A program made the translations under genes and the position numbers. Source: Terriglobia bacterium (GTDB lineage Bacteria; Acidobacteriota; Terriglobia; Acidiferrales; UBA7541). From it: a stretch of DNA of 62,215 nucleotides. Below the pieces are notes generated by a model. That model did no database searches, was not told where the DNA came from, and saw only the letters and a program-made list of their open reading frames with translations. Shown piece by piece: positions 1 to 62,215 of the stretch. Within the stretch, counting starts at the first letter, position 1; each line of letters begins with the position of its first letter. The stretch covers positions 1-62,215 of the forward strand of contig JAIQGD010000004.1 of NCBI GenBank assembly GCA_020072765.1, written 5' to 3'.

Positions 1-114
1 AATACTCCTTCATCATCTGAGCTGGTGGGAAAAGTCTGTAAAGCACTATCCAGCGCGCCTCCTACACCCTGAAGCCCCGTGACTTTTGAAGCGTATTTAA
101 GGGACGCAACACTG

Positions 115-236
115 GCAGGATGCTGAAAAAGGCGCATCAGCGAACTTCAGCGGCTAAAGCCGCTCTCATTTTGTGGGATTTATGTCGCGGCTGAAGCCGC
201 GACCCACAAAGCTCTCCGGGTCTTTCAGCATCCTGC
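115..236. repeat. Palindromic dispersed repeat, copy A
   Basis: This is one of four related elements in the window (others start near 10563, 17247 and 21909). Its ends are inverted repeats: GCAGGATGCTGAAA on the left answers TTTCAGCATCCTGC on the right. Inside are two perfect small hairpins, AGCGGCTAAAGCCGCT and GTCGCGGCTGAAGCCGCGAC. It lies in the mutS2 upstream region in the opposite orientation to the other copies. No coding capacity is seen, so it is probably a REP- or MITE-like element. The first 114 bases of the window hold nothing I can name. Confidence 0.75.
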
Positions 237-358
237 TAGCCCTTCGAGCACGGTGCCGCCGCACTGCGTTTCACGTGCATCCGGGCTACAATTGATGGAG
301 CGACCCTTCGGATTCGCCCAGGGCAAGCCCGCATCGCCGATTTCACATTGAGGTATTT

Positions 359-2800
359 GTGTCGCGTCCCGTAGAAGAACTTCTCGAATTCAACCAGCTG
401 AAGGAGATCATCAGCCGGCTCACGACGTGTGCGCCCGGGCGGCGCGCCACGCAGGCGCTCGCCGTGCAGCAGGATGTGGCGGCGCTCGGAATCGAGTTCA
501 CGCTGGTGCGCGAGGCGGCCTCCTATTTGCGCGGCGGCTCTGAACTGGGCTTCGGATCGCTGGCGGACCCCGAGGCGTGGCTGGCGCGGCTGGAGGTGCT
601 GGGCGCGGTGCTCGCTCCCGGGGAGATTCTCGAAGCCGCCTCACTGATGGACACGGCGGGGGGCGTGCGCCAGACCTTCAAGGGCGACGAGGGGAAGTAT
701 CCGCGGCTGGCGGAGCGCGCCGCGGCGCTCGTGGATTTCCGGGTGCTGGCGGCGGCGGTTCGCCGCGCCATCCTGCCGAATGGAGAGATCAGCGACGATG
801 CGTCGCCGCAATTGAAACGTATCCGCACCGGCCTGGGGCAGACGCGCGACAAAATTCATCATTCGCTGGGCGCGATCCTGCGGGCCCGGGGGGAAGCCGC
901 CGGGGAAGACTACGTCACGCTGCGGAACGACCGCTTCGTGATTCCAGTGCGGGCATCGGAGCGGCGCGCGGTGCCCGGCGTGGTGCACGGGACGAGCGGC
1001 ACGGGGCAGACCGTGTTCGTCGAGCCGCTGGAAGTGATCGATCTGAATAACCGGCTGGTCCAGTTGGGCGAAGACGAGATGGCGGAAATCGCGCGGATTC
1101 TGGAGGAGCTGACCGAGCGGCTGCGCCTGGAGCGCGGGCCTCTGGGGGCGGCGGCCGCGGCCATCGCGCATCTGGATTCGATTTTCGCGCGCGGGCGGTT
1201 TGCTCGCGATTTCGACTGCGTGACGCCGGAATTCGGCACGGGGAATTTGCTGCGTTTGGAGGCGGCGCGAAATCCGGTGCTCGAATGGACGCTGCGGCCG
1301 CAGGGGCGCCGCGCAGTGCCGCTGGCGATCACCCTGGGCGGAGAAGGCGCGGCGTCCGGCGGCGCGGGGACGGTGATGGTGATCAGCGGGCCGAACACGG
1401 GCGGCAAGACGGTGGCGCTGAAGACCGTGGGGCTCGCGGCGCTCTCGGCGCAATCGGGGATTCCCGTGGCGGCGGCGCGCGCCGAACTGCCGGTGTTCGA
1501 TCGCGTGCTGGCGGATATCGGCGACGAGCAGTCCATCGCCGCGGACCTTTCCACATTTTCGGCGCACATCCTCAATCTCAAGTCGATGCTGGAGATCGCG
1601 ACAGCGCGGTCGCTGATCCTAGTGGACGAAATGGGCACGGGCACGGCCCCGGAAGAGGGCGCGGCGCTGGCCGTCGCGCTGCTCGAGGAGTTTCGCGGGC
1701 GGCGGGCGCTGACGCTGGCGACGACGCACCACGACCGGCTGAAGGCCTACGCCTCGACCACGCCGGGCATCGTCAACGCGGGCATGGAATTCGACGAGGT
1801 GAATCTGCGGCCCACCTACCGGCTGCTCACCGGCGTGCCGGGAACGTCGAGCGGGATTGAAATCGCGCGGCGCCTGGGGCTGCCGGCGCGCGTGGTGGAG
1901 CACGCCCGCGCCAGCCTCACCCCCGAATCGCGCGAGGCGCGCGACCTGATCGCCTATCTCCACCGCAGCCGCGATGAAATGGAAGAGGTCAAGCGGCAGG
2001 CCCGCGAGGAACTGGCGCGGCTCGAAGCCGAGCGCCGCGAGCTGCAGACCGATTGGATCGAGCGCCAGAAGAAACGCATCGCCGAGCTGGAGAAGAATTT
2101 CCGCGAGACGCAGAAGCGGCTGGAGGACGAAGTCGCGCGGCTCGCGGCGGACATCAAGGACCGCGCCCTCCGCGCGCAACTCGAGAAGCAGGCCGGGCGC
2201 CGCATGGGCAAGCTCGCGTCGGCGGCTCGCGAGGAAGCCGATGCGGCGGTGCTGGAAACGCTCGCCGCTTCGCAGCCGGAGCTGGGCATCGCGGCCGTGG
2301 CTCCCGGCACGCCGGTGGCGCCCGAGCAGCTGTCCGCCGGGCAACGCGTGGTGGTGAAAGGGTTCCGGCAGCCGATGGTGTTCCGCTCGCACGATGGGCG
2401 CATGGCCGAAGTCGAAGCCGGGCCGCTGCGGATGAAAGTTGCGCTGGCGGATATTCTCAGCGTGGAGAGCGAGCCGGCGCCGCAGAAGGTGCGCGGCAGC
2501 GCGGGCGCGGCGCTGCGCGGCGTGACCGTTCACGCGCGGCCGAGCGAGGAGCCGGGCACCGAGGAGATCAACGTCATCGGCTGCACCGTGGAGGAAGCCA
2601 CGCGCCGCGTGGATAAATTTCTGGACGAGGCGGCTCTAGCTGGCAGGCCCAGCGTGCGCATCATCCACGGGCACGGAACCGGCGCGCTTCGCCGCGGCCT
2701 GGCGGAGTTTTTGTCCGCGCATCCGCTGGTCGAGCGCATCCACGCGGAGGCGGAAGATCGCGGGGGCGCGGCCATAACGGTGGTGGAGCTGGCGGGCTGA
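359..2800 (+). CDS. mutS2: Endonuclease MutS2 / Smr-domain ATPase
   Basis: MutS2 is a MutS-like ATPase that acts on branched DNA to limit recombination and, in some bacteria, on collided ribosomes. The 813-residue length fits the family. The MutS clamp and lever region fills the first 330 residues. The Walker A motif GPNTGGKT is near residues 344-351, the Walker B region is ILVDEMGTGTAPEEG, and a long charged coiled coil follows (about 530-640). The C-terminal Smr domain shows IIHGHGTGALRRGL. The start is GTG at 359, since the first residues SRPVEELLEFNQL match the usual MutS2 N-terminus. An S23 cassette separates it from dnaG on the same strand. The N-terminal mismatch-binding domain of MutS is absent, as expected for MutS2. 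Confidence 0.95.
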   Translation: MSRPVEELLEFNQLKEIISRLTTCAPGRRATQALAVQQDVAALGIEFTLVREAASYLRGGSELGFGSLADPEAWLARLEVLGAVLAPGEILEAASLMDTAGGVRQTFKGDEGKYPRLAERAAALVDFRVLAAAVRRAILPNGEISDDASPQLKRIRTGLGQTRDKIHHSLGAILRARGEAAGEDYVTLRNDRFVIPVRASERRAVPGVVHGTSGTGQTVFVEPLEVIDLNNRLVQLGEDEMAEIARILEELTERLRLERGPLGAAAAAIAHLDSIFARGRFARDFDCVTPEFGTGNLLRLEAARNPVLEWTLRPQGRRAVPLAITLGGEGAASGGAGTVMVISGPNTGGKTVALKTVGLAALSAQSGIPVAAARAELPVFDRVLADIGDEQSIAADLSTFSAHILNLKSMLEIATARSLILVDEMGTGTAPEEGAALAVALLEEFRGRRALTLATTHHDRLKAYASTTPGIVNAGMEFDEVNLRPTYRLLTGVPGTSSGIEIARRLGLPARVVEHARASLTPESREARDLIAYLHRSRDEMEEVKRQAREELARLEAERRELQTDWIERQKKRIAELEKNFRETQKRLEDEVARLAADIKDRALRAQLEKQAGRRMGKLASAAREEADAAVLETLAASQPELGIAAVAPGTPVAPEQLSAGQRVVVKGFRQPMVFRSHDGRMAEVEAGPLRMKVALADILSVESEPAPQKVRGSAGAALRGVTVHARPSEEPGTEEINVIGCTVEEATRRVDKFLDEAALAGRPSVRIIHGHGTGALRRGLAEFLSAHPLVERIHAEAEDRGGAAITVVELAG

Positions 2801-2801
2801 C

Positions 2802-3324
2802 AGAAAATGGAAAAGTGAAAATGGAAAATGGCAAAACCGCTCCGCCTGCCGTGCGCGGGCGAGTCACGGACTTCACCGATCTGGACGCATGGAAGCATGC
2901 GCGCGCCTTGCGCGGCGAGTTGTACCGCATTGCGCAGGCGTTTCCTCCGGAAGAGAAGTACGGCTTGGCTGGTCAGATACGGCGTGCGGCAAGTTCCGTC
3001 ACGGCGAATCTGGCCGAGGGATACGGCCGTTACTCCTATCAGGAGAACTTGTAGTTCTGCCGGCAGAGTCGAGGCTCGCTTTATGAGCTGCGCGATCATT
3101 TGACTACCGCCCTCGACGCTGGGTACATTCCGAAGGAACGATATGAAGAGCTTGAGGCGATGGCGATCAGCGCGATTCGCCTGGTGAACGGTTACATGCG
3201 GGCGACCAAGAACTTGAAGGGTTCGACAGACATCCGCAGGGGCCAATGAAGATCGAAGAAAAAGCGCCCAGCATGCCGACGCCGTCACTCTTTTCCATTT
3301 TCTATTTTCTCTTTTCCATCTTCC
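2802..3324. mobile_element. S23 cassette bounded by purine/pyrimidine inverted repeats
   Basis: A run rich in GAAAATGG at about 2802-2833 is answered on the right at about 3290-3324 by its reverse complement (TTTTCCATTTTC type). Aligned by eye, some 30 of 34 positions agree. Between them is one reading frame of the S23/four-helix-bundle family. The cassette fills the whole space between the mutS2 stop (2800) and the dnaG start (3328). In RNA the two ends could pair into a stem of about 30 bp, like the base of the intervening sequences that carry S23 proteins in some 23S rRNA genes. Calling it mobile is inference; no target-site duplication was found. Confidence 0.55.
2815..3249 (+). pseudogene. 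Four-helix-bundle protein (S23/IVP family), interrupted by an in-frame TAG
   Basis: From ATG 2815 the frame reads an S23-family N-terminus (FTDLDAWKHARAL, GLAGQIRRAASSVTANLAEG, YSYQENL) and then meets TAG at 3052-3054. The same frame continues after the stop with the expected second half, RQSRGSLYELRDHLTTALD, then ERYEELEAMAISAIRLVNGY, and ends at TGA 3247-3249. Without the TAG the product would be about 144 residues, a plausible full length for the family. The stop differs by one base from CAG (Gln), so this is a nonsense mutation, a sequencing error or a read-through site. The family occurs in 23S rRNA intervening sequences and as free genes; its cellular role is not established. The start context is made of the flanking repeat. 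Confidence 0.75.
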
Positions 3325-3327
3325 AAA

Positions 3328-5076
3328 ATGGCTGAGGCCGGATCATTCGCGGAGAAGGTGAAGCAGCAGGCGGACATTGTCCGCGTGATCGGGGAATACG
3401 TCCGTCTGCGGAAGACGGGGCAGAATTTCACGGGGCTGTGCCCGTTTCACCAGGAAAAGACGCCGTCGTTCGCGGTGCATCCGGTGCGGCAGATTTACCA
3501 CTGTTTCGGCTGCGGCGCGGGCGGGGACGTTTTCAAATTCGTGATGGAAGTGGACAAGTGCGCGTTTCCGGAAGCGGTGCGCACGGTGGCGGAGAAATGC
3601 GGCATCCCCATTCCGCGGCCGCGCGAGCGGTCGCCCGAGGAGCGCCGCGAGAACCAGCAGCGCGCCGCGCTGGTCGAGATGCACAAGGAGGCCGCGGCGC
3701 TGTTTGTGCGCCAGCTCCACGAAGCGGCGGAAGGCAAGGTCGCCACGGCGTATCTGGAGGAGCGCGGGCTGAACCGGGAAGCGATGGTGCGTTTTGGGCT
3801 GGGGTTCGCGCCGTCGTCGGGCGACGCGCTGCTGCGCCACTTGAAGCCGAAATATTCCGAGACGCTGCTGGAAGCCTCGGGGCTTTTTTCCCGCGACGCC
3901 AACGGCCGCTTCTACGACCGCTTCCGCCGCCGCATCATGTTTCCCATCGCCAACGATTCGGGGAAGATCATCGCCTTCGGCGGGCGGGCCATGGGCGACG
4001 ACATGCCGAAGTACATGAATTCGCCCGAGACGCCGGTCTATTCCAAGAGCAACGTGCTCTACCATCTCGACCGCGCCAAGGAAATGCTGAGGCAGCAGGA
4101 TTTCGCCATCCTGGTGGAAGGCTACATGGACGCCATCGCCGTGGCCCGCGCGGGCATCGCCAACGTGGTGGCCAGTTGCGGGACGAGCCTGGCGGAGCCG
4201 CAGATCAAGCTGCTGGCGCGGTTCACGCATCGCGTGGTGGTCAATTACGATCCGGACACCGCCGGGCAGGCGGCCACCGAGCGGTCGCTGGCGCTGCTGC
4301 TGGAGAAGGAATTCGACGTGCGCGTGCTGGCCCTCCCGGGAGGCGCCGATCCGGACAAGTTTTTGAAGGAGCAGGGCGCCGAGGCCTACCGGAAGCTGCT
4401 GGGGCAGGCGCCGCCGTATCTGGATTACCTGATCGGGCGCGCCCGGCAGATGGACCGTTCGACCACTGCCGGAAAAGTGGCCGCGCTCAATTTTCTGATG
4501 CCCTTCGTGCAGCGGCTCCCCAACCGCCTGCTGCGCTCCGAATGGGCCACGCGGATCGCTTCGGAGCTGCGCGTGGACGAGCCCGTCTTGCGCGAGGCGT
4601 TGCGCCGCGCCGCCACCGAGCGCCGCGGCGAAGTGAAGCCCAAGGTGGATTTGCTCGCCCCGGCCATCGGGCCCGCGGAGCGGCGCCTGATGCAGATGCT
4701 CGTCGAGGCGGGGGAGTTTCGCGATAGACTGGTAGCAGCGATTACTTCGGCGGGGCTGCACCGGGGCCTCGATACGGAGAGGATATTCGAGGTTCTCATC
4801 GCGGTGGAAATCGCCGGCGAACGGCCCGACCCGGCGGCGCTGGGAGCGGCGCTGGAAGAGAAGGACCGGCGCTTGCTGTTCGAGGTGCTGTTCGAGGTGT
4901 CCTCGGAAGCCACCTGGGAAGAAGCGGAAAGCTGCCTCGAACTGTTGCGCAGCCGCCACGTGGAGCGCGAGCTGGCTGAATTGCAAAGAAAGATCGAGGC
5001 CAAGGCTCCGCCCGAGGAATTGATGCGTCTGCTGGCGCGCCGGCTGGAGCTGCAGAAGCTGCTGGCGCGGAACTAA
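3328..5076 (+). CDS. dnaG: DNA primase DnaG
   Basis: DnaG synthesises RNA primers for lagging-strand replication and works with the replicative helicase. The N-terminal CHC2 zinc-binding domain is clear: C38 and H41 in CPFHQEKTPSF, then C59 and C62 in CFGCGAGGDVF. The TOPRIM catalytic core follows, with the acidic motif LVEGYMDAIAVARAG near residue 264 and YDPDTAG near 308. The C-terminal helicase-binding region (about 430-582) is divergent but collinear. Length (582 residues) is normal. The ATG at 3328 comes directly after the right repeat of the S23 cassette. The der gene starts 7 bases after its stop, so the two are probably co-transcribed. The sigma-factor gene rpoD, often next to dnaG, is absent here. 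Confidence 0.96.
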   Translation: MAEAGSFAEKVKQQADIVRVIGEYVRLRKTGQNFTGLCPFHQEKTPSFAVHPVRQIYHCFGCGAGGDVFKFVMEVDKCAFPEAVRTVAEKCGIPIPRPRERSPEERRENQQRAALVEMHKEAAALFVRQLHEAAEGKVATAYLEERGLNREAMVRFGLGFAPSSGDALLRHLKPKYSETLLEASGLFSRDANGRFYDRFRRRIMFPIANDSGKIIAFGGRAMGDDMPKYMNSPETPVYSKSNVLYHLDRAKEMLRQQDFAILVEGYMDAIAVARAGIANVVASCGTSLAEPQIKLLARFTHRVVVNYDPDTAGQAATERSLALLLEKEFDVRVLALPGGADPDKFLKEQGAEAYRKLLGQAPPYLDYLIGRARQMDRSTTAGKVAALNFLMPFVQRLPNRLLRSEWATRIASELRVDEPVLREALRRAATERRGEVKPKVDLLAPAIGPAERRLMQMLVEAGEFRDRLVAAITSAGLHRGLDTERIFEVLIAVEIAGERPDPAALGAALEEKDRRLLFEVLFEVSSEATWEEAESCLELLRSRHVERELAELQRKIEAKAPPEELMRLLARRLELQKLLARN

Positions 5077-5082
5077 ACGAAA

Positions 5083-6591
5083 ATGTCCACTCAACTGCCA
5101 TCCATCGTAATTGTCGGGCGCCCCAACGTGGGGAAGTCCACGCTGTTCAACCGCCTCACCGGAACGCGCCGGTCCATCGTCACCAACGAGCCGGGCATCA
5201 CGCGCGACCGCATCTATGGCAATGCGCAATGGGAGGGCCGCGCGTTCGAGGTGGTGGACACGGGCGGCATCGTGCCGGAAGACAAGGCGGGGATTCCCGG
5301 CGAGATTTTGCGGCAGGCGCGCGTGGCCATTGAGAACGCGACGCACGTCGTGCAGGTGGTGGATGGCCGCGAGGGCCCCGTGCCCCTCGATGAGGAGTTG
5401 GCGCAACTGTTGCGCCGCGCCGGCAAGCCGCCCGTGATCGCCGTGAACAAGGTGGACGGGCCCCGGCAGGTGGAGCTGGCCGCGCAGTTCTACGAGCTGG
5501 GCGACCAGATTTTCCCGGTGTCGGCCGAACACGGGTTTGGCGTGGACGCGCTGCTGGACGCACTGACGCGCGACTTTCCGCGCGGGGAGGCCCCGCAGGC
5601 TGCGCCGCACGTCAACATCGCCATCATCGGGCGGCCCAACGTGGGCAAGTCCACGATGCTGAACCAGCTGGCGGGGGCCGAGCGCTCCATCGTCTCGCCG
5701 GTGCCGGGCACGACGCGCGACATGGTGGACACGGTGGTGGAGCGGCACGGCAAGACCTACCGCTTTCTGGACACCGCGGGCATCCGGCGCAAGGGCAAGA
5801 CCACCCTGATCGCGGAGAAATTGAGCGTCATCATGGCGCGGCGGCACCTAGAGCGCGCCGACGTGGCGCTGCTGATCGCCGACGCGTCGGTGGGCGTGAC
5901 GTCGCACGACGCGACCATCGCCAGTTACGCCGAGCAGTCCGGCTGCTCCGTCATCATCGTGATGAACAAGTGGGACCTGGCGCTGGAGGCCGCGCAGGAG
6001 AAGGCGGAGAGAGAAAGAAAACAGTCTGGCAAGGAAGCCGGAAAGGGCGCCAATCCCGAGAGGCTGATGTTCGACTACGAGCCGATGGTCCGGAACAAAT
6101 TGAAGTTTCTCAGCTACGCCCCGGTTGTGTTCTGCTCGGCGCTGACCGGCGCGCGCGTGGAAAAACTCTACACGCTGATTGACCGCGTGGCCGAAGCGCG
6201 CCAGCGGCGGATTTCGACCGGGGAACTGAATCGCTGGCTGGCGAGTGTGGATCTGGACCGCGGGACGTCTCCGGCGAGCCGCGAGGTGAAGATTTTCTAC
6301 GTCACGCAGGCGGGGGCCGCGCCGCCGACGTTCGTGCTGTTCACCAACCAGACCAAGCCGCTGCACTTCAGCTACCAGCGCTTTCTGGAAAACCAGCTGC
6401 GCGCCAAGTTCGATTTTATCGGGACGCCCATCCGCTTCACGCAGCGGCTCAAGAAGCGGGGCTCGCGCCAGCGCGAACGCGAGTCAGGCCCGGGCCAGAC
6501 CGAGAAACGCACGCCCCGCCACCGCGAGAAACGCGGGAGCCAGAAACATCGTAACCAGCAGAAGCGCTCCGGGAAAAGACACAATCCCTGA
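5083..6591 (+). CDS. der: Ribosome biogenesis GTPase Der (EngA)
   Basis: Der is an essential tandem GTPase that helps mature the 50S subunit. Both G domains are visible: the first P-loop is GRPNVGKST at residues 12-20, the second [10 protein letters not shown] near 182. Each has its DTGGI or DTAGI switch motif, and NKVD and NKWD specificity motifs are present. The C-terminal KH-like domain runs to about residue 460. Beyond it is a strongly basic tail of about 40 residues rich in Arg and Lys, somewhat longer than usual, which may bind rRNA. The gene follows dnaG after 6 bases. A Lys-rich insertion of about 20 residues lies near 305-325 ([20 protein letters not shown]), in the second G domain after NKWD. 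Confidence 0.96.
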
Positions 6592-6668
6592 GGGCCAGTA
6601 GTCCCGGCGGCCTTCGGCGGGCGGAGGGATTGACAGCGGCGGAAATCGGCCTAGGATACAGAAAAGCC

Positions 6669-7082
6669 ATGGCAAGCGCGGCGCAAGCGGCACGGGAAAT
6701 TCCGGAGAAGACTCTTTTCCGCATCGGCGAAGTCAGCCGTTTGACGGCCACGAAGACGTTTGTCCTGCGCTATTGGGAATCCGAATTTCCAATGTTGCAG
6801 CCGGTCAAGAGCCCCAGCGGCCACCGCCTGTATCGCCGCGAGGACATCGAAACGGTGTTCGAGATCAAGCGCCTGCTCTACGAGGAAGGTTTTACAATCG
6901 CGGGGGCGCGCAAGCATCTGGCCGAGCAGCATGGCGGCAACGGCCATGGCATGCGCGAGGGCGCGACGCTGAGCGCCGCGCCGCCTCTAAAGTCTCCGCC
7001 GGTCACGCGGGCGCAGCGAAAATTGCTGCTCGACCTGCACGAAGAGCTTCTGGCGATCTTGACCCTCCTCGGAGGCGAGTGA
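6669..7082 (+). CDS. MerR-family transcriptional regulator
   Basis: A small DNA-binding protein with an N-terminal MerR winged-helix domain: [19 protein letters not shown], then the wing [19 protein letters not shown]. The middle ([16 protein letters not shown]) matches the MerR alpha-helical linker. The C-terminus (about 90-137) lacks the cysteines of metal-sensing MerR proteins, so the effector is unknown. I take ATG 6669 as the start (137 residues) because it leaves a short normal leader before the helix-turn-helix. A TTG at 6630 would add 13 residues but sits too close to its GGAGGG. It stands between der and tRNA-Pro. Regulators of this type are common beside translation and division genes, but no target is visible. 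Confidence 0.85.
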
Positions 7083-7118
7083 TACGCTCAATGAAGGCCG
7101 ATGTGGGGCCGATGCGGT

Positions 7119-7195
7119 CGGGACGTAGCGCAGCCTGGTAGCGCGCACGCTTGGGGTGCGTGAGGTCGCTGGTTCAAATCCAGTCGTCCCGACCA
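7119..7195 (+). tRNA. tRNA-Pro (anticodon GGG)
   Basis: A full cloverleaf can be drawn by eye. The acceptor CGGGACG at 7119-7125 pairs with CGTCCCG at 7185-7191. The anticodon stem CACGC/GCGTG encloses the loop TTGGGGT with GGG at the anticodon. The T loop is TTCAAAT in the arm CTGG-TTCAAAT-CCAG. The discriminator A is followed by an encoded CCA ending at 7195. Length 77 nt. Confidence 0.95.
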
Positions 7196-7260
7196 TTTTC
7201 CTCGCAGTGCCAGAGAAAGCCGAAGTGTCCGTAGGGTGGTTGATCCGCAGCTGAATTCGC

Positions 7261-8019
7261 ATGCCGAATATTCTGATTACCAATGACGACGGGATTCACG
7301 CGCCCGGCCTGCGCGCGCTGGTCGAGGCGCTGCGGGACCTCGCCACGGTCACCGTGGTGGCGCCCTCGGGCGAGCGCAGCGCGGCCGCGCAGTCGCTGAC
7401 CCTGCGCTCGCCGATCTATTGCGACCAGATTGCCGAGCGCGAGTACGCGGTCGAGGGCACTCCGGCCGACGCCATGATCCTGGCGCTGCACAAGTTGTTG
7501 CCGGAGAAGCCGGACCTGGTTGTGTCCGGGATCAACCGCGGCGGCAACGTGGGCGAAAACGTCTATTACTCCGGAACGGTCGGCGCGGCCATGGAAGCGG
7601 CGATCAATCGCGTGCCGGCCGTGGCGGTGTCGGTGGCCTACCGCGGCAAGGAATTCGATTTCGCGGCGGCGGCGCAATTCACGCGCGGCCTGGTGCCGCT
7701 GATTTTGCGCGAAGGGATGCCGCCCGGCGTGCTGCTCAACGTCAACGTGCCGCAGGACTGGGCCGGCGAGGTGCGCTTCACGCGGCAATCGTCGAAGATC
7801 ACGCGCAACCTGCTGCAGCCCGGCGTTGACCCGCGCGGCCGGCAGTATTACTGGCTGAGCGAGCAGCAATTCACCGGCGGGATCGATCCGGATACCGATC
7901 ACGCCGCCATCCGCGACGCCGCCATCTCCATCACGCCGCTGGCGCTCGATTTGACGCACACGCAATCGCTGAACCATCTCTCGCACTGGGCCAAAATCCT
8001 CGAAAACAAGTCGCGGTAG
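7261..8019 (+). CDS. surE: 5'/3'-nucleotidase SurE
   Basis: SurE is a metal-dependent phosphatase that removes phosphate from nucleoside 5'- and 3'-monophosphates and is linked to stationary-phase survival. The N-terminal metal site NDDG is present as ILITNDDGIHAPGL (D9 and D10). Other family motifs are PSGERSAAAQSLT, VVSGINRGGNVGENVYYSGTV shown here only by its core SGINRGGN, and the later Asn-rich loop LLNVNVP. The 252-residue length is typical. It starts 65 bases after tRNA-Pro and is followed by a very GC-rich palindromic stretch at about 8030-8060 with no T-run, then the helicase gene. Confidence 0.95.
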   Translation: MPNILITNDDGIHAPGLRALVEALRDLATVTVVAPSGERSAAAQSLTLRSPIYCDQIAEREYAVEGTPADAMILALHKLLPEKPDLVVSGINRGGNVGENVYYSGTVGAAMEAAINRVPAVAVSVAYRGKEFDFAAAAQFTRGLVPLILREGMPPGVLLNVNVPQDWAGEVRFTRQSSKITRNLLQPGVDPRGRQYYWLSEQQFTGGIDPDTDHAAIRDAAISITPLALDLTHTQSLNHLSHWAKILENKSR

Positions 8020-8145
8020 CCGGGCGGGAAGCCGCCGGCCGGCCGGCGGGGCCGCGGAATTCGGGCGGGCGTCCTGCGGAATGCGCGGCGCGGTGTGCTA
8101 TTTTAAAGTCTTGCCGATTCCACCGCGGAGCCGCGGAACCACTCC

Positions 8146-10104
8146 ATGCCGAAGAAAACTGCCGCCGCCAAATCCGAAGAGGTCACCATCGACGGGATTT
8201 TCGGTCCCGGAGGGCTGCTCGCCAAACGGCATCCGGGATACGAGTTCCGCGCGTCGCAGTTGGAGATGGCTCGGATCGCCGAAGAGGCGTTCGCCAAGCA
8301 CCAGCACGTCCTGATCGAAGCGGGCACGGGCACGGGCAAGACGCTGGCCTACCTGATCCCCGCGATTCGCAGCGGGCGCCGCGTGGTGGTTTCCACCGCC
8401 ACCAAATCGCTGCAGGAGCAGCTGTTCCAGAAGGACGTGCCGTTCCTGCAGAAGCATTTCGCTCCCAACCTGAAGGCCGCGCTGATGAAGGGCCGCGCCA
8501 ACTTTCTGTGCCGGCACAAAGTGCATCAGATGGAGGGCCAGCCGGTCCTGAAGGGGATCGACGAGATCGACTGGTTCGCGCAGATCCGCGATTGGGAGAA
8601 GCTGACCGAGACGGGCGACCGCAGCGAACTCACGTTTTTGCCCGACGACGCCGATCTCTGGAACCGCATGGATGCGCGCAGCGATCTGTGCAGCGGGCAG
8701 AAATGCCCGGAATTTCAAAACTGCTTCATCACCGCCATGCACCAGCGGGCGCAGGAAGCCGATCTCATCATCGTCAACCATCACCTGTTTTTCGCGGACC
8801 TGGCCATCCGCCAGGACGATTTCGGCTCGATCCTGCCGGAGTATTCCGCGGTGGTGTTCGACGAGGCCCACGAAATCGAGGATGTGGCCAGCGACTATTT
8901 CGGCCGGCAGCTTTCCAGTTACCGCTTCGAGGAGCTGGCGCGCGACACCGAAAACCTCCTGCGCGTGCTGCAGATCGAGGCGGCGCCGCTGCGGCGGCAT
9001 CTGGCGCGGCTGCGCGAGCGGGCGCGCAGCTTCTTCGAGCGTTTCCCGGAGCGCGAGGGCCGCTACCCGTTCGGGCCGGCGGAGCGCAACGCCTTCGTGG
9101 ATCAGAACCGCGAGGCCTACGACGAGCTGGCCGCGGCGGTGAAGCGCATCGAGACGGAGCTTTCGGCGCTCACGCCGAAACCCGAGGAAGTGGTCTCGGT
9201 GGCGCGCCGCGCCTCGGAAATGCGCCGGGAACTGGCGTTCTTGATCGAGAGCGAGGAGAAGAGCCACGTCTACTGGTACGAGCGGCGCGGCCGGGGAATT
9301 TTTCTGGCGGCGACGCCCATCGACGTGAGCGAGATTTTGCGCGAACGGCTCTTCGAGCAGTTCGACACGGTGGTGCTGACCTCGGCCACGCTGGCCGTGG
9401 CGGGCCGGTTCGACTACCTGAAACAGCGGTTGGGCGTGCTGCCGGCGGCGGAAAGCGTCCTGCCGCAGGAATTCGATTACCCCACGCAGGCCATCCTGTA
9501 CATCCCGCGCGCGCTGCCGGACGTGCGCAACCCGTCGTTCGGGGCCAGCGCCGCCGCGGAGATCACCCGGCTGCTGGAAATTTCGCAGGGCCGCGCCTTC
9601 TGCCTGTTTACCAGCAACGCGCAAATGCGCGATCTGCACGAGCGCGTGTCGCGGCTGGTGAAGTTTCCCCTGCTGCTGCAGGGGACCGCTCCGCGCTCGG
9701 TTCTGCTCGACCGTTTCCGCACCACGCCCCATGCCGTGCTGTTTGCCACCGCCAGTTTCTGGCAGGGCGTGGACGTGCCGGGCGCGCAGCTTTCCTGCGT
9801 GATCGTGGACCGGCTGCCGTTTGCCGTGCCCAGCGATCCGGTGGTCGCCGCGCGCGTGCGGGTGTTGCAGGAGGACGGCCGGAACCCTTTCGCCGAATAT
9901 CAGGTTCCCGAGGCCGTGCTGGCGCTCAAGCAGGGTTTCGGCCGGTTGATCCGGTCCAAGACCGACCGGGGGGTCCTGGCCATCCTCGATAACCGCATCC
10001 AGCGCATGCAATATGGTAAGATTTTTATAGAGTCCCTGCCCGCATACGCGACCACGCAGGACCTCGCGGAAGTTGCGCGCTTCATGGCACAGCCTGAGAA
10101 GTAG
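8146..10104 (+). CDS. dinG: ATP-dependent DNA helicase, DinG/XPD type
   Basis: An XPD-like superfamily 2 helicase that unwinds DNA 5' to 3', probably in repair or at R-loops. Walker A is AGTGTGKTLAYL near residue 64, and the DEAH box is VVFDEAHEIED near 238. Four cysteines expected to hold an Fe-S cluster are seen: one in FLCRH (about 122) and three in DLCSGQKCPEFQNC (about 182-193). Late helicase motifs are TSATL, FATASFWQGVDVPG and QGFGRLIRSKTDRG. At 652 residues it is close to the YoaA/DinG size and lacks the N-terminal exonuclease domain of Gram-positive DinG. Whether it is DinG or YoaA cannot be decided from sequence alone. It stands alone on the plus strand, with queD 48 bases downstream. 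Confidence 0.9.
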   Translation: MPKKTAAAKSEEVTIDGIFGPGGLLAKRHPGYEFRASQLEMARIAEEAFAKHQHVLIEAGTGTGKTLAYLIPAIRSGRRVVVSTATKSLQEQLFQKDVPFLQKHFAPNLKAALMKGRANFLCRHKVHQMEGQPVLKGIDEIDWFAQIRDWEKLTETGDRSELTFLPDDADLWNRMDARSDLCSGQKCPEFQNCFITAMHQRAQEADLIIVNHHLFFADLAIRQDDFGSILPEYSAVVFDEAHEIEDVASDYFGRQLSSYRFEELARDTENLLRVLQIEAAPLRRHLARLRERARSFFERFPEREGRYPFGPAERNAFVDQNREAYDELAAAVKRIETELSALTPKPEEVVSVARRASEMRRELAFLIESEEKSHVYWYERRGRGIFLAATPIDVSEILRERLFEQFDTVVLTSATLAVAGRFDYLKQRLGVLPAAESVLPQEFDYPTQAILYIPRALPDVRNPSFGASAAAEITRLLEISQGRAFCLFTSNAQMRDLHERVSRLVKFPLLLQGTAPRSVLLDRFRTTPHAVLFATASFWQGVDVPGAQLSCVIVDRLPFAVPSDPVVAARVRVLQEDGRNPFAEYQVPEAVLALKQGFGRLIRSKTDRGVLAILDNRIQRMQYGKIFIESLPAYATTQDLAEVARFMAQPEK

Positions 10105-10152
10105 CCCGATCCAGCGAGGCGCCGCCTGCCGGCCGGACTCAGAAGAGGACCC

Positions 10153-10527
10153 ATGTACGAAGTCCACGTCGATGAAACGTTCGCCGCCGCCCACAACCTG
10201 CGCGGTTACAAGGGGAAGTGCGAGGATCTGCACGGGCACAACTACAAAGTGCGCGTCGTGCTGGCGGGCCCGGAACTGGATTCCGTCGGCCTGCTCTACG
10301 ATTTCGTGCACCTCAAGCAGGTGATCCAGGGCGTGATCCGGTCGCTGGACCACAAATACCTGAACGAGCTTTCCCCGTTCGATGTGCTCAATCCCTCGGC
10401 GGAGAATATCGCGCGCTATCTTCACGACGAGATGACGAAGCAGTTGCACCGCACGCCGAACGGCGCCTCCATCGCCGCCGTCACCGTGTGGGAGACGGAA
10501 ACCACCGCGGCGACGTACCGGTCGTAG
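10153..10527 (+). CDS. queD: 6-carboxy-5,6,7,8-tetrahydropterin synthase QueD
   Basis: QueD converts dihydroneopterin triphosphate to 6-carboxytetrahydropterin, the second step toward the 7-deazaguanine core of queuosine. The zinc ligands are H14, H27 and H29 (AAAHNL, DLHGHNY) and the catalytic cysteine is C23 in KGKCEDLHGHN. The C-terminal motif VTVWETETTAATY is typical. The 124-residue size is normal. A good ribosome binding site (GAAGAGG) precedes the ATG. queE and queC follow on the same strand, separated from queD by a palindromic repeat, so the three probably act together. The queF gene for the last step to preQ1 is not in this window. Confidence 0.95.
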   Translation: MYEVHVDETFAAAHNLRGYKGKCEDLHGHNYKVRVVLAGPELDSVGLLYDFVHLKQVIQGVIRSLDHKYLNELSPFDVLNPSAENIARYLHDEMTKQLHRTPNGASIAAVTVWETETTAATYRS

Positions 10528-10562
10528 GCATCCTCCGGCGTCCGAGCAGCGTCTGTTCCATA

Positions 10563-10682
10563 ACAGGATGCTGAAAAACCTGGGAGCCTTGTGGGTCGCG
10601 GCTTTAGCCGCGACATAAACGCCCTAAAATCGATGGGGCTTTAGCCCCTGAAGTTCCTTGGGGCGTATTTTTCAGCACCTGA
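10563..10682. repeat. Palindromic dispersed repeat, copy B
   Basis: The element has the same outer ends as the other copies (CAGGATGCTGAAAAA at left, TTTTTCAGCACCTG at right) and the inner hairpins GTCGCGGCTTTAGCCGCGAC and GGGGCTTTAGCCCC. It lies between queD and queE, within a functional gene set, and may act as an mRNA end or processing site for queD. Confidence 0.8.
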
Positions 10683-10698
10683 TTAAGAGCGTCACGCC

Positions 10699-11376
10699 AT
10701 GATCATCACCGAGATTTTCAAGTCCATTCAAGGGGAAGGCACCCGCGCGGGATTGCCGTGCATCTTTGTGCGCCTGACCGGCTGCAACCTGCGCTGCGTG
10801 TGGTGCGACACGGCCTACGCATTCCACGGCGGCAAGAAACATTCCCTGGATGAAGTCCTCAAGCAGGTGCGCCGGCTGGCCGGAGACGGACCCGGGCGGG
10901 TGCCGCTGGTGGAAATCACCGGCGGCGAGCCGCTCTTGCAGCCGGAAACACCCGCGCTGGCCGAAGTGCTTCTGGCCGCGGGCTACACCGTGATGATCGA
11001 GACCAGTGGCGAGCGCTTCATAGGCGTGTTGCCGCGCGAAGTGATCAAAATCGTGGACGTCAAATGCCCGGAATCGGGCGAGTCCGGCAAGTTCGATCTG
11101 GCGAATCTGAGCGTGGTGGATGCGAAGGACGAAATCAAGTTCGTCATCGCCAGCCGCCGGGACTACGATTTCGCGCGGGAGTTCCTGGAGCGTCACGGCC
11201 TGGCCGCGCGCGTTCACGAGGTGCTGTTTTCTCCGGTGTTCGCCGACCCGGAGGGCCGCTGGCCGGGATTGAGTGCCCGGGAACTCACCGAATGGATTCT
11301 GGCGGATGGCTTGCCGGTGCGCCTGGGCCTGCAACTGCACAAGTTCATCTGGGATCCCGCGATGAAGGGGGTCTGA
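10699..11376 (+). CDS. queE: 7-carboxy-7-deazaguanine synthase QueE
   Basis: QueE is a radical-SAM enzyme that contracts 6-carboxytetrahydropterin to 7-carboxy-7-deazaguanine. The cluster motif is the CX3CX2C form, C29, C33 and C36 in GCNLRCVWCDT, preceded by the family motif SIQGEGTRAGLPCIF. The SAM-binding GGEPLLQ motif is near residue 75. The 225-residue length fits. Its C-terminus (LPVRLGLQLHKFIW) is characteristic of QueE. queC begins 9 bases after its stop, so they form an operon. Confidence 0.96.
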   Translation: MIITEIFKSIQGEGTRAGLPCIFVRLTGCNLRCVWCDTAYAFHGGKKHSLDEVLKQVRRLAGDGPGRVPLVEITGGEPLLQPETPALAEVLLAAGYTVMIETSGERFIGVLPREVIKIVDVKCPESGESGKFDLANLSVVDAKDEIKFVIASRRDYDFAREFLERHGLAARVHEVLFSPVFADPEGRWPGLSARELTEWILADGLPVRLGLQLHKFIWDPAMKGV

Positions 11377-11385
11377 GCGAGCGCG

Positions 11386-12081
11386 ATGGCGGAAAAGCCC
11401 AAAGCGGTGGTGCTGCTGAGCGGCGGGATGGACTCGTGCGTCACGGCCGCGATTGCCCGGCAGTCGTACCGGCTCGCCCTGCTGCATGCCAGCTACGGGC
11501 AGCGGACCGAGGCGCGCGAGCGGCGCGCGTTTGAGGAGATCGCCGGGTACTACGGCGTGGACGAGCGGCTGGTGGTGCGGTTCGACGCCTTTGCCCAAAT
11601 CGGCGGTTCGGCGCTGACCGACCAGCGCATCGCCGTGCCCGAGTCCGGAGCCGCGCTGGCGCCGCACGCCGGAATTCCCATCACCTATGTTCCCTTCCGC
11701 AACGCGCATTTCCTGTCCGCCGCCGTGAGCTGGGCGGAGGTGATTGGCGCGCGGGCCATCTTCATCGGGGCCGTGGCGGAAGACAGTTCAGGGTACCCGG
11801 ATTGCCGCCCGGAGTATTACCGGGCGTTTGCGGCGCTGATCCGCGAGGGCACGCGCCCGGAGACGCAGATCGAGATCGTCACGCCGGTGATTGCCCTGCG
11901 CAAGAGCGAGATCGTACGGCGCGGCCTGGAGTTGGGCGCGCCGCTGGACCGCACCTGGTCCTGCTACCAGTTCGAGGACGAGGCCTGCGGGACCTGCGAT
12001 AGCTGCCGGTTGCGCCTGCGAGCCTTTGCCGAAACCGGGGCGAGCGACCCTATCGCATATCGGAGCCGAGTTGAGCAATAA
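11386..12081 (+). CDS. queC: 7-cyano-7-deazaguanine synthase QueC
   Basis: QueC uses ATP and ammonia to turn 7-carboxy-7-deazaguanine into preQ0. The PP-loop motif LSGGMDSCVTA is at residues 11-21. The C-terminal zinc site is formed by cysteines in WSCYQFEDEACGTCDSCRLR. The 231-residue length is usual. It is the last gene of the que set. preQ0 may feed queuosine in tRNA or a deazapurine DNA modification, but no DNA-modification (dpd) genes are seen, so the tRNA route is more likely. Confidence 0.96.
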   Translation: MAEKPKAVVLLSGGMDSCVTAAIARQSYRLALLHASYGQRTEARERRAFEEIAGYYGVDERLVVRFDAFAQIGGSALTDQRIAVPESGAALAPHAGIPITYVPFRNAHFLSAAVSWAEVIGARAIFIGAVAEDSSGYPDCRPEYYRAFAALIREGTRPETQIEIVTPVIALRKSEIVRRGLELGAPLDRTWSCYQFEDEACGTCDSCRLRLRAFAETGASDPIAYRSRVEQ

Positions 12082-12134
12082 TAGGGGCGAACGTGCGCGG
12101 ATGGTTGTATTCCACTGCCGGAGGGCATAACTAC

Positions 12135-13319
12135 ATGAAACGACTGATACCTGCCTGGGGAGCGCTGCTGCTGGCTCTATTACTCGCTCCGAGCGTCATC
12201 GCACAGAACGCACGCGTCAATGGCCAAGTGACGGATCGCGACGGCAAGCCGTGGGCGGGCGTCACGGTCACCATCAAGAGCGACACCGGTCAGGTCTTTA
12301 CCGTGAAGACCGACAAGGGCGGGAAGTACAGCCAGATCGGATTGCGCGCCGGCGTGTACACGTTCACGCTGACCGCCGCGGAGCCGGATAACTTTACTTA
12401 CTCGGAGAAGCGTTCGGTGAGTTCCGGCGACGACAACGATATTTCGTTCAACTTCAAGGCGATCGCCGCGCAGCAGGGCGCGGCGCGTCCCGAAGATGTC
12501 AAAAAGAAAGAAGACGAGGCCGCCCAATTCAAGAACACCAAAGCCCACGTGGATGCGGGCATCGCGGCGCTGCAGGGCACCGACGATCTGCGCAAAAAGC
12601 TCCGGACGGCCACGGCGGATCAGAAGAAGGATATCCAGGATCAATTGACCGCCGCCTATCAGACGGCCGTCACGGAATTGCAGGCCGCCGAGCAGGGCAT
12701 CAGCGCGAAGGACACCAAGAATCACGCCGTGATCTTGGCCAACCTGGGCCAGGCGTACGGCTTTGCCGGGCGGCACGAGGATGCCGCCAGCGCCTACCAG
12801 AAATCCATTGACCTGAACCCGCAGGCCGGTGTGTACGTCGGGCTGAGCACGGAGGTGGCCAACTTGGCGGTGGCGCAAACCGACCCAGCGGCCGTCAGCG
12901 CCAAAGTCACCGAAGCCGGAGGCAACTGCGAAAAGGCTGCGGCCCTCGATACCACCACGGCGACCGCCACCACGGCGCGCTGCTGGAAGAATATCGGCAT
13001 CGTCTTGAGCAACACCGGGCATTTGGCGGAGGCTGTTATGCCGCTCCAGAAAGCCACCGAGGCGGATCCCAAGGACGCCCAAACGTGGTTCCTGCTGGGC
13101 GGGGCTCTCGCGGCCACCATTGGAACGAAGCAGGAGGGGAATAAGATGACCTATATTTTCCCTCCGGGACTAACCGACGCCTACCAGCACTGCATTGATG
13201 CCGATCCGAATGGGCCGTACGCTGGGCAGGCCAAGACGGCGTTGGATGGGCTGGTCGCGCTGAGCGGCGGCGTGGAAACCAGCGTGGGCGAACGCGCGAA
13301 AGCCAAGAAGAAGAAATAG
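12135..13319 (+). CDS. Secreted protein with carboxypeptidase-regulatory-like domain and TPR repeats
   Basis: The ATG at 12135 gives a clear signal peptide (MKRLIPAWGALLLALLLAPS, cleavage after VIAQ). An upstream in-frame start at 12093 would spoil this. Residues about 25-115 form a beta-sandwich of the carboxypeptidase-regulatory-like type (GQVTDRDGKPWAGVTVTI). After a Lys- and Glu-rich linker, TPR-like helices follow: AVILANLGQAYGFAGRHEDA, ARCWKNIGIVLSNTGHLAEA and AQTWFLLGGALAATIG. The tail is Lys-rich. It probably works in the periplasm or at the outer membrane as a scaffold. The function is unknown. The gene begins 53 bases after queC but its content is unrelated. Confidence 0.75.
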   Translation: MKRLIPAWGALLLALLLAPSVIAQNARVNGQVTDRDGKPWAGVTVTIKSDTGQVFTVKTDKGGKYSQIGLRAGVYTFTLTAAEPDNFTYSEKRSVSSGDDNDISFNFKAIAAQQGAARPEDVKKKEDEAAQFKNTKAHVDAGIAALQGTDDLRKKLRTATADQKKDIQDQLTAAYQTAVTELQAAEQGISAKDTKNHAVILANLGQAYGFAGRHEDAASAYQKSIDLNPQAGVYVGLSTEVANLAVAQTDPAAVSAKVTEAGGNCEKAAALDTTTATATTARCWKNIGIVLSNTGHLAEAVMPLQKATEADPKDAQTWFLLGGALAATIGTKQEGNKMTYIFPPGLTDAYQHCIDADPNGPYAGQAKTALDGLVALSGGVETSVGERAKAKKKK

Positions 13320-13455
13320 CGATCGTGTCCTTGGGTGCATGCGCCGGGTTTGCCCCCGGCGCCAGGTTCCGGCCGGCGCCTGTTCCCGAGTTTGCTTCGC
13401 GCTCGACCTGAGGGCACGACAGTGCTATCCTCCGCTTATTACGTAGAGGAAGCCG

Positions 13456-16041
13456 GTGCCAGACGTGAACCCAGCCCACCCTAGTACCCAGCGTCGACGC
13501 AGCGAGCGGGTGTCCGCATCCGTGCCGCTGATCGTCCGCGGGATTGATCTCCTGGGCCAGCCGTTCGAGGAAAACACCGCCACCACGGCCGTCAACCTGC
13601 ACGGATGCCGCTATTCCTCCAAGCATCACTTGCCAAAAAACACCTGGGTGACGCTGGAACTGACCCACGGGCCGGAGCGTCGCAACGTGCGGGCGCGCGT
13701 GGCGTGGATTCAGCGCCCCCATTCGATCCGGGAATCATTTCAAATCGCTTTGGAGCTGGAGAGCCCGGGAAATCTTTGGGGTGTCGAGCCTGCCGCGGAT
13801 TGGGCCGTGGCTCCCTCGGAGACGCCCGGGGCCGCGCCGGCACGCCAGAGTCCACGCAGCGCGGAAACGTCTGAGGCGGAGGTGACTCCCGCCGCCAAGT
13901 CCCCTTTGGCGGAAGCGGTGGCTCCCGAAACCGTGCTGGGCTCTTCCGAGCCTGCCTCTGCGCCTGCTCCCTCTTTTGCAGCGGAATCCCTGCCCGATAG
14001 CCCGCTGCTGAATGAATGGAAAGCAGAGCTCGACCGGCAGGCAGTCCGCGCAGCGGACGAAGCGGCGGAGCAGGCCGTGGAGAAGATCCGGCGGACCTTG
14101 GATGAGTTGGATCGGGCGGAATCGGATGCGCGCGAGAGTTTTTCGGCCCAGTGGGCCGCGCGCCAACAGGAAGTTCTCGGCGGGCTGAAGTCGGAATTCG
14201 ACCAGGGGCTGGGGCGGGCCCGCGAAATTCTCCAGGAACTGGACGGCAAAGCCCAGGCGGTGCGCGCCGCAAGCGAAGAGGCGGTTCAGGCGGCCCATCG
14301 CATCGCCCACACACGCCTGGAAATGGAAGCGGCCGAAACCGCCCGGGCGCAGCAGTCCGCCGCGGCGTCGCGGCTGGAGGCGCTCACCGAAGGAGCCGCG
14401 GCCGAGTGGCGCCAACGCGTCGAGTCGGAAACAGCCCTGGCCCAGGCGCAATGGCACGAACTGCTGCAGTCCTCGCTCGACAGCAGCATCGAGCGCGTGG
14501 CCGAGCGGTTGTCCTCACGCTCGCAAGACGTTCTGCGCGGCGCCGACCAGAAGTTGTCCGAGAGGCTGGCCGAACTCCGCGAGCCGCTGGGGCAGATCTC
14601 CGCGGAGGCCCGCGATGCGCTCGCCGTCGTCAAGTCCTCGCTGGACGAAGAAGTGACGCGCGCCCGCTCCGCGCTGGCGGAAATCCAGCAGTCGGCGGGC
14701 CGCATGAAGGAATACGCGGCGCAGCTGGAGGCGGCCAGCCAGGATACCGTGAACGAATTGCACCGCCGGCTGGAGAACATCCTCGAGGCGCAAACCGACG
14801 AGATCCGCCGCCGCGCCGAAAATCTGGCGGCCGACCTGCCCCAGCGCCTCGCGCCCGCGCTGGATTCCCTGGGACAGCGCCTGGTGGAACGCACGGTGGC
14901 CGAAGCCGAAGCCAAGCTGGCCACGCGCACCGAACGCATCCCCGAACTTCTGCGCGAGCTGGCCGCCCGCGAACTGCAGGCCGAGGAGAGCCTCCGATTG
15001 CACCGCGAGCGGCTGCGCCAGGTCTCGGAGAACAATCACCGCGAAATCGCCGGGCAGATGGCGGCGACGCTCGCGACGCTTCGCGGTGATTTCGAATCCG
15101 CGCGCCAGGACGCCCTGGGAAAATGGAGTGAGGAATTGGACGCCAGCGGCGTGCGCGCTTCCCATGCCGCGGCCGAGTCCATCGGACGCGCCTCGGAATC
15201 GTTGCAGCGGGACGCGCGGGCGCGGCTCCAGGGGTTGGCCGACGAGATGCTGGCGAAGGCCGGCAGCGGCGTCGAGGAGAAGACCGCCGAGGCGGCCCGC
15301 CAATTCGGCGCCCGCCTGGAAGAGCAATCCTCGGGACGCCTGGCGGAAATCCAGCAGCACCTCGAAGGGGTCGCGGGCGAACTGGCGGGTCTGGCACGCA
15401 CGCAGCTCGGCGAGGCGGCCGATGCGGCCGCAGCATCGTTCGGGCAGGTCCTGCGCGGCCTCTCCGAGCAGGAAGTCCGGCAGTTTGCCGACAGCAGCCG
15501 CAGCGCGCTCCGGGAACGCGAGCAGGATGTGGCCCGTCTGGCCCAGCAGGCCCTGCAGAATTTGGAAGCCGACGCCGCCGCCTGGGTGGAGAACTTCCGC
15601 GGGCAAATGGCCTTGCAACTGGAAACCACGGTTGCCGAAGGACGCAGCTCCCTGGCCGCTGAGCTGGGCGCCGTTCTCGACGGCTACCGCGCCGAACGCG
15701 GCGCGCACGAGCAAGAATGGGCCGGGAACTTGGGCCGCCTGAGCGAGGAAGCGCTGGGGCACTATCAGGATCGGTTGCAGACGGCTTGCGATGCCTGGAT
15801 GGTCGCTTCGGTGCGCCGGCTCAACGAGCACGGACAAAACGTCATTGAATCGCTCACGCGTTCGGCGGATCAGGCGTTGCGCGACTCCTGCTCGAAAGTC
15901 TTTGAGGGCCTGGCGGAAATGCTGCGGGACCGCGCCACCAACGCCGCGGGCGTCGTCGGCTTCACGCCGGGCCTGGTCCGCGAAACCACCGAAGCGGCCG
16001 CGGCCCACCCGCAGGCGGCCACGAAGAATCCCAATGCTTGA
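13456..16041 (+). CDS. PilZ-domain protein with very long coiled coil
   Basis: The 861-residue frame starts with GTG at 13456 behind AGAGGA. Residues 1-115 resemble a PilZ domain: RRRSERVSASVPLIVRG gives the RxxxR c-di-GMP loop, TTAVNLHGCRY takes the place of the usual D/NxSxxG motif, and ARVAWIQ completes the fold. Residues about 170-850 are almost pure heptad-like sequence rich in Ala, Glu, Arg and Gln, as in apolipoprotein-like or chemoreceptor-like coiled coils. No membrane segment or signal peptide is evident, so it is probably a cytoplasmic fibrous protein. The PilZ second motif is imperfect (LHG instead of xSxxG), so ligand binding is uncertain. Neighbours do not reveal the role. Confidence 0.75.
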   Translation: MPDVNPAHPSTQRRRSERVSASVPLIVRGIDLLGQPFEENTATTAVNLHGCRYSSKHHLPKNTWVTLELTHGPERRNVRARVAWIQRPHSIRESFQIALELESPGNLWGVEPAADWAVAPSETPGAAPARQSPRSAETSEAEVTPAAKSPLAEAVAPETVLGSSEPASAPAPSFAAESLPDSPLLNEWKAELDRQAVRAADEAAEQAVEKIRRTLDELDRAESDARESFSAQWAARQQEVLGGLKSEFDQGLGRAREILQELDGKAQAVRAASEEAVQAAHRIAHTRLEMEAAETARAQQSAAASRLEALTEGAAAEWRQRVESETALAQAQWHELLQSSLDSSIERVAERLSSRSQDVLRGADQKLSERLAELREPLGQISAEARDALAVVKSSLDEEVTRARSALAEIQQSAGRMKEYAAQLEAASQDTVNELHRRLENILEAQTDEIRRRAENLAADLPQRLAPALDSLGQRLVERTVAEAEAKLATRTERIPELLRELAARELQAEESLRLHRERLRQVSENNHREIAGQMAATLATLRGDFESARQDALGKWSEELDASGVRASHAAAESIGRASESLQRDARARLQGLADEMLAKAGSGVEEKTAEAARQFGARLEEQSSGRLAEIQQHLEGVAGELAGLARTQLGEAADAAAASFGQVLRGLSEQEVRQFADSSRSALREREQDVARLAQQALQNLEADAAAWVENFRGQMALQLETTVAEGRSSLAAELGAVLDGYRAERGAHEQEWAGNLGRLSEEALGHYQDRLQTACDAWMVASVRRLNEHGQNVIESLTRSADQALRDSCSKVFEGLAEMLRDRATNAAGVVGFTPGLVRETTEAAAAHPQAATKNPNA

Positions 16042-16073
16042 ACGGCCGTCCGCCTGACCTCATCCCGCGCCGT

Positions 16074-17180
16074 CTATTTCTCTCCGACGATTTCCCGCAC
16101 CGCTTTCGCCACGTACTGAATTTGCTCCGGCGTCAGCCCCGGGTGCAAGGGCAGGCTCAAGGCGCGCTCGCAGGCCCGCTCGGCGAGCGGGAAGGTTCCC
16201 GGCGGCAAGCCCAGCGAGGAATAGGCGGGCTGCAGGTGAACGGGCCGGGGGTAGTGCACAACCGTCTCGATTTCCCGCGTCGCCAGTTGCGTGACCACGG
16301 CGTTGCGATTGCTCACATAGATCACGAACTGGTGATACACGCATTCGTCGCGCGGGTCGTCGGCGGGAATTTCCAGCCGCGCCCCGGCCAGCAGGCGGCG
16401 GTACTCGCGGGCGATTTCCTGGCGCCGGGCCGTCCAGGCGTATAGGCGGCGCAGCTTGACGCGCAGCACGGCGGCCTGAAATCCCTGCATGCGGTAGTTG
16501 TAGCCGACGAATTCGTGTTCGTAGCGCGCGGTCTGTCCGTGGGAGCGGGCCGCGCGGGCAAAGTTCGCCACCTGGTCGTCGTCGGTGGTCAGCGCGCCGC
16601 CTTCTCCGTAGGCGCCCAGATTCTTCGTGGGATAAAAGCTGAAGACCCCGGCATGCGCCAGCGCTCCGGCGCGGCGTCCGCGATACCGGGCGGCGTGGGC
16701 CTGGGCCGCATCCTCCAGAACGCGCAGGTTGTGGCGCACGGCCACTTCGCGGATCGCGTCCATGTCGGCCGGCCGCCCATAGACGTGCACGGGCAGGATC
16801 GCGCGCGTGCGCGGCGTGATGGCCCGCTCGATCAGTTTGGGGTTGAGATTGGCGGTGGCTGGATCGATATCCACGAAGACCGGAACGGCGCCGCAATACG
16901 TGATCGCTTCGGCGGTGGCCAGAAACGTGTTGGGCGTGGTGATGACTTCGTGGTCCGCCTGGACCCCCAACGCCAGCAGGCCCAGGTGCAGCGCGGCCGT
17001 TCCTGAACTCAGGCCCACGCAGTGCTTGGTGCCGCAAAAATCGGCAAATTCCTTCTCGAAGGCTTCGACTTCCTCGCCCAGGACGAACGCGGCGTTGCGG
17101 CACACGCGGTCCAGCGCCGGGAGAATTTCCTCCCGCAGCTCGGCGTATTCCGCCTTCAGATCGAGAACAGCAACCTTCAT
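16074..17180 (-). CDS. DegT/DnrJ/EryC1/StrS-family aminotransferase
   Basis: A PLP-dependent sugar aminotransferase of the DegT/ArnB fold, which installs amino groups on nucleotide-linked keto sugars. The N-terminus VAVLDLKAEYAELREEILPA and the substrate motif GLSSGTAALHLGLLALGV are typical. The PLP lysine is in SFYPTKNLGAYGEGGAL, near residue 185. The C-terminal motif HLQPAYSSLGLPPGTFPLAE is conserved in the family. The 368-residue length fits. An ABC exporter pair lies upstream on the same strand, 300 bases away, but no glycosyltransferases are near. The sugar substrate cannot be named. Confidence 0.9.
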   Translation of the reverse strand: MKVAVLDLKAEYAELREEILPALDRVCRNAAFVLGEEVEAFEKEFADFCGTKHCVGLSSGTAALHLGLLALGVQADHEVITTPNTFLATAEAITYCGAVPVFVDIDPATANLNPKLIERAITPRTRAILPVHVYGRPADMDAIREVAVRHNLRVLEDAAQAHAARYRGRRAGALAHAGVFSFYPTKNLGAYGEGGALTTDDDQVANFARAARSHGQTARYEHEFVGYNYRMQGFQAAVLRVKLRRLYAWTARRQEIAREYRRLLAGARLEIPADDPRDECVYHQFVIYVSNRNAVVTQLATREIETVVHYPRPVHLQPAYSSLGLPPGTFPLAERACERALSLPLHPGLTPEQIQYVAKAVREIVGEK

Positions 17181-17246
17181 GGTACGGGGCCTTTCTTACG
17201 CTTTGAACTGTACTGTAGCTCGCTGCGCCCGGCAAGTCTGAGTTCC

Positions 17247-17410
17247 AGCAGGATGTTGAAAACCCCGGCGAGCTTTGTGGGTCGCGGCTTCAGCCGCGAC
17301 ATAAGTCCCACAAAAACAGAGCGGCTTTAGCCGCTGAAGTTCCCTGAGGCGTATTTTCCAGCACCCTGTTAACCCCTGAAGCCTGGGGCCGACTTTTTCA
17401 GCACCCTGCT
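17247..17410. repeat. Palindromic dispersed repeat, copy C, with an extra right end
   Basis: Starts AGCAGGATGTTGAAAA and reaches TTTTCCAGCACCCTGTT at 17370. A second right end, TTTTTCAGCACCCTGCT, follows at 17394-17410, as if one arm had been duplicated. Inner hairpins are GTCGCGGCTTCAGCCGCGAC and AGCGGCTTTAGCCGCT. It lies between the DegT gene and the ABC permease. Confidence 0.75.
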
Positions 17411-17485
17411 CGTCCTGCATTCCGGTCCGCCCGCCGGTGCGCTTATCGCGAAGTGGCACTGGGCGGTGCGCCGTAGGGCGCGTCA

Positions 17486-18307
17486 TTACATGTGCGTGAG
17501 TGTGCCGGTGACTTTGGTGCGGCGCAGCGCCCAGGCAAACACCGCGAACGACGCGGGAATCAGAATCGCCGCGAACCCCAGCAGGGCGGCCAGCAAGGGC
17601 CAGAGCTGTCTCCACCCCGCGCCGCCCAGCAGCGCCGCGCGCATGCCTTCCAGCGAATAGGTCAGCGGAATCAGTCGCGCCAGCAGCCGCAGCGGCGCGG
17701 GCAGCACCGCTACCGGATACATCAGCCCACCCACCAGGCTCGACACGCCCAGCACCAGCCACTTCGCCGGGTTCCCGCGCTTGAACAGAATCTGGTAGCT
17801 GGCCGAAAGAATCCCCAGCCCCGCGAACGCCAGGATGGAAGCGAGCAGAATGGCCGTCGCGCCCGCCCAATTGGCGCTCCGTGGCGAAAAACCGAAAAAG
17901 AGCGTGCCCCAGGCCAGGTAAATGCCCGTGCGCAGCGCCAGAGCCACGAACGGGTAAATCGCTGACCCCGCCAGGATCACCGAAACCGGCGTCTGCGTGA
18001 CCAGCAGCGCTTCCAGGGTCCGGTTGCCCCGCGCCTCTTCCAGGCTCGCGTCAAACGCGCTGAGCGCCACTCCCATGTAGTCGAAAAAGGCGAAGCCCAC
18101 CAGCGCGAAGGCGAAATAGTTGCTCCCGAAGGGCAGCGAGCGCTCCAGCGCGGGGCTCTCGACGAACCGCGACAGGAAATAGAAGGTGGCCACGCCGAAC
18201 AGCGCCTCGATGGTCTCGAACAGCAGGACCGTGCGATAGCTGCGCGCGATGGAAAAGTCCCGCCAGAAAAAAGCGCGGATCTTGCCCAGCGTGCGCCTGG
18301 CGTTCAT
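17486..18307 (-). CDS. ABC-2 type transporter permease
   Basis: A 273-residue integral membrane protein starting at ATG 18307 (MNARRTLGKIRAFFWRDF). It has an N-terminal cytoplasmic stretch and about six hydrophobic helices, with EGMRAALLGG before the last helices, as in ABC-2 permeases of the NatB or drug/polysaccharide export type. Its ATG overlaps the stop of the ATPase gene by four bases (ATGA), so translation is coupled and the two proteins surely form one exporter. The open frame extends further upstream over the ATPase gene, but that part is a shadow. The substrate is unknown. Confidence 0.85.
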   Translation of the reverse strand: MNARRTLGKIRAFFWRDFSIARSYRTVLLFETIEALFGVATFYFLSRFVESPALERSLPFGSNYFAFALVGFAFFDYMGVALSAFDASLEEARGNRTLEALLVTQTPVSVILAGSAIYPFVALALRTGIYLAWGTLFFGFSPRSANWAGATAILLASILAFAGLGILSASYQILFKRGNPAKWLVLGVSSLVGGLMYPVAVLPAPLRLLARLIPLTYSLEGMRAALLGGAGWRQLWPLLAALLGFAAILIPASFAVFAWALRRTKVTGTLTHM

Positions 18308-19113
18308 GGCAGTTCTCTCGCCTGCGCCGCGGGACGCGCCAGGCGCTCGATCGCCTCTTCCAGCGTCGCCGCGCCGGTGGAGGCGCGCAGCCCGCTGGGG
18401 GAATCGCACGCCAGCAGCGTGCCGTGATCGAGCAGGAGGACGCGGTCGGCCACCTGATCGACTTCGGCCAGCGAGTGCGACGAAAACAGCAGTGATGTGC
18501 CCTGCCGGTGCACCAACTCTTCCTTCAGCAGCCGGCGAAAGTCCGCTGCGGCTAGCGGGTCGAGGCTCCGCGTGGGCTCGTCGAGCAGGAGGACATGCGG
18601 GCCGTGCAGCAGCGCCCGGGCCAGCCCCAGCCGGTGCGTCATGCCGGTGGAAAGCGTGCGCACCTGCCGGTCGAGGTCGTCCCCGAGCCCCAGGGCTTTC
18701 GCGACGGTGGCGATGCGCTCGCGCGCCTGTGCGCCGTCCAGATTGTTCATGGCGGCGAAAAACGCCAGGTTCTCGCGCCCGGTCAGGCGGCTGTAAAACC
18801 CCTCGTCGCCGCCCGTGTGGTAGCCGAGCTGGCGGCGCGCCTTTTGCCCTTCGCGCTGGACGTCGAACCCGCCCATCGTGGCGCGGCCGCGCGTGGGGAA
18901 GACCAGCGTGGCCAGAATGCGCAGCAGCGTGGTTTTTCCGGCGCCGTTGTGCCCCACCAGCGCCACGGCCTCGCCGTGCCCGGTCGTGAACGACACGCCC
19001 GCCAGCGCGCACTGCGTCGGCCGCGCGAACGGATGCAGCAGGGCGCGCCAGCCGGAAAAGGCCGGAGGAAAATACTTTTCCAGATTCTCGACGACAATGG
19101 CGGGCGCGGACAT
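18304..19113 (-). CDS. ABC transporter ATP-binding protein
   Basis: The 269-residue nucleotide-binding subunit of an ABC-2 exporter. Walker A is GHNGAGKT at residues 54-61. The ABC signature appears as LSTGMTHRLGLARALL (about 151), followed by Walker B VLLLDEPTRSLDP and the switch His in LFSSHSLAEVD. The signature is LSTGM where LSGGQ is usual, as in many NatA/CcmA-like exporters. The loop after the first strand (YFPPAFSGWRALLHPFARP) is also seen in exporters of the polysaccharide/teichoic acid branch. It is translationally coupled to the permease. Confidence 0.9.
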   Translation of the reverse strand: MSAPAIVVENLEKYFPPAFSGWRALLHPFARPTQCALAGVSFTTGHGEAVALVGHNGAGKTTLLRILATLVFPTRGRATMGGFDVQREGQKARRQLGYHTGGDEGFYSRLTGRENLAFFAAMNNLDGAQARERIATVAKALGLGDDLDRQVRTLSTGMTHRLGLARALLHGPHVLLLDEPTRSLDPLAAADFRRLLKEELVHRQGTSLLFSSHSLAEVDQVADRVLLLDHGTLLACDSPSGLRASTGAATLEEAIERLARPAAQARELP

Positions 19114-19296
19114 CCTAGGAAGTTATAACCGATCCGGCGGTGGTGAATCCAGTTCCTCTCCTCCTGCGCGCTCGGGCGTGATCCGCACGATGTTGTATGG
19201 GACTTCCACGCGGCGGCCGGGATAGCTGGCGGCCAGCCCGGGCAGGGAGAACCGGATGGCTGTTTATGCGCTGGCGCAATGCCGGCGGAAGCTGGA

Positions 19297-19548
19297 CTAC
19301 CTGTTCGCAGCGGAGCACGGCCCGCGCGACCAGCGGACCTGTTCCTCCGCAGGCGTGTCGAGGCGCCGCAGGACAAGCCTGCCTGCCCGGTTCTCAAGGG
19401 CAAAAGTCTTGGAACAGGCGTCGCAGAGCCAGAAATGCTGCGCGGAATTCGCATCGCTCCCCGCCCCGGCCGGAAGAAGGCGGAGGAGCTGGCCCTTCCT
19501 GTAATCAAACGGGGCCGCGCAATCTGCGTTGATGCAACGAAGCGCCAT
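19297..19548 (-). CDS. Small cysteine-rich (probable zinc-binding) protein
   Basis: An 83-residue frame on the minus strand. Four cysteines are spaced as a zinc site: CINADC near the N-terminus and CDACSK near residue 44, after a basic stretch APFDYRKGQLLRLL. This spacing and the hydrophobic HFWLCDACS look like a real small zinc-ribbon protein rather than a shadow. The ribosome binding site is weak. It is alone between the MFS gene downstream and the ABC ATPase region. Function unknown. Confidence 0.5.
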   Translation of the reverse strand: MALRCINADCAAPFDYRKGQLLRLLPAGAGSDANSAQHFWLCDACSKTFALENRAGRLVLRRLDTPAEEQVRWSRGPCSAANR

Positions 19549-19717
19549 GATCCAGCATGGATAAGTCTTGCTTCTATTGCAAACTCATTAAATCTATCGG
19601 ACTGATTTGATTCTCCGTGGCACACGACACGGGATTCGAAGGACCCACATGCGGATGTCCTGGCGCTCTTGCGAAAAAGAGTGTGTGCCACCGAACGCCG
19701 GGCCTGTGGCGCTTGGC

Positions 19718-20932
19718 TCAGGCGTCCGCATGAAAGGCGATGCGGTGGGCTTCCGGGCCGGCGGCGATGACGACGGCGGCCAGGGCAAACACCACGGCGG
19801 CAAACGTTCCCATGGCCGTGGCGTACCCGAAATGGCCGCTCAGTTTCGCTTCCAGAAACGGCGCGGTCGAGGCGATCAGCACGCCCACCTGATAGGCAAA
19901 GCCGGGGAAAAATCCGCGCAGCCCGCGCGGCGAAAGTTCATTGATGTGCGCCGGAATCACGCCCCAGGCTCCCTGCACCATGAACTGCATCAGAAAGGCG
20001 CCTGCGGCCATGAAGGCGGCCACGGGCGGCGCGAACATCCACGCGGGAATGAGCAGCAGTGCCAGCAGCGCCGCCGTCACCATGGCGCGGCGCCGCCCGC
20101 GCCGGTCGGAGTAAAGTCCCATGGCGATGCCGCCCGCGATCGCGCCGAACATCGAGATGACGCTGACCACGGCCGTGGCGCGCGTGCTGAAATGCAGCTG
20201 CCGCTGCAGAAACGTCGGGTAGAGGTCCTGCGTGCCGTGCGACATGAAATTCAGCATGGCCATCAGCAGGACCAGATAGGCGAAGCGCTTCCAGTTCGCG
20301 CCCACCGCGCGAAAATAGCCCGCCCAGTCCGTTTTCGGCGCCGCCTTCCACGCTTCGCTCTCCTTCACCTTGGCGCGGATGAACAGCACCAGCAGCGCGG
20401 GCAATCCGCCGATGAAAAACATGGGGCGCCAGCCCCAGTGCGGGAAGACGGTCCAGAACGCGACCGCCGCGAGCAGATTGCCCAGCGCGTAGCCCTCCTG
20501 CAGCACGCCGGATAAAATCCCGCGCCACCTCACCGGCACCGACTCCATGGCCAGCGATGCCCCCACGCCCCATTCGCCGCCCATCCCGATGCCGTAGAGC
20601 AGCCGGAGAACCAGAAACGTCCCATAGCTCGGGGCAAGCCCCGAAAACACCTCCACGACCGAGTAGAACAAAATGTCCAGCATGAGCGGGAGACGCCGGC
20701 CGTAGCGATCCGCCATCAGGCCGAAGAGAAACGCGCCGACCGGCCGCATCATCAGGCTGGCAGTGAGCGTCAGCGTCATGTCGGCGACCGAACGGTGAAA
20801 TTCCCCGGCCACCTGCGGCAGCACGTACACCAGGATGAAGAAATCGAAGGCGTCGAGCGTCCAGCCGAGAAAGCCGGCGACCAGCGCATTGCGGGAGTTG
20901 GCGCGCTCGTCGATGGAGGCCGCGCCGTTCAT
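19718..20932 (-). CDS. MFS transporter, metabolite:proton symporter type
   Basis: A 404-residue major facilitator with twelve predicted membrane helices. The start is ATG 20932 (MNGAASIDERANSRNALVAG), which overlaps the folP stop as ATGA; the longer open frame upstream is a shadow of folP. Family motifs are GWTLDAFDFFILVYVLPQ in helix 1, FGLMADRYGRRLPL in the 2-3 loop and GIGMGGEWGVGASLAMESV in helix 5. This pattern fits the sialate/lactate:H+ (SHS) group of carboxylate carriers. The substrate is probably a small carboxylate (inference). Coupling to folP is unusual. Confidence 0.85.
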   Translation of the reverse strand: MNGAASIDERANSRNALVAGFLGWTLDAFDFFILVYVLPQVAGEFHRSVADMTLTLTASLMMRPVGAFLFGLMADRYGRRLPLMLDILFYSVVEVFSGLAPSYGTFLVLRLLYGIGMGGEWGVGASLAMESVPVRWRGILSGVLQEGYALGNLLAAVAFWTVFPHWGWRPMFFIGGLPALLVLFIRAKVKESEAWKAAPKTDWAGYFRAVGANWKRFAYLVLLMAMLNFMSHGTQDLYPTFLQRQLHFSTRATAVVSVISMFGAIAGGIAMGLYSDRRGRRRAMVTAALLALLLIPAWMFAPPVAAFMAAGAFLMQFMVQGAWGVIPAHINELSPRGLRGFFPGFAYQVGVLIASTAPFLEAKLSGHFGYATAMGTFAAVVFALAAVVIAAGPEAHRIAFHADA

Positions 20933-21813
20933 TGGGACGGAGGACGCGGGGCGGCCAAGCCGGGGCGGAGGATCGCGTCCGCCACGCGCGCCACTTGTGC
21001 CATTTCGGCCACGTCGTGCACGCGCACGATGTGCGCGCCGCCCAGGATGCTGGCCGCCACCGTGGCCGCCGTGCCCCATGCACGCTCGGCCTCGGGCGCG
21101 CCGCCGAGCGCCTGGCCGATAAAACTCTTTCTCGACGTGCCCACCAGCAGCGGAAAACCCAGCCGCGCCAGCTCGGGCAGGCGCGCGAGCAACTCGAAGT
21201 TCTGCGCGTAGCTTTTGCCGAAGCCGATGCCGGGATCGAGGACGATCTGCGATTTCGCCACGCCCGCGCGCCGCGCCGTGGCCGCCGCGCGGCGCAGTCC
21301 CGCCGTGACGTCGCGCAGGACGTCGCGCGCAAACGGCGTCTTCTGCATCGTGCGGGGCTCGCCCCGCATGTGCATCAGGATCAGCGGCCGCCTGCGGCGG
21401 CGCGCGACCTCCGCCAGGCGCGGGTCGGCGCGCAGTCCCGTCACGTCGTTGAGAATTTCCGCGCCCGCGCCCGCCGCGGCCTCGGCGACTTCCGCTTTGC
21501 TGGTGTCCACGGAGACGGGGATCGAGAGGCGGCCGCGCAGCTTTTCGAGCACCGGAAGAATCCGCCGCCGCTCTTCCTCGGCGGAAATGGCCTGCGCGCC
21601 GGGGCGCGTCGATTCGCCGCCGATATCGAGAATGTCCGCGCCGGCGCGCTCCAGTTCGATGGCCCGCGCCACCGCCGCATCAGCGCCGAAGTACACGCCG
21701 CCGTCGGAAAAGCTGTCCGGGGTGACATTGAGCACGCCCATCACGAGCGTGCGCTCGCCCAGCACCAGCCGGCGCGACGGCAGCCACAATGTGAACTTCT
21801 TCCGCAAACGCAT
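20929..21813 (-). CDS. folP: Dihydropteroate synthase FolP
   Basis: FolP joins p-aminobenzoate to hydroxymethyldihydropterin diphosphate in folate synthesis and is the sulfonamide target. The signatures are MGVLNVTPDSFSDGG at residues 25-39 and DILDIGGESTRPGA near 60. VSVDTSKAEVAEAA and LDPGIGFGKSYAQNFELL also match, and the C-terminal RVHDVAEM is typical. The 294-residue length is normal. In many bacteria folP follows ftsH directly; here about 2 kb with a repeat, a DMT carrier and two small genes separate them. Its stop overlaps the start of the MFS gene. Confidence 0.95.
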   Translation of the reverse strand: MRLRKKFTLWLPSRRLVLGERTLVMGVLNVTPDSFSDGGVYFGADAAVARAIELERAGADILDIGGESTRPGAQAISAEEERRRILPVLEKLRGRLSIPVSVDTSKAEVAEAAAGAGAEILNDVTGLRADPRLAEVARRRRRPLILMHMRGEPRTMQKTPFARDVLRDVTAGLRRAAATARRAGVAKSQIVLDPGIGFGKSYAQNFELLARLPELARLGFPLLVGTSRKSFIGQALGGAPEAERAWGTAATVAASILGGAHIVRVHDVAEMAQVARVADAILRPGLAAPRPPSQ

Positions 21814-21908
21814 CGCCCGCTATTGAATCACGGTTTGCCTCAAAACGATAAGGCCGCGAACGATTTGGTGGCGCAGTCGGTTTCCGATAACCCAACTTGC
21901 CGGGAGTT

Positions 21909-22065
21909 AGCAGGATGCTGAAAAAACCTGAGCGCTTTGTGGGTCGCGGCTTCAGCGCGCCGTTTGCGTCCCGGACAGCAGTCGGGACCGCGACATAAGA
22001 GCCGCAAGATCAAAGGGGCTTTAGCCCCTGAAGCTCCTTGAGGCGTCTTTTTCAGCATCCTGTTA
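21909..22065. repeat. Palindromic dispersed repeat, copy D, with an internal insertion
   Basis: Ends are AGCAGGATGCTGAAAA and TTTTTCAGCATCCTG, as in copies A-C. The first inner hairpin (GTCGCGGCTTCAGC...CGCGAC) is split by about 27 extra bases that contain their own GTCCCGGAC/GTCGGGAC pairing. The right end carries the TAA stop of the DMT transporter gene (22063-22065). Confidence 0.8.
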
Positions 22066-23004
22066 GGCCGTATCTTCCACCAGCGGCGCCGCGACGGCCT
22101 TCTTCGCTCTCGTCGTGGTGATCACCACCACGCTGAGCAGCACAAACACAGTTCCCAGGATTGTCCGCAGGCTCAGCGCTTCGCCGCCCAGGAAATATCC
22201 CACCAGCACGGCCACCACCGGGTTCACGTACGCATAGGTTCCAACCTTGGTCGGCGATTCATGATGAATCAGCCACACGTAGGCGGTATACGCGACGATC
22301 GAACCGGGGACAATCAGATACAGCAACGCGAGCCACGCGCCGCGCGAAACGGCCCACGGATGAAAATGTCGGAATTCGCCCAGTCCGGCCGACGTGAGCG
22401 CCAGAAACACTCCGCCAGCGAGCATCTGTGCTCCCGAGCTCATGACTTTGGAAGGAGGCAGCGGCAGCTTGCGCGCTAACGCCGACGCTACCGACCAGCT
22501 CAGCGACGCGACCGTCAGCGCCACGGCGCCCAGCCTGTCGATCGGCTCCCCGCCGAGGTTCAGCGAGCGGCTCACCAGCACGGCCACTCCGCCAAGGCCG
22601 ATCACGAGCGCCAATGCCAGGCGGACGGTGAGCCGTTGCGTTCCCAGGAAGATGATTTCCGATAGCGCCATAAACGCCGGGATCGTGCCCAGCATGACCG
22701 AGGCAAGGCCCGACGGGACCCGCTGTTCGGCCCAGAACAACAGCCCGTAGTCGAGGACGAAGATCACAACAGCGAGCAAAGATATGGACGCCCATTGGCG
22801 TCCGCTCGGGGAGCGCTCGCCCCGCGCGCTCGCCCAGCCATACAGAACCAGCCCTGCAACCAGAAAACGCATCGCCGCGAACAGGAGCGGCGGAACCTCG
22901 TGCACGCCAATGCGAATGGCCAGAAATGTGGATCCCCACACCAAATAGATAATCGCGAAGGCCAACAGCGTCTTCCACGTAGGGCGGTGAGTGGTAGCGT
23001 CCAT
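22063..23004 (-). CDS. DMT/EamA-family transporter (YedA-like)
   Basis: A 313-residue protein with ten hydrophobic helices in two EamA halves. The first begins TLLAFAIIYLVWGSTFLAIR. The second has YLIVPGSIVAYTAYVWLIHH and VGTYAYVNPVVAVLVGYFLG. This is the drug/metabolite exporter fold, closest by eye to YedA-type amino acid or metabolite exporters; substrate unknown. Its last codons run into the right end of repeat copy D, which supplies the stop, so the C-terminus may have been altered by the element. No strong ribosome binding site is seen. Confidence 0.88.
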   Translation of the reverse strand: MDATTHRPTWKTLLAFAIIYLVWGSTFLAIRIGVHEVPPLLFAAMRFLVAGLVLYGWASARGERSPSGRQWASISLLAVVIFVLDYGLLFWAEQRVPSGLASVMLGTIPAFMALSEIIFLGTQRLTVRLALALVIGLGGVAVLVSRSLNLGGEPIDRLGAVALTVASLSWSVASALARKLPLPPSKVMSSGAQMLAGGVFLALTSAGLGEFRHFHPWAVSRGAWLALLYLIVPGSIVAYTAYVWLIHHESPTKVGTYAYVNPVVAVLVGYFLGGEALSLRTILGTVFVLLSVVVITTTRAKKAVAAPLVEDTA

Positions 23005-23140
23005 AGCAGGCTAAGCGATAAGGACTATCATGCAGACGGCCAACCGGCAAGACAGCTTTTGGCATGCGCGGCAACCGGATAAGTGCGCGGAGCTTCCGAT
23101 GATCCGGCCCCACCGGCGCTTCACGGGACGATCTCGCAGC

Positions 23141-23335
23141 TTAGCCGCGATTCTTTCCGGCTCTTCCTGCATTTTTCGTGAGATGCCAGGCGTCACACCA
23201 GGAGCACAGATAGGCGCTCAGTTCTTTGGGCGCATTGGTGGTTGCGATCTGGTGTGCCGCGGTCGCCAGCGCTTCTCCTTCGCTGGCGTACTTCCGCTTC
23301 CCGCTGACCGGACATTTGGATTCGTCGTCCACCAC
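23141..23335 (-). CDS. Small protein with CSWCDAWH motif, possibly the 3' part of a frameshifted gene
   Basis: A 64-residue frame from GTG 23335. It has four candidate metal ligands (KCPVSGKRKYAS, YLCSWCDAWHLTK) and looks like a small zinc-binding protein of unknown function. The frame next to it, from ATG 23427 or 23388, gives a protein-like start (MAKASDAIAAMKNFPKG) that turns into non-protein-like sequence exactly where this frame becomes protein-like. A -1 shift at the G-run AAGGGGTC (near 23340) would join the two. The ATG at 23427 overlaps the stop of the upstream gene. So the true gene may be about 80-95 residues with a frameshift. Confidence 0.55.
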   Translation of the reverse strand: MVDDESKCPVSGKRKYASEGEALATAAHQIATTNAPKELSAYLCSWCDAWHLTKNAGRAGKNRG

Positions 23336-23423
23336 GACCCCTTCGGAAAATTCTTCATTGCCGCGATCGCGTCACTCGCCTTCGCCATGTTCCGGAGGGG
23401 CGGTGCCTTTTCCGATTTCAGGT

Positions 23424-23732
23424 TCAATCGAGATCGAAGTCCCGGAGGGGTTTTTCGACGGGGCCGTCCTTGGCCTTCTTGAGGCCTTCAGCGAATTTGC
23501 GCGCCAGGACGTCTTCCTTGGTTTTTTCGGCTTCGACCGAGGCGCGGAATTTCGCTTCGACCGCTTCGGCCTGGTTGCGCAGCAGCTGCGCCGTGTCGTC
23601 CAGATCCACCGACGGCGGCGCTTTTGGCGGAGGGACGTGCGCGAGCACGGCGGCCACCTGCGGGTCGACGGTCAACTTCGCCCGGCAGCAGGGGCAATCC
23701 ACCTGGAACGTATCCGCGGATCTTTTTGCCAT
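23424..23732 (-). CDS. Conserved-looking small protein with N-terminal CPCC motif
   Basis: A 102-residue frame. The N-terminus VDCPCCRAKLTVDPQ resembles one half of a zinc ribbon. It is followed by a Pro-rich linker (VPPPKAPPSV) and a charged helical region of about 60 residues (EAVEAKFRASVEAEKTKEDV). It lies after ftsH on the same strand, beyond the ftsH terminator. Function unknown. A cytoplasmic role is likely, since no signal peptide is visible. Confidence 0.65.
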   Translation of the reverse strand: MAKRSADTFQVDCPCCRAKLTVDPQVAAVLAHVPPPKAPPSVDLDDTAQLLRNQAEAVEAKFRASVEAEKTKEDVLARKFAEGLKKAKDGPVEKPLRDFDLD

Positions 23733-23810
23733 GAGACCATTTTACGCCAAATCGCGACTCGTGGAGTATCCTCCGGGGAAAAGCCGGGATGGCACCGCCC
23801 AGACGCCCGC

Positions 23811-23850
23811 AAAAGAAAAAGGGCGTCCCCGGATTGATCCGGGACGCCCT
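23811..23850 (-). terminator. Rho-independent terminator of ftsH
   Basis: On the minus strand, AGGGCGTCCCGGAT pairs with ATCCGGGGACGCCCT around a short loop, and the run TTTTTCTTTT follows at once. The stem is 14 bp with one bulged base. It lies 24 bases after the ftsH stop, an ideal place. Confidence 0.9.
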
Positions 23851-23873
23851 GTCACTTTCGCGCGAAAAATGGA

Positions 23874-25814
<1,941 letters not shown>

Positions 25815-26054
25815 CGTCCTACCTCACCCTCGGGCTGTTTTCTTGCGAGCAGTTTTCTGCCGCCTCCGGCTGCTGGATCGGAGGCTGTCGTCCCTAACCC
25901 ACACCGCGTTCCCAGGAGGCCCGTTCGTGAATCTCGGGCCGAAACCCACTAATTACTTAGATGCCGCAGCGGCGCGAATGTATTCAGCCTGCCAATCCAC
26001 CCTGCGCGAAGCTAACTGGTGCCCGGCGCAGCCCTCGCGCCGCTCAGCGCCTCC

Positions 26055-27551
26055 TCAAAAGCGATCTTCCTCAATCACGACTCCGGCCCGCGCGCCCTTC
26101 CGGGCACAAAACTCCTCGGCGGGGGCCATGCCGCGGACCCATGCCACGCGCCCGCCGCTGACCAGCACGGGCCAACTGCCCCGCTCGCGACTCGGAATGT
26201 GCCGCGCCAGGAACATCTCCTTCAATTTCAAGGCGTGGCGGCGACCGCGCGGGCGATAGGCATCCCCGGGCCGCCAGTTCCGCAGGATCAACGGGGCCGC
26301 CAGCAAATCCGCGTCCAAAGCTACGACTTCTCTTTTAGTGTCCCTCGCCAGGATAGGCCAGTCAATTACTTTCAGGCGGAAGCGGCTCCCCAGTTCCGGG
26401 ACGGAAACAGTGGCCGCGCCCCTGGCCGGAAGGTCCACCACGTATTGATACTCCCGCGGTGACCGGGTGGTCTCCGGCAACGATGCGTCCGGTCCCGCAG
26501 AGGCGGGACCGGAAACGATCAAATCGTCAAACGTGCGCTCGACGACGATGCCGTGCGGCAGTTCCACGCGCCGCGCCCCTGTGGAAACCGAAGCCAGACG
26601 CATCACCTGCTCCACGTGCCGGGCCGAGAGTCCCCGCAACTCGCCCCGAACCCCCTGGTAGAGGCGACGGATCAGTCGCTCGGTCAACGCGCGTTGGGCC
26701 GCCGGCGCCGCGCTTCCCGGCGTGGCGCCGGCGTGAGGCTCTCCACTGGAGAGCGCCAGCGGCGCGAGCAAATTGCCGATCCGAATGATCAGTCTTCCCT
26801 CATTCTCGTGTACCAGGGCGCGGAAGCGATCCTCCACCAGCGCGGTCCAAAACTGTTCTTCTTCCCGCGCCAGCCGCGCCAGCCCGGCGAGGTGCGCCAC
26901 CGCGTGGTCCGAAAATTCGGTTTCCAGCAGGGGCAGGAGCCGCTGCCGAATCCGCGCGCGCAGCCGGCGCAGATCCAGATTGCTCGAATCCTCGCGCCAG
27001 TCCTGTCCCAGATCGCGCAGATATTTCCGGAGATCGTCCCGGCGTTCCCCCAGAAGCGGCCGCACCACCGAACCCACTACCGGATAGATTCCCGCCAGCC
27101 CCGTCGGACCGGTCCCGCGCAGCAGATGCGCCAGAACGGTTTCCGCCTGATCGTCGGCGGTGTGCGCCACGGCAATGTGCGTGGCCTGGCCTGCGGCGAC
27201 CACGCGCTCGAAAAAAGCATAGCGGAGCCGCCGCGCGGCATCCTCGAGATTCCACTTGCGGGCTGCCGCCACTCCGGCCACGTCCTCGCGTGCGAAAATC
27301 AAAGGCAGGTCGTGCATGCGCGCCACTTCCGCGACGAATTGCGCATCGGCGTCGGATTCCGCTCCGCGCAGGCCATGGTCGAAATGCACGACCGCCAGCG
27401 TAATCCCCAGCGGCTCGCGCAGCCTCTCGAGCAGCCGCAGCAGGGCCACCGAGTCGGCGCCCCCCGACACAGCCACACCCACGCGGTCGCCCGGCGATAG
27501 CAGGCGCGACGTGCGGATGGTTTCCAGGAGGCGTTGTTCCAGCGATTTCAC
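26055..27551 (-). CDS. tilS: tRNA(Ile)-lysidine synthase TilS
   Basis: TilS attaches lysine to C34 of the CAU-anticodon tRNA-Ile so that it reads AUA. The PP-loop SGGADSVALL starts at residue 29. VVHFDHGLRGAESDADA and the downstream AVAHTADDQAETVLAHLLRG shown by its core HTADDQAETVLAHLLRG are diagnostic. The C-terminal TilS domain (about 400-490) has NWRPGDAYRPRGRRHALKLK. The length of 498 residues is that of the long bacterial form. A short Ala- and Gly-rich insertion (about 255-270) is seen. A 240-base gap without a gene separates it from ftsH. Confidence 0.94.
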   Translation of the reverse strand: MKSLEQRLLETIRTSRLLSPGDRVGVAVSGGADSVALLRLLERLREPLGITLAVVHFDHGLRGAESDADAQFVAEVARMHDLPLIFAREDVAGVAAARKWNLEDAARRLRYAFFERVVAAGQATHIAVAHTADDQAETVLAHLLRGTGPTGLAGIYPVVGSVVRPLLGERRDDLRKYLRDLGQDWREDSSNLDLRRLRARIRQRLLPLLETEFSDHAVAHLAGLARLAREEEQFWTALVEDRFRALVHENEGRLIIRIGNLLAPLALSSGEPHAGATPGSAAPAAQRALTERLIRRLYQGVRGELRGLSARHVEQVMRLASVSTGARRVELPHGIVVERTFDDLIVSGPASAGPDASLPETTRSPREYQYVVDLPARGAATVSVPELGSRFRLKVIDWPILARDTKREVVALDADLLAAPLILRNWRPGDAYRPRGRRHALKLKEMFLARHIPSRERGSWPVLVSGGRVAWVRGMAPAEEFCARKGARAGVVIEEDRF

Positions 27552-27648
27552 GGATGGGGTCCTTCGGCGCCCCTCGGCTAGAGGATTTCATGGTAACAGC
27601 CGGACGGGCAAGGGTCGAGTCCGGCGCGGCGGAAGGGCCGCCGTGCGG

Positions 27649-28059
27649 CTACGGGTGGCTGCTGGCTTGGCGCGCGAACATCTCGCGGCTGTGGGAGATG
27701 CGCCGGTCCAGCACAACGGCGGCAAAATGCGCGCAGGCGATTTGGTCGCGCTCCGTCAAGGCGGCCACGCTCGGAATCAGCGCACCGCCGATGCGGCCGG
27801 CGATATCGAGCATGCGGTAGTAGATCCCGACCGCGCGCACCTGCCCTTGGTAGGAATTGTGCTCGGGGCAGAGAAACAAAAACTGCAACAGACGCCCGAA
27901 ATCCCCGGCCCCAATGCTCCGGCCGGTCACGCCGGCCAGTTCGCGCACCCGCTCCGACAGTTCGACATTCCGCGTCGAAGCCAGCACCGCGCGGCAGTAG
28001 CACACAAAGAACTGCGCGAGTGCCGCGGCCGAAACGACGCAAATCAATGCGGAGATCAT
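27649..28059 (-). CDS. Unknown small membrane-anchored protein
   Basis: A 136-residue protein. The start ATG 28059 overlaps the stop of the upstream seven-helix gene (ATGA), so it is translated with it. One N-terminal membrane helix (MISALICVVSAAALAQFFVC) is followed by a soluble region of about 105 residues containing FGRLLQFLFLCPEHNSYQGQ. I do not recognise a family. Its strict coupling to the membrane protein suggests that the two form a complex. The longer open frame upstream on this strand is a shadow. Confidence 0.75.
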   Translation of the reverse strand: MISALICVVSAAALAQFFVCYCRAVLASTRNVELSERVRELAGVTGRSIGAGDFGRLLQFLFLCPEHNSYQGQVRAVGIYYRMLDIAGRIGGALIPSVAALTERDQIACAHFAAVVLDRRISHSREMFARQASSHP

Positions 28060-28760
28060 CGCGCCGTCCTCCCTTCGAGCTGATACCTCAGGATCCGGGC
28101 TTCCTCCGGCACGCGCCAGAACGTGTAGCCCCAGGCCAGCGGCAGCAAAACTCCGAAAATCGGCGGCACCCATTGCAAGGCGAACGATTGCATGCTCGGG
28201 AAAAGGTTGCGCAGCGCGTAGGTCGCGGCCGTCCCGCTGAAATACAGGCCCAGCGCCAGCACCAGGTGGATCAGCCGCGCGCGCGTCTCGCGGAAATGCA
28301 GTATGGCGGCCCACAGGGCATAGGTCAGCACTACGCCCACGAAATACAGGTTCTGCCCGAACTCGACCACGAACTGCTTCGTCAGGTGCTCGCTATGCCT
28401 GTGGATGACCACATAGGAGAACAGCGCCGTCGCAAACAGCAACATCGAGGCCCCGCCGCGCACGTAGCGGTTGACACCCATGTCCGCGAACACTTGCTGA
28501 TAGAACTGGATGATCACGCAGAACAGCAGGATGGTGAGCAGGCTCTCGGTGTAGTAGTAGAGGGAATGGTATTGCTCGGAGCCGATGCCAAATCGCGCTA
28601 TGCAAAGGTAGTAGAGACACCCGATCGCAACCCTACAGAACATGTAGATCGCTACGGCGTAGTAGCGGGTGAGGGAACGGCTGGAAATGACGCAAACTAC
28701 CACACTAGCTTCTAGAACGAAGCCGATTGCCCAAAGCCAGTAATCGAACGGGCCGAGCAT
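28056..28760 (-). CDS. Unknown seven-helix membrane protein
   Basis: A 234-residue protein with seven clear hydrophobic helices, roughly at residues 6-27, 33-56, 63-86, 103-121, 131-152, 160-182 and 190-214, and short loops. Helix 3 is aromatic-rich (YHSLYYYTESLLTILLFCVI). I see no transporter or enzyme motif. A weak ribosome binding site (GAGG) precedes ATG 28760. The repeat-bearing small peptide gene ends 70 bases upstream on the same strand, and the membrane-anchored 136-residue protein follows with overlap. By layout alone it could be a receptor, processor or immunity partner for the peptide; this is inference. Confidence 0.78.
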   Translation of the reverse strand: MLGPFDYWLWAIGFVLEASVVVCVISSRSLTRYYAVAIYMFCRVAIGCLYYLCIARFGIGSEQYHSLYYYTESLLTILLFCVIIQFYQQVFADMGVNRYVRGGASMLLFATALFSYVVIHRHSEHLTKQFVVEFGQNLYFVGVVLTYALWAAILHFRETRARLIHLVLALGLYFSGTAATYALRNLFPSMQSFALQWVPPIFGVLLPLAWGYTFWRVPEEARILRYQLEGRTAR

Positions 28761-28830
28761 CGCCGTTTTACCTCGACTTGCCCGGCCCCCTCAGTCACCT
28801 CTACCACAGGCGACTGTCCGCGTAAGTGCG

Positions 28831-28995
28831 TTAGCGCGGCATTGGTTCCGGGCCATTGGCCAGTGTCGATGCCGCAATGCGCGGCATTGGTTCCGGGCCG
28901 TTGGCAAATGTCGAATGAGTGCTCAAAGCCTTCAGCCCCATCGCGCTGGTCATGATCGACAGAGCTAACAACATGACAACTGACCACTTATTCAT
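28831..28995 (-). CDS. Small secreted or membrane peptide with tandem ANGPEPMPR repeats
   Basis: A 54-residue frame. The N-terminus MNKWSVVMLLALSIMTSAMG is a signal peptide or single membrane helix. The mature part has two copies of a 15-residue unit, TFANGPEPMPRIAAS and TLANGPEPMPR, and ends right after the second. A very good ribosome binding site (GAGGAGGAG, 4-5 bases before ATG) is present, but it and the ATG lie in a long hairpin (28991-29037). A candidate promoter is at 29141-29169. The frame is the first of a run with the seven-helix protein and its coupled partner. The end-duplicated motif recalls multi-copy peptide pheromone precursors; the hidden start recalls type I toxins. Neither is proven. 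Confidence 0.7.
   Translation of the reverse strand: MNKWSVVMLLALSIMTSAMGLKALSTHSTFANGPEPMPRIAASTLANGPEPMPR
28834..28905. repeat. In-frame 45-bp tandem duplication inside the peptide gene
   Basis: GCGCGGCATTGGTTCCGGGC occurs at 28834 and again at 28879, exactly 45 bases apart, with one or two changes in the following bases. The unit is a multiple of three, and the frame of the minus-strand peptide is kept across it. Confidence 0.85.
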
Positions 28996-29037
28996 AGACT
29001 CCTCCTCACAAAGATGTGATGGAGCGGAGTCTATGAA
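28991..29037 (-). promoter_or_regulatory. Hairpin that sequesters the ribosome binding site and start codon of the peptide gene
   Basis: On the minus strand, TTCATAGACTCC (29026-29037) pairs perfectly with GGAGTCTATGAA (28991-29002). The helix goes on through TCC/GGA and TCACA/TGTGA to the tetraloop TCTT, with only a GC bulge and one extra A on the 5' side. About 20 base pairs in all. The 3' strand holds both the Shine-Dalgarno GAGGAGG and the AUG of the 54-residue peptide. Such an arrangement should block translation unless the stem is opened by heat, antisense RNA, ligand or passing ribosomes. Confidence 0.75.
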
Positions 29038-29068
29038 GGGTCTAGTGCCATGGCGAGGTAAATCTTAT

Positions 29069-29095
29069 GGGTGTGTGTCTAAACGGTACACACCC
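29069..29095 (-). other. Second hairpin in the leader of the peptide gene
   Basis: GGGTGTGT (29069-29076 on the plus strand) pairs with ACACACCC (29088-29095), an 8-bp stem with an 11-base loop. It lies between the candidate promoter and the start-codon hairpin, so a leader of about 140 nt would carry two stems. No known riboswitch class is recognised. Confidence 0.5.
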
Positions 29096-29140
29096 CTCCC
29101 TCGCCCTCTAGAGCCAGAGCCTCACCGAATTGTCGAGTTC

Positions 29141-29169
29141 AAATTAGTTTTTCCCTTGGTTGGCGTCAA
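29141..29169 (-). promoter_or_regulatory. Candidate promoter for the peptide gene
   Basis: On the minus strand, TTGACG (29164-29169) and TAATTT (29141-29146) are separated by 17 bases. The -35 box is good and the -10 box moderate. The start of transcription would be near 29134. The opposite-facing phosphoesterase gene starts at 29333. Confidence 0.4.
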
Positions 29170-29332
29170 TGTTACGAAAGTACTACCCGCGCCACCTGTT
29201 CGATTGGTGAGCGGGGCACCCCTTGCAACGAACAGCAGAGGGGTTGCCATCCGCGAAGGCTCGCGGCACAATGACGTGCCCCAGTGGGAGCCCGGCGCGC
29301 GTTGGGGGGCGGAATATGCTGGTGAAAACTCC

Positions 29333-30451
29333 ATGAAGCGACGAATCCTGTTGGTTTTGGCGGCTCTAGCCCTGGCATTTCTCGCGGGCGGCCAACTCTC
29401 AGCCCACGCGCAGACGGACGGCCAGAAACCGCCCTCCGCGCCCCACGCCCAGCCCGCGCCGTGGAAATTCGCCGTCTCCGGCGATTCCCGCAACTGTGGC
29501 GACGTGGTCATGCCCGCGATCGCGGGCCGTGTGCGGCAGAGCGGAGCGCTGTTCTACTGGCACCTCGGCGATTTCCGCAAGATGACCGGCCCCGACGAGG
29601 ACATCCAGCACCAGCCCGAGCATCGCGCCGCGCCGCTATCGGAAGTCGCGTACCGGGAACTGGCCTGGAAGGATTTTCTCGATAGCCAGATCGCGCCGTT
29701 TGGCTCTGTTCCCGTCTATCTGGGCATCGGCAACCACGAGACGGCCCGCAAGACGCGCCCTGATTTCATGGTTCAGTTTCGTGATTGGCTGGACGCCCCG
29801 AACCTCCGCGCCCAGCGCCTCCGCGATGATCCCCACGGTCTCGATCCGAAGACGTATTACCACTGGACCGAGGACGGCGTGGACTTCATCAATCTCGACA
29901 ACGCCACCGAAGAGCAGTTTGATGCCGATCAGATCGCCTGGCTCGAAAAGACGCTCCGCTCCGACATGGCCAATCGCCGCATCCGCGCGATCGTCGTGGG
30001 GATGCACGAGGCGCTCCCTGAAAGCCTCGGCAAGAACCACAGCATGAATCAGTCGGCCGCGGGGATCGAGAGCGGCCGGCGCGTTTACGCCGATCTTCTC
30101 CGGGCGCGGCGTACCAGTCACAAACGCGTTTACGTCCTGGCCAGCCATTCCCACTATTTTATGGACGGCATTTTCAATACGGACTATTGGAAACAACACG
30201 GGGGAGTCCTGCCGGGATGGATCGTCGGCACGGCGGGCGCGGCCCGGTATGCCTTGCCGGAAGAGTCAGCGCAGGCGCGTGCCGCGGAAACTAATGTCTA
30301 TGGGTTTCTGACCGGCACCGTGCAGGCCCACGGCAACATCGTATTCGCCTTCGAACGCGTGAACGAGCCGGAAGTCCCGGCGGCCGTCGTGGCGCGCTAC
30401 ACGCCGGAGTTCGTGCATTGGTGCTTTGCTGAAAATTCCGCCGCGCACTGA
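29333..30451 (+). CDS. Secreted calcineurin-like metallophosphoesterase
   Basis: A 372-residue exported phosphoesterase starting at ATG 29333, with a clear signal peptide (MKRRILLVLAALALAFLAGG, cleavage near AHAQ). The metal-site motifs of the calcineurin-like fold are present: SGDSRNCGD, HLGDFRK, GIGNHET, VGMHEALPE and LASHSHYFMDG. It should hydrolyse phosphomonoesters or diesters in the periplasm; the substrate is unknown. The frame is open further upstream to 28919, but that part crosses the hairpin region and would remove the signal peptide from the N-terminus. The ribosome binding site is weak. Confidence 0.85.
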   Translation: MKRRILLVLAALALAFLAGGQLSAHAQTDGQKPPSAPHAQPAPWKFAVSGDSRNCGDVVMPAIAGRVRQSGALFYWHLGDFRKMTGPDEDIQHQPEHRAAPLSEVAYRELAWKDFLDSQIAPFGSVPVYLGIGNHETARKTRPDFMVQFRDWLDAPNLRAQRLRDDPHGLDPKTYYHWTEDGVDFINLDNATEEQFDADQIAWLEKTLRSDMANRRIRAIVVGMHEALPESLGKNHSMNQSAAGIESGRRVYADLLRARRTSHKRVYVLASHSHYFMDGIFNTDYWKQHGGVLPGWIVGTAGAARYALPEESAQARAAETNVYGFLTGTVQAHGNIVFAFERVNEPEVPAAVVARYTPEFVHWCFAENSAAH

Positions 30452-30478
30452 CAAGCTTCAGGACCCGGAATTACCAGC

Positions 30479-30793
30479 TCAGGCCGTCGCGCCCGATGCG
30501 CTCACCGACCGCCGCTGCTGGAAGCATTCGCGGCAATACACGGGGCGCCCCTGGGTGGGTTTGAAGGGAACGGTCGTTTCTTTCCCGCACTGCGAGCAGA
30601 CCGTCTTGGTTTCGACACGTTGGGGGTTGCCCGAGCCGGAGTCGTTTCCCTGGGCGCGGTTGGCCTTGCACGCCTTGCAGCGCTTCGGCTCGTTCTTGAA
30701 ACCTTTGTCGGCGAAGAACATCTGTTCGCCGGCGGTGAAAATGAATTCGGCTCCGCAGTCGCTGCACTTCAGGACCCTGTCATGGTATTCCAT
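30479..30793 (-). CDS. Zinc-ribbon protein
   Basis: A 104-residue protein from ATG 30793 (MEYHDRVLKCSDCGAEFIF). Four CxxC knuckles are visible: CSDC, CKAC, CSQC and CREC, enough for two zinc ribbons. The first module, with FTAGEQMFFADKGFKNEPKR, matches the probable zinc-ribbon (zf-ribbon) domain common in soil and sediment bacteria. The second half (KETTVPFKPTQGRPVYCREC) matches the CxxC zinc-binding module often found as a free domain. A GGGGGGTGG run precedes the start. Role unknown, perhaps nucleic acid binding. It lies downstream of rpsU on the same strand, separated by a nested hairpin. Confidence 0.8.
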   Translation of the reverse strand: MEYHDRVLKCSDCGAEFIFTAGEQMFFADKGFKNEPKRCKACKANRAQGNDSGSGNPQRVETKTVCSQCGKETTVPFKPTQGRPVYCRECFQQRRSVSASGATA

Positions 30794-30849
30794 GTACCAC
30801 CCCCCGGACGGCGTTGGCGCAGAACAGGGAGGAGCGCGGGTGCAGCCGC

Positions 30850-30896
30850 GCAAACCGGCGAGACCCGCGCGAATTCGCGGGCCTTCACCGGTTTGC
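30850..30896. repeat. Nested perfect inverted repeat between rpsU and the zinc-ribbon gene
   Basis: The outer arms GCAAACCGG (30850-30858) and CCGGTTTGC (30888-30896) enclose a second palindrome, CCCGCG (30864-30869) with CGCGGG (30876-30881) around CGAATT. No T-run follows on either strand, so it is not a classic terminator. It may be an mRNA-stability or processing stem at the end of the rpsU transcript. Confidence 0.6.
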
Positions 30897-30937
30897 TGGT
30901 ACCGGGCTGCTGGATCGATTGTCCGTGATCGGGTGTT

Positions 30938-31135
30938 TTAATCCTGCTCACGCCGCTGCTTTTTACGGAGACGCTTACGCGAGAGGGCTTCCTTGGCGCG
31001 ACGCTTTTCCCCGGGCTTCATGTAGTAGCTGTGCTTTTTGATCTCTTTGATGATGTCTTCCGACTGCACTTTGCGCTTGAAACGCCGGAGAGCGTTTTCC
31101 AACGACTCACCCTCTTGAATGACAACTTCTGCCAC
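30938..31135 (-). CDS. rpsU: 30S ribosomal protein bS21
   Basis: A 65-residue, strongly basic protein. The N-terminus AEVVIQEGESLENALRRFKR and the tail SRKRLRKKQRREQD match bS21, which sits on the 30S platform near the anti-Shine-Dalgarno region. It starts with GTG at 31135 behind a G-rich stretch (GGGGACGGGGGTG). It is not beside dnaG or rpoD as in enterobacteria. A candidate promoter lies about 90 bases upstream. Confidence 0.96.
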   Translation of the reverse strand: MAEVVIQEGESLENALRRFKRKVQSEDIIKEIKKHSYYMKPGEKRRAKEALSRKRLRKKQRREQD

Positions 31136-31225
31136 GCGTATTCACCCCCGTCCCCTGTCTTGAATTCGGACTGATGGACTCAGTCTCGTGTAGCCGGTAT
31201 CCACGCGATCCGGCTATTGTCACTG

Positions 31226-31254
31226 TTTTTATCGGAGGCTACCCCGCAAGTCAA
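31226..31254 (-). promoter_or_regulatory. Candidate promoter for rpsU
   Basis: On the minus strand TTGACT (31249-31254) and TAAAAA (31226-31231) are 17 bases apart, a fair match to a housekeeping promoter. It points at rpsU, whose start is at 31135. A small hairpin GACTGA/TCAGTC lies in the leader near 31170-31190. Confidence 0.45.
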
Positions 31255-31658
31255 GACTTAAATTGTGCACAAGGCCGCCCGCCCGCGCCGCTTTAACTGT
31301 TTGGTAATTACCCCCCTTCCGCCACCCTCTCGCACGCCCGGACATGCTGCTAGCTGGCAGTCCTCGCGAGCTTCTGAATGTGCACCCGCGTGGACCCGTC
31401 ATTCTAGCCCATCCGACTAGGTCCGGTGTCGGGACTCCGGTGGAGTACGCCAGAGTCCTGAAGCCGGAGATGGGCGAAGAATCACAGAGCTGCTCTCCCG
31501 TACAGCGGGTCTTCCTGGCTCGTTCGCGCGGTCCGTCGCGTTTCTTGCGTTCCGCGGCTGAATTCTTCAGTTCTGGGACATCCCCGCAGTCGCTGGTAGG
31601 AAGTTCGGGTTAGAATAGGGGTCTGTCGTTGGGGGGAGAGTTTCCCGGGAGCCGGCGA
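31255..31658. other. Intergenic region between rpsU and glgC
   Basis: No gene is seen. Short open frames here have no ribosome binding site and no protein-like sequence. The glgC promoter is presumably inside, but no convincing -35/-10 pair stands out. Confidence 0.5.
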
Positions 31659-32891
31659 ATGGCCCAGATGCGCGACGCGATCGGTGTTCTGCTGGCCGGC
31701 GGCCAGGGCGAGCGGCTGTGGCCGCTGACGCGCGACCGGGCCAAGCCCGCGGTCCCCTTCGGCGGCGTCTACCGCATCATTGACTTCACCCTCTCCAATT
31801 GCCTGAATAGCGATTTGCGCCGCGTCTTCGTCCTCACGCAGTACAAGGCGCTCAGCCTCAACCGCCACGTGCGCCGCGGCTGGTCCCCGCTGATGGGCTA
31901 TGGCGACTTCATCGAAGTCCTGCCCCCGCAGATGCGCGTCTCGCAGCACTGGTACCGCGGCACGGCCGACGCCGTCTACCAGAACATCTACTCCATCGGC
32001 AGCGAGCAGTCCAATTACGTCTTCATCCTCTCCGGCGATCACATCTACCGCATGAATTACCAGAAAATGCTCGCGCAGCACGTCGAGGCCGGCGCGGACG
32101 TCACCGTCGCCACCATCGAAATGGACCCCGCCGACGCCGCCGGAAAATTCGGCGTGCTCGAAACCGACGAGCACTGGCGCGTCGTCGGATTCGAGGAGAA
32201 ACCCGCCCATCCGAAACCCTCGCGCGTTCATCCGGACAAAGTGAATGCTTCGATGGGCATCTATCTCTTCAATACCCAGTTGCTCGTGCCCATCCTGATC
32301 GACGACGCGGAAGCGGCCACCTCCTCCCATGACTTCGGCAAGGACATCCTGCCGCGGATCCTCGGCAAATATCGCGTCTTCGCCCACAACTTCCGGGACG
32401 ACAGCAAGAAGGAAACCCCCTACTGGCGCGACGTGGGCACGATCGACGCCTATCATGAAGCCAACATGGACCTGGTATCGGTCTCTCCCACGTTCAACCT
32501 CTACGACAAAAGCTGGCCGCTGCATACCTGGCAGCAGCAATACCCGCCGGTGAAGTTCGTGTTCGCCGATCCCGAGCGCATGGGCGTCGCGCTCGATTCG
32601 GTCGTGGGGGGCGGGTCGATCATCTCGGGCGGCCGCGTCGAACGGTCCGTGCTCAGCTACGATGTCCGCGTCAACAGTTACAGCGAAGTCCAGGACTCCA
32701 TCATTTTCAATCACGTCAGCATCGGCCGCCATTGCCGCATTCGCCGCGCCATCATTGACCGCCACGTGGAGCTGCCCGAAGGCACGGTCATCGGCCACGA
32801 CCTCGAGGCCGACCGCGCGCGCTACGCCGTCTCGGAAAACGGCGTCGTCGTCGTGGTCCGCCCCGAATCCATGATCGAGGAGCCGGAATAG
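31659..32891 (+). CDS. glgC: Glucose-1-phosphate adenylyltransferase GlgC
   Basis: GlgC makes ADP-glucose, the committed step of bacterial glycogen synthesis. The nucleotidyltransferase motif LLAGGQGERLWPLTRDRAKP is complete, as is FILSGDHIYRMNYQKML with the catalytic Asp. The substrate site FEEKP and the DVGTIDAYHEANMDL loop follow. The C-terminal left-handed beta helix (hexapeptide-like) spans about 290-410. I choose ATG 31659, with GGGAG upstream (410 residues); TTG 31629 would add ten unneeded residues. It stands alone on the plus strand, with eno 180 bases downstream. No other glg genes are in the window. Confidence 0.94.
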   Translation: MAQMRDAIGVLLAGGQGERLWPLTRDRAKPAVPFGGVYRIIDFTLSNCLNSDLRRVFVLTQYKALSLNRHVRRGWSPLMGYGDFIEVLPPQMRVSQHWYRGTADAVYQNIYSIGSEQSNYVFILSGDHIYRMNYQKMLAQHVEAGADVTVATIEMDPADAAGKFGVLETDEHWRVVGFEEKPAHPKPSRVHPDKVNASMGIYLFNTQLLVPILIDDAEAATSSHDFGKDILPRILGKYRVFAHNFRDDSKKETPYWRDVGTIDAYHEANMDLVSVSPTFNLYDKSWPLHTWQQQYPPVKFVFADPERMGVALDSVVGGGSIISGGRVERSVLSYDVRVNSYSEVQDSIIFNHVSIGRHCRIRRAIIDRHVELPEGTVIGHDLEADRARYAVSENGVVVVVRPESMIEEPE

Positions 32892-33062
32892 TTTTTAGCG
32901 CGCGCGTTCCTCCCGCGTTGGTTCGCCAGCGACGCGTCCGGCTTGGCTTGGGGGGAGGAATTCCCGTAAACTTCGGTCCCTGGCTCGTGCTTGCGAGGAA
33001 GGAATAGAGATTGAATTGCTTGGTGTGAGAGCTGTTCGCATTCATTATTGGAAAACTCTTAG

Positions 33063-34376
<1,314 letters not shown>

Positions 34377-34518
34377 CACCTTGTTGAAACACTCCTTTGG
34401 CTTGTCATTCCGAGGAGCGGAGCGACGAGGAATCTCTCTTTTTCCTAGCCTTTCCTGAAGAGAAATTCCTCGCTGTGCTCCGAACGACGGGAACTGAAGT
34501 GTCTTTCAACAAGCTGCT
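34377..34518. repeat. Long imperfect palindrome after eno (second repeat family)
   Basis: The outer arms are TTGTTGAAA (34381-34389) and TTTCAACAA (34504-34512), with flanking AGCA/TGCT and CACT/AGTG extending the pairing. The inner arms are GGAGCGGAGCGACGAGGAAT and ATTCCTCGCTGTGCTCC. The whole could fold into one stem of about 60 bp with interruptions. The phrase GTCATTCCGAGGAGC is common in soil-bacterial dispersed repeats (recollection). No coding capacity. The next 130 bases to 34648 hold nothing recognised. Confidence 0.7.
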
Positions 34519-34648
34519 AAGCAAAGACCCGACTCAGCTTCCGTTCCCGGAAGCGAAAGTGTGCCCGCGCGGAAGCGCTCGAAACGATGCGGCTTCGGCT
34601 GCGCCACTTCACCGTACCAAGCTGTCAGCCTGTTTTCCGCCGTTCCGC

Positions 34649-35104
34649 TTACTTCTGCTGGATGGACTCCACGTACGACGTCAGATTGCTCATCCGGAGT
34701 TCCGCTACGTCCTTATTTTGCGCACGAAACAGCGGTCCCCAGATGGGCATATCGCTCGTGCCGTGTGGATGGCCCTCGGTTCCAAAGTGAAGCACGGCCA
34801 GAAAATGATCGGCTGGGAATTTCCCGTTGTTGCGCTTGGCCAGCAGCGTGAGATCTTGCGGCGGAGCTTTCAGAATTTCCGCCGCCGGCCCGTCTCCCTT
34901 TCCCGTGGCCCCATGGCATGCGGCGCAGTAGTCCTTATACATCTTCTGGCCGGACGCAGGGTCGCTGTGAATGATGGGCTTCTTTTCCAGAGTTTTCGCC
35001 TGTGGACCCCTGGCAGCCCTTGCCGCATGACCCACCATAACAACTCCCACTCCTGCCAGGAGGAGTCCTGCGAGCGCGAGGCCCAAAGAATTCCTTATGA
35101 ACAT
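34649..35104 (-). CDS. Secreted monoheme c-type cytochrome
   Basis: A 151-residue exported protein with an N-terminal membrane helix or signal (MFIRNSLGLALAGLLLAGVG). The heme motif is C60-AAC63-H64 in DYCAACHGATGKGDGPAAEI. The likely Met ligand is in TSDMPIWGPLF (about residue 118). This matches class I cytochromes of the family found with respiratory or alcohol-dehydrogenase chains; the partner is unknown. It is alone on the minus strand between eno and a plus-strand gene. The upstream sequence has AGGTGAT just before ATG, giving a ribosome binding site. Confidence 0.85.
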   Translation of the reverse strand: MFIRNSLGLALAGLLLAGVGVVMVGHAARAARGPQAKTLEKKPIIHSDPASGQKMYKDYCAACHGATGKGDGPAAEILKAPPQDLTLLAKRNNGKFPADHFLAVLHFGTEGHPHGTSDMPIWGPLFRAQNKDVAELRMSNLTSYVESIQQK

Positions 35105-35269
35105 AAATCACCTCCGCACATAAACTAGCCGAGGGACCTGCCGGCCGCAGTGCGTGGCGTCACCCTCCCCTGTGCCGGGCGTCACCTCGTTGCTTGCCGC
35201 CTCCGCTATAGATTGATGAACGCCGTCCCCTGCGACTACAATCCAGGCGACTCACTCAAGGGAGGCTCC

Positions 35270-35713
35270 ATGAGGAACTTACTTCTTGCCCTGTTGCTCT
35301 TTGCTCCGCCGCTGTTCGCCCAGGGCGCTCCGCCGCAAGCCGCGGCCAACCAGCCCTACGCCGTCGAGTACTACTACAAGGTCCAATGGGGCCATCAGCA
35401 GGAGTTCCTGCAACTGTTTTTGAAGAACCACTACCCGCTGCTCCAGAAGATCGTGGCGAGCGGCCGCATGCTTTCCGTGAAGATTGAAACCCCGTCCAAC
35501 CACATGACCGAGGACGCCCGCTGGGACTATCGCGTCACCATCCGATACAAGAACTCGACCGTGGCCACCACCGACAATCCCGACGAAGCATCCCTGATCC
35601 AACAGCTCTGGCCCGACCGGCAGACCTACCAGCGCGAGGAGCAGCGGCGCTTCGAGATCCTGCTGGCCCACTGGGATCTCCCTGTGACGGACATCACACC
35701 GGCCGGAAAATAG
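35270..35713 (+). CDS. Secreted protein of unknown function
   Basis: A 147-residue protein. GGAGG six bases before ATG 35270 and a clean signal peptide (MRNLLLALLLFAPPLFAQGA) fix the start. The mature part (YAVEYYYKVQWGHQQEFLQL, then a helix and strands with DARWDYRVTIRYKN) has the strand-helix alternation of a small ferredoxin-like (dimeric alpha-beta barrel) fold; this is impression only. No catalytic motif is seen. It is followed after 177 bases by lpd but has no evident link to it. Confidence 0.75.
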   Translation: MRNLLLALLLFAPPLFAQGAPPQAAANQPYAVEYYYKVQWGHQQEFLQLFLKNHYPLLQKIVASGRMLSVKIETPSNHMTEDARWDYRVTIRYKNSTVATTDNPDEASLIQQLWPDRQTYQREEQRRFEILLAHWDLPVTDITPAGK

Positions 35714-35890
35714 CCCCCGCCGCCCTGCGCGGCCAGGAACCATAGGGCAAAACCGGCATTGCAGTTTGGTTGCGACGGCCCACGGCCACTGTTAAAATCA
35801 AAGACCTCGGCGCCCGAAAGAGACGCCCGGGAACCACCCTTCCACGCAGCTATCGGCTCGGCGGAATTCAACACCGCCAGGGAGACTGGC

Positions 35891-37288
35891 TTGGCCAAAT
35901 ACGATCTCGTAATTATCGGAAGCGGGCCGGGCGGCTACGTCGCCGCCATTCGCGCCGCGCAGTGGGGACTGAAGACCGCCGTGGTCGAGAAGGACCCCTT
36001 CTTCGGCGGCACCTGCTTGCACGTCGGCTGCATTCCCACCAAAGTGTTCTTGCATCACGCCGACCTCTACGACTCGTTCCAGCACGCCGGAGAATTCGGC
36101 TTCGAAGTGGGCGAGATCAAGGTCAACTGGCCCGCGATGCTGACGCGCAAGGACAAGATCGTCAAAAAGCACTCGATGGGCATCGCCGGCCTGTTCAAGA
36201 AAAACAAGGTCGAGTCGCTCACGGGCTGGGGACGCATCGCCGGTCCGGGCCGCGTGGCCGTCGAGAAGGACGGCCAGACCACGGAGATCGAAACCACCTA
36301 CACGATGCTGGCCACGGGATCGGAGGCGCGTTCGCTGCCGGGCGTCGAGATTGACGGCCAGGCCGTCCTGACGAACCGCGAAATCCTGCAACTCCCGGCC
36401 ATTCCCCAATCCCTCGTCATCGTCGGCGCCGGAGCCGTGGGCGTCGAATTCGCCTCGATTTTCCGGACCTTCGGCGCGGAAGTGACCATTCTCGAAGCGC
36501 TGCCTCGCGCCGTGCCTCTCGAGGACGAAGAAATTTCCGCCGAGCTGGAAAAAGCCTTCAAGAAGAAGGGCATCCGCATCGAAACGCAGGCGCAGGTCGA
36601 ATCGGTGAAAAAGAGCGCCCAGGGCGCCACCGTCGCCTACAAGGACCGCACCGGAGCGCCGCAGTCGATCACCGCGGAAAAAGTTTTGATCGCCGTGGGC
36701 CGCCGCCCGCTCACCGAAAAAATCGGCCTGGAAAAAACCAAGGCCAAAGTCGAGCGCGGATTCGTCCACACCAACGCGTTTCTCGAAACCGACGAGCCCC
36801 GCCTCTACGCCATCGGCGACATCGTGGCCGGGCTTCCCCAGTTGGCGCACGCCGCTTCGATGGAGGGACTGATCGCCGTCGGCCGCATGGCCGGCAAAGA
36901 GGTGCAGCCTTTTGACCGCAAGCGCTGCCCGGGCGCCACCTACTGCGAGCCGCAGATCGGCTCGGTCGGCCTCACCGAAAAGCAGGCCCGCGACGCCGGC
37001 ATCGACGTCAAGACCGGCAAGTTCCCGTTCCTGGGCAACAGCAAGGCCACCATCCTCGGCCACCATGAAGGCTTCATCAAGGTGGTGGCGGAAGCCAAGT
37101 ACGGCGAAATCCTCGGCGTGCACGTCATCGGGCCGCTCGCCACGGAAATCATCGCCGAGCCCGTGGCCGCGCTCGGTCTGGAGGCCACGCTCGACGACAT
37201 GGCCGCCACCATCCACGCGCATCCCACCGTGTGGGAAGCGATGGGAGACGCGTTCAATGCCGTGCGCGGTCTCGCCATCAATTTTTAA
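35891..37288 (+). CDS. lpdA: Dihydrolipoyl dehydrogenase (E3)
   Basis: E3 reoxidises the lipoyl groups of 2-oxoacid dehydrogenase complexes using FAD and NAD. From TTG 35891 (with AGGGAG upstream), the protein has 465 residues, a normal length. The FAD motif is VIIGSGPGGYVAAI, and the redox disulfide is C42-C47 in GGTCLHVGCIPTK. The NAD motif is IVGAGAVGVEF, and IGDIVAGLPQLAHAA and the C-terminal HAHPTVWEA (His-Glu pair) complete the set. The frame is open upstream to 35759, but that stretch is not protein-like. It heads a cluster with lipB and the E1 and E2 genes. Confidence 0.95.
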   Translation: MAKYDLVIIGSGPGGYVAAIRAAQWGLKTAVVEKDPFFGGTCLHVGCIPTKVFLHHADLYDSFQHAGEFGFEVGEIKVNWPAMLTRKDKIVKKHSMGIAGLFKKNKVESLTGWGRIAGPGRVAVEKDGQTTEIETTYTMLATGSEARSLPGVEIDGQAVLTNREILQLPAIPQSLVIVGAGAVGVEFASIFRTFGAEVTILEALPRAVPLEDEEISAELEKAFKKKGIRIETQAQVESVKKSAQGATVAYKDRTGAPQSITAEKVLIAVGRRPLTEKIGLEKTKAKVERGFVHTNAFLETDEPRLYAIGDIVAGLPQLAHAASMEGLIAVGRMAGKEVQPFDRKRCPGATYCEPQIGSVGLTEKQARDAGIDVKTGKFPFLGNSKATILGHHEGFIKVVAEAKYGEILGVHVIGPLATEIIAEPVAALGLEATLDDMAATIHAHPTVWEAMGDAFNAVRGLAINF

Positions 37289-37328
37289 CCCGAACCTCGG
37301 GGTGTAGTCGCCTGCGTTTCGAGGAAGA

Positions 37329-38075
37329 ATGAAACAGTCTGAAAAAATCTGCTGGGTTGTGGATGCGGGGCTGATTCCGTACGGCCCGGCGTGCGAATTG
37401 CAGCGGCAACTGGTCGCGGCCCGCAAGGAGCGCGCTGTTCCCGACGTGCTGCTCCTGTGCGAGCATCCGCACGTCATCACCCTGGGACGCAACGGAGGGC
37501 GGGAGCACTTGCTGGCCGGCGACCGCCTGCTGGCCGAAAAGAACATCGAACTGCATGCCACCGACCGCGGCGGCGATATCACGTATCATGGTCCCGGGCA
37601 GATCGTCGCCTATCCGATCCTGGACTTGGCGGAGCACCGCCGCGATGTCCGCTGGTACGTCGAGCAGCTCGAAGAGATCATGATTCGCGCGGCCGCCGAT
37701 TATGGCATCGCCGCGCGCCGCGTCGAAGGCCGGCACGGCGTCTGGATTGACACTCCCGCCGGCGAGGAAAAACTCGGCGCGCTCGGCGTGCACATCAGCC
37801 GCTGGGTGACCTCCCACGGTCTGGCCTGCAATGTGTCCACCGACTTGCGCTATTTCGACTGGATCGTGCCCTGCGGCATTGCCGGCAAGCGCGCCACGTC
37901 GCTCGAGCGCGCGCTGGGGCGCCCGGTGGCGTGCGAAGAAGTCCGCGAACGCTTGGCCGCGTATTTCGGAGAGGTTTTCGCGCGCCGGCTGGAACCAGTC
38001 TCGCTGGCCGCTCTGTCGGAAATTCTCGCCGCGCATGCGCCAGACACGCAGGGCGCGATCGCAACCGCGGTTTGA
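37329..38075 (+). CDS. lipB: Octanoyltransferase LipB
   Basis: LipB moves octanoyl groups from acyl carrier protein to the lipoyl domains. Diagnostic motifs are TLGRNGGREHLL, ATDRGGDITYHGPGQIVAYP and RRVEGRHGVWID. The catalytic pair is a Lys in EEKLGALGVHISRW and a Cys near residue 182 in DWIVPCGI. Length 248 is usual. GAGGAAGA is close before the ATG. Its place between E3 and E1 fits its job of lipoylating the E2 encoded downstream. The sulfur-inserting lipA is not in the window. Confidence 0.95.
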   Translation: MKQSEKICWVVDAGLIPYGPACELQRQLVAARKERAVPDVLLLCEHPHVITLGRNGGREHLLAGDRLLAEKNIELHATDRGGDITYHGPGQIVAYPILDLAEHRRDVRWYVEQLEEIMIRAAADYGIAARRVEGRHGVWIDTPAGEEKLGALGVHISRWVTSHGLACNVSTDLRYFDWIVPCGIAGKRATSLERALGRPVACEEVRERLAAYFGEVFARRLEPVSLAALSEILAAHAPDTQGAIATAV

Positions 38076-38139
38076 ACTTGGCACGGAGGGGCATGGCCCA
38101 GCCGTGTGGCGCATGGTGTTCTGACGGTCCGGAAATCGA

Positions 38140-39483
38140 ATGGAGCGGTCGAGCAACGAAATGCAAGCGAATGCCAAACTGACCCGCGAACAGCACCTCG
38201 ATCTCTACTATTTCATGCAGCTCAACCGCCAGCTGGAAGAGCGCATGGTGCGGCTGTTCCGGCAGAATAAAATCGTGGGCGGCCTCTACGCCAGCCTCGG
38301 CCAGGAAGCCGTTTCCATCGGCACCGCCTATGCGCTCGAGCCGCGCGACTGGCTCGCGCCGATGATCCGCAATATCGGCGCGCTGCTGGTGAAGGGATTC
38401 AAGCCGCGCGATATTTTCACGCAGCACATGGCGCGCTACACCGCGCCCACGCAGGGCAAGGACGGCACCAGCCACTTCGGCGATCTGAAAGTCCGCCACG
38501 TCGTCTCCCCCATTTCCATGCTCGGCGATCTGATTCCGGTGATGACCGGCGTGGCCATGGCCGGCCGGTACCTCGGCCAGAAAATCGTGGCCATGACCTG
38601 GATCGGCGACGGCGGCAGTTCCACCGGCGCGTTTCACGAGGGCCTGAACTTCGCGGCCACGCAGCGCGCGCCGTTCGTCCTCGTGCTCGAAAACAACCAG
38701 TGGGCCTACTCCACGCCGGTCGCGCAGCAGGCCCCGCTGAAAAATTTCGCCGACCGCGCCTTGGCTTACGGAATCGCCAGCCACATCGTGGATGGCAACG
38801 ACGTGATGGCCGTGTACGCCGCCGCCAAAAGCGCGGTCGAGCAGTGCCGGGCCGGCCGCGGCCCCGTGCTGCTCGAAGCCAAGACCATGCGCATGAGGGG
38901 CCACGCGCAGCACGATCCGGCCGAGTACGTCCCCCAAGCCATGTTCGATTACTGGAAAACGCAGGATCCCATCGCGCGCTACGAAGCCTACCTCACCGAG
39001 CATAAGCTCTGGGACGCCGCGAAAAAATCGGAAATCGACGCGCGCATCGAGCGCGAACTCGACGTGGACCAGAAGTTCGCCGAGGAATCGCCGATGCCGC
39101 CGCCCGAGCTGGCCGAGCAGGGCGTCTATTGCGACGGCTGCCACACCGTGGAAGCCGACTGGCGGCGCCCCAAGCAGGAGTTGCTGCCGCCCGCCTCGTC
39201 CGTCGAACCCGTCTGGAAGGTGACCGACTTCGGCGCGTTTGTCCCATCGGCCCCGGCCGCCATCGCGGCCGCCGGACGTGCCGAAAAGCCCGGCGCGAAG
39301 CCGGCGCCCACACCTCTGGCCGAGCCTGAAGCCGCGCCGGAACTCACCGAGGAACAGCCGCTGCGCGTTCCCTTTGGACGCGGCCCCAAGGACCGGGCCT
39401 TCGAGCGCGAGCGGCTCGAAAAACAGGAGAAGCATAGGAAACCTTTCGTCAAGCACCGCCGCGATAAGCGAGGCAAGCACTGA
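38140..39483 (+). CDS. pdhA: 2-oxoacid dehydrogenase E1 component, alpha subunit
   Basis: The alpha subunit of a thiamine diphosphate-dependent E1 (pyruvate or branched-chain type) decarboxylates the 2-oxoacid. The ThDP motif is GDGGSSTGAFHEGLNFAA ending in ENNQWAYSTP. TMRMRGHAQHDPAEY near residue 250-265 also matches. The catalytic part ends near residue 320. A tail of more than 100 residues follows, with YCDGCH and a long Ala/Pro/charged region ending in KHRRDKRGKH, unusual for this family. The substrate cannot be fixed from sequence. Its TGA overlaps the ATG of the beta subunit. ATG 38161 is an alternative start. Confidence 0.88.
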   Translation: MERSSNEMQANAKLTREQHLDLYYFMQLNRQLEERMVRLFRQNKIVGGLYASLGQEAVSIGTAYALEPRDWLAPMIRNIGALLVKGFKPRDIFTQHMARYTAPTQGKDGTSHFGDLKVRHVVSPISMLGDLIPVMTGVAMAGRYLGQKIVAMTWIGDGGSSTGAFHEGLNFAATQRAPFVLVLENNQWAYSTPVAQQAPLKNFADRALAYGIASHIVDGNDVMAVYAAAKSAVEQCRAGRGPVLLEAKTMRMRGHAQHDPAEYVPQAMFDYWKTQDPIARYEAYLTEHKLWDAAKKSEIDARIERELDVDQKFAEESPMPPPELAEQGVYCDGCHTVEADWRRPKQELLPPASSVEPVWKVTDFGAFVPSAPAAIAAAGRAEKPGAKPAPTPLAEPEAAPELTEEQPLRVPFGRGPKDRAFERERLEKQEKHRKPFVKHRRDKRGKH

Positions 39484-40457
39484 TGGCCGAGATCACCATG
39501 CTCGAAGCGATCCGCGCTGCGCTGTTCGAGGAGATGGAGCGCGATCCGGCCGTCGTGGCCCTGGGCGAGGATATCGGCGTCTATGGAGGCGCGTTCAAGG
39601 TCACGGAAGGATTGCTCGCGAAGTTCGGGCGGGAGCGCGTAATTGATACGCCCATCAGCGAAACAGCGATTGTGGGCGCCGCCTGCGGCATGAGTTATCT
39701 TGGACTGCGTCCGGTGGTGGAGATGCAGTTCATGGATTTCATCGCCTGCTGCTTCAACCAAGTGACCAATTTCGTGGCCAAGTCGCATTACCGCTGGGGC
39801 GCCCCGGTGCCCATGGTTGTGCGCGGGCCGTCCGGCGGCGGCGTGCACGGCGGGCCGTTTCATTCGGCCAGTCCCGAAATGCATTTCGTGCACACGCCCG
39901 GGCTGAAGGTGGTTTACCCTTCGACGGCATACGACGCCAAAGGGCTGCTCAAATCGGCGATTCGGGACAATAATCCAGTGCTCTTCTTCGAGCACAAATT
40001 TTTGTACCGGCGGATCAAGCAGGAAGTTCCGGCGGAGGATTTCACGGTGCCGATCGGCAAGGCCGCGGTCCGCCGCCCGGGCCGCGACCTCACCATCGTG
40101 AGTTACGGCGCCATGGTGCATACGTCGCTGGAAGCCGCCGCGGCTCTGGCCGCCGAGGGTATCGAAGCCGAAGTCATCGACCTGCGCTCGCTGTTGCCGC
40201 TGGACCGCGAGGCGATCCTCGGCTCGGTCCGCAAAACGAACAAGCTGCTCGTGGTCCACGAAGACACGCGCACCGGCGGCATCGCCGGAGAGATTGCCGC
40301 CATCGTCTGCGAAAGCGCGTTCGAGCATCTGGACGGGCCCATCGCCCGCGTCACCGGCCTGGATACGCCGGTGCCGTATGCGCCGCCGCTCGAACAGCGG
40401 TTTCTGCCCAACGTCGAAAAGGTTGCCGCTGCTGCAAGGGAATTGGCAAAATACTAA
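39483..40457 (+). CDS. pdhB: 2-oxoacid dehydrogenase E1 component, beta subunit
   Basis: Pairs with the alpha subunit to form the E1 heterotetramer. Typical motifs are ALGEDIGVYGGAFKVTEGL, DTPISETAIVGAACGMSY, and GVHGGPFHSASPEMHFVHTP around the active-site loop. PGLKVVYPSTAYDAKGLL and the C-terminal transketolase domain (EVIDLRSLLPLDREAI) follow. The 324-residue length is standard. It starts inside the stop of the alpha gene (TGATG) and is followed after 25 bases by a small unknown gene. Confidence 0.93.
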   Translation: MAEITMLEAIRAALFEEMERDPAVVALGEDIGVYGGAFKVTEGLLAKFGRERVIDTPISETAIVGAACGMSYLGLRPVVEMQFMDFIACCFNQVTNFVAKSHYRWGAPVPMVVRGPSGGGVHGGPFHSASPEMHFVHTPGLKVVYPSTAYDAKGLLKSAIRDNNPVLFFEHKFLYRRIKQEVPAEDFTVPIGKAAVRRPGRDLTIVSYGAMVHTSLEAAAALAAEGIEAEVIDLRSLLPLDREAILGSVRKTNKLLVVHEDTRTGGIAGEIAAIVCESAFEHLDGPIARVTGLDTPVPYAPPLEQRFLPNVEKVAAAARELAKY

Positions 40458-40482
40458 TCTTCAAGAAAGCAGGTTTCGCGAA

Positions 40483-40734
40483 ATGGGAAAGACGAAAGGG
40501 CTGAACAAAGCGGAGTTCGAAGTGGGTTGCGAAGTGAGGATTGCCGACCGCGCCTTCCTCGATAAATTTCTGGAGGCCGGCCAGTACCACAACGAACTCG
40601 AGACCGAACAGCTCGACTACGCCGATCGCGTGGCCAAGGTCCAGGCCGTCACCTTTTTCCACGGCGGCGACGAAATCTATACCCTGGAAGGAATTCCCGG
40701 AGTCTGGCACGAAGAGTGTCTCCGCGCCGTTTGA
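40483..40734 (+). CDS. Unknown 83-residue protein inside the 2-oxoacid dehydrogenase operon
   Basis: Starts at ATG 40483 (MGKTKGLNKAEFEVGCEVRI) between pdhB and the E2 gene, 25 bases after one and 24 before the other, all on one strand. It is acidic to neutral with short strands (DYADRVAKVQAVTFFHGGDE, YTLEGIPGVWHEECL) and two cysteines. No family is recognised. Its place in the operon suggests a helper or regulator of the complex; inference only. GCAGG upstream could be the ribosome binding site. Confidence 0.75.
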   Translation: MGKTKGLNKAEFEVGCEVRIADRAFLDKFLEAGQYHNELETEQLDYADRVAKVQAVTFFHGGDEIYTLEGIPGVWHEECLRAV

Positions 40735-40758
40735 GCGCCGCATTCAGAGGAGCAACTT

Positions 40759-42114
40759 ATGGCTGTTGACGTCATCATGCCCCAGATGGGCGAGAGCATT
40801 TTTGAAGGCACCATCACCAAGTGGCTGAAGAAGCCGGGTGACAAAATCGAACGCGACGAGCCGCTGTTCGAAATCTCCACGGACAAGGTGGACGCGGAAA
40901 TTCCCGCGCCGGCCGCCGGGGTGCTGAAAGAGATCAAGGTCAACGAAGGGCAGACCGTGCCCATTCAGACCGTCGTCGCGGTGATCGACGCGGCCGGGGC
41001 CGCCGTGGCTGCGCCGCCCCCGCAAGCGGAAGCGCCCAGGCCCGCTCCGGCGCCGGCCCCGCCGAAAGCGCAGGTTTCCAAACCGGCCGTGGTCGCCGCG
41101 GCGCCTGCCGTGCCGCCCGCGGTTGTTGCACCACCGCCCGCGCCGCCGCTGCATGCTGCGCCCAACGGCGAAAAAGTTCGCAGCTCTCCGCTGGTCCGCC
41201 GCCTGGCCCGCGAGCACAACATCGACATCGCGCGACTCAGCGGCACCGGCGCGGGAGGCCGCGTGAGCAAGCACGACATTCTGGCGGCCATCGGCGGCGC
41301 CCCAGCCGCGCGCCCGGCCGCACCGGCGCCCGTCGCTGCGCCCCCTCGGCCATCGGCTGCGCCGCCACCGCCGGCCGGCCCGGGTTCGCCCGACGCGGCC
41401 CTGCGCGACAAAATGTACTTCGGCCAGTACGACGTGCAGCCGATGTCCATCATGCGGCAGAGAATCGCCGAGCACATGGTGCTGTCGAAGCACGTTTCGC
41501 CGCATGTTTATTCGCTGGAGGAAGCCGACGTCACCGGCATCGTCCGCCTGCGCGCCAGCATGAAGGAGAAATTCGAGCAGGAGACCGGCACGAAGCTGAC
41601 CTACATGCCGTTCTTCCTGCGCGCCGCGGTCGAGGCGCTGCGCGCGTTTCCGACGGTGAACGCGTCGGTGGACGGCACCAATATCGTCCTGCACAAGGAG
41701 TGCAACATCGGCGTGGCGGTGGCGCTGGACTGGGGCTTGATCGTCCCCGTGGTGAAGAACGCGGAGGAGAAAAATTTCCTGGGCCTCGGCCGCACGATGA
41801 ACGACCTGGCCGAGCGCGCGCGCACGAAAAAACTCAAGCCCGAGGAAGTGACCGAGAGCACGTTTTCGATCACCAACCCCGGCAGCTACGGCGGGCTGTT
41901 TGGCCTGGCGGTCATCAACCAGCCGAACGTCGCCATCCTCGGCCTGGGCTCGATTGAAAAGCGCCCGGTGGTGATCAACGACGCCATCGCGGTCCGCTCG
42001 ATGGTCTACCTGTCGCTGTCCTACGATCACCGTGTGGTCGATGGCGCCGTCGCCCATCAGTTCATGAGCCACGTCAAACGCACCCTGGAAAATTGGACCG
42101 AGCCGATTCTATAA
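40759..42114 (+). CDS. pdhC: 2-oxoacid dehydrogenase E2, dihydrolipoyl acyltransferase
   Basis: E2 forms the core of the complex and transfers the acyl group to CoA. One lipoyl domain at 1-80 has the lipoyl lysine K43 in EISTDKVDAEIP. An Ala/Pro linker follows, then the E1/E3-binding domain (SSPLVRRLAREHNIDIARLS, about 143-180). A second Ala/Pro linker leads to the catalytic domain (about 220-451). The catalytic His is in YDHRVVDGA near 424. The length of 451 is normal for a single-lipoyl E2. A GAGGAGC run precedes the ATG. It is the last gene of the cluster; tandem hairpins lie 80 bases downstream. Confidence 0.94.
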   Translation: MAVDVIMPQMGESIFEGTITKWLKKPGDKIERDEPLFEISTDKVDAEIPAPAAGVLKEIKVNEGQTVPIQTVVAVIDAAGAAVAAPPPQAEAPRPAPAPAPPKAQVSKPAVVAAAPAVPPAVVAPPPAPPLHAAPNGEKVRSSPLVRRLAREHNIDIARLSGTGAGGRVSKHDILAAIGGAPAARPAAPAPVAAPPRPSAAPPPPAGPGSPDAALRDKMYFGQYDVQPMSIMRQRIAEHMVLSKHVSPHVYSLEEADVTGIVRLRASMKEKFEQETGTKLTYMPFFLRAAVEALRAFPTVNASVDGTNIVLHKECNIGVAVALDWGLIVPVVKNAEEKNFLGLGRTMNDLAERARTKKLKPEEVTESTFSITNPGSYGGLFGLAVINQPNVAILGLGSIEKRPVVINDAIAVRSMVYLSLSYDHRVVDGAVAHQFMSHVKRTLENWTEPIL

Positions 42115-42194
42115 GGCGAGCGCAGAAGTAATCGCGGAGAAGTGCAGGCAAGAATCCGCGGGCGGCGCGGGCGTCCCGGATGGCCGTTGGGGCC

Positions 42195-42296
42195 GCGCAA
42201 AAACTGGCGGCAATGGGAGCAAAGTCGATGCTCCCAAAATTGTGCAAAAATAGCAGCAACGGGAGCATGGATATTGCTCCCATTCGTGCGCAAAAA
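42195..42296. repeat. Tandem hairpin repeats with GCGCAAAAA boxes
   Basis: Three boxes of the type G(C/T)GCAAAAA lie at 42195, 42242 and 42288, with a period of 46-47 bases. Between them are two perfect hairpins: TGGGAGCA/TGCTCCCA at 42214-42236 and GGGAGCA/TGCTCCC at 42261-42281. It sits between the E2 gene and the FAD oxidoreductase. It could be an operator array, a stacked terminator for minus-strand transcripts (TTTTTGC runs), or a repeat of unknown role. Confidence 0.65.
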
Positions 42297-42409
42297 TGCA
42301 CATTTTTGGCGCCCTAAGTGACCTTTATGACGCCTCTGGAGCGCCTCTTTCGGCATCCGGTGAACTTTCGACCCGCAACCCTGGACTTTCGATCCCAGAG
42401 GTCTCTTCC

Positions 42410-43561
42410 ATGACTTCTTCCTCCGAACGCCATCCCTGGGGCCTTCCGCCGTGGCGCATTGATTTCGCCGTGCCCGAACAGGCGCTGCCTGGCGCGGTGG
42501 ACTTCGCGGTTGTGGGAGGAGGCTTCACGGGTCTGGCAACCGCGGCGTGGCTCAAGCGGCTGGCGCCTGAAAAATCCGTGGCCGTGCTGGAAGCGGGACG
42601 CCTCGGGGCGGGGGCCAGCGGCCGCACCGGCGGCATCCCGCTGGCGGAAAGCGCCGCGGGCGATCTGGCCGGGCTGGGCGATGTCCTCGCGGGTTTCACG
42701 GCGGCCCTGGATGAATTCCGCGTGGTGTGCGATCTCTCGCTCGGCGGAGCGTGGGAGATCGGCCGGGGCGGCGAAGCTCTGGCAGATTCCCCCATCGACT
42801 GGAATGATTCCGGCCGGCTGCGCGTGGTCCGGGAAGTTCCGGGCGGCACGCTCGATCCGGGAAAACTGGTGAGCGGGCTGGCGCGGGCGGCGCACGGCCT
42901 GGGGGCCATGATTTTCGAAAACGCGGCGGTCGCAGGCGTGGAGTGGGGCGAGCGCCCGGCGCTCCGCGTGGTGCGCGCGCGCGACGGCCGCGGCGAGAAG
43001 ATCGCAGCCGGAAGAATCCTGCTCGCCACGAACGCGCTGTCGCTCCCCCTGGCCGGCCTGGAGACTTCGACGCATCCGAAGCTGGCGCTAGCGGCGCTGA
43101 CGGCTCCCGTGAACGAAGAGCTGCTGCGCGCCATCGGACTTTCGCAGCGCAAGCCGTTCTACACAATTGATTTTCCCTACTTGTGGGGCCGCGTCTGCCC
43201 GGACAACTCCATCCTGTGTGGTGCGGGGCTGCTCGATCCGCCGGCTTCCCAGGACGTGGCGGAGATTCGCCTGGACGCCGAAGAGGCGTCGCGGATGATG
43301 GTGCAGTTTGAGCAGCGCGTGGGCGGCCTGCACTCCGCGCTGGGAAAAATTCAGTTCACGCGCTATTGGGGCGGGCCGCTCCTGTTCCGGGACAACTGGC
43401 TGCCGGTGTTCGCCTGGCATCCGCGCAGCCGCCACGGTGTGGTCCTGGGAGCTTTTGCGGGCCACGGCGTCGCGTTATCGGTTCATCTGGGACGCTGGGC
43501 CGCCGAAGCGCTGCTGGGCCCGCGGGAGCTGCCGGACTGGGGCCGCATCAGTGCCGCATGA
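42410..43561 (+). CDS. FAD-dependent oxidoreductase (DAO family)
   Basis: A 383-residue flavoprotein of the D-amino-acid oxidase fold. ATG 42410 gives a compact start (MTSSSERHPWGLPPW) before the FAD motif VVGGGFTGLATAAWL. EAGRLGAGASGRTGGIPLAE is the second FAD signature and FTRYWGGPLLFRDNWLPVF is near the C-terminus, followed by GAFAGHGVALSVHLG for the FAD tail. It probably oxidises an amine or amino acid; the substrate is unknown. The frame is open to 42296 but the upstream part enters the hairpin repeats. AGAGG lies eight bases before the start. Confidence 0.85.
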   Translation: MTSSSERHPWGLPPWRIDFAVPEQALPGAVDFAVVGGGFTGLATAAWLKRLAPEKSVAVLEAGRLGAGASGRTGGIPLAESAAGDLAGLGDVLAGFTAALDEFRVVCDLSLGGAWEIGRGGEALADSPIDWNDSGRLRVVREVPGGTLDPGKLVSGLARAAHGLGAMIFENAAVAGVEWGERPALRVVRARDGRGEKIAAGRILLATNALSLPLAGLETSTHPKLALAALTAPVNEELLRAIGLSQRKPFYTIDFPYLWGRVCPDNSILCGAGLLDPPASQDVAEIRLDAEEASRMMVQFEQRVGGLHSALGKIQFTRYWGGPLLFRDNWLPVFAWHPRSRHGVVLGAFAGHGVALSVHLGRWAAEALLGPRELPDWGRISAA

Positions 43562-43576
43562 GGCTTTTGTTGCGGC

Positions 43577-43819
43577 TCAGGATGCCAGCCGGTCCAGTTG
43601 TGCAGGCCCGCTCGCGGGCATCGAAGGGATCGAGGGGCGAACGGACACGGTTCTGGGCGGAGCCTTGGGCCGAATGGTTCTCGCCGGGCGCACCCGAGAC
43701 ATCTCTTTGTGCCAGCGCCAGAGCATGAAGCCCATGAACCCGAGCGGCGCGACCGCGCACACCACGGCGGCCATCAGGACAACAGCCAGCAAAACCAGGT
43801 CGAGGATTGTTCCGGCCAT
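43577..43819 (-). CDS. Small single-helix membrane protein
   Basis: An 80-residue frame from ATG 43819 with a perfect ribosome binding site (AAAGGAG, 5 bases away). The N-terminal two thirds form one or two hydrophobic helices (GTILDLVLLAVVLMAAVVCA, then PLGFMGFMLWRW), followed by a basic, Pro-rich tail (RPARTIRPKAPPRTVSVRPS). It converges with the FAD oxidoreductase gene, ending 15 bases after it. Unknown function. Confidence 0.65.
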   Translation of the reverse strand: MAGTILDLVLLAVVLMAAVVCAVAPLGFMGFMLWRWHKEMSRVRPARTIRPKAPPRTVSVRPSIPSMPASGPAQLDRLAS

Positions 43820-44155
43820 TTCGGCTCCTTTCCAGCCCGTCGAGAGATCGTAGCCTCTCGCCCGCATCCGAGCACAGGCTAGCGGTCATCGGCGTGCTTG
43901 TCCATTTCGTATTTTGGATGGAAGCCATCACGGGGAGCCGCAGTGACGTGGGGCCGTTGGTGCGCGGGCGCCGGGAGGCCACACAGTTCGGCAAAACCCG
44001 CATGTCGCTCACTCACAAATGACGGACATTACGAGCGAGGGTTGGTAGCCACAATGCTAACCAACGGGAACCGCATCCTTAGTGTGGCTTCAAAACACGG
44101 ACTTTCCGCGTAGCAGCCGGAGATGGAGTTTGGCATCTCGCTCCCAAGGAAAGAA
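43820..44155. other. Intergenic region without recognised genes
   Basis: Several short open frames cross this stretch, but none has a ribosome binding site or protein-like composition. No repeat or RNA gene is seen. Confidence 0.5.
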
Positions 44156-45760
44156 CTACGGAATTGTCGCAAAGGCTTCGTTGGAATAGGAACTCTCGAG
44201 TCCCGAGGAATCCACATCCGTAGTCACATAGTAATAGGTTTGCCCCGAGAGGACGTTCGCGTCCGAATAGCTCGTGGAAGGCACCAGACTGGAGTTCAGT
44301 CTAGTGTATGGCCCGCCTGCCTGCGTGCCGCGGTAGACCCAGAAACCGACTGCGGAGGACGAGCCCGCCAGCCAGGAAAGATTGACCGAGTGGGTCACTG
44401 CAGCGGCGCCCGAACCAGAGAGCGAGATCGTTGTGGGCGAATTGGTCGCGCTGCTGACTACAGTGGCCGTACCGGTCAGGCTGCCGGACGTGGCCGGGGC
44501 AAATATCACGTTGAAGCTTGTGGACTGTCCGGCAGAGAGAGTGATGGGCAGCGCAAGACCACTGTAGCTGAAGCCTGTGCCGGCCATGGTGATCTGCGAA
44601 AGGCTCACCGCGGAGTTTCCTGTGTTTGTGAGCGTGACGGTTTGCGTTCCGCTGCTGCCGATGGTGACGCTGCCAAAACTCAATGCAGTCGGACTCGCCG
44701 AAAGTTGCAGAACCGGAGACACGCCAGTACCGGAAAGCATGACGCTGAGAGGCGAATTCGGCGCATTGCTGACCAACGTTAAGGCGCCCGTGGTGCTGCT
44801 GGCCGAAGCTGGCGTGAAGCTCACGGTCAAGGCAGCGGAGCCGCCCGGAACCAGCGAAAGGGGCAAAGTAACTGCACTCAACCCGAAGCCGGAGCCGCTC
44901 ACCGTCGCTTGCGTGAGGCTCAGATTAGCGCTGCCGAGGTTGCTCACGGTCACCGTTTGCGTGTTGGTGATGCCGACCGTGACATTACCGAAGTTCGCGC
45001 TGGTAGGGACGACGGAGATCTGGGGCTGCACGCCGGTGCCGGCTAGCGAAATCGTTGTGGGGGAGTTGGTGGCATTGCTCACGACGGTCAGGCTTCCGGT
45101 CGAGGTCCCCGCCAGGCCAGGAGAAAACCCAACCAACAGCGCAACGCCCTGGCCAACCGACAGAGTAACGGGCAGGGTAACTCCTCCGGCAGTGAAGCCG
45201 GTCCCGCTCACGCTAATCTGCGAAATGCTCACGCTGGAGTTTCCGGTGTTTGTCAAGGTGACGGCTTGAGAAGCGGAACTACCAACGAGGATATTCCCGA
45301 AGTTCAGACTGCTCGCACTTGGCGTAAGCAAATAGGTCGGGCTCGGCGTCGCGGAAGAGGCAGTTGAAACGACACCTGTCCCGGTGACTGGCACCGCCAG
45401 TGTGCCGCCAGAGTGGCGGCCATACGTAAAGACAATGTTTGCGGAAAACAAAGTCGCTGCATTTGGCTGAAAGAATACTTGGAAGGATACGCTTTGCTTG
45501 CTTTGCAGAGTGAGCGGCAGGGACGGGCTTGCCACGATGAATTGCGCGAGGCTGCTGGAGACATTCTGGATCGATAGGCTTCGACTTCCATTGTTGGTCA
45601 ATACAAGGACGGCCGGGGAACTTAAGGAATTGACAACAACTGTGCCGAAATTGCAAGAAGAGGGAGTGACTCCAACGCCCGCCAGGGCCGGCGCGGCAAA
45701 AAGACCGCAACCCATCAGGAGAATGAAAACTCCGGAACACACCAATCCCTTCATGTGCAT
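44156..45760 (-). CDS. Secreted choice-of-anchor D / ASH-repeat protein with fibronectin-like end
   Basis: A 534-residue exported protein from ATG 45760 (RBS GAGGG six bases away), with a signal peptide (about 1-30, ending APALAG). At least four repeats of about 100 residues follow, each with a core such as SLNFGNILVGSSASQAVTLT, ANFGNVTVGITNTQTVTVSN and LSFGSVTIGSSGTQTVTLTN. These are ASH/choice-of-anchor D immunoglobulin-like modules. The last 80 residues (VNLSWLAGSSSAVGFWVYRG, then SYSDANVLSGQTYYYVTTDV) look like a fibronectin type III domain. A cell-surface adhesion or carbohydrate-binding role is likely. The gene stands alone. Confidence 0.85.
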   Translation of the reverse strand: MHMKGLVCSGVFILLMGCGLFAAPALAGVGVTPSSCNFGTVVVNSLSSPAVLVLTNNGSRSLSIQNVSSSLAQFIVASPSLPLTLQSKQSVSFQVFFQPNAATLFSANIVFTYGRHSGGTLAVPVTGTGVVSTASSATPSPTYLLTPSASSLNFGNILVGSSASQAVTLTNTGNSSVSISQISVSGTGFTAGGVTLPVTLSVGQGVALLVGFSPGLAGTSTGSLTVVSNATNSPTTISLAGTGVQPQISVVPTSANFGNVTVGITNTQTVTVSNLGSANLSLTQATVSGSGFGLSAVTLPLSLVPGGSAALTVSFTPASASSTTGALTLVSNAPNSPLSVMLSGTGVSPVLQLSASPTALSFGSVTIGSSGTQTVTLTNTGNSAVSLSQITMAGTGFSYSGLALPITLSAGQSTSFNVIFAPATSGSLTGTATVVSSATNSPTTISLSGSGAAAVTHSVNLSWLAGSSSAVGFWVYRGTQAGGPYTRLNSSLVPSTSYSDANVLSGQTYYYVTTDVDSSGLESSYSNEAFATIP

Positions 45761-45995
45761 GCGCTTCCCTCTCTTTTGTCGGCATAAGCTCGAAGCAGTC
45801 AATCGGATTCGAGCTGGGAGCGGAACCACGAGGGGCCGGGGGGCGAGGTTCGGTGCTCTCTACATTTGCGGAATCAGGATATGCAATCCACGGATTCTAA
45901 ACTACTGGTCTGAGGTCCAGTTTTGGTGTAGGACATGACCCTGCCTTGCCGATGCTGAATGCGCGCGGTTCGGAGAGCAGATTGTGTTGGGATAA

Positions 45996-46145
45996 CTCGC
46001 GGTGCCCGGCCTGCGCAGTTACATGCTCAACTTCGACGGCAGGACGGGACGTTTCTTCGGGCCCGGCACATATATTTACTGCAGGGATTGCCACCACAAC
46101 GACCAAGCGCGCGGTTCCAAGGGCGCCGGGCCCAAACGCGTATGA
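45996..46145 (+). pseudogene. Possible fragment of a multiheme c-type cytochrome
   Basis: After an in-frame TAA at 45993-45995 the frame reads LNFDGRTGRFFGPGTYIYCR, then a CRDCHH motif and NDQARGSKGAGPKRV before TGA at 46143. The CxxCH heme motif followed by a His, Asn and Asp and a Gly-rich end recalls the C-termini of some secreted multiheme cytochromes (recollection, not checked). No proper start, signal peptide or ribosome binding site exists, so it would be a remnant. It lies just before the tRNA-Glu gene. Confidence 0.3.
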
Positions 46146-46187
46146 TTTTCCTTGAGTTGGGAGCAAAACAGTTCAAAAAAGAAGGTT

Positions 46188-46262
46188 TGGTAGCGCTAAC
46201 GGGAATCGAACCCGTATTTCAGCCTTGAAAGGGCCGCGTGCTAACCGTTGCACCATAGCGCC
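46188..46262 (-). tRNA. tRNA-Glu (anticodon TTC)
   Basis: Read on the minus strand the acceptor GGCGCTA pairs with TAGCGCT (one G-U pair at the end). The anticodon stem CGGCC/GGCTG encloses the loop CTTTCAA with TTC. The T arm is ACGGG-TTCGATT-CCCGT, and the D arm has GTGC/GCAC. A discriminator A and encoded CCA end the gene. Length 75 nt. Confidence 0.93.
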
Positions 46263-46735
46263 GTGGAGGAAATCCGCGATGCGAAGAGGTTTTATTATCC
46301 GGGAAAGCCGGGGGATTGACAAGCGGCGCGTGGGCTGTGGTATCGCTGTTGCCCAAAGGGTTGTTTCGCCGGCATCGGCCTGATGGATTGAAACACGGCG
46401 TTGGAGGCGCCGCGGGATTGAGCGCAAGTCAAAAGCCCCACCCTCGAAAATCAGAAGGTGGAGCACCCGACAAGTCAAAGGCCAAAGGCTGCGCCACCCG
46501 CCAAAAGCAGATCTCTCACACCGTCCGCAAACGGCGCGGCCGGATTCGGGATGACAGATCAGGCGAGTTGTGTGGTGAACTTCTAACTCAGGACACTAGG
46601 ACGGACTGCTGCCTGATACAGCGCGCTCGCGGCGGTATTACACAACTATTACAAGGGGGTTTTCGGCCTCCTGCTATTCTGATGACATCACGCGTGGTTT
46701 TAAATTCAGCATCCGCAGAGAACAACAGGGGAATT
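46263..46735. other. Intergenic region between tRNA-Glu and the desaturase
   Basis: No gene is recognised. A plus-strand frame in phase with the desaturase is open from 46316 but is not protein-like. A small REP-like hairpin (CCACCCTC with GAAGGTGG, about 46439-46462) is present, as is a G-tract near 46650. Confidence 0.5.
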
Positions 46736-47635
46736 ATGACCGCAGGAATCGAAGAACTGGGCAAGAGGGCTACGGCCGGCAGCGGGATCAACTGGGTGAC
46801 CGCGATTTTCATGATCCTGTTTCACGTGGGGGCGGTGGCGGCGCTGTTCTTCTTTTCGTGGAAGGTTGTCCTTCTGCTGGTGTTCCTCAACTGGGTGTCC
46901 GGCAGCCTGGGCATCGGCCTGGGGTACCACCGGCTGCTGACGCACCGCGGCTATAAGACTCCCAAGTGGCTGGAATATTTCCTGACGACGTGCGGCACGC
47001 TGGCGTTGCAGGGCGGGCCGATTTTCTGGGTGGCCACGCACCGCATCCACCACAAGTATTCGGACAAGGAAGGCGATCCGCATTCGCCGCGCGACGGCAA
47101 GTGGTGGGCGCACATGGGCTGGGTGCTGGTGGGCAAGTCGATGCACCACGACACCTCGACGCTGGCGCGCTACGTTCCCGACCTGGCCAAGGACAAGTTT
47201 CACGTGCGCATCACGAAGTACCACTACGTGCCGATGATCGTTCTGGGCGTGGTGCTGCTGGCGATCGGCGGGCTTCCGTTCCTGCTGTGGGGCGTGTTCC
47301 TGCGGACGGTGGTGGGGCTGCATTCCACCTGGATGGTCAATTCGGCGACGCATACGTGGGGCTCGCGGAGGTTCGCGACGCGCGACGAATCGACCAACAG
47401 CTGGTGGGTGGCGCTGCTGTCGTTCGGCGAGGGCTGGCACAACAACCATCACGCGCATCCGGTGTCGGCGCGGCACGGCTTGGCGTGGTATGAGATTGAC
47501 TTCAACTGGTACGCCATCAGCGCGCTGCGGAAGCTGGGGCTGGCGCGGAAGGTTTACGCCGTGGACCTTGCCACGCGTCCGCCTGCCAGTGAGATGGCCT
47601 CCGCCGAAGTGGCCGAGGACTTGGTCTCCGTCTAG
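46736..47635 (+). CDS. Fatty acid (acyl-CoA type) desaturase
   Basis: A 299-residue integral membrane desaturase of the delta-9 acyl-lipid/acyl-CoA type, which adds a double bond to fatty acids and so adjusts membrane fluidity. The three histidine boxes that bind two irons are H65-RLLT-H70, HRIHH at 102-106 and HNNHHAH near 240. About four membrane helices surround them. ATG 46736 follows AGGGG by five bases. The C-terminal 30 residues are Ala- and Glu-rich and variable. It is alone on the plus strand; the electron donor is not encoded nearby. Confidence 0.92.
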
Positions 47636-47659
47636 CGTGCTGAATCAGAAGTTCCTACC

Positions 47660-47905
47660 ATAACCATCCCTCGCTTCAGGGGCTTCCCGACTGAAAGCGT
47701 CGGGACGCAGAAGGCGCGAAAGCCCGGCGAAAGCAAATGCGTTAACGACGGGGCTGAAGCTCCGGCCACCTAAAGAAACCATGCAACGAGGTTACGACTC
47801 AGGACGCCAGCGTGGCGTCCCGGAAATAGTTCGCACGTCTTGCCACGCGGCAGGGCGCAGCCCCGATTGACTTCATCGGGGCGCAGCAAGCAGCGCCCCT
47901 ACAGG
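47660..47905. repeat. Intergenic block of small palindromic repeats
   Basis: Several inverted repeats lie side by side. CCCGAC pairs with GTCGGG around 47685-47705, GCTTCAG near 47674 is answered by CTGAAGC near 47753, and GGACGCCA (47802-47809) pairs perfectly with TGGCGTCC (47813-47820). GGGGCGC near 47878 is answered by GCGCCCC near 47895. The GGGGCTGAAGC phrase recalls the inner hairpins of the A-D family, but the outer ends differ. No gene is seen between the desaturase and the kinase. Confidence 0.55.
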
Positions 47906-48073
47906 ATGAATTGGTAGAGGCGCGCCGGTGAATTGGCTGACGCGGCATCTGCCCGGTCCCACTTCGCGGGACCGGCCGCTACAAAACCTAGCTCCTCCGG
48001 GTCGCAACCTCCGTTGGAAAGCATCTCCGCGAGAATCTTTTCCCCCGCCGCGTTACAATCCATGTGAGCCGCC

Positions 48074-48979
48074 ATGCGCATCACGAGCCGCCGCAAGACG
48101 ATGGCCTTTTTCCTGGTCCTGGGCATTTCCCTGGTGGCCCTCACGGTGGCGCTCACGGGCAGTTGGATCATCCTCAACTGGCGCGAACGCGTCCTGCTGT
48201 TCTTCGGCCTGGTGTTTTTTCTCGCCATCATCACGGGCCTGATCCTGAATACCATTTTTCTGGTGCGCGAGATCCGTCGCAACGAGCAGCACGACAGCTT
48301 CATCAACGCGGTGACCCACGAATTGAAGACGCCGATCACCTCCATTCGCCTCTATCTGGAAACGCTGCAGCGCCGGGAGGTGGACGAAGCGCAGCGCCAG
48401 CAATTTTATAAATCCATGCTGGACGACACCGACCGCTTGCTGGGCACGGTCGAGCAGGTGCTGAAGGCCGGCCAGGCCGGCTACAAGCGCGCCACGCGGG
48501 TCCCGGTCGAGGTGGATTTCGGCCGCCTGGTGGGCGAGTGCATGGAGCTGGCGCGCACGCGGCATCGCCTGCAGCCCGAGGCGCTGCACTGGCAGGGCGC
48601 CGTCAACGGCCGGGAATTCAAGGTGCACGGCGATCCGGAGGATCTGCGCACGGCGATTTCGAACATTCTGGATAACGCCGTCAAGTACTCCGGGGCGAAG
48701 GTGGACGTCTCGGTGGAGATGGACGCGCCGGACGACAAGCACGTGGCCGTGCGCGTGCGCGACCGCGGCATCGGCATCCCGCCGGAGGATTTGAAGCGCG
48801 TGTTCAAGCGGTTCTATCGCGTGTCGGGGAGATCGTTCGCCCAGGTGAAGGGCACGGGCCTGGGCCTGTTCATCGTGCGCTCGATCGCGCGGGCGCATGG
48901 GGGAAGGGTGTTTGCGGAAAGCGGAGGCGAGGCGCGCGGCACCACCATCACGTTTGAATTGCCGAGGAGCGGCGCATGA
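48074..48979 (+). CDS. Sensor histidine kinase
   Basis: A 301-residue membrane kinase with two helices at about 11-33 and 39-63 and almost no periplasmic loop, so it likely senses a signal in or near the membrane. The phospho-acceptor is H82 in FINAVTHELKTPITSIRLYL. The ATPase boxes are complete: N-box ISNILDNAVKYSG, G1 DRGIGIPPEDLKRVFKRFYR and G2 KGTGLGLFIVRSIARAHGG. HAMP and PAS domains are absent. Its stop overlaps the start of the response regulator gene, so the two are a cognate pair. The input signal is unknown. Confidence 0.93.
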   Translation: MRITSRRKTMAFFLVLGISLVALTVALTGSWIILNWRERVLLFFGLVFFLAIITGLILNTIFLVREIRRNEQHDSFINAVTHELKTPITSIRLYLETLQRREVDEAQRQQFYKSMLDDTDRLLGTVEQVLKAGQAGYKRATRVPVEVDFGRLVGECMELARTRHRLQPEALHWQGAVNGREFKVHGDPEDLRTAISNILDNAVKYSGAKVDVSVEMDAPDDKHVAVRVRDRGIGIPPEDLKRVFKRFYRVSGRSFAQVKGTGLGLFIVRSIARAHGGRVFAESGGEARGTTITFELPRSGA

Positions 48980-49734
48980 GTCACATCCTGGTGGTCGAGG
49001 ATGAAACGCATTTGGCCGAGGGCTTGCGGTTCAATCTGCGAGCCGAGGGGCATGCGGTGGAGGTCGTCGGCGAGGGCGAGACGGCCATCGAGCGGCTTCT
49101 GGGGGGGCGCGAGAAATTCGACGCCGTGGTGCTCGACGTGATGCTGCCGGGCATGGACGGCTTCGCCGTGGTGAACAAACTCCGCAAAGCCAGAAACTAC
49201 GTGCCCGTGCTCATCCTCACCGCCCGCGGCCGCCCCGAAGATGTGCTGGAGGGATTTGCCGCCGGCGCCGACGACTATCTTCCCAAGCCTTTCGAGCTGC
49301 GCATTTTTCTGGCGCGGCTCCAGGGCCTGCTGCGGCGCAGCGCGTGGCTGGCAGCTCCGGCGCGCCCGGCGGGCCGGGCCACCAAGCCCGGCGAGACTCC
49401 GGCTCCCGCCGGGGCCGGGGCCGAGGCCGATGCGGAAGTGTTCTCGTTCGACGGGAAAACCATCGATTTCGGCACGCTGGAGCTGCGCAGCGGCGGCCAT
49501 ACCATCCAGTTGACGCTGATGGAGGCCAAGCTCCTGCGCCACCTGATCCGCAACAACGGCCGCACCGTCTCGCGGAAGTCGATCCTGGAGGATGTGTGGG
49601 ACCTGCGCGAGGACACCGACACGCGCGCCATCGATAATTTCGTGGTGCGCCTGCGGCGCTACCTGGAGGAAGACCCCTCCCACCCCCGCCACCTGCTGAC
49701 CGTGCGCGGGGTGGGCTACCGCTTCGTCGCCTGA
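48976..49734 (+). CDS. OmpR/PhoB-family response regulator
   Basis: A 252-residue two-component regulator. The receiver domain (1-120) carries the acidic pair E8-D9 in ILVVEDE, the phospho-Asp D54 in VVLDVMLPGMDG and K in DYLPKPFELR. The DNA-binding winged helix is at about 155-252 (LMEAKLLRHLIRNNGRTVSR, then VWDLREDTDTRAIDNFVVRL). The linker between the domains is longer than usual, about 35 residues, and Ala/Gly/Pro-rich. Translation is coupled to the kinase (ATGA overlap). The C-terminus ends in RGVGYRFVA, as expected. Confidence 0.94.
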   Translation: MSHILVVEDETHLAEGLRFNLRAEGHAVEVVGEGETAIERLLGGREKFDAVVLDVMLPGMDGFAVVNKLRKARNYVPVLILTARGRPEDVLEGFAAGADDYLPKPFELRIFLARLQGLLRRSAWLAAPARPAGRATKPGETPAPAGAGAEADAEVFSFDGKTIDFGTLELRSGGHTIQLTLMEAKLLRHLIRNNGRTVSRKSILEDVWDLREDTDTRAIDNFVVRLRRYLEEDPSHPRHLLTVRGVGYRFVA

Positions 49735-49987
49735 CGCGGGCGGGACGCCTGTGGTATCCGCCGCGTGATCCTGCGCATGGCGCAGGCCGTGGCTCAAAAT
49801 CGCAGGAGAGGAGCCGCCACAGCAGAGCGGGCGGGGCGTGCCGTGCCCCTACAGCTGGTTGCGAAGGCGGTCATGGAAATGACCGCGCAAGACGAGACCG
49901 GCGGAAGCCGGGCCTGCTGAAACCGCGCGTCCGAGTGTGCTACATTATTGAGCCTCGAAATAGTTTTGGCCGATCAGGGAGACGGGA

Positions 49988-51010
49988 ATGATTATCGATT
50001 GTCACGGGCACTATACGAGCGAGCCGGCGGCGTTTACCGATTTCCGCAAGGCGCAAATCGCGGCGGGGGATCCGGCGAAGGCGCCGGCGTTTCCGAAGAT
50101 CAGCGACGATGAGATCCGCGAGAAGCTCGAACCCGCGCAATTGAAATTCCAGCGCGAACGCGGCACCGACGTCACGATTTTTTCGCCGCGCGCCTCGGCC
50201 ATGGGGCATCACGTGGGCAGCGAGGCCCTGAGCCTGGCCTGGACGCGCATCTGCAACGACATGATTCACCGCGTCATCGGCCTGTATCCGAAGAAGTTTA
50301 TCGGGGTGTGCCAGCTGCCGCAGTCGCCCGGCGTGCGCCCGGAGAATTCGATTCCGGAGCTGGAGCGCTGCGTGAAGGAGCTGGGATTCGTCGGGTGCAA
50401 TCTGAATCCGGACCCGTCGGGCGGATATTGGAAGGAGCCGCCGCTGACCGACAAGTGGTGGTATCCGCTGTACGAAAAGATGGTGGAGCTGGAAGTCCCC
50501 GCGATGGTTCACGTCACGGCGACGTGCAATCCGGCCTTTCACACGACCGGCTCGCACTACATCAACGGCGATACGACCGCGTTCATGCAGTTTTTGCTGG
50601 GCGATCTATTCAAGGATTTCCCGACGCTGAAATTTATTGTGCCGCACGGCGGAGGCGCGGTGCCGTTTCACTGGGGGCGTTACCGCGGCATTGCGCAGGA
50701 CCTGAAGCGCCCGCCGCTCCAGGAGCTCCTGCTCCACAACGTTTACTTCGATACGTGCGTCTACCACCAGCCGGGAATGGACTGCATGACGCGCGTGATT
50801 CCCGCGGACAATATTCTCTTCGCGTCGGAAATGGTCGGCGCGGTCAAGGGCATCGATCCGGAAACAGGGAACTATTTCGACGACACGCGGCGGTATATTG
50901 ACAGCTCTTCCATCCTCAGCGCGGCGGACAAAAAGAAGATTTTCGAGTCCAACGCGTTGCACGTCTATCCGCGGCTGGCACGGCAGATGGAAAAGCAGGG
51001 AATCGCCTAG
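49988..51010 (+). CDS. ligJ: Amidohydrolase-fold hydratase, 4-oxalomesaconate hydratase-like (LigJ)
   Basis: A 340-residue member of the amidohydrolase superfamily (ACMSD/LigJ group). The N-terminal metal motif is MIIDCHGHYT (H6, H8). SFTRTH-type changes aside, the family marks MVHVTATCNPAFHTTGSHYI shown by its core MVHVTATCNPAF, VPHGGGAVPFHWGRYRG and FASEMVGAVKGIDP match LigJ, which hydrates 4-oxalomesaconate in protocatechuate 4,5-cleavage. Length is the same as LigJ. No other lig genes are nearby, so the physiological substrate is uncertain. It is followed by the tRNA-like repeat at 51027. Confidence 0.8.
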   Translation: MIIDCHGHYTSEPAAFTDFRKAQIAAGDPAKAPAFPKISDDEIREKLEPAQLKFQRERGTDVTIFSPRASAMGHHVGSEALSLAWTRICNDMIHRVIGLYPKKFIGVCQLPQSPGVRPENSIPELERCVKELGFVGCNLNPDPSGGYWKEPPLTDKWWYPLYEKMVELEVPAMVHVTATCNPAFHTTGSHYINGDTTAFMQFLLGDLFKDFPTLKFIVPHGGGAVPFHWGRYRGIAQDLKRPPLQELLLHNVYFDTCVYHQPGMDCMTRVIPADNILFASEMVGAVKGIDPETGNYFDDTRRYIDSSSILSAADKKKIFESNALHVYPRLARQMEKQGIA

Positions 51011-51026
51011 CCGCGCTTTTCAGATG

Positions 51027-51079
51027 GAAACAAATGGCAGGTCCGTGCGGGCTCGAACCGCAGACCTCCACCGTATCAA
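51027..51079 (-). repeat. tRNA 3'-half repeat, copy 1 (candidate attachment site)
   Basis: On the minus strand this reads from an anticodon-loop-like TTGATAC through GGTGG, AGGTC, a perfect T arm (TGCGG-TTCGAGC-CCGCA), an acceptor strand CGGACCT, then G and CCA, and continues ATTTGTTTC. The 5' half of the tRNA is missing. 51 of 53 bases are identical to 56891-56943, in the same orientation. A 3' tRNA fragment of this kind is the usual scar of site-specific integration. The parent tRNA could be Asp (G before CCA) or Val (GAC in copy 2). Confidence 0.75.
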
Positions 51080-51546
51080 CCTACCACCCCTACAAAAGAG
51101 AACAACCTACGCCGTATCGAGGGACGTCTTTCGGGTTGTTCACCCGCCCCGGCGGAAGCGGCGCGCAACGAAATCGGGCCACGCGAGCATCTCAGGCGGG
51201 CGCGGAACCCGAGGCGCGAGCCGGACGTGCGTGATCGCCCTTCCGCGGAGAAGGCGGCGCGGGTGTTGTAAGACTATGCAAGTTACACGAAGGGTTGCTA
51301 CGGCCGGTGGAGATAGGTCATGATGGGGCCACAGAGAGCGTGCGATCCCAGAGGCACGGACGTTTTCCGGAGTCGCGCACACGCGGCGTGGCGTGGCGGC
51401 CCGGTGCGACGGTGTGGCGGAGGCTGGGTCTGTTTCGGCGTGGCCAGGCGGCGGCCCAATCGGTGAGAACGAGATTGATAAGACGGGTCATTTTTTCGAC
51501 ACTCGCCGTGCGGCGCAGGCTGACAGCCGTGGGCGGCGGCGGGGCG
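51080..51546. other. Region upstream of the DUF5916 gene
   Basis: No gene is seen. The DUF5916 frame is open from 51295 but the part before 51547 is Arg-rich and not protein-like. The 51188-51260 stretch contains GCG-rich inverted pieces without clear structure. Confidence 0.45.
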
Positions 51547-53895
51547 ATGCGCGCGGCCAAGCGGAGGCCGGCGATCGCGGCGCTGTGCGTGCAGTGCCTG
51601 GTGGGCCTGGTGGGCGGGCCGGCGTTGGCTGGGGGCTTCCGGGCGCCCGCGCCTCCGGTGACGACGCCTTCCGCGGTGATTCCGCACCTCAGCGAGCCGC
51701 CGGCCCTCGAGGATTTTGCAGGCATGCGCCCCGGCGCGAACGCCGCGGGAATGCTGCATCTCTCGGAATTGACCCAGCGCTATCCCATCAATGGCACCTT
51801 GCCCTCGCAGAAAACGGATGTCTATCTCGGCTACACGAACGACAGCTTTTTCGTCGTCTTTCTGGCCTTCGATTCGGATCCCCGGAAGGTGCGCGCGCGC
51901 ATGGTGCGGCGCGAACTGATCAGCGACGACGACAATGTCGGCTTCTGGCTGGACACCTTTGACGACAAGCACCACGCCTACATGTTCTATTGCAACCCGC
52001 TCGGCGTGCAGCAGGACGCCATCTTCACCGAGGACCAGGGCCCTCCCGATGCGACGTGGGATACCGTCTGGCGCTCCAAGGGCCGCGTGACGGCCAATGG
52101 CTATATGGTGTGGATGGCGATTCCCTTCAAGTCGCTGCGTTTCCGCCGCGAAGAGGTGCAGCGCTGGGGTTTCGCCGTGGAACGCGACATCCCGCGTACC
52201 AACGAGGCCGATTTCTATCCCTGGATCTCCACCAACCGGCAGACGTTTCTCGGCCAGGAGGCCCAACTCGACGGAATCCAAAAGATTGAGCCGGGACGGA
52301 ACATCCAGCTGATCCCCTACGCTTCGTTTAAGGCCTTGCACGCGCTCGATACGCGCGATCCCAATCACGCCACGTACGACAATCGGGCCGCCGACACGCA
52401 GGTGGGCCTGGACGCGAAGATCGTTCTGCACGACAGCCTGGTTCTGGATGCCACGATCCATCCCGATTTCTCGCAGGTCGAGTCGGACCAGCCCCAGATG
52501 ACGGTCAACCAGCGATTCGAGGTCTATTTTCCGGAGAAGCGGCCGTTCTTCCTGGAGAATGCCGGCTTCTTCAATACGCCCATCAATCTGGTGTTCACGC
52601 GGCGCATCGCGGACCCGAGCGCCGGCGCGCGGCTGACCGGAAAATTAGACCGCTGGGCCATCGGAGCGATGGTGGCCGACGACAAGTCTCCGGGCGAGAG
52701 CGTGACACCGGGCGATCCGCTGTATGGCCAGCGAGCCTACGTGGGATTCGTGCGCATCAATCGGGAATTCGGAAAGCAGAACACGATTGGCCTGCTCTAC
52801 ACCGACCGGGAACTCCACACCGGCGGCGTGAGCCCGGAATGCACCACCGATGCCTGCACCATTGCCGCCAGCCGCGTGGGCGGACTGGATGGCAGCTTCA
52901 AGTTCGGCAAGAACTGGGCGCTGCAATGGCAGGGCGTCACCGGTTACACGCGCCTCAACAACGCGTCGCGGCTCCAGGGGAATGCCTACCTGGTTCACCT
53001 CGGGCGCAGCTCCGACAAGCTGGATTTTGATTCGACCTACAACGACAATGGGGCGACGTTCCAGACGGCTCCCGGGTTCTTCCAGCAGCCGGATATCCGG
53101 CGCGCTGCCAACTCGGTGCTCTACCGCTTCCGCAAGAATGGCAAGCACTTCCTGTGGCACGGTCCCCAATTGGCCAGCTTCGACCAGTGGGACCATAGCG
53201 GGCTGATGACGCGCTGGCAGGCGCATGCCGACTATCAGTTCAACTTCACCGGTCAGACCAGCATCGGCGCGTTCTTCAATCGCGGCGGCGACCGCCTGCG
53301 CCCGGTGGACTTCAGTACCCTCGCCACGAACCGCTACTACGCCACGGGGTATCAGGGGTTCTTCGCCGGAACGGCGCTCTCCAAGCGTCTGAGCTTCAAC
53401 GGGGAGGGCGGCGTGGGCCGGGATTTCATCTACGTGCCGCGCAGCGGGCCTCCGGTGATTGCCGACGCCAGTTACGCGCGAGTCTTTGTGACGGTGCGTC
53501 CGGCGGGAAGGCTCACCATCGACAATACGTATCTGATGAGCCGCTTCCTGGACCGCCAGTCGGGTTCCAACGCGATCAATGTGCACATTCTGCGGTCCAA
53601 ATGGAACTATCAGTTCAACCGCGAGTGGTCGCTGCGCGTCATTGCCCAGTACAACACGACGATCTCGAACCCGGGGTTCACCACGTTGCAGACGACCAAG
53701 AATCTCAATTTCGATGTGTTGCTCACCTGGCTGACCACGCCCGGGAACGCGCTCTACATCGGCTACAACTCGAACCTGGAGAATCTGGACCCGTCACTGG
53801 CGCTCACACCCGACGGCCTGGCGCGCACGCGCAACTCCTTCCTCAACGACGGCCGCACCGTCTTCATCAAATACAGCCACCTGTTCCGCTTCTGA
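51547..53895 (+). CDS. Secreted DUF5916/CBM9-like beta-barrel protein
   Basis: A 782-residue exported protein from ATG 51547 with a signal peptide ending GGPALAGG. Residues about 35-240 resemble a family 9 carbohydrate-binding module (VYLGYTNDSFFVVFLAFDSD, then VGFWLDTFDDKHHAYMFYCN and YMVWMAIPFKSLRF). The middle has the DUF5916 hallmark DATIHPDFSQVESDQPQM, followed by FPEKRPFFLENAGFF. The rest consists of alternating strands ending in Phe (YSHLFRF), as in outer-membrane beta-barrels. Its job is unknown; the family is common in Bacteroidota and Acidobacteriota. It is inside the segment bounded by the tRNA 3'-half repeats and ends in a strong terminator. Confidence 0.85.
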   Translation: MRAAKRRPAIAALCVQCLVGLVGGPALAGGFRAPAPPVTTPSAVIPHLSEPPALEDFAGMRPGANAAGMLHLSELTQRYPINGTLPSQKTDVYLGYTNDSFFVVFLAFDSDPRKVRARMVRRELISDDDNVGFWLDTFDDKHHAYMFYCNPLGVQQDAIFTEDQGPPDATWDTVWRSKGRVTANGYMVWMAIPFKSLRFRREEVQRWGFAVERDIPRTNEADFYPWISTNRQTFLGQEAQLDGIQKIEPGRNIQLIPYASFKALHALDTRDPNHATYDNRAADTQVGLDAKIVLHDSLVLDATIHPDFSQVESDQPQMTVNQRFEVYFPEKRPFFLENAGFFNTPINLVFTRRIADPSAGARLTGKLDRWAIGAMVADDKSPGESVTPGDPLYGQRAYVGFVRINREFGKQNTIGLLYTDRELHTGGVSPECTTDACTIAASRVGGLDGSFKFGKNWALQWQGVTGYTRLNNASRLQGNAYLVHLGRSSDKLDFDSTYNDNGATFQTAPGFFQQPDIRRAANSVLYRFRKNGKHFLWHGPQLASFDQWDHSGLMTRWQAHADYQFNFTGQTSIGAFFNRGGDRLRPVDFSTLATNRYYATGYQGFFAGTALSKRLSFNGEGGVGRDFIYVPRSGPPVIADASYARVFVTVRPAGRLTIDNTYLMSRFLDRQSGSNAINVHILRSKWNYQFNREWSLRVIAQYNTTISNPGFTTLQTTKNLNFDVLLTWLTTPGNALYIGYNSNLENLDPSLALTPDGLARTRNSFLNDGRTVFIKYSHLFRF

Positions 53896-54060
53896 CGGCG
53901 GAAGGCGCCGGTTCCCGCGGGAGACCCTCCTGGCAAAAGGGGGTGTCAAGAGCCAGCGGACATGCCGTGGGGCAGTCGCCCCGGAATCGTAGTTGCTAGG
54001 GACTCCGATAGTGCTGGGGTGCTTTATGTGCCTACTCCCAAATCAGTTGGCTCCCTTTGA

Positions 54061-54100
54061 ACGGGCCGGGTAGCTGATGACTATCCGGCCCGTTTTTCTT
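54061..54100 (+). terminator. Rho-independent terminator after the DUF5916 gene
   Basis: ACGGGCCGGGTAG at 54061-54073 pairs with CTATCCGGCCCGT at 54081-54093 (13 bp with one G-U pair, 7-base loop), and the run TTTTTCTTG follows. It lies 166 bases after the stop of the plus-strand gene. Confidence 0.9.
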
Positions 54101-54533
54101 GTTAAGATGACCGTCACCGCGAAATGGCCTCGAGCACGAGAGAGCCGTCTCCGGGACGCTAGCCGCTGCGACCAGCCTTACCATCAGAAATCACGGTCGA
54201 TCTCTCACATGGGGAATGCGACCCGTGATACGAGGATGTCCGATGATCGCGTTCATCCGGACGTTCTGTCCTGATTCCTCACACCCGTTCGCGTGTGCCC
54301 GCTCTCATCGACATTGCTCAATACTGAGTCAAGGATTCGCCGGACATGCGCTTCGCCGGAAAGCAGTGTCTGTGGCGGACAAAGCCCGCTGCGAACCCGG
54401 TGTCCCCGAAAGATTTTGCTTGGCGATTCTTCCGCATCGGTGGTGGAATGCACGCGGATGGCGAGGCGGGAATCAACCGCACCGCCCAGTTTTTCCTGAG
54501 ACGACAGATAGCGCAAGCATGCCGGGGGACGCT
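54101..54533. other. Upstream region of the PQQ dehydrogenase
   Basis: No gene is seen. The dehydrogenase frame is open to 54216, but this part is rich in Arg, Cys and Pro and is not protein-like. No promoter stands out. Confidence 0.45.
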
Positions 54534-56726
54534 ATGAATCTTCACGAGACTGTGACTCACGCCCGTATCATTGTGCTCGGATGTTGCGTGGCGATCGGAG
54601 CAATTCTGATGGCTCTGGTTGTGCCGGCGCCGCTTGGCGCGCAGGTCATGTCCCCGAACATCGCGACGTTTACCGCAGAGCAAGCCGCGCAGGGTAAAGC
54701 CGCCTACGCGAAGAGTTGTGCCGCATGTCATGGCGCAGACCTGGGCGGAGGTGAATTTGCGGGCTCGCTGCGCGGGATGACCTTCAGCCAGAAGTGGGGC
54801 GGAAAACCAGCGGAGGCGCTCTTCACCTACATCAGCACCAAAATGCCTCCGGCCAGTCCCGGCTCGCTGGGCGACGCGGTTTACGCGCAGATCATCTCGC
54901 ATATCCTTCAGGTAAACGGCCTTCAGCCCGCCGACACCGAATTGCCGACGGACGCGAAAGCGCTGGCAGCCATGGTCATTCCGCGCGGCGCGACCGTCCG
55001 AGCTGGGTGGTTCATGCCTTATTCTCCTCTTGCGCCGCCGGCTCCGGCCGTGACGATTCCCAATCCACTCGACCGCGTCACCCCCGTCAGCGATGAAATG
55101 CTTCAAAGTCCGCCTGCCGGAGAATGGCTTCTGTGGCGGCGAACATACGATGACCACGGCTTCAGCCCGCTCGTGGAAATCAACAAGCGCAACGTCGCCG
55201 ATCTCCGTGCCGTCTGGGCCTGGTCGTTGCCGAACGGGCCGAACGAGGCCACGCCGTTGGTTCACGACGGCGTCATCTTCGTGCACAGTTTCGGCGACCG
55301 CGTGCAGGCTTTGAACGCGGTCACAGGAGACCTGCTCTGGCAATATTCGCGCAAGCTGCCCAAGGACGTGTCGCCTTGGGTGAAGCGCGGCATCGCCATT
55401 TACCGTGACCGCCTGATTGTCCCGACGTCGGACGGCCACGTGGTTGCGCTTGATGTGAAGACGGGCAAGGTCGTTTGGGATCAGGCGATCACCGATTACA
55501 CGAAGGGATGGCAGCTCAACGGCGGGCCGCTGATCGCCAGGGGCAAAGTGATGCAGGGAATTACGGGCCAAGCGCCGGGAGGCTGCGCCATTGTCGGCCT
55601 CGATTTCGACACGGGTAAGGAAGTTTGGCGCTTCTACACGATCGCGCGGCCCGGCGAATTCGGCGGCGACAGTTGGAATGGCCTGCCGCTTGAAAAGCGA
55701 AGCGGCGCTTCGGTCTGGACCACCGGCAGCTACGATCCACAGCTGAATCTCGCCTTCTTCGGCACGGGGCAGACTTACGACACCGGTCCGCTGCTTCACC
55801 CGGTCCATCAACCCGGCATTACCAACGACAGCCTCTATACCGATACGACGCTGGCGCTCAACCCCGACACGGGCCAACTCGTTTGGCATTTTCAGCATGT
55901 CCGCAACGATCAGTGGGACCTCGATTGGGCGTTCGAACGCCAATTGATCCATTTGCAAGTGAATGGCGCGCCGCGGAAGCTCGTTGTCACATCGGGAAAG
56001 ATCGCCCTCTACGACGCGCTCGATGCCGCCACCGGGCAGTATCTTTTTTCGAAGGACTTGGGGATTCAAAACGTCGTGACCGATGTTGATCCCAAGACCG
56101 GCGAGAAGTCCATCAATCCCGCCGTGATCGTGGGCGACGGCAAACCGCACATGGTGTGCCCGCACGCGGGCGGCGGCCGCAATTGGAACGCCACTTCCTA
56201 CGACGCAAAGACCTCGATCTTATATGTTCCCATGGTGGAGTCGTGCATGGACTTGATCCCCGCGCCACCAGGCGAACGCGGGAACCTGTCGTCGGGCGTC
56301 AACTGGTTTATCCGGCCGAGGCCTGATGGGGACGGTAATTATGGCCGCTTGGAAGCCTTCAATCTGCAAACGAAGAAGGCGGTATGGATCGAGCGTCAGC
56401 GCGCTCCGGAAACCACGTGCGTGCTCGCAACGGCCGGTGGCGTAGTGTTTGCCGGTTCGCTCGATCGCCGCTTGAAGGCCTACGATGCGGCGACCGGCGC
56501 GCTCTTGTGGCAAATCCGCCTGAACGATGTGCCGGATTCATGTCCAATCGCGTTTAGCGTGGACGGGAAGGAGTACCTCGCGGTCGTCGTGGGAAGCGGC
56601 GGGCCTGGAACCTTGACGTTTCCCATACTGGTTCCGGAAATCGAGAACCCGCCGGACCATGGCGCGGCCGTCTGGGTGTTCGCACTGCCGGAAAGGCGCG
56701 CTGCGAAAACCGCGAAATCCCGCTAG
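54534..56726 (+). CDS. PQQ-dependent quinohemoprotein dehydrogenase with N-terminal cytochrome c
   Basis: A 730-residue exported enzyme from ATG 54534 (GGGGG upstream), with a signal peptide ending PLGAQ. A cytochrome c domain comes first: heme motif C62-AAC65-H66 (KSCAACHGADLGGGEF), Met ligand in STKMPPASPG. An eight-bladed PQQ propeller fills residues about 160-720, with tryptophan-docking repeats such as LNAVTGDLLWQYSRK, LDVKTGKVVWDQA and LNPDTGQLVWHFQ. Its PQQ-site region includes VWTTGSYDPQLNLAFFGTG. It should oxidise an alcohol or sugar in the periplasm. The cytochrome is N-terminal, unlike the C-terminal one of classical type II alcohol dehydrogenases. Lying between the tRNA-like repeats, it may have been acquired with them. 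Confidence 0.88.
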   Translation: MNLHETVTHARIIVLGCCVAIGAILMALVVPAPLGAQVMSPNIATFTAEQAAQGKAAYAKSCAACHGADLGGGEFAGSLRGMTFSQKWGGKPAEALFTYISTKMPPASPGSLGDAVYAQIISHILQVNGLQPADTELPTDAKALAAMVIPRGATVRAGWFMPYSPLAPPAPAVTIPNPLDRVTPVSDEMLQSPPAGEWLLWRRTYDDHGFSPLVEINKRNVADLRAVWAWSLPNGPNEATPLVHDGVIFVHSFGDRVQALNAVTGDLLWQYSRKLPKDVSPWVKRGIAIYRDRLIVPTSDGHVVALDVKTGKVVWDQAITDYTKGWQLNGGPLIARGKVMQGITGQAPGGCAIVGLDFDTGKEVWRFYTIARPGEFGGDSWNGLPLEKRSGASVWTTGSYDPQLNLAFFGTGQTYDTGPLLHPVHQPGITNDSLYTDTTLALNPDTGQLVWHFQHVRNDQWDLDWAFERQLIHLQVNGAPRKLVVTSGKIALYDALDAATGQYLFSKDLGIQNVVTDVDPKTGEKSINPAVIVGDGKPHMVCPHAGGGRNWNATSYDAKTSILYVPMVESCMDLIPAPPGERGNLSSGVNWFIRPRPDGDGNYGRLEAFNLQTKKAVWIERQRAPETTCVLATAGGVVFAGSLDRRLKAYDAATGALLWQIRLNDVPDSCPIAFSVDGKEYLAVVVGSGGPGTLTFPILVPEIENPPDHGAAVWVFALPERRAAKTAKSR

Positions 56727-56890
56727 GCGGACGCTGCAAGAATCGAAGCGATGCGCCAGAGCGCAACCACTGCAACTCATCCAGAATGGAGTCGTCGAGC
56801 TCCCACTCATATAGTGAAAGACGCCAAACACAGGTAGCGAATCACAGGTAGGAAATGGGACAGAAGATTGAAACGGCGGGCTAAGTTGTT

Positions 56891-56943
56891 GAAACAAATG
56901 GCAGGCCCGTGCGGGCTCGAACCGCAGACCTCCACCGTGTCAA
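56891..56943 (-). repeat. tRNA 3'-half repeat, copy 2 (candidate attachment site)
   Basis: Same sequence as 51027-51079 except two bases. On the minus strand it reads TTGACAC, GGTGG, AGGTC, the T arm TGCGG-TTCGAGC-CCGCA, CGGGCCT, G, CCA and ATTTGTTTC. The 5' half of the tRNA is again missing. The acceptor strand CGGGCCT here is closer to an intact tRNA than copy 1 (CGGACCT). The 164 bases before it and the 248 after it hold no recognised gene. Confidence 0.75.
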
Positions 56944-57191
56944 GAACTTCGGGTCAACGAAATAAGTGCCATGTGCAAGCTTTCCCTGGGCCGTGATTCG
57001 CGCGAAAATCGGGGGGCCCATCGCGTCCAGGCTTGCCAGCGGCGGGATCTTTCCCTTTGCCAAACTTCAGAAGATGCGGTTTCAACTCCCGACCGTATTA
57101 CGCATGACCAGCACTGGCGTACCAAGGCGCGCGGCGACAGTCCGAGTTCCCCATCCTTCGGCTCAGTCGAAACGTGAGCCACCTGGCTTCC

Positions 57192-60100
57192 TCAGTCGTC
57201 GTCACGCTTTTCATCACGATCCTGGGGCACGGAAACAATGGCGGTTGCTGTGGTGGCGTTGCCGGAATGATCCAAGGCTCGGTAAGTGACTGTATAAACC
57301 CGGGACGCGCCTTTGTCCGCTCGTCGCGCACGGAGGAGGAACGTTCGGTCGTCAGTGCCCAAAACAGCACCCTGGATGTCTATCGGATCGTCATCCGGGT
57401 CGTTGCTGCTGATCGAAACGAGCGTGACGGTCGGGTTGGGGTCGCACAAGTCGTTCACTTGGATCTTTGCCGTAATCGGGATGAGCTTCTTGTTCGGTGG
57501 CCAGAGAATCTGCGGAGAAAGCGTAACGTGGAGGACCGGCGGCGTCGTGTCGCGGACAGTGACAAGAAAGCTTCCCTGTGCGGAGTTGCCGTGTAAGTCG
57601 GTTGCAGTGCAGTTCACAAGAGTCGCGCCGAGCGGGAATGTCGAGCCCGACGCGGGTGAACAGACCACGGGGCGCGCCCCATCCACCAGGTCGGTAGAGC
57701 TTGCACTGAACACTGCCATCGCGCCCGCCGGCCCGGTCGCTTCGAGAGTCTGATTCGCAGGCATCGTGAGCACGGGCGGCGTGGTGTCTTGCACAGTGAC
57801 GAGTACCGTGGATGTTCCCGTTCCGCCGCGACCATCGTCGGCGGCGAACGTGATGGTATGAACTCCGATGGGCAGGGTGATGCTGATTGGCGTACCCGTC
57901 CCAAGCGTGACTCCGCTCTCGCTCCACGTGAAGGTCAAGGGATCGTTGTCGGGATCGCTGCCCGAACCGTTGAGCGTCACCAGTGCGCCCAGAGGCGACG
58001 TCGCCTCGATCACTTGGGGTGGCCCTGCTTGTACGCTGGGCGGGAGGTTGGTCGACGCAAAGATCGCGAATGGGGAGAGAGAAGAGACGCTCCCACAGAT
58101 GATGTGATGAACCGTGTCCACGGAGGTCGTAACGTCGACCCAGGCGCCGTTTACGAAATGGAAGAGGCGTGGCGGACCGTTGAAGGAGACTCCTGAGTAG
58201 TCGAGGCAAACTCCGACTGTCCCGGAATAGGAGGCGCTAGTCGCAATGTCGTAATAGACCGGCGGATTTCCGATCTGGAAACCCGCCGGCGCCGCATTGC
58301 CGGTCGCGCTGGATGAGACTCCTGTCCCGCCGGCCTGCGTCACATTGCTGAAGGTCACTGTGGCAGGGCTCGTGTTGCTGCCGGGGCACACCGGGGCGAC
58401 CGACACATTGGAGCCCGAGGGCGTGTTAGGCGCGCAAGTGGGATCGTTTGCAATCACGATGGTTTGCTGAGGGTTGACGATATTCGCCACTTCCTGGTCC
58501 GGAGTTGAATTCAGGGTGACTTCCTGAACAGGAAACGAGGTCTCACCAATATGCGTCCCATCCTGGGTGCTGAATAGGTCCACCTGCTCCTCGTTCGAGA
58601 ATGGTTGGTTGACGAAGGCGATGATATTGCCGCACGGATTGAATTGCCAGAAGGCAGCCTGGGCGGTAGAGGATTGGGAAATCACCTGTTTTCCTGTCGC
58701 CAGGTTCACCACGCTCCAACTGAAGGTGGTGTCGCTGGTACTCCAGGCATAAAAGAAAGCGGCTTCCGGTTCTCCATAAGGATTCTTGTTAAAGCCCCAA
58801 GCGCCCACGCCAACTGAATTCTCCCCCAGGGCTCCGAGGCCGGCGAAATGCGTAAATGATGCGGACTGCACCAGCACGGCCGTGGAAACCCCGGCAACCC
58901 GGTAGATGGAGATAGAGGTCTTGGTTGCGAAGGGAACTGTCGCTGCATACAGGAGGTAAGCGCCGGATGGGCTGAACATCAGAGCTGAGCTCCCGGTGGT
59001 GACAGAGAATTGCAGTATCTGCTTGGGCGTCGAAGCAGTTAAGTCCAGCACGGTAACATCGTCCTGGCCCGTGGCGATGTTCAGGATTTGATAAGCAAAA
59101 CGGTTGCCGTCCGGACTGAACTGCCAACCCGCGTCGGTAATAGGGACGACGAAGCTGTAGACGACTGCGGCGTCACTGGTGCGGACCAGCGAAACGGTCA
59201 CTTGGTTGCCGTTGTTGATTGCAGACACGGTGAAGACGCCATTAGGATCCTGCGAAGTGATTGTTGGGGCAAAGGCCGGACTTGAGTAGTCCCCGACGAG
59301 GCCGCAGTTGCAAAAGGTGACCAACCAGGTGGTCGAAGCCGCCGGTCCGATGTTCCCTGCAAAATCCACCGCCTCCACCGAAAACGTATGGTTGCCGGGG
59401 GTTGTGACTAACTGGGTGAACGGACGTGTGCAAGGTGAGAAAGCCGCCCCGTCAACACTGCACAGGTATCCCGCAATGTCCGCTGACCCGCCACTGAAAT
59501 AGAAGGTGGAGGGAGCCGGGATCACAACCCGGCCCAACGCGCCGGTGATACCTACACGCGGAGGGGTCGTATCCACCGTCCATGAGTAAGTTGCCGCTGC
59601 GCTCGATCTTCCCGAGACAGGATCGCTCACGATGACCGAAAAGCTATGGGGACCGTCTGGCAAACCTCCATAGGTGACAGGCGAGGCGCAGGGAGAGAAG
59701 CCGAGCGCGTCGAGCTGGCAGAGGAAATTGAGTCCAGCCTGTGCGTCGGAGAAGCTAAAGGCGGCGACATTCTGGTTCCATAGCGCGGGAGGCGCCGAGT
59801 CAATGTGCGGCGCTGGTGGAATCGTCGTGCGAATCGTCCACGTGAAGCTGTTCGCGCTGTGATTCCCCGCGGCGTCGCTGGCAATCACCGAAAACGTGTG
59901 AGCGCCGTCAGACAGCCCCGCGTACACGACCGGGCTTGAACAGAACGCAACTGAGCCATCGAGGCCGCAGGTCAGGCTGGTCCCTGCCTCCGCGTCGGAA
60001 AACGTAAAGGTGGCGGTCGCGGTGCCGCTCGGGTCCGAAGGATGGGAATCAATGGAGGGCACTGGTGGAGGAACCGTATCCACAACCCACGTGAAGGATG

Positions 60101-61427
60101 TTGGGTTGCTGGGTGTTCCGTCCGCTTGTTTCCCCACGACTGAAAAAGTGTGCGAGCCATCGCTCAAATTCGGATAGGTAACTCCGCTGGCGCAGGGACT
60201 GGGCGCCTGATCCAGAGTGCATACGAATGAGATTACGGTGGGATCGTTGTCGGCGAATGAGAAGACTGCCGTCGTCTGATTGGTCGGATTGGCGGGGTGC
60301 GATGTCAACGCTGGGGTCGCCGGTCCAGATGAGACCATGCGGATGACGTTGTTCCCCGTATCGGCGATGAAAAGATTGCCCGCGTCGTCCAGCGCCATGC
60401 CGGAGGGACCGCTAAAGCTGGCAGCCAGAGGCGGACCGCCATCGCCGCTGTAACCGATGTTCCCGTTCCCCGCATATGGGGAAACTTGGGAACCAAATTC
60501 TATGATGCCGTCCGGGCCAGGAGTGGCCTGATAAATGACCAAATCGCAGACCGAGTCGGCGTCGCACGGATAATCAAGAAAAAAAAGATTGCCCGCCTTG
60601 TCGAATGCCTTGGGGTGAGGACTACTTGATGTGCTCAGCGCTTGCACGCAGCCTTCAGTCCCTGTGAGGAACTGGCCGGTGGCGGGAGGACAGAGGTCAA
60701 TGTCGCTGAAGACTGACACCAAGAGATTACCCAGATTGTCGAACACCATGGAATTAAAGCCGCTCGTAGTGACCTGATAAAGCGTGGTCGAAATGAGGCC
60801 TGTAGCGGCATCCACGCGCCGGATGATGTCAAAGCAGTCGCTCTCAAGTATGAAGACGTTTCCGCCCTGGTCTACAGCGACGTCATAAGGAGAGTCCACA
60901 GAGGTCTGGTTGGCGGGGACACCATTCGTCCAATTGCAAGCGTCGCGAGTACCATTTCCAGCAAAAGTGGTGATGATCTCGTCGCCCGCACCTGTGACCA
61001 CCAGATCCGCGCCGGGCACTACCTTGCGCACGACGTTCTGGCATGGCTCCGCAATGTATAGATTCCCTGAGGGGTCGAACGCCAATCCTGACGGGCAACT
61101 AAGCTGAGCCTGGGTTGCCGGGCCACCATCTCCGGCATAGCCGGCGGTTCCCGTCCCCGCGATCGTAGTAACGGCCCGGGTCTGTTGGTCAATGCGCTGC
61201 ACGCGGTGATTGCCGTTGTCCGACACAAACAAGTTCCCGGACTTGTCGAATACGAGGTTTGTTGGGCCAAGGAGCGGGTCGCCCGGCGCGCCTTTGGAGA
61301 ATGTCGAAATGACCTGCTGAGCCGAGGCCGGCGTTGCAAGAAAGCCGCTCAAGGCAAGAACGAACAGGGATGTGGCGATCCAATATTTCATCCTGCGGCT
61401 AATGTGCTGGGCGATTGGACGTAGCAT
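57192..61427 (-). CDS. Giant secreted protein with NHL repeats, immunoglobulin-like repeats and HYR/PKD domains
   Basis: A 1411-residue exported protein. ATG 61427 has a very good ribosome binding site (AAGAGGA). The signal segment is MKYWIATSLFVLALSGFLAT from residue 13, cleaved near PASAQ. Residues about 40-370 are NHL-type beta-propeller repeats (LVFDKSGNLFVSDNGNHRVQ, LAFDPSGNLYIAEPC, ALDDAGNLFIADTGNNVIRM). Four repeats of about 90 residues follow, each with a Cys pair and SDGSHTFSV- or SDGAHTFSV-like turns. A WD40-like segment (about 710-1010) and a beta-sandwich come next, then PKD- and HYR-like domains (DTTPPVLTMPANQTLEATGP). The tail is acidic (PQDRDEKRDDD). It is probably a surface or matrix protein. 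It follows a short secreted peptide gene by 25 bases. Confidence 0.85.
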   Translation of the reverse strand: MLRPIAQHISRRMKYWIATSLFVLALSGFLATPASAQQVISTFSKGAPGDPLLGPTNLVFDKSGNLFVSDNGNHRVQRIDQQTRAVTTIAGTGTAGYAGDGGPATQAQLSCPSGLAFDPSGNLYIAEPCQNVVRKVVPGADLVVTGAGDEIITTFAGNGTRDACNWTNGVPANQTSVDSPYDVAVDQGGNVFILESDCFDIIRRVDAATGLISTTLYQVTTSGFNSMVFDNLGNLLVSVFSDIDLCPPATGQFLTGTEGCVQALSTSSSPHPKAFDKAGNLFFLDYPCDADSVCDLVIYQATPGPDGIIEFGSQVSPYAGNGNIGYSGDGGPPLAASFSGPSGMALDDAGNLFIADTGNNVIRMVSSGPATPALTSHPANPTNQTTAVFSFADNDPTVISFVCTLDQAPSPCASGVTYPNLSDGSHTFSVVGKQADGTPSNPTSFTWVVDTVPPPVPSIDSHPSDPSGTATATFTFSDAEAGTSLTCGLDGSVAFCSSPVVYAGLSDGAHTFSVIASDAAGNHSANSFTWTIRTTIPPAPHIDSAPPALWNQNVAAFSFSDAQAGLNFLCQLDALGFSPCASPVTYGGLPDGPHSFSVIVSDPVSGRSSAAATYSWTVDTTPPRVGITGALGRVVIPAPSTFYFSGGSADIAGYLCSVDGAAFSPCTRPFTQLVTTPGNHTFSVEAVDFAGNIGPAASTTWLVTFCNCGLVGDYSSPAFAPTITSQDPNGVFTVSAINNGNQVTVSLVRTSDAAVVYSFVVPITDAGWQFSPDGNRFAYQILNIATGQDDVTVLDLTASTPKQILQFSVTTGSSALMFSPSGAYLLYAATVPFATKTSISIYRVAGVSTAVLVQSASFTHFAGLGALGENSVGVGAWGFNKNPYGEPEAAFFYAWSTSDTTFSWSVVNLATGKQVISQSSTAQAAFWQFNPCGNIIAFVNQPFSNEEQVDLFSTQDGTHIGETSFPVQEVTLNSTPDQEVANIVNPQQTIVIANDPTCAPNTPSGSNVSVAPVCPGSNTSPATVTFSNVTQAGGTGVSSSATGNAAPAGFQIGNPPVYYDIATSASYSGTVGVCLDYSGVSFNGPPRLFHFVNGAWVDVTTSVDTVHHIICGSVSSLSPFAIFASTNLPPSVQAGPPQVIEATSPLGALVTLNGSGSDPDNDPLTFTWSESGVTLGTGTPISITLPIGVHTITFAADDGRGGTGTSTVLVTVQDTTPPVLTMPANQTLEATGPAGAMAVFSASSTDLVDGARPVVCSPASGSTFPLGATLVNCTATDLHGNSAQGSFLVTVRDTTPPVLHVTLSPQILWPPNKKLIPITAKIQVNDLCDPNPTVTLVSISSNDPDDDPIDIQGAVLGTDDRTFLLRARRADKGASRVYTVTYRALDHSGNATTATAIVSVPQDRDEKRDDD

Positions 61428-61452
61428 GATTTCCTCTTTATTCTTTCTTGGA

Positions 61453-61629
61453 TTATGCCCGCGGAAAAGCGCCCACTGGTGTGAAGCTGAGCACAGGCCT
61501 CTGGATTGGCTTTTGGGGGGTCACCTGGGCCAGTGTCGGAGCGGCAGCCATGGTGACGCCAACCAGCAGTGCAATCATGGCGATCAAACGCCGTGCAGGA
61601 ATCGAAAGATTCGTAGTTTCGTTTGTCAT
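61453..61629 (-). CDS. Small secreted peptide upstream of the giant protein
   Basis: A 58-residue frame. A polar start (MTNETTNLSIPARR) precedes a hydrophobic segment (LIAMIALLVGVTMAAAAPTL), with a probable cleavage site near PTLAQ. The mature part would be about 24 residues, Pro-rich (QVTPQKPIQRPVLSFTPVGA then FPRA). AGAGGGGGGG lies 6-7 bases before ATG 61629. The stop is 25 bases before the start of the 1411-residue protein, so the two are very likely one operon. Function unknown. Confidence 0.6.
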   Translation of the reverse strand: MTNETTNLSIPARRLIAMIALLVGVTMAAAPTLAQVTPQKPIQRPVLSFTPVGAFPRA

Positions 61630-61670
61630 GAATGCCCCCCCTCTTTACGTTATGTATGCGAAAGAAAATC

Positions 61671-61692
61671 TGCGGCACTCTAGTCCCGCAGA
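61671..61692 (-). other. Hairpin upstream of the small peptide and giant protein genes
   Basis: On the minus strand CTGCGG pairs with CCGCAG around GACTAGAGTG, followed by ATTTTCTTTC. It could be a weak terminator of an upstream transcript or a leader structure of the peptide operon. Confidence 0.4.
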
Positions 61693-62215
61693 AAGCCATT
61701 TGGCAACTAGAAAGCGAAGGAAAACGCCATCGTTCGTACTGGCAGTCCTATTCGTTCTGACCGTGCCAAGCGTGACAACGCCGTGGTAACGACCACACAA
61801 CGGGGCCCACGCCAGCCACGACCGTCCTCAATAATTCGTCCCCTGCGACCCATACGTACCGCGTGCCCACTGTGGCGCGGAAAGTTGGCTCGCTCCGGCC
61901 TCTTTGCCCTGTACATGCGGAAAAGCGGGGCCAAATGGCTCACCGAACCGCAAAATAGTTTGCGAACAGGCAGGGAATCACGAACGCTTCGAAGTTCTCC
62001 GAGGGCCGTGCCATGGCACGACCATTTCACGGCAAAGCTCCCCTTCTCAGGCAGTGGATTTTGCCGGAAACGAACTGTTTCAAACGTCACTTTTGTTGGG
62101 GGGTAAGTTCCAGTGTGCATACGCCGTACTGCCCGTCCAGACCATCTCCGGTAGCCGAATAGCGGCCGCCATTGACAAAGTCCAAGTTGTGAAAAGAACA
62201 CTCGAAACCAGCTGC
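61693..62215. other. End of window without recognised genes
   Basis: Open frames on both strands (for example 61707-62201 on the minus strand) are rich in Arg, Cys and Trp, have no ribosome binding site and do not look like proteins. A promoter for the minus-strand peptide operon is expected here but is not evident. Confidence 0.45.

Follow-up and report, generated by a model that had tools for sequence, protein, structure and literature searches.

A family of tandem-repeat peptide genes in Acidobacteria linked to a seven-helix membrane protein: a candidate pheromone and receptor

The window, the stretch of 62,215 nucleotides from a Terriglobia bacterium that was analysed as a whole, contains a short gene for a putative peptide precursor beside genes for two membrane proteins, here called TM1 and TM2 (Table 1). 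The peptide frame translates as MNKWSVVMLLALSIMTSAMGLKALSTHSTFANGPEPMPRIAASTLANGPEPMPR*. The original prediction had placed an open reading frame (ORF) at these positions, correctly, without stating its strand; the ORF is on the minus strand, and the plus-strand reading is interrupted by stops. Other features predicted for this gene held up on closer analysis: the strong ribosome binding site, GAGGAGGAG, lies just 5´ of the ATG, the hydrophobic, signal-like N-terminus is retained in the alignment of relatives, and the gene ends directly after the second repeat. The in-frame repeat is also present, but the proposed 45-bp duplication has to be restated, as the matched copies (28834-28869 and 28879-28914) are 36 nt long with 92% identity, and 45 nt is their start-to-start spacing. 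The 54-residue ORF is real and conserved beyond chance, its leader, reading frame and repeats being found again in dozens of relatives. In the family of the window's peptide the leader runs about ten residues beyond the hydrophobic core, which leaves the cleavage site uncertain. A mechanically called metallophosphoesterase-like ORF on the plus strand (28919-30451) begins antisense to the peptide gene, such that automatic annotation could mask the latter; the likely true start of this ORF is an ATG at about 29333, with the signal sequence MKRRILLVLAALALAF.

Table 1. Position of the peptide gene, its parts and the associated features within the window.
Feature	Position	Strand	Basis
TM2, 136 aa, N-terminal transmembrane helix and helical domain, proposed signal partner	27649..28059	-	Adjoins TM1, 4-nt overlap
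TM1, 234-aa seven-helix membrane protein, proposed receptor	28056..28760	-	Peptide-adjacent across families; structural model; co-varies with unit
Peptide precursor gene, 54 aa and stop	28831..28995	-	Open frame; relatives with same leader; silent-site drift among copies
Unit 2, NGPEPMPR, residues 47-54, terminates at stop codon	28834..28857	-	Sequence and DNA repeat
Unit 1, NGPEPMPR, residues 32-39	28879..28902	-	Sequence and DNA repeat
Leader, residues 1-31	28903..28995	-	Hydrophobic, signal-like; cleavage after Ala31 inferred; conserved in alignment A1
Predicted hairpin spanning ribosome site and start codon	28991..29037	-	Arms 29026-29037 and 28991-29002; perfect 12-nt inverted repeat, folds

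A six-frame search of 100 related genomes identified peptides with the same leader and other units (ANTGSPMPPTPW x4, NTPGPMPPSPW x3 and AHTSAPVPPTPY x2). In total, we catalogued 60 distinct relatives and observed dozens beyond those. Their architecture is a hydrophobic leader followed by a short, usually proline-containing unit whose sequence differs from species to species. The original prediction had called for relatives with varying repeat number, and both were found, with one to at least ten copies; these leaders with tandem units lend support to its comparison with the layout of multi-copy peptide signals, although secretion and signalling remain inferred. Frame-breaking changes in relatives, which it named as a possible refutation, are absent with one exception (locus L073).

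The order peptide-TM1 (234 aa)-TM2 (136 aa) is common to 14 genomes, with tilS next in 12 of the 14. Querying with TM1 returned 50 named loci, 49 of them titled Acidobacteria or a subgroup (for example Candidatus Acidiferrales) and one titled Betaproteobacteria. TM1 and TM2 are adjacent in 49/49 loci, usually with the 4-nt overlap, and a peptide sequence is present at all 45 loci of this first set that have at least 300 nt upstream, intact and adjacent at 43. The two atypical loci have the peptide 1.1 kb upstream (L091) or the leader and units in different frames (L073). We considered the tilS neighbourhood as functionally relevant and rejected it, as the module is located elsewhere in other genera; in one genus the main module lies away from tilS, indicating that the module is independent of that gene.

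With a broader TM1 profile, matches were found in 185 of 399 genomes of the class and 73 of 136 genera. A leader-bearing short ORF lies upstream in most of 40 further loci at divergent TM1 matches, with units such as HGPDGDPGGDGNF x4, AGPWPFPDDSAGGNIA x3, DGTTTAPEMR x3 and SGTGLPIPGSGLR x7. Under a fixed criterion, an ORF no more than 900 nt upstream with leader plus repeat, such peptides occur at 59 of 82 TM1 loci compared with 1 of 119 control genes; most of the 23 failing loci have a single-copy peptide, and at a few TM1 loci (L210, L227, L232, L234) no peptide was found. In another family, finished genomes contain as many as six TM1 matches apiece, with long arrays (SISPLPPPDPWGDGL x8-9, AVTGSDPMPKSKGGLTTI about ten) or single copies. 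The window's genome itself has a second locus (contig 19, approximately 12800-13800; L253, L267), where DVPNPGPH x4 precedes a TM1-like gene and then a membrane-anchored one. Such coexistence, within a single genome, of several pairs that differ in their units is what insulated channels would predict. Outside the class we observed weak TM1-profile matches only, none with a visible repeat peptide, and no peptide relatives were found on plasmids. We conclude that the peptide family is large and undescribed, and resides in soil Acidobacteria. Members of the Acidobacteriota rank among the most abundant bacteria in soil.

Comparison of the copies within each gene, using a DNA alignment blind to reading frame, indicates how the repeats are maintained. 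Across 39 genes, all repeat shifts are multiples of three, 304 of 340 mismatches fall at third positions, and copy against copy gives a pS of 0.36 and a pN of 0.023. In a replicate on 27 separate genes, most of them belonging to other families, 241 of 267 mismatches were at third positions, with a pS of 0.273 and a pN of 0.012. The window's own repeat has three mismatches only: a silent one, plus two within the F/L codon, which lies outside the unit core. Silent drift combined with constant amino acids argues for translation and for a requirement that every copy encode an identical peptide. By itself, gene conversion is insufficient, since silent differences would vanish too. These substitution patterns show that copies of one peptide are held identical by amino-acid selection, as required of a multi-copy pheromone precursor.

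The unit and TM1 are also linked in their divergence. Among 43 systems, unit distance correlates with TM1 distance (rho 0.69), and the partial correlation given TM2 is 0.64 (p 0.001); with TM1 removed, the unit does not track TM2 (-0.06) and only weakly tracks its own leader (0.18). In the 22 systems with a linked tilS, for which TilS distance served as a marker of descent, the unit-TM1 correlation given TilS is 0.60 (p 0.001), versus -0.09 for unit and TilS given TM1. Because partial Mantel tests may err on the liberal side, and unit boundaries were set by eye, we place the weight on how TM1 differs from the linked controls. On that contrast, unit and TM1 co-diverge. The inner and outer halves of TM1 both add to the correlation, and co-variation alone therefore maps no binding site.

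The 5´ region of the peptide genes is predicted to be structured. The 12-nt inverted repeat of the window occurs once in the genome. For 60 peptide genes, folds of the region from -45 to +6 compared with shuffled sequences gave a mean z of -3.2 (below -2 in 46 of 60), with ribosome-site bases predicted to be paired in 53 of 60, whereas 41 control genes with a ribosome site gave a mean z of -0.03 (below -2 in 2 of 41), with pairing in 13. A consensus RNA fold on the MAFFT alignment of 5´ regions contained zero pairs, as loop lengths differ, and covariation was uninformative. Support for the hairpin thus comes from folding individual sequences and comparing them with shuffles and with control genes; covariation contributes none. 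Just before the hairpin, conserved TTGAC and (T)ATAGA blocks, approximately 14 nt apart, were noted upstream of peptide genes (for example L055, L061, L067). A sigma-70 reading of these blocks was dropped because the spacing is too short; they may represent another promoter type or an operator.

An AlphaFold2 model of TM1 based on a 49-sequence alignment (pLDDT 90, pTM 0.85) has seven long helices. Lysine and arginine residues cluster near loops 1, 3 and 5 and in the C-terminal tail, a distribution that implies an N-out/C-in topology. Conservation is highest in loop 5, the cytoplasmic loop between TM5 and TM6, and along the inner portions of helices 5 and 6; helices 2 and 7 are most variable at their outer ends. 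There is no domain beyond helix 7, the chain ending 18 residues after it. All of the listed matches to PDB structures are GPCRs, GPCR-like domains, microbial rhodopsins or designed analogues. Foldseek E values of 0.06-0.3 (best 0.063) are not significant, however, and identity is about 10%. The best VIA match has a Z of 14.0 and an rmsd of 4.3 over 218 residues, and helical bundles can reach Z 14 without kinship. The arrangement in the model is GPCR/rhodopsin-like, and homology is not shown. TM1 matched no Pfam (including 7TM), NCBIfam or PDB sequence family, and neither TM1 nor TM2 had a kinase match in Pfam. The AlphaFold2 model of TM2 (pLDDT 82) consists of one transmembrane helix and a helical domain. 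Its fold search returned no convincing relative, so its role is a guess.

In sum, searches of the peptide, TM1 and TM2 against Pfam, NCBIfam and PDB sequences gave chance-level matches only, and a literature search for the repeat motif returned nothing relevant. One close parallel is eukaryotic. Yeast alpha-factor is made as a signal-bearing multi-copy precursor (MFalpha) and recognized by the cognate seven-helix receptor Ste2, the species-specific ligand and receptor diverging together. The system described here is similarly composed of a multi-copy precursor and a co-diverging seven-helix partner. It differs in being bacterial, in having adjacent peptide and TM1 genes and a third, membrane-anchored gene, and in having no known G protein; no sequence relation was detected. 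TM1 likewise resembles GPCRs and microbial rhodopsins in its modelled seven helices and N-out/C-in topology, and its best structural matches are of this type, with the low identity and non-significant E values given above.

Among bacteria, AgrD/AgrC and ComC/ComD involve a secreted peptide sensed by a multi-helix membrane histidine kinase encoded alongside. Here too the peptide gene adjoins the gene for a multi-helix membrane protein, but TM1 has no kinase domain and the module, at the listed loci, has no AgrB-type processing enzyme. The view that no such bacterial family had been described stands within Pfam, NCBIfam and the papers searched, with the qualification that tandem-duplicated pheromone propeptides are known in Bacillota, where the Phr propeptides of Rap-Phr (RRNPPA) systems provide the nearest bacterial layout (PMC5199041; PMC11343458). 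Both systems have a small propeptide with a repeated pheromone or putative pheromone that is encoded with its receptor or putative receptor, duplicated and diversified. The window's gene has the leader and C-terminal repeats up to the stop of an RRNPPA propeptide (secretion being inferred), but lacks the cytosolic TPR receptor, its neighbour being a seven-helix membrane protein with no Pfam match. Rap receptors are cytosolic and the Phr peptide is imported. The present system further differs in occurring in Gram-negative Acidobacteria, with units of about 8-18 residues that can be repeated ten or more times. In a search limited to open-access papers, we found no description of peptide signalling in Acidobacteriota or of 7TM pheromone receptors in bacteria. 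We are aware of no bacterial peptide system whose partner is a bare seven-helix protein. For this reason, and because all three proteins fall outside catalogued families, we rate the system as new, while under a stricter view it could be a variant of peptide signalling.

We favor, with some confidence though well short of certainty, the interpretation that these loci encode a tandem-repeat peptide pheromone and a cognate stand-alone 7TM receptor, with secretion, processing, binding and output all inferred. In this model, the hydrophobic leader would direct the precursor into the Sec pathway, and proteases might cleave at or near the junctions between hydrophobic-Ala and the unit (TFA|N and TLA|N in the window peptide), freeing multiple copies of a single short peptide that in the window's strain would be approximately NGPEPMPR. 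TM1 would be the receptor, as inferred from linkage, co-evolution and topology. Its conserved cytoplasmic side could relay the signal to the membrane-anchored helical TM2, the weakest step, and the predicted hairpin at the ribosome site may limit or gate peptide synthesis. Against signalling, the unit occurs only once in some systems and no peptide was seen at a few TM1 loci; moreover, there are no expression, secretion, processing or binding data, and neither an output gene nor a transcription factor has been identified. Whether the loci amount to a bacterial counterpart of peptide hormones and GPCRs, with class-wide, lineage-specific tandem-repeat pheromones in Acidobacteriota, each with a GPCR-like receptor and a membrane-anchored transducer, is a broader proposition on which we are evenly divided.

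The main rival, unlikely in our judgement yet deserving serious attention, is a secreted multi-copy antimicrobial or kin-discrimination peptide for which TM1 (and TM2) would provide cognate immunity or export. Toxin and immunity pairs co-evolve and diversify too, so that linkage and co-variation are compatible with this explanation, and membrane immunity proteins are common. Transduction is nevertheless a better fit to a 7TM protein with N-out/C-in topology whose conservation peaks at the TM5-TM6 cytoplasmic loop; no toxin-like, export or modification gene was seen in the module at the listed loci, and the units are small, frequently of eight to thirteen residues, and for the most part without charge. 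It is also conceivable, if rather doubtful, that the peptide is never released and acts in or on its own cell, as a membrane-tethered ligand or small subunit regulating TM1. The leader in the window's family may stay uncleaved, and co-evolution with TM1 requires contact only. Many identical copies are, however, better suited to a released ligand, and in other families the relatives carry classical signal peptides that terminate in an AxA-like motif (for example ...ATPAHA before GIFGSEPMPP). Either of these explanations would account for much of the evidence.

A regulatory leader ORF would do so poorly, and we regard it as improbable. Such an ORF would act as a stalling element or attenuator, with proline-rich pausing and an export-sensing signal sequence controlling the downstream membrane proteins, and a short signal-like ORF with PP motifs just 5´ of would-be targets, in a structured 5´ region, is indeed what we find. 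Yet stalling needs one motif and not up to ten identical copies, PP is missing from many units (for example DGTTTAPEMR and HGPDGDPGGDGNF), the unit follows the TM1 protein sequence rather than gene context, and the peptide is in one case located 1.1 kb upstream. Very little weight is left for an enzyme-modified RiPP precursor with several core repeats, despite the fact that a leader with repeated cores is the layout of some RiPP classes and that some single-copy relatives have paired cysteines: the leader is Sec-like in appearance, and no modification or protease/transport enzyme lies inside the module at the listed loci (few neighbours were Pfam-scanned, and such enzymes could still be encoded elsewhere in the genome).

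If the pheromone-receptor interpretation is correct, a bare seven-helix protein would be a partner type undescribed for bacterial peptide signals. There would be well over a hundred natural ligand-receptor pairs with specificity readable from sequence, in which the co-evolution of ligand and receptor, and the sensing of peptides by seven-helix proteins beyond eukaryotes, could be studied. The most informative features were absent from the original prediction: the seven-helix neighbour and its co-evolution with the unit, the module's third gene, the ribosome-site hairpin and the class-wide spread. More generally, standard gene calling can overlook a whole functional family of short genes.

We also documented several variants of this layout. 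At L062, L072, L086 and L090, relatives of the window peptide have degenerate or single units (for example a C-terminal IIVGPAPW) with TM1 and TM2 intact. Single-copy relatives of family f11 (L239, L240, L243, L246, L248, L256, L263 and others) frequently terminate in a short segment containing one or two cysteines (for example GGDPVPICPPDGC); this segment could carry a disulfide bond or a modification. In family f9 (L132, L136, L137), arrays of ADGGGPIPPAPTQI or ADGPEPVPPTAVLI lie upstream of a membrane protein similar in size. A profile comparison of these proteins with TM1 was not significant, and we therefore count the f9 pairs as a likeness of layout only, possibly a parallel or very distant branch. 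Finally, in a 4,127,356-bp genome (L250, L273), three tandem paralogous peptide genes (GIFGSEPMPPVNLPPHS...) lie upstream of one TM1-type gene, duplicated genes here replacing within-gene repeats.
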